Of a DNA stretch of 13,567 bases, positions 1 through 13,567 are shown in pieces (position 1 is the stretch's first letter; every line of letters starts with the position of its first letter). Source of the stretch: Gracilibacteraceae bacterium (GTDB taxonomy: Bacteria; Bacillota; Desulfitobacteriia; Desulfitobacteriales; Syntrophobotulaceae); assembly GCA_031274335.1 (NCBI GenBank), contig JAISQG010000096.1:1-13567 (forward strand), written 5' to 3'. Under the pieces are notes generated by a model that saw only the letters and a list, made by a program, of their open reading frames with translations, was not told where the DNA came from and ran no database searches. The translations under genes were made by a program, and so were the position numbers.

Positions 1-28
1 GTGAACGAAATGTAATTGGGCGGCGGCC

Positions 29-105
29 GGGAGTAGGGAGTAGGGAGTAGTGGGTAGGGAGTAGGGAGTAGGGGTTAGGGAGTAGGGAGTAGTGGTTAGG
101 GAGTA
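29..105. repeat. G-rich heptanucleotide tandem array (GGGAGTA type)
   Basis: Eleven contiguous 7-base units are seen. Eight are GGGAGTA; the others are GTGGGTA (50-56), GGGGTTA (71-77) and GTGGTTA (92-98). The run of GGG triplets spaced by four bases fits the usual G-quadruplex pattern (GGG at 29, 36, 43 and 52). Unit 92-98 is a rotation of the reverse complement of CCACTAA, the unit of the array that follows, so the two arrays look like related families in opposite orientation. Every unit junction carries TAG, so all three forward frames are closed. No function is known from the sequence. Confidence 0.95.
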
Positions 106-121
106 GCTTCTAATCTAACAA

Positions 122-345
122 CCACTAAGCACTAACCACTAAGCACTAACCACTAAGCACTAACCACTAAGCACTAACCACTAACCACTAACCACTAACC
201 ACTAACCACTAAGCACTAACCACTAAGCACTAACCACTAAGCACTAACCACTAACCACTAACCACTAATCACTAATCACTAATCACTAATCACTAATCAC
301 TAACCACTAACCACTAACCACTAACCACTAACCACTAACCACACT
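122..345. repeat. CACTAA heptanucleotide minisatellite, 31 units, one variable position
   Basis: From 122 to 338 there are 31 uninterrupted units of NCACTAA, followed by a degenerate end to about 345. Six of the seven positions are identical in all 31 copies; only the first base changes. Read in order it is CGCGCGCG, CCCCC, GCGCG, CCC, TTTTT, CCCCC, so variants occur in blocks, as expected from slippage or unequal exchange. TAA stops fall in all three forward frames, and TAG stops in all three reverse frames. The array ends six bases before the ribosome binding site of the zinc-ribbon membrane protein gene, so it lies in that gene's leader or promoter region. Heptanucleotide short tandem repeats are known in other bacteria, notably cyanobacteria, but I do not recognise this one. 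Confidence 0.97.
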
Positions 346-366
346 AACAAAGGAGGGAGAAAATCA

Positions 367-1392
367 ATGAACGCGGGAGAACTTTACTCAAAGACCATGC
401 CCTTTGTGTGGGCCAAGCTGCTCTTGGGGCTTCTGACCGTCCTGATTTCGGCGGTGCTGTTCGGCATTTTGATGGGACTGGCCTGGCTCTTTAACAGCGG
501 AGAAGTCGGCATGGTCATGTTTGTTATCTGGCTGGGCGCGGTTGGCGTCGTGCGCTTTGTCATCATGCACTATATGGGCTACATGGTCAAGGCCGGGCAT
601 ATCGCGGTCATGGCCGAGGCCGTCACGACCGGGCGCGTCCCCGACAATCAAGTGGCTTACGGCAAGCAGATGGTCACGGAACGCTTCGTCACCGCCAATG
701 TTTACTTCGCCGTGGACAAACTGGTCACGGGCGCGGTGAAGCAGATTCAGCTCGGCATCGGCAAACTGGGGAACGCCCTCGACTTCATCCCCGGCATGAG
801 CGCCGTCAGCGGTCTCGCGCAGTATTTCATCGAGCTGTCGCTGGGCTACATCGACGAGTGCTGTTTGGGCTATACTTTTTACCAAAAAGAACAGGGCGCG
901 TTCAAAAGCGCGGCAGACGGCGTGGTGATTTACGCGCAGAACTGGAAAGCCCTCTTGGGCAGTGCCGCCAAGACGATGGCGATGGTGCTGCTCGGCATGG
1001 CGGGCATTATTCTCGTGCTGTTCGTCGTGCTGGCGTTGGTATTCAGGATATTCGCGTGGCCGGGCTGGATCGCGTTCGTCATCGCGATTCTGATCGCGCT
1101 GGCCATCAAGTTCGCATTCATCGACAGCTTCATACTCGCCAGGACGATGGCGGAGTACATGGGCATAGCGCCTACGGCGGTCATATCCTTTGACCTGTAC
1201 GGGAAGCTCTGCGGCCTGTCGGCGAAATTCAAAGAACTGTGGAACAAAGGACAACAGGAACAGCCCACCCCCGCTGGCGAAGCCGCCGCCGCGCAGGGTG
1301 CAACCGACGAAAAGCCTGTGTTCTGCGGCCATTGCGGGGCGAAGAACAAGCGCGGCGTGAAATTCTGCGGAGGCTGCGGCGCGGCGTTATGA
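367..1392 (+). CDS. Multi-pass membrane protein with C-terminal zinc ribbon
   Basis: Predicted 341-residue integral membrane protein of unknown function. Hydrophobic segments are visible at about residues 13-42, 47-72, 200-227 and 230-260. Between the second and third lies a long, mildly amphipathic region (about 75-195). A charged, Ala/Pro/Gln-rich linker (about 290-316) leads to a C-terminal zinc ribbon with Cys320, Cys323, Cys334 and Cys337 (CxxC-x10-CxxC), a motif common at one end of Firmicute membrane and stress proteins. The start is set by AGGAGG at 351-356, ten bases before ATG. The lipoprotein gene begins 25 bases after the stop, so the two are probably co-transcribed. No promoter is visible between the heptad array and the start, so transcription must begin within or upstream of the array. 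The call is secure as to architecture, not function. Confidence 0.85.
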   Translation: MNAGELYSKTMPFVWAKLLLGLLTVLISAVLFGILMGLAWLFNSGEVGMVMFVIWLGAVGVVRFVIMHYMGYMVKAGHIAVMAEAVTTGRVPDNQVAYGKQMVTERFVTANVYFAVDKLVTGAVKQIQLGIGKLGNALDFIPGMSAVSGLAQYFIELSLGYIDECCLGYTFYQKEQGAFKSAADGVVIYAQNWKALLGSAAKTMAMVLLGMAGIILVLFVVLALVFRIFAWPGWIAFVIAILIALAIKFAFIDSFILARTMAEYMGIAPTAVISFDLYGKLCGLSAKFKELWNKGQQEQPTPAGEAAAAQGATDEKPVFCGHCGAKNKRGVKFCGGCGAAL

Positions 1393-1417
1393 CGAACGAA
1401 CACGCGGGAGGACGTTT

Positions 1418-2479
1418 ATGAAGAAAACCACGGTAGCTATATTTATCACCATCATAACATTATCGCTTTTGGCCGGCTGCGGCGGGCAGTTCGGTCGAGC
1501 GGAACAAACCCCGCCGACCTCGGAGCAGACGGCATCGTCCGTTTCGACTTCGCCGGACCCGGAATCGACGAGCCCGGACGCGGCGGAACAGCCCGTAACC
1601 CTCTTCCTCCCCAACGCGGCAAGGGATGGTTTCGTCACTATGACCGCGCTCACGGACGGCACGGCGGCGCATATCTTGTCATTGCTGGTCACGGCGCAGG
1701 CTCTGCCGGAGGGCTGTGCCCTGCTTGATTTTGCCATAGACGGCAACGGAAGCGGCCACGCGGACATGAACGCCACCTACGGCCAGGCCGTCCGCGAAGG
1801 GACGACGGGAGAATATCTGCGCCTCGGCGCGGCGGTCAACACCTTGCTGATATTCTATGACTTGGAAGAAATCACGCTTACCATAGAGGGCGACACCCTC
1901 GAAACAGGGCATGAGATATATGACTACCCCCTGCGCTTCTTCGTAAACCAAACCGCCGACCTCGGCGGCGCGGAAACGACGCCGTCCCCGGAGCCGCCGC
2001 CCGCCGCTCCGGAACCCGCGCCGGAGGCGGACGGACTGACGGGAGCCGAATGGAATGACCTGTCCGGCGCGATAGGAGGCCTGCCCCGCAGCGACGCCGT
2101 GGACAACATCTGGCATCGCCTGTACGGGTATTGGACGGCGGCGGACAATCTGTTTGTCGGCTTTGTCTACCGGGATGGCATACCCTGTGTTACCTATGGC
2201 GTGTGGGAAACCGAGGGGCGCGGCTTCGGAGAGTTTGCGGGCGGCGTCCCCATGGGAGATTATGAGGCCGCGCTGACTGTTCGCTTCCCCGCAACCGAGG
2301 CCAACGAGATATACGACGCTCGCCCGGAATCCATGGTCACGGTGTTCATCGAGGTGAGCGGCCTCGACAACGACGGAAAAATCAATATCAAAATCAAAAG
2401 TCACGGCGACGGCGAATACTATACCTACGCTTACGGAGGCGCGACAAGCGAGGAAGCGTACAGGAGCGTACACCCGTGA
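1418..2479 (+). CDS. GerMN-domain lipoprotein
   Basis: Predicted 353-residue exported lipoprotein. The N-terminus has a Lys pair, a hydrophobic stretch and the lipobox LLAGC, with Cys21 as the lipidated residue. A Ser/Thr/Pro-rich tether (about 24-59) follows. Residues about 60-178 resemble a GerMN (sporulation/spore germination) domain: an opening VTLFLP strand, a central LLDFAID strand, and a helix with LGAAVNTLLIF followed by a strand carrying the ITLTIEGD motif. A Pro/Glu-rich linker (about 186-207) separates it from a C-terminal domain (about 208-353) that I do not recognise. The ATG is preceded by GGGAGG (1408-1413). GerMN domains occur in GerM and in many Firmicute envelope lipoproteins, so a direct germination role is not implied. 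The gene converges with the desulfurase gene, and I see no clear terminator in the 30-base gap. Confidence 0.8.
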   Translation: MKKTTVAIFITIITLSLLAGCGGQFGRAEQTPPTSEQTASSVSTSPDPESTSPDAAEQPVTLFLPNAARDGFVTMTALTDGTAAHILSLLVTAQALPEGCALLDFAIDGNGSGHADMNATYGQAVREGTTGEYLRLGAAVNTLLIFYDLEEITLTIEGDTLETGHEIYDYPLRFFVNQTADLGGAETTPSPEPPPAAPEPAPEADGLTGAEWNDLSGAIGGLPRSDAVDNIWHRLYGYWTAADNLFVGFVYRDGIPCVTYGVWETEGRGFGEFAGGVPMGDYEAALTVRFPATEANEIYDARPESMVTVFIEVSGLDNDGKINIKIKSHGDGEYYTYAYGGATSEEAYRSVHP

Positions 2480-2509
2480 ACGTCGGCGCATACAGGAAAA
2501 GGGGCGCAT

Positions 2510-3679
2510 TCAGCCGGGAAACCTGGCATCTCCCAGATCCAGAAAATCCCTGAGTGCGTCAATCAAGGCTTCAACTTCCTCCACGGTGTTTTGCCCGCAA
2601 AAACTGACCCGGAGAGCACTTGCGGTTTCTGTTGGCTGAAGGCCATAAGACTCCAGCACCTGAGGCCCTTTGTGCTCATAATTCGATTTGCAGGCAGCGC
2701 CGTTGGATACATATATGCCCCTGTTGCTGAGATGTTTGACCGAAATATCGCTGCCTATTCCCGGCAGCGAAAAATTCACGATATGAGGCGCCCCCCGGCG
2801 GCTGGAATTGATCACCGCCTCCGGCACCCGCTCCGCCAGCAGATCCAGGCAATAGTCCCTGAGCCGTGTCATCTGCGCCGTGTCGGCCGCCATGTTGGCC
2901 ATCGTAATCCGCACGGCCTCCCCAAACGCCGCGATCAGCGGCGCGCTCTCCGTCCCGGGCCTCAGTCCCCGTTCCTGGCCGCCGCCAAACTGCAGGGCAA
3001 ACATCTTGGTTTTTTTCTTGACATACAAAGCGCCGCAACCTTTGACGCCGTGAATCTTATGGGCGCTGACTGTAATCAAATCCGCCCCCAGATCCGCCGC
3101 CGTAAAGGGCAGCTTGCCAAAACCCTGCACGGCGTCACAGTGGAGGAGCGCCGGTGATTTTTTGCGGTCGATGAGCTCACGAATGGCGCGGATCGGGAAA
3201 ATAGTACCAATCTCGTTGTTGACCATCATCACGCTGACCAGCACTGTTTTTTCGCTGATAGCCGCCGCCATGGCCTCCATGTCCAATTCGCCGCCCTTCA
3301 CCGGGATATAGTCTATATGCCACCCCTGCCGCCGCCAAATGCGAATTGCCTTGGTCACGGCGGGATGCTCCACCGCCGTGGTGATAATGCGGCTGCCCTG
3401 CCGATCTCGGGCGGAGCAGCTGCCAAAAATCGCCAAATTGTCCGACTCGGTGCCGCCGGAGGTAAAATATATTTCATCCGGGCGCACTCCCAACGCCGCC
3501 GCCACCTGTTTTCGGGCCAGGGTGATCGCCGCTTTGCTTTCCCGCCCCAGCGAGTGCTGCGACGAGGGGTTGCCGTAGGCGTCCGTCATATGGCGCACAG
3601 CCAAGGCCACCGCTTCGGGATACGGTTTGGTAGTGGCGCTGTTATCCAGATAGATTATGCCTTTTTTTTCAGTTTGCAT
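2510..3679 (-). CDS. Cysteine desulfurase (NifS/IscS-like, class V aminotransferase fold)
   Basis: A 389-residue PLP enzyme predicted to remove sulfur from L-cysteine, leaving alanine and an enzyme persulfide. Family motifs are in order: YLDNSATT (10-17), GGTESDN (75-81), His105 (stacks on PLP), NNEIGT (154-159), HCDAVQ (180-185), the PLP-binding SAHKIHG with Lys208, GLRPGTES (238-245), and the catalytic-cysteine loop NGAACKSN with Cys330. Length is normal for the family. Its ATG lies inside the end of the upstream TetR gene (11-base overlap), so the two are almost certainly co-transcribed and probably translationally coupled. No IscU/NifU scaffold is next to it, so it is not a standard isc operon. 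It may supply sulfur for the Fe-S clusters, or for sulfuration of the Mo cofactor, of the divergent operon; that role is inferred from position only. Confidence 0.93.
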   Translation of the reverse strand: MQTEKKGIIYLDNSATTKPYPEAVALAVRHMTDAYGNPSSQHSLGRESKAAITLARKQVAAALGVRPDEIYFTSGGTESDNLAIFGSCSARDRQGSRIITTAVEHPAVTKAIRIWRRQGWHIDYIPVKGGELDMEAMAAAISEKTVLVSVMMVNNEIGTIFPIRAIRELIDRKKSPALLHCDAVQGFGKLPFTAADLGADLITVSAHKIHGVKGCGALYVKKKTKMFALQFGGGQERGLRPGTESAPLIAAFGEAVRITMANMAADTAQMTRLRDYCLDLLAERVPEAVINSSRRGAPHIVNFSLPGIGSDISVKHLSNRGIYVSNGAACKSNYEHKGPQVLESYGLQPTETASALRVSFCGQNTVEEVEALIDALRDFLDLGDARFPG

Positions 3680-4316
3680 ATTTTTCCACCATCATTTGCA
3701 TAAATTCATGGGACATGTTGCGAAATCGCTCATCGTTGCATCTCACATGATTTGGTGTATTATTACCCGTGGAATTGAGCAGCCAGCCGCAGCAACTATT
3801 CGTAAAATAATCCGCCAAAAATCGGATGGCCTCTATGGGCATCCGGCGCCGCCCCAGAAAATAAATGATGTCCTTCTCTATTTGCCGGGAATAAATGGCA
3901 TAAATATAACGAACCAGATTGTTCTGCCCGCCTATGTTCAAAACATTGGCATAGTATTTGTCGTTTTCAAACAGATAGCCGCCAAAAACATGCCAGAACA
4001 TGCCCAATTCCAAATTGTCCTGCGGGCTGCGCATATCCAGATAAAAGGGCTTGCTGTTATATTTTTCTTGCATCAGTCCGGTTTTACAAATCAATTTTTC
4101 TTCGGGGAAAACTTTCTTCAACCGGGTGCCCAGCTCTGACCGAAAAATCCAAACAACCAAATCCTCTTTGTCTAAAAAATGGTAATAGAAGGTGTTCTTA
4201 TTTATTTTGCTGGCAGCTATAATATCCTTAACGCTTATTTTATAGACAGGGTTCTTCATGGCGAGTTCTTTGAAGCAATCAGCAATCAAATTCTTGGTCA
4301 AAACAGCCTGGGCCAT
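3669..4316 (-). CDS. TetR/AcrR-family transcriptional regulator (Firmicutes-type C-terminus)
   Basis: Predicted 215-residue DNA-binding regulator. The N-terminal helix-turn-helix is recognisable at residues about 27-47, with ISVKDIIAAS followed by KNTFYYHF, the typical TetR recognition helix and Tyr-Tyr-His-Phe end, then DKEDLV. The C-terminal part resembles the TetR_C family of Firmicutes regulators such as DhaS, with the conserved pattern around NILNIGGQN-like and YIYAIYSRQIEKD. I chose ATG 4316, because GGGAGG lies eight bases upstream of it; an in-frame ATG at 4340 would add eight residues but lacks a good site. The gene overlaps the desulfurase and diverges from the MFS-led operon, the usual layout for a local regulator. 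Base composition is more AT-rich than its neighbours. The ligand is unknown. DhaS-type proteins can act as co-activators, so the sign of control is open. Confidence 0.85.
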   Translation of the reverse strand: MAQAVLTKNLIADCFKELAMKNPVYKISVKDIIAASKINKNTFYYHFLDKEDLVVWIFRSELGTRLKKVFPEEKLICKTGLMQEKYNSKPFYLDMRSPQDNLELGMFWHVFGGYLFENDKYYANVLNIGGQNNLVRYIYAIYSRQIEKDIIYFLGRRRMPIEAIRFLADYFTNSCCGWLLNSTGNNTPNHVRCNDERFRNMSHEFMQMMVEKYAN

Positions 4317-4386
4317 AAACACACCTCCCGCAGCGTTCAACAGCCAATCCTTTTCATGATAATATAAAACAGAAAATTTATAAATA

Positions 4387-4447
4387 GGCTGTTTTCAGAT
4401 TCTGGCTGTTTTTCAGCCAGCTTCTTGTTTTGTCTGAAATTTCAGCC
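4387..4447. promoter_or_regulatory. Candidate operator cluster (GGCTG/TTTCAG elements and palindromes)
   Basis: Three related elements lie in 61 bases between the divergent TetR and MFS genes. They are GGCTGTTTTCAG at 4387-4398, GGCTGTTTTTCAG at 4404-4416, and an inverted relative containing CTGAAATTTCAGCC at 4434-4447. Two perfect inverted repeats are embedded: CTGGCTG/CAGCCAG around TTTTT (4402-4420) and the 12-bp palindrome CTGAAATTTCAG (4434-4445). TetR dimers bind such palindromes, usually near their own gene, so this is the likely target of the adjacent regulator. That is inference; the sequence shows only the symmetry and repetition. Confidence 0.55.
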
Positions 4448-4489
4448 ATATCAGCAAATGTGACTATGCCTTTTCACTCTACCCGAATA

Positions 4490-4495
4490 TATAAT
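4490..4495 (+). promoter_or_regulatory. Possible -10 element for the MFS-led operon
   Basis: A perfect TATAAT is present, but no good TTGACA-like box lies 16-18 bases upstream. It sits downstream of the operator-like cluster, so an activator could compensate for the weak -35. Transcription starting near 4502 would give a leader of about 140 bases before the transporter start. Confidence 0.35.
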
Positions 4496-4575
4496 CGGTG
4501 TCAAGTACAAAGAACTCACAATGTACGGAACCACTGACAATGACAATCCAAACAAAGGAGGGTAGTGTCGCGCCT

Positions 4576-4606
4576 GAATCCGGGTGAATTGCGCGGAAGC
4601 GGATTC
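4576..4606 (+). other. Stem-loop in the leader of the transporter gene
   Basis: GAATCCG (4576-4582) and CGGATTC (4600-4606) form a perfect 7-bp stem around a 17-base loop. It lies just after an AAAGGAGG sequence (4555-4562) that precedes no recognised gene, and 20 bases before the real ribosome binding site. No known riboswitch class is recognised. A chance stem is possible. Confidence 0.3.
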
Positions 4607-4642
4607 GGAAGTTTCAAAAATTGAATAAAGGAGTTGTATGAA

Positions 4643-5902
4643 ATGAACAGCGAAAAGATCAGCGTTCGCCACTGGATTACCATTATTGCGTCCTTTTGCC
4701 TTTCCGCGTCTATTGCCTTTATTACCACGGGTTTCAGCTTTCTTATCGTTCCCGTCACCGGCGACTTGGGCTTCGAAGTGGCCAAATTTGCCCTGTATTT
4801 CACCTTTTTCATGGCCTTCGGCCTGATCGGACTGCCCTTATGGGCCAATATCTACAAACGCATCGGCGTAAAATGGGGCGTCGTCATCTCCGGCGCGCTC
4901 ACGACGGTCTTTGTTGTAGGATTGTCTTTCTGCCACAGTCTGCTGTCGTTTTATGTGATGGGCGCGGGGATTGGCCTGTCGTTCCAGGGAGCGACGGTTA
5001 TGCCGGCGGTCATTCTGATCAACACCTGGTTTATCAAGAAAAAAGGCATGATTCTAGGCATAGTCATGACCGGTTCCGGCGTGGGCGGCGCTGTCTTGAG
5101 TTACAATTTCCCGAAATTCTTAGTGACCAACACTTGGCAGAGCGCGTATCTGCTGCTGGCGGCATGTTTTTGCATCCTCTGTGTGCCGGTGGCTCTTTTT
5201 CTGATCAAAAACAAACCCGCGGACTGCGGTCTGCAAATGTATGGCTGGGAGGAAGCTCAGGCTGCGCAGGCGGCTCAGGGCGGAACCGGCGACGCTACCA
5301 AGCAGGAAGCCGCGGGCATCACTTTGAAAGAAGCCTGGAAAACACCCCATCTTTATCTATTGTACGGCGGGGTGTTTGTTTTGAGCGCCGTCATGTCCTT
5401 CAGCCAATATGTGCCGGCGCATCTGACGGCCATCGGCGTGGAGGTGCAAACCCTGGCTATCCTGACGACGATTCTGATGGTGGCCAACATTGTTTCCAAA
5501 ATTATCATGGGTACCTTGAATGACAGACTGGGTGTCAACACCACTTTGATTTTAGTGATGGCGCTGGGCCTGGCTTCGATGTTTTTCTTCCCCCGGGCCG
5601 GGATATTCGGCCTGGCCTTGATTGCCGTATGTTTGTTCCCCTTCGGAGCCTGTTTCAGCACGGTGCTGCCGCCGCTGCAGACGGGGGCTATTTTCGGCAA
5701 CAAGGATTATACAGCCATCTGGGGTATCATGGGCACGGCCAGCACTTTGGGCACAGCGGTGGGACCGCCGATTTGGGGAGCTATTTTTGACGCCAATAAG
5801 TCCTATGTTCCGGGCATGTATTTCAGCCCCATCCTGATTGTAATCGGCACGGTCATGTGCGTCGTTGCCGTCAAAACAAAAAGCAAATTATACCCGAAAT
5901 AA
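4643..5902 (+). CDS. MFS transporter, OFA-like (organic-anion type)
   Basis: Predicted 419-residue inner-membrane transporter of the major facilitator superfamily with about twelve hydrophobic segments. The two halves are joined by a hydrophilic loop at roughly residues 195-232, rich in Ala, Gln and Gly. The sequence resembles the oxalate/formate-antiporter-like group: an N-terminal WITIIASF segment, GLIGLPLWANIYKRIGVKWG between helices 2 and 3, and GSGVGGAVLS in helix 5. Such proteins often carry carboxylates or other small organic acids. I chose ATG 4643, with AAAGGAG at 4627-4633; an in-frame TTG at 4634 abuts that site and is too close to be used. ATG AAA TGA at 4638-4646 overlaps the start out of frame. 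The gene heads the operon, 42 bases before the anchor subunit, which suggests it imports that operon's substrate. Confidence 0.85.
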   Translation: MNSEKISVRHWITIIASFCLSASIAFITTGFSFLIVPVTGDLGFEVAKFALYFTFFMAFGLIGLPLWANIYKRIGVKWGVVISGALTTVFVVGLSFCHSLLSFYVMGAGIGLSFQGATVMPAVILINTWFIKKKGMILGIVMTGSGVGGAVLSYNFPKFLVTNTWQSAYLLLAACFCILCVPVALFLIKNKPADCGLQMYGWEEAQAAQAAQGGTGDATKQEAAGITLKEAWKTPHLYLLYGGVFVLSAVMSFSQYVPAHLTAIGVEVQTLAILTTILMVANIVSKIIMGTLNDRLGVNTTLILVMALGLASMFFFPRAGIFGLALIAVCLFPFGACFSTVLPPLQTGAIFGNKDYTAIWGIMGTASTLGTAVGPPIWGAIFDANKSYVPGMYFSPILIVIGTVMCVVAVKTKSKLYPK

Positions 5903-5944
5903 TTTCATTGCCAAAATTTGCCAAATTGGAAAGGAGAAAGAAAA

Positions 5945-6814
5945 ATGAATGAGTTTGCATTACAAATCGATTATAAGGAACAAAAAGAATGGTCAAAGCC
6001 GCCGATGTGGTTGGAAATGGCTTTGGGCGCTGTGAGCGGCGGCCTCTTCATTTTTTCGCTGGTTTTTGATTTTGCCCTGGGCGCCATCATAGCGCTGCTG
6101 ACTATGCTAATCGGGAAAGGAGGACTCTTGCTGGCGGATCTGGGCCGGCCGGAACGCTTTATCAAAGTGCTGGCCAGGCCGAAAGAATCTTGGATCAGCA
6201 AGGGGTCGTGGGGGCTTGTCCTCTTCGCGGCCGCGGCGGCCGCGGTGGTGGCGCCGCTGGTGATTCCCGGGTGGCCGGCGTGGGGGGCTGGTGTCGGGAA
6301 AATACTGGCGGCGACAGCCGGGGGGCTGGCCGCCTTTCTCATAGTATATGACGGACTGTTCCTGAGCGACTCCAAAGGCGTGTCCTTTTGGGACAACGGC
6401 GTTTTGCCGCTGGTCTTTGGTTTCAGCGCTCTGGTGGGTGGTCTGGGCGCCCTGATGGTGCTGGCGCCTATCGGCGGCATGGCCCTGAGTTCTTCCGTCC
6501 TGTCCGTGGCCAACAACTGTGTTCTCTTGGCGGCGGCGGCCAGCCTGTTCGCCTATATCAACTCGGCCGCTAACGGAGAAGGCGGGGCCAAGCGTTCCGC
6601 CGCGCGGGTGCTCAAAGGCGATCTGGCGCAGGTGTTCTGGGTGGGCACGGTCGGCGCCGGTTTGGGCGCTCCCCTCCTGATCAGCGCCATTGGCGCGGCT
6701 GGCGCTGCGGTGCCGGCGATTTGCTGGGCCGTATCCGGTCTCTTGGAAATTACCGGCGTAATCGCCACCCGTTATCTCATTCTGAACGCCGGCGTTTATT
6801 CACCGGTACTCTGA
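5945..6814 (+). CDS. NrfD/DmsC-like membrane anchor subunit of Mo oxidoreductase
   Basis: Predicted 289-residue polytopic membrane protein with about eight hydrophobic segments. It has the marks of the NrfD/PsrC/DmsC anchor family: a hydrophobic helix pair beginning at PPMWLEMALG (19-28), then GKGGLLLADLGRPERF (57-72) and SWISKGSW (82-89), where the conserved D-x-G-R-P motif sits near the quinone-binding region in characterised members. Its role would be to exchange electrons between the quinone pool and the ferredoxin subunit. Start at ATG 5945 is preceded by GGAAAGGAG; an upstream in-frame TTG at 5918 is less likely. The catalytic-subunit gene starts 29 bases after the stop. The gene precedes the catalytic and Fe-S genes, the reverse of the common A-B-C order. 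Confidence 0.88.
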   Translation: MNEFALQIDYKEQKEWSKPPMWLEMALGAVSGGLFIFSLVFDFALGAIIALLTMLIGKGGLLLADLGRPERFIKVLARPKESWISKGSWGLVLFAAAAAAVVAPLVIPGWPAWGAGVGKILAATAGGLAAFLIVYDGLFLSDSKGVSFWDNGVLPLVFGFSALVGGLGALMVLAPIGGMALSSSVLSVANNCVLLAAAASLFAYINSAANGEGGAKRSAARVLKGDLAQVFWVGTVGAGLGAPLLISAIGAAGAAVPAICWAVSGLLEITGVIATRYLILNAGVYSPVL

Positions 6815-6843
6815 GGAAACACGGAAAGGAAAGGAGATAAAAA

Positions 6844-9579
6844 ATGGCAGCAATAAAAGAAGCCGCAATCAAAGAAGATGTATGGATACCTTCCGCCTGT
6901 AATATGTGTTTTAATGCCTGCGCCATCAGAGTGCACAAAGTTGACGGCGTGGTGGTAAAAATAGAGGGCAACCCCGCCAGTCCTGTCGGCGGCGGTCATG
7001 TATGCGGCAAAGGCGCTTCCGGCCTCATGCAGCTCTACGATCCGAATCGGATTACCAAACCGATGAAACGCACGAACCCGGTCAAAGGCATCGACATTGA
7101 TCCCGGCTGGCAGGAGATTTCCTGGGAAGAAGCCTACACTCTGGCTGCCGACAAACTGAAAGCCGCCCGGGCGGAAAACCCCAAATATATCCTCTCCACC
7201 GGAATGGTCACCAACAACGCTAATTTGCTGCCCTTCATTTGGTTCGCCTCGCCGGCTTTAGGCGGCGGCTACTGGTGCGCCGATATTTGCGGAGCTTCCA
7301 TTCACGGCTGGTACGAACGCTTTGGCGCTACAGGCAATTTGGCGCCGGACTATGAGCTATGTAAATACCTGCTCCAATTCGGCACCCAGGCCGGCACGGC
7401 CACCCGCCACGGCTTCAACATGTCCGTTCGAAAGTGCGCCAACGGCAGGGAAAACGGGCTCAAGCTGGTCAGCGTTGACCCCCACATGAGTACCAGTGCC
7501 GAAAAATCAGATCTTTGGCTGCCCATCAAACCGGGCACGGACGGCGCATTGGCTATGGCGATCGCCCATGTTCTCGTCCGGGAATTGGGAATCTACGATG
7601 CCGAGTATCTGAAAAAATTCACCAACGCCGCCGATCTGGTCGATGTGAGCACCGGAATGTGTGTGCGCAAGGAAATAAAAGAGACCAAAGCAGCCAAACC
7701 GGCTGAAAGCAAGAAGGATGCGCCTGAAAAAATAGCGGACAAGGACATCGGCGCCGTGCTCAAAGGCATCGTGGAGACGGATAATGCCGATCAAACCAAG
7801 CACGGGCATCCCTATGTCTGGGATCTGGCCACCGGCCAGGCCCGCGACATCTATGACGATGTGGCGGATAAAGCCCTGCTGGGCACCTATACCTTTGAAG
7901 GCAAGACCGTCAAGCCCTCCTTCCAGGTCTATGTCGATCATCTGAAAAGCTACACGCCGGAATGGGCGGCTGTCATCACGGATATCCCGGCGGAGCGGAT
8001 TCGCCAGGTTGCCAAGGAATTAGGCGAGGCGGCCTCGATCGGCAGCACCATCACCATCGGCGGCAAGTCCTATCCTTACCGCCCGGTAGCCGTCGATTGC
8101 TTTTCCGGCGCCACCCGGCATAAACACGCTTATCTGACGATCTGGGCGATTCTTCACTTGAATGTCATTTTGGGCTCATTCAACGTCCCCGGCGGCATGG
8201 TCGGGTTTGCGGTCAAGGCGGACGGGCACCCGGAAACTCATCAGCCCAGTTGGGCGCCGGGCGTCTATGAGCGGGACAATATGGTTGACTGCACCTCTCT
8301 CTTTTATGTAAGGAACCGTTCCTGTTATGCGGACTACGAGAAAAAAGTCGCTTACCGGGATGAATTCGATTGGGGCCTTTTCAGCCTGCAGCCGACCAAT
8401 GTGGGCGGCGACGGACATTTTGTCTATTCCCAGCAGCTCCATCCCGAGCAGTACAAACAAAAACACCGGGCCAAGGTACTCTTTTCCTACGCCAGCAACC
8501 CTCTGAAAAACTGGGGCAACCACGCCGAAATGGCGGAATTTTTGAAAACATTTGAATATATCATCATGATCGACATCTACAAGAGCGATTCTTCGTACTT
8601 CGCTGATCTTCTTCTGCCGGAGTGCTGTTACCTGGAACGCCTGGACAGCGTGCCCAATGCCATGTTTAATCATCATACCGTGGGTGACCTGAATACCCCC
8701 TGGACCATTTCCATCCGCCAGCCGGTCGTTCAGGCCCGGGACAACTGCCCCGGCGGCATGGACATTTTTATCGAGCTGGCTGACCGCGTAGGCGTTTTGC
8801 CCATGTACAACTCTGTGATGAGCGCCTCTTACCGCCTGAATGAAGCCAATAAACTTGATCCTTCCAAAAAGTACTCCTATGCCGAAATTCTCGATCGCGT
8901 TTACAAGTCCTGGTGCGGTGAGGACAAGGGCTTGGAATGGTTCAAGAAAAACGGCGTCCTCACCTGGGAACGCAAACCGGAAGAACTTTACTATTACCCG
9001 AACAACCCCGGGCGCATCCCCCTCTATATGGACTACCACCTCAAACTGAAAAAAGAAGTGGAGGCCGAAGTGAAGCGGGTGGGGATCGAATGGGAACAGC
9101 TGGAAGATTATTTGCCGCTGCCTTCCTGGGAACCTTGTCTGGACTACGAAGAGGAACATCCGGGCTATGATCTTTGGCCGATTTATTACACGAACGCCCT
9201 CAATGTTGATACCTGGGGTCAGATTAACCCCTGGATCAATGAGATCAACGCCAGCGAGCCCTACGGCTACACGATTGAAATCAATACCCAGACAGCCAAG
9301 GCCAGGGGCCTGAAAACCGGTGATGATGTCGTTTTGCTCGGAACCTCCGGTTATGAGGTTGAAGGGCGTCTCATGTGCGTACAAGGCATCCACCCGAAGA
9401 CGCTGGCTGTGGGCGGCGGGTGCTGGGATATCAAATCCAAATATCTTCATGCCCGGGACCGCGGCGTGGCGATCAATAATCTGTTTGAAGTGGGCGACCC
9501 CAAGCGTTTGGATCATTTGTCCGCCGCCTATGATCAGTGCATCCGCGTCAAATTGGTGAAAAAGGAGGCGATAGCGTGA
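6844..9579 (+). CDS. Molybdopterin (DMSO reductase superfamily) catalytic subunit, cytoplasmic type
   Basis: A 911-residue enzyme binding Mo (or W)-bis-MGD and one [4Fe-4S] cluster. The cluster motif is Cys19, Cys22, Cys26 and Cys54, followed by GKG and the family's YDPNRITKPMKR segment. The likely metal ligand is Cys149 in ADICGASIHGW, at the position of the Cys ligand in acetylene hydratase. Cofactor-binding segments (VSVDPHMS, LWLPIKPGTDGALAMAIAHVL, and DLLLPECCYLERLD) and the C-terminal barrel (AKARGLKTGDDVVLLG) are all present. No twin-arginine signal is present, so the enzyme should stay in the cytoplasm. A Lys/Ala/Glu-rich insertion occupies about residues 276-300. Ribosome binding site AAAGGAG precedes ATG. 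No TorD-type chaperone gene is adjacent. Relatives lacking the signal include pyrogallol transhydroxylase, acetylene hydratase and phenylacetyl-CoA:acceptor oxidoreductase, but I cannot assign the substrate. Confidence 0.93.
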   Translation: MAAIKEAAIKEDVWIPSACNMCFNACAIRVHKVDGVVVKIEGNPASPVGGGHVCGKGASGLMQLYDPNRITKPMKRTNPVKGIDIDPGWQEISWEEAYTLAADKLKAARAENPKYILSTGMVTNNANLLPFIWFASPALGGGYWCADICGASIHGWYERFGATGNLAPDYELCKYLLQFGTQAGTATRHGFNMSVRKCANGRENGLKLVSVDPHMSTSAEKSDLWLPIKPGTDGALAMAIAHVLVRELGIYDAEYLKKFTNAADLVDVSTGMCVRKEIKETKAAKPAESKKDAPEKIADKDIGAVLKGIVETDNADQTKHGHPYVWDLATGQARDIYDDVADKALLGTYTFEGKTVKPSFQVYVDHLKSYTPEWAAVITDIPAERIRQVAKELGEAASIGSTITIGGKSYPYRPVAVDCFSGATRHKHAYLTIWAILHLNVILGSFNVPGGMVGFAVKADGHPETHQPSWAPGVYERDNMVDCTSLFYVRNRSCYADYEKKVAYRDEFDWGLFSLQPTNVGGDGHFVYSQQLHPEQYKQKHRAKVLFSYASNPLKNWGNHAEMAEFLKTFEYIIMIDIYKSDSSYFADLLLPECCYLERLDSVPNAMFNHHTVGDLNTPWTISIRQPVVQARDNCPGGMDIFIELADRVGVLPMYNSVMSASYRLNEANKLDPSKKYSYAEILDRVYKSWCGEDKGLEWFKKNGVLTWERKPEELYYYPNNPGRIPLYMDYHLKLKKEVEAEVKRVGIEWEQLEDYLPLPSWEPCLDYEEEHPGYDLWPIYYTNALNVDTWGQINPWINEINASEPYGYTIEINTQTAKARGLKTGDDVVLLGTSGYEVEGRLMCVQGIHPKTLAVGGGCWDIKSKYLHARDRGVAINNLFEVGDPKRLDHLSAAYDQCIRVKLVKKEAIA

Positions 9580-10166
9580 GTTACGGGATGGTAATTGACC
9601 TGAAAAGATGTGTCGGCTGCGGAGCCTGCGCGACGATATGCAAAGCGGAAAACGGCACGCCGCCCGGCGTTACGCGTTCCAAAGTGATGAAAGCAGAAAA
9701 GGGTGAATTTCCAAATGTTACCAGAATAAGTTTGCCCCTGCTGTGCATGCATTGTGAACATCCATCCTGCGTAAAGGTTTGCCCCACCGGCGCCACGGCC
9801 AAAGGGCCGGATGGCATTGTGACCGTGGACAAAAAAGTCTGCATCGGCTGCCGGGCCTGCATGACCGCATGCCCTTACGGGGCCCGCTATTTCCGGGAAG
9901 ACACGGATGGTTATTTCGGCGAAACACTGACCCCGTATGAGAGCGTCAAGTATGAGGATATGCCCAGAGGCGTCATCGACAAATGCAATTTCTGTGCGGA
10001 AACCCGTTTGAGCAAAGGGCTGGAACCGGCTTGCGTGCAGACCTGCATCACGGAGGCGCGGCATTTCGGCACCAGGGAAGAGCTGGCGCTTCTGATCGCG
10101 CAGCGCAAAGGCTACCAGCTGCGGCCTGATTTGGGGACCGACCCGTCAGTTTATTATTTGCCATGA
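9576..10166 (+). CDS. Four-cluster [4Fe-4S] ferredoxin-like subunit (DmsB/PsrB/NrfC type)
   Basis: A 196-residue electron-transfer subunit with all sixteen cysteines of the four-cluster family: 12/15/18/22, 57/60/65/69, 89/92/95/99 and 137/140/153/157. Each group of four is expected to mix into interleaved cubane clusters that pass electrons between the catalytic subunit and the membrane anchor. There is no signal peptide, matching the catalytic subunit. I place the start at GTG 9576, which overlaps the catalytic gene's stop by four bases (GTGA) with AAAGGAGG at 9561-9568. A longer in-frame reading would start inside the upstream gene without a good site. The overlap argues for coupled, stoichiometric synthesis. 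The family call is firm; the electron direction is not known. Confidence 0.95.
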   Translation: MSYGMVIDLKRCVGCGACATICKAENGTPPGVTRSKVMKAEKGEFPNVTRISLPLLCMHCEHPSCVKVCPTGATAKGPDGIVTVDKKVCIGCRACMTACPYGARYFREDTDGYFGETLTPYESVKYEDMPRGVIDKCNFCAETRLSKGLEPACVQTCITEARHFGTREELALLIAQRKGYQLRPDLGTDPSVYYLP

Positions 10167-10193
10167 CTAGCTATATGAAAGCGAGGAATAGAC

Positions 10194-10955
10194 ATGGGAA
10201 GATTGGACGGTAAAGTAGCTATAGTGACAGGATCCGCCGGCGGCCAGGGCGAAGCGGAAGCCAGGGTTTTCGCCCGCGAAGGCGCAAGCGTTGTCCTGAC
10301 AGATGTACAGGAAGAAAAAGTCGCTGCTGTTGCGGCGGATATAGTCAAGGCCGGCGGTAAAGCGGTCTCTTTTAAGCATGACGTGTCTTCCGATGAGGAA
10401 TGGCAGGGCATTGTGGCCAAGACGTTGGAATTGTACGGCAAAATTGACGTTCTGATGAATAACGCCGGCACCGGTGGCTGGGGTGGCAGAATTGCTAAGT
10501 TCAATCCGGAAGAATGGGATTTTGTGTTAAAAATCAATTTGATGGGTTCGGTTTACGGCATGAAAAACGTCCTGCCTCTCATGCAGGAAGCGGGCCGGGG
10601 ATCGGTAATCAACGTGGCGTCCCTCTCTTCGCTTTCCGCGATGGGAGGGTCCTCACCCTATACCGCTTCCAAGGCGGCCATTCGCTATCTGACCAAAGGC
10701 GCCGCCTTGGAGTACGCGCCATACAATGTGCGGGTCAACGCGGTGGTGCCCGGCATTATTCGCAGCGCCATGACTATTCCCATTTTGGACAACCCGGAGA
10801 GTCCTGTCTATCAAGAATGGCGCAAAAAAATCAAAACCCCGCGTTTCGGCATGCCCGAAGATATAGCCTATGCGGTGTTATATTTGGCTTCTGATGAATC
10901 GGAACATGTAACAGGCATCGAGCTGCCGGTTGACGGCGGTTATATGCTGGTTTAA
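10194..10955 (+). CDS. Short-chain dehydrogenase/reductase (SDR, classical)
   Basis: A 253-residue NAD(P)-dependent oxidoreductase acting on an alcohol/carbonyl pair. The cofactor motif TGSAGGQG (12-19) is clear, and Asp37 after the second strand favours NAD over NADP. NNAG is at 89-92, and the catalytic set is Asn115, Ser143, Tyr156 and Lys160 (YTASK). The C-terminal part ends with the family pattern DGGYMLV. Length is typical for classical SDRs such as hydroxysteroid or cyclic-alcohol dehydrogenases, but the substrate cannot be read from the sequence. AGCGAGGA precedes the ATG. The gene is 27 bases after the Fe-S subunit and 15 bases before the next dehydrogenase's chosen start, with no terminator between, so it belongs to the operon. 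Its likely job is to prepare or finish the substrate of the Mo enzyme. Confidence 0.93.
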   Translation: MGRLDGKVAIVTGSAGGQGEAEARVFAREGASVVLTDVQEEKVAAVAADIVKAGGKAVSFKHDVSSDEEWQGIVAKTLELYGKIDVLMNNAGTGGWGGRIAKFNPEEWDFVLKINLMGSVYGMKNVLPLMQEAGRGSVINVASLSSLSAMGGSSPYTASKAAIRYLTKGAALEYAPYNVRVNAVVPGIIRSAMTIPILDNPESPVYQEWRKKIKTPRFGMPEDIAYAVLYLASDESEHVTGIELPVDGGYMLV

Positions 10956-10970
10956 ATGAAAGGACCTGGC

Positions 10971-11990
10971 ATGAAAGCTGTAAGAATTGAAGGTGTCAAA
11001 CGTGTAGGAGTGGCCGATGTCCCCGTCCCGAATACGGATGGTGGCAAAAAAGCCTTGATTAAAGTGGCCTATGCCGGTATCTGCGCCTCCGACATGACCA
11101 CCTGGTTTCGCGGCAGCCCGGCCATCACGCTTGGACATGAATTCAGCGGTACCATCGTTGATCCCGGAAATTCCATGGAATTTAAGAAAGGCGACCGGGT
11201 CACCGCTTCCGAGATCAATTCCTGTTTTGAATGTGATTCCTGCCGTCGGGGTTATCCCAATCTATGTTCGCAGGTGTTTGCCACAGCTACAGGGATTATG
11301 ACGGACGGCGGCATAGCTGAATATGTGGCGGTGCCGACCAATATGCTCTTCAAACTCCCGGATAATGTGAGCTTTTTGGAGGGCGCCTTGGTTGAGCCGG
11401 CGGCCGTAGCGCTGCGCGGGCTGCATTTGGCCGGGTTTAAGGCCGGAGATAAAGTGCTGGTGACCGGTTGCGGCCCGATCGGTATTTTTGCGGCTGCCAA
11501 CGCCAAAGCTCTGGGGGCCTCTTACGTGGCTATGACGGAAGTTTCCGAGGAGCGCATGGCATTTCCCCGCAGTCTGCCTTATGTGGACGGACTTTTTAAC
11601 GCTCTTGACCCGGAATTGGACAAAAAACTGAAAGATGCCAGCGAAACCGGTTTTGATGTGGCGATTGAAGCCACCGGTTTCACAGCGGCCACTCAAACCG
11701 CCATCCGCGCCCTGCGGGTCGGCGGCCATCTGGGAATCCTTGGCGTGCATGAGCGGGATATGGTCTTTAACATCCCTCAACTCATGTTCAAATCCATCAA
11801 GATTTCCGGCGATTTTTATTCCCTGCCGTCGGATTTTGAAGAAGTAATCAGTTTGATGGCCTCCGGAAAACTGGACATCAAAAACTGCGCCACCTCCATT
11901 ATCCCCTTCGCCGACGCACAGAAACAGTTTGAAACAAATGCCGCCGGCAAGAGCCTGGACATCAAAGTAATCCTGGATCCCAGTTCCTAA
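10971..11990 (+). CDS. Zinc-dependent medium-chain alcohol dehydrogenase
   Basis: A 339-residue MDR-family dehydrogenase, closest in type to the sorbitol/threonine dehydrogenase group. Catalytic zinc residues are Cys38, His56 and Glu57 (GHEFSG), with Glu141 in VEPAAVALRG as a further candidate ligand. The structural zinc set is Cys85, Cys88, Cys91 and Cys99. The Rossmann motif is GCGPIG (165-170). I chose ATG 10971, because AAAGGA lies a few bases upstream. The alternative ATG at 10956 starts directly after the SDR stop, lacks a site and would swallow the real one. This is the last gene of the operon. With the SDR it gives two dehydrogenases of different families in one unit, suggesting successive oxidations or an epimerisation through a ketone. 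Substrate unknown. Confidence 0.92.
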   Translation: MKAVRIEGVKRVGVADVPVPNTDGGKKALIKVAYAGICASDMTTWFRGSPAITLGHEFSGTIVDPGNSMEFKKGDRVTASEINSCFECDSCRRGYPNLCSQVFATATGIMTDGGIAEYVAVPTNMLFKLPDNVSFLEGALVEPAAVALRGLHLAGFKAGDKVLVTGCGPIGIFAAANAKALGASYVAMTEVSEERMAFPRSLPYVDGLFNALDPELDKKLKDASETGFDVAIEATGFTAATQTAIRALRVGGHLGILGVHERDMVFNIPQLMFKSIKISGDFYSLPSDFEEVISLMASGKLDIKNCATSIIPFADAQKQFETNAAGKSLDIKVILDPSS

Positions 11991-12007
11991 AATTACTGTA
12001 GGGGCGG

Positions 12008-12026
12008 GGGCGGATAATATCCGCCC
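12008..12026. repeat. Palindromic hairpin element, copy 1
   Basis: GGGCGGATAATATCCGCCC is a palindrome with 9-bp arms and one central base, preceded by CTGTAGGGGCG and followed by GCTT. It lies 17 bases after the alcohol dehydrogenase stop and could serve as the operon's transcription end, although no U-tract follows. Copies 2 and 3 share the TGTAGGGGCGG lead-in. Confidence 0.85.
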
Positions 12027-12056
12027 GCTTCCCTGGTTTGTGGTTCGCAACCCCCC

Positions 12057-12077
12057 GTCAGCGGCTATGCCGCTGAC
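12057..12077. other. Perfect 9-bp stem-loop
   Basis: GTCAGCGGC and GCCGCTGAC pair perfectly around the loop TAT. It directly abuts the long dispersed repeat and shares its first three bases. It is absent from the second copy of that repeat, so it is either an extra module or was lost there. Confidence 0.75.
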
Positions 12078-12158
12078 ACCCCCTTGAAAGGGGGGCTTGA
12101 ACCCTGGGGTTGCCGATGTGTCCCAGATCCTGTAGGGGCGGATAATATCCGCCCGCTA
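12075..12158. repeat. Dispersed intergenic repeat, copy A (includes hairpin element copy 2)
   Basis: This 84-base unit matches 13139-13220 along its whole length, with two one-base gaps and about ten substitutions. It has two internal hairpins. The first is CCCCC/GGGGG around TTGAAA (12079-12095). The second is the GGGCGGATA/TATCCGCCC palindrome at 12136-12154. The right end is TGTAGGGGCGG...CCGCCCGCTA. No transposase is linked. The form suggests a miniature, non-autonomous intergenic repeat; elements opening TGTAGGGGCG are, as I recall, widespread in Clostridia. Confidence 0.85.
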
Positions 12159-12389
12159 GGACAAGTACAAATAGCGTAAAAAGAAGGAGTCTCCGTTGCA
12201 TTAAACAGCACCTCCGGGCTACATATCACAGATTCGACAGGCGGGTTGATTTCTTCAACGACCGGCGGGCCTCCGGGGGTTGGGCACTGCCTCGGGCTGG
12301 CCGGACGCAGTTTGGTCGGAGGCAGGAACTTCTTCCACTTCGGTGCCGTTTAAGGATCCGGAGCGGAGATATTCGGATTAAATGGCGGG

Positions 12390-12641
12390 ATGATTATTTC
12401 TTTTTCCGGCTCTGGCTCCGGCAGCGGGTATCGCATATACGGCGAAGCCGAGGTTGAGCGCTTGCAACAGATTCTGTTCTACCGCGAATTAGGCGTGGAA
12501 CTCGCGGAGATTGGCAGAATACTGGCAAGCAAGAATTTTGAGGGGCAGCAGGCTTTGGAAAGCCACTTTACTGCGCTCAAAGCGCGTCGTGAGCAGCTTG
12601 ACAGGCTGATTGCCAATGGGAAAAAAGCATCCGCTCTTTGA
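12390..12641 (+). pseudogene. N-terminal remnant of a MerR/TipA-type regulator (truncated and frameshifted)
   Basis: From GYRIYGEAEVERL onward this 83-residue frame matches the second half of a MerR DNA-binding domain and the dimerisation coiled coil (LQQILFYRELGVELAEIGRILAS, then ALESHFTALKARREQLDRLIAN). The first 35-40 residues of the family, with the helix-turn-helix and the YYDxIGLL motif, are missing. They are replaced by a Gly/Ser-rich run that continues into unrelated upstream DNA. The frame then ends early. Adding one base at 12618-12620 would turn LIANGKKASAL-stop into LIAN-x-EKSIRSLKGEIAM and join it to the TipAS domain that follows. The protein cannot bind DNA normally, so I call it broken. 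A sequencing error could explain the frameshift but not the lost N-terminus. Confidence 0.85.
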
Positions 12642-12655
12642 AAGGGGAAATAGCT

Positions 12656-13075
12656 ATGACAGACGAAGAAAAATTCGATGGCTTCAAACAAAAGCTCATC
12701 GACGACAACGAAAAGCAGTACGGTGAAGAAATCCGCGCCAAATACGGCGATGATACCGTGGGTCGCTCCAACGCCAAGCTGAAAGGCGCAACCAAAGAGC
12801 AATACGCCGAAATGGAGCGGCTCACTGCCGAACTGAACGACACTCTGAAAGCGGCGTTCGAGCAGGGCGACCCGGCGAGCGAACTCGCCCAAAAAGCCTG
12901 CGAACTGCACAAGCGCTGGCTCTGCTTCTATTGGGACAGTTACAGCAAGGAAGCCCATCTCGGAGTGTCGCAGATATACGTCGATGACCCACGCTTCGCG
13001 GCGCACTACGACAAAATCGCGCCCGGATGCGCAGTGTTTCTGCGGGATGCCGTGAAAGTGTTCTGCGAAAAATAA
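12656..13075 (+). CDS. TipAS-like ligand (antibiotic)-binding domain protein
   Basis: A 139-residue protein matching the TipAS antibiotic-recognition domain. It opens with TDEEKFDGFKQKLIDDNEKQYGEEIRAKYGDD and contains the helical block around CELHKRWLCFYWDSYSKEAHLG and the end segment YDKIAPGCAVFLRDAVKVFCEK. In Streptomyces TipA, the same domain is also made alone from an internal start, about 144 residues long, and sequesters thiopeptides. Here ATG 12656 has AAAGGGG (12641-12647) eight bases upstream, so the domain may still be made by itself although the upstream MerR part is damaged. A frame open from TTG 12638 is the remains of the fused gene. Without a DNA-binding half it could only bind ligand, not regulate. 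It may simply be part of a dying gene. Confidence 0.75.
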   Translation: MTDEEKFDGFKQKLIDDNEKQYGEEIRAKYGDDTVGRSNAKLKGATKEQYAEMERLTAELNDTLKAAFEQGDPASELAQKACELHKRWLCFYWDSYSKEAHLGVSQIYVDDPRFAAHYDKIAPGCAVFLRDAVKVFCEK

Positions 13076-13080
13076 CAAAA

Positions 13081-13119
13081 CGGAAGAGCGGGTGAGCATC
13101 GGGCTTGCCCGCTTTTCCG
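13081..13119 (+). terminator. Probable rho-independent terminator after the TipAS-like gene
   Basis: CGGAAGAGCGGG (13081-13092) pairs with CCCGCTTTTCCG (13108-13119), giving a 12-bp stem with one G-T pair around a 15-base loop. It begins six bases after the stop codon. Only a short T-rich tail (TATTT) follows, so termination may be modest. Confidence 0.6.
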
Positions 13120-13138
13120 TATTTACGGCTGTTTGTCC

Positions 13139-13220
13139 GACACCCCTTGAAGGGGGGCTTGTACCCTGGTTTTGCCGCTGCCACCCAGTTCCTGTAGGGG
13201 CGGATATTATCCGCCCGCTA
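13139..13220. repeat. Dispersed intergenic repeat, copy B (includes hairpin element copy 3)
   Basis: This 82-base relative of 12075-12158 is in the same orientation. The palindrome at 13198-13216 keeps both 9-bp arms, but its central base is T instead of A. The CCCC/GGGG hairpin is one base shorter on each side. Sequence between the hairpins has diverged more than the arms, consistent with selection or exchange on the paired parts. It lies at the 3' side of the sigma-54 activator gene and could help end its transcript. Confidence 0.85.
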
Positions 13221-13260
13221 ACCTTGGTTTGGCCTAACGACATATATAATATGCGCGGAT

Positions 13261-13567
13261 TCAATTTCGCAGTCCCAGCCGGCGCAGCTTGCGGTAAAGC
13301 GTGGTGCGCGGCATCCCCAGAGCCTCGGCGGCTAGGCGCACATTATTGTCGGCGGCGCGCAGGGCATTGGTTATAGCGTTTTTTTCCAACTCGTCCAGCG
13401 CTGACACTGCCCGCTCCGCTCCCGTCAAGTCCTCCGCCCCCCGGGCGAAAACCTGCTCCGGCAGATCGCACACCTCGATCACCCCGTCTTGCGCGCTGAC
13501 TGCCGCATAGAGCAGAACGTTCTCCAGTTGGCGCACATTGCCTGGCCAGGTGTATTTTTCCAAGAGA
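13261..13567 (-). CDS. Sigma-54-dependent activator, C-terminal part (partial, runs off the window)
   Basis: About 100 C-terminal residues of an NtrC/NifA-class enhancer-binding protein. The last part of the AAA+ domain is marked by YTWPGNVRQLENVLLYA, the usual WPGNVREL motif. A variable linker follows, then a Fis-type helix-turn-helix at the end (NAITNALRAADNNVRLAAEALGMPRTTLYRKLRRLGL). The 5' part, with the Walker motifs and sensor domain, lies beyond 13567, so the signal it senses is unknown. I saw no -24/-12 sigma-54 promoter in the window, so its targets are probably elsewhere. Confidence 0.93.
   Translation of the reverse strand, partial: LLEKYTWPGNVRQLENVLLYAAVSAQDGVIEVCDLPEQVFARGAEDLTGAERAVSALDELEKNAITNALRAADNNVRLAAEALGMPRTTLYRKLRRLGLRN

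Follow-up and report, generated by a model that had tools for sequence, protein, structure and literature searches.

The window, the whole stretch of 13,567 nucleotides that was analysed, contains six genes on the + strand, each of which encodes a protein with a Pfam match above the curated cut-off: an MFS transporter of the MCT/oxalate-formate (OFA) type (4643..5902, PF07690), a NrfD/PsrC-type membrane anchor with eight hydrophobic segments (5945..6814; PF03916, 64.6 bits), a catalytic Mo-bisMGD subunit of 911 amino acids (6844..9579; PF04879, PF00384 and PF01568), a four-cluster Fe–S electron-transfer subunit similar to DsrO, ArrB and NrfC (9576..10166, PF13247), an SDR dehydrogenase (10194..10955, PF13561) and a Zn-dependent MDR alcohol/polyol dehydrogenase (10956..11990; PF08240/PF00107, ADH_N/ADH_zinc_N). 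The genes are spaced by 42, 29, -4, 27 and 0 bases, the -4 being a GTGA overlap in which the GTG start of the Fe–S gene lies on the stop of the Mo subunit gene, and AGGAG sites were found upstream of the starts of the first four genes. The original prediction of six tightly packed genes of the same direction (spacing -4 to 42) was thus confirmed. Divergent from this operon-like cluster is a gene encoding a TetR-family protein with a DhaS-like N-terminus (3669..4340, - strand; PF00440/PF14278, DhaS model below its cut-off), which is the likely regulator of the operon, and inverted repeats were found between this gene and the MFS gene. The arrangement suggests that the six genes and the TetR gene form a TetR-controlled module, co-packed like an operon. 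A divergent TetR (47% identical) also adjoins the corresponding operon in the congener locus L037. In a pattern search, the word TTTTCAGSC was intergenic in one of its four matches in the window and in both matches in L037. Promoter-like sites (10 vs. 7.8) and terminator-like sites (17 vs. 13.4) were close in number to those of shuffled sequence; no Rfam match above the gathering score was found in the window.

The three Pfam domains of the catalytic subunit, together with the Fe–S and NrfD partner genes, place it in the bis-MGD (DMSO reductase) superfamily with an NrfD anchor. Its Fe4S4 cysteines were assigned by alignment to C19, C22, C26 and C54, and C149 is probably the Mo ligand. Neither a TAT motif before the first Fe4S4 cysteine nor a hydrophobic segment was found, and the listed ORF already starts at the first start codon following a stop; with the NrfD gene adjoining, this agrees with the expected inward-facing, membrane-anchored Mo complex without export signal. 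The predicted structure (pLDDT 87.7, pTM 0.90) was of low confidence (pLDDT <50) in a Lys/Glu/Ala-rich insert at residues 282-317 (7687..7794, + strand), which is absent from all 37 other homologs aligned. Twenty-four NCBIfam models matched the Mo subunit and none reached its cut-off. The top family models were PhsA (253.4 bits vs. a cut-off of 694) and ArrA (174 bits vs. 1600), the top solved structures were PsrA and ArrA, and the fold is nearest to polysulfide and arsenate reductases. In the tree, the Mo subunit forms part of its own fully supported clade, and neighbouring groups partly adjoin UbiD decarboxylases. Phylogenetic and structural placement, proposed beforehand as a check, therefore left the subunit outside any identifiable characterised clade, and the missed cut-offs and the separate clade uphold the view that these genes make up none of the standard sets for respiration of DMSO, thiosulfate, polysulfide or nitrate. 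Plasmid searches with the Mo subunit gave only distant relatives (<60% identity in 550 of 550 records); those with the SDR gave two relatives at 45%.

The NrfD protein is 52% identical to its counterpart in L037 and 55% to that of Dehalobacter sp. DCM, and the Fe–S subunit matched the DsrO model with 172.6 bits (cut-off 200). The best NCBIfam model for the MFS protein was the L-lactate MFS transporter (120.9 bits vs. a cut-off of 320), and its just two PDB matches were an L-lactate transporter and MCT1; together with PF07690 this bears out the predicted OFA-like importer and makes the protein a probable importer of carboxylates. The motifs TGSAGGQG, NNAG and YTASK of the SDR are intact, and because of Asp37 it is assigned to the NAD(H) type. 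The MDR, with intact GHE and GCGPIG motifs and structural-zinc cysteines, is near IolM and sorbitol and threonine dehydrogenases. As anticipated, the two dehydrogenases belong to different families, and the matches support two different enzymes of the secondary-alcohol type. The SDR also matched models of hydroxycyclohexanecarboxylate dehydrogenase, with scores that fell far short of the cut-offs. A substrate of the quinate/shikimate type is at best weakly indicated; no supporting publication was found in the open literature searched.

Among the genomes searched, the full set, with the MFS gene moved, recurs once, in the Gracilibacteraceae MAG G003 of the same genus, and is thus present in two genomes only. 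In these two diverged species, TetR, NrfD, Mo, Fe–S, MFS, SDR and ADH genes occur together, with identities of 54% for the Mo subunit, 41% for the ADH and about 45-47% for the SDR. Own copies aside, the G003 operon copies were the best matches of the window SDR (219.9 bits, next 168.5; 7 genomes) and of the window ADH (241.5 bits, next 169.8; 61 genomes), and the six-gene grouping is therefore more than chance. Identity between the two MFS proteins is just 27% and extends over a part only, which leaves a shared substrate uncertain. Three further MAGs of the genus gave no match for the Mo gene. The single congener with a Mo match keeps the dehydrogenases in the operon; the pair is absent beside the Mo complex in a Peptococcaceae MAG and in Dehalobacter sp. 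DCM, where a distant MDR is all that adjoins it. No earlier account of such a module was found in the open literature searched, from which we do not claim its absence from print.

The operon probably encodes an unstudied anaerobic pathway in which an imported hydroxylated organic compound is used in respiration. As an organic-substrate redox module it most likely works reductively: after an NAD-linked oxidation, an oxygen function would be removed with electrons from quinol. Tentatively, and with somewhat less than even confidence, we propose that TetR controls a catabolic/respiratory module that handles one hydroxylated organic compound, comprising import, SDR/MDR interconversion and quinol-fed Psr-like reduction. 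The compound, most likely a carboxylate, would be taken up by the MCT-type MFS protein, and the SDR and the Zn-MDR would use NAD(H) to convert its secondary alcohols into ketones and back. The cytoplasm-facing Psr-like complex of Mo subunit, Fe–S subunit and NrfD would then reduce the activated intermediate, with electrons passing from menaquinol via NrfD and the Fe–S protein to the Mo subunit, and hydroxyl removal, or a related C–O or C=C reduction, would be its likeliest chemistry. We infer the substrate class, the step order, the reductive direction and, as in the original prediction, the quinone link and the dehydroxylating function.

Several findings count against this proposal. The residues T187, R188, H189, D418, S421 and R425, which mark the family, are absent in all eight catechol dehydroxylase rows compared. 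For menaquinone genes, the window's MAG, which is 67% complete, yielded only fragments or a marginal match: PF02621 was found in one of four genomes, the window's own (28 bits vs. 26), and UbiA was partial and below the cut-off there but above it in G003, G011 and G023. The SDR–ADH pair is not beside the complex in two of the three other complex-bearing Bacillota genomes. The low identity of the two MFS proteins and the restriction of the full set to two genomes also count against it. As to the direction, we know of no characterised member of the Mo subunit clade. It is a bolder and rather unlikely extension that the locus represents a third architecture for respiration with organic substrates: an imported hydroxy-acid, oxidised by the two NAD dehydrogenases to a keto or enediol form, would serve a cytoplasm-facing, membrane-anchored bis-MGD reductase of an uncharacterised family as internal acceptor and lose a non-aromatic or aromatic hydroxyl, while NADH from the dehydrogenases would feed the quinol, one compound being both donor and acceptor.

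Electron flow in the opposite direction is also unlikely. Here, the Mo enzyme would oxidise or hydroxylate the imported compound with water and deliver electrons to quinone via NrfD, and the SDR and ADH would oxidise the resulting alcohols, as in ethylbenzene dehydrogenase with 1-phenylethanol dehydrogenase, where a Mo enzyme likewise goes with an SDR alcohol dehydrogenase. EbdABC, however, is an oxidative type II enzyme with a heme b subunit, the place of which is taken here by NrfD; the window Mo subunit lacks an export signal and is closer in sequence and fold to Psr/Arr than to the type II group (EbdA model 34.4 bits, far under its cut-off of 2000; 2ivf rank 25 in the structure comparison). 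Acetylene hydratase, a non-redox hydratase without partner subunits, is 20% identical to the Mo subunit.

Because many named matches were Eggerthellaceae, a catechol dehydroxylase was tried first. A catechol/phenol dehydroxylase proper, taking an aromatic hydroxyl off an imported plant phenolic while the dehydrogenases tailor the side chain, is improbable. In the parts of the literature considered, Gordonibacter-type enzymes (Dodh, Eadh) are, like the window enzyme, cytoplasmic with an MFS neighbour, but have two subunits and no anchor, and an SDR/MDR pair is not mentioned there; Eggerthella-type enzymes (Dadh, Hcdh, Cadh) share Mo subunit, Fe–S subunit and membrane anchor with the window, but are TAT-exported and larger. 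The window complex fits neither type: it has the MFS neighbour and no export signal but an NrfD gene, and the anchor but no TAT motif. Context-identified rows of both types were in a different clade, and an AU test with eight Coriobacteriia dehydroxylase rows, identified by context and not by accession and in a grouping chosen after the first tree, rejected one joint clade (p 4e-6). Further, the second Fe4S4 cysteine position is a gap in all five Gordonibacter-type rows. The close relatives present in G. pamelaeae, E. sinensis and Enteroscipio, with 41-44% over the C-terminal part and E near 1e-150, are far ahead of the next matches there, of which the best has E 1e-46; on this ground and that of the AU test, membership was rejected.

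It is quite doubtful that the complex is a sulfur or arsenic oxyanion reductase with just loosely associated dehydrogenases and transporter. The best family models and solved structures point that way, and the complex has the Psr/Phs make-up of Fe4S4 cysteines, Cys Mo ligand (by alignment only), four-cluster Fe–S protein and NrfD anchor. Unlike PsrABC/PhsABC, however, the window enzyme is unexported (the PhsA reference has a TAT signal), in a separate clade, under the PhsA cut-off and next to MFS, SDR and ADH genes, and unlike ArrAB it has an NrfD anchor gene and no export signal and is under the ArrA cut-off; moreover, SDR and ADH stay with the Mo complex in the congener. As a class assignment this answer was rejected for the missed cut-offs, but it was kept as a rival. 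It is very improbable that the complex serves generally for electron entry or as an electron sink and shares a promoter with a separate sugar-alcohol route of the two dehydrogenases, which would fit the two genomes with the complex but not the pair and the congener G004 (no Mo match found; ADH-like and SDR-like genes ~760 bases apart, by coordinates only), but not the recurrence of the whole set in two diverged species.

How anaerobes deal with the phenolics of plants and hosts is decided by Mo-dependent dehydroxylases, and the published work, as far as considered here, covers a few actinobacterial groups. For Bacillota, the proposed module points to a similar logic, with a different enzyme branch and built-in dehydrogenases. 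It also delineates a clade of Mo enzymes without identifiable characterised member that includes gut Eggerthellaceae. With six genes and a regulator, the gene set is bounded and amenable to substrate finding by expression and assay. The clade relatives in gut Eggerthellaceae (Gordonibacter, Eggerthella, Enteroscipio) have about 41-46% identity, and Mo genes were also found on two further contigs, L189 and L190.

The original prediction had grouped six open reading frames into one module, and this observation was right: all six were found on the forward strand at 4643–11990, in the order MFS transporter, NrfD, Mo subunit, Fe–S protein, SDR and ADH (Zn-MDR), and each scored over the cut-off of its Pfam family. 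Gaps between the genes are, in this order, 42, 29, -4, 27 and 0 bases. The MFS gene most likely starts with the ATG at 4643, the start in the ORF list being a TTG codon at 4634, and the Fe–S gene has a GTG start at 9576 which overlaps the stop of the Mo gene (6844–9579). A TetR-family gene (3669–4340) is divergent to the module. Within the Mo subunit, 7687–7794 encode a charged insert of 36 residues with low model confidence, which is missing in 37/37 other aligned homologs, including one that is 74% identical.

In a tree of 102 Mo subunits, the window's own was found in a clade of 38 rows (SH-aLRT 100), at least two of which are duplicates of others therein. The clade comprises metagenomic sequences, Dehalobacter sp. 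DCM, Gracilibacteraceae and Peptococcaceae MAGs and an Eggerthellaceae/Coriobacteriales subclade of 13 rows; to our knowledge, no member has been characterised. Two groups of 7 and 16 rows adjoin it, with Nitrospinota, Myxococcota, Rokuibacteriota, Chloroflexota, Pseudomonadota, some Bacillota and others. PhsA shares the clade's side of the tree; DmsA, FdhF and NapA are outside. A TAT motif (13/38 rows) was confined to the Eggerthellaceae/Coriobacteriales subclade; the remaining rows had none (0/25, one of them N-terminally cut), so beyond this subclade members free of export signals are the rule.

Catechol dehydroxylase rows were assigned by context, not by accession, using type descriptions from excerpts of PMC11887054, PMC12771579 and PMC7028382. 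Loci L173 and L174 were taken as Eggerthella-type (tandem Mo and FeS genes, catalytic ORFs of 973–1048 aa, TAT motif in 2/3), and L162, L164 and L166–L168 as Gordonibacter-type (ORFs of 762–862 aa without TAT motif, MFS genes near in L166 and L167). Rows of both types were elsewhere in the 102-row tree, apart from the window's clade. A single clade of the window family and the eight context-assigned rows was rejected by the AU test (p 4e-6) in a 39-row tree, the grouping having been picked after the first tree. In the alignment, at most one of the 38 clade rows lacked any given residue among T187, R188, H189, D418, S421 and R425, and the eight context-assigned rows lacked all six (0/8). Some of the 23 rows of the neighbouring groups have one such residue (H189 8/23, D418 5/23, R188 3/23, S421 1/23), and R425 is also present in DmsA. 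The module works like a Psr-type complex to which the logic of the Gordonibacter-type dehydroxylases, a cytoplasmic enzyme served by an importer, has been joined; the tests run place it in neither group.

The Mo ortholog is rare: 4/82 genomes of the class carried it at E 1e-120 and 2 of a phylum-wide sample of 398 passed, the window's own genome included each time. The second phylum match (39%) has a protein start identical to that of L105, a member of a neighbouring group and not of the clade. Among four congeners searched (83–95% complete), the ortholog was found in G003, and no Mo match was found in G001, G002 and G004. Contig C126 of G003, the same stretch as L047 of a Gracilibacteraceae MAG (L037 and L047 are the same DNA), carries a divergent TetR gene (47%), NrfD (52%), Mo (54%), Fe–S, MFS, SDR (45%) and ADH (41%), in this order. 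Its MFS protein is of the same MCT type as the window's, but identity is only partial (27%). Own copies aside, the SDR and ADH of G003 are the best matches to those of the window among 7 and 61 genomes, respectively. A survey covered 118 loci, many of them short or overlapping, whose Mo homolog scored over 300 bits. Only the G003 stretch had both an SDR and an ADH match within 5 kb; short loci of the own genome had part of the window's gene set. A lone distant SDR match was seen at L044, L078 and L125, and a lone ADH match, a distant MDR (24%), at the Dehalobacter locus (L010, L039). Dehalobacter sp. DCM has Hdr-like genes further down from the Mo complex, as read from ORF starts. FdhD adjoins the complex in the Peptococcaceae MAG, in 16 kb of which no SDR or ADH match was found. 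In G004, ADH-like and SDR-like genes lie ~760 bases apart (C56, 11071–13567).

Neighbour families at 16 Eggerthellaceae/Coriobacteriales loci were named from one representative each: Fe–S genes were present at 16/16, NrfD, GntR and Band_7 at 9/16 each, FdhD at 7/16 and a delta-subunit-type chaperone at 4/16. Eggerthellaceae relatives of the Mo subunit (L049–L062, L170, L171, L175) bear TAT motifs and are in some cases beside Band_7/SPFH, GntR, FdhD or NrfD. The environmental set comprised 62 loci (L063–L126 minus L068 and L108), 19 of which were sampled in the tree. UbiD homologs were found at 12/62; in ten cases the Mo gene is no more than 1 kb away, six of these pairs sharing a strand and four lying on opposite strands. 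TctC was found at 10/62, TPP enzymes at 11/62 and DctM homologs at 6/62. These loci (L066, L077, L089, L090, L092 and others) hold uncharacterised bis-MGD/FeS/NrfD groups, several with two Mo copies, and UbiD decarboxylases or carboxylate transporters adjoin in some.

The sole solved-structure matches of the window's MFS protein were an L-lactate transporter and MCT1. The SDR passed the glucose 1-dehydrogenase subfamily model (236.8 vs. a cut-off of 215), with hydroxysteroid and butanediol dehydrogenases near; the ADH is near scyllo-inosose 3-dehydrogenase and threonine, sorbitol and butanediol dehydrogenases, and no NCBIfam model was passed by it. Together with the UbiD, TctC, TPP and DctM neighbours, these matches point to a hydroxylated organic acid or aromatic as the putative substrate, a class rather than a single compound.

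Such a compound would be imported, one or two secondary alcohols would be oxidised with NAD, and the Mo complex would reduce the activated intermediate with electrons from quinol. This direction is suggested because the Mo subunit is related to reductases, the complex is cytoplasmic and next to an importer, and the dehydrogenases are co-inherited. Against this reading, the clade is without a characterised member, the active-site residues are unlike those of the dehydroxylases and evidence for a quinone pathway in the window's MAG (67% complete) is weak. The complex may instead work oxidatively, by analogy with ethylbenzene metabolism. As for the uptake and internal, possibly dehydroxylating, conversion of an organic hydroxy compound suggested originally, the gene set kept together in a second species and the distinct clade speak for it, with the qualification that the dehydrogenases lie outside the neighbourhood of the wider family; it is a fair hypothesis.

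Downstream of the module, 12653–13075 encode a TipAS antibiotic-recognition domain protein whose DNA-binding part is absent in the scanned ORF, and of a DhaR/PrdR-like regulator of the sigma-54 type only the C-terminal end (13261–13566) is present, as the contig stops within the gene. Elsewhere in the own genome, a nitrogenase component 1-type protein (PF00148, 212.6 bits; L005, 1487–2536 on C269) is encoded near a piece of a bis-MGD gene.
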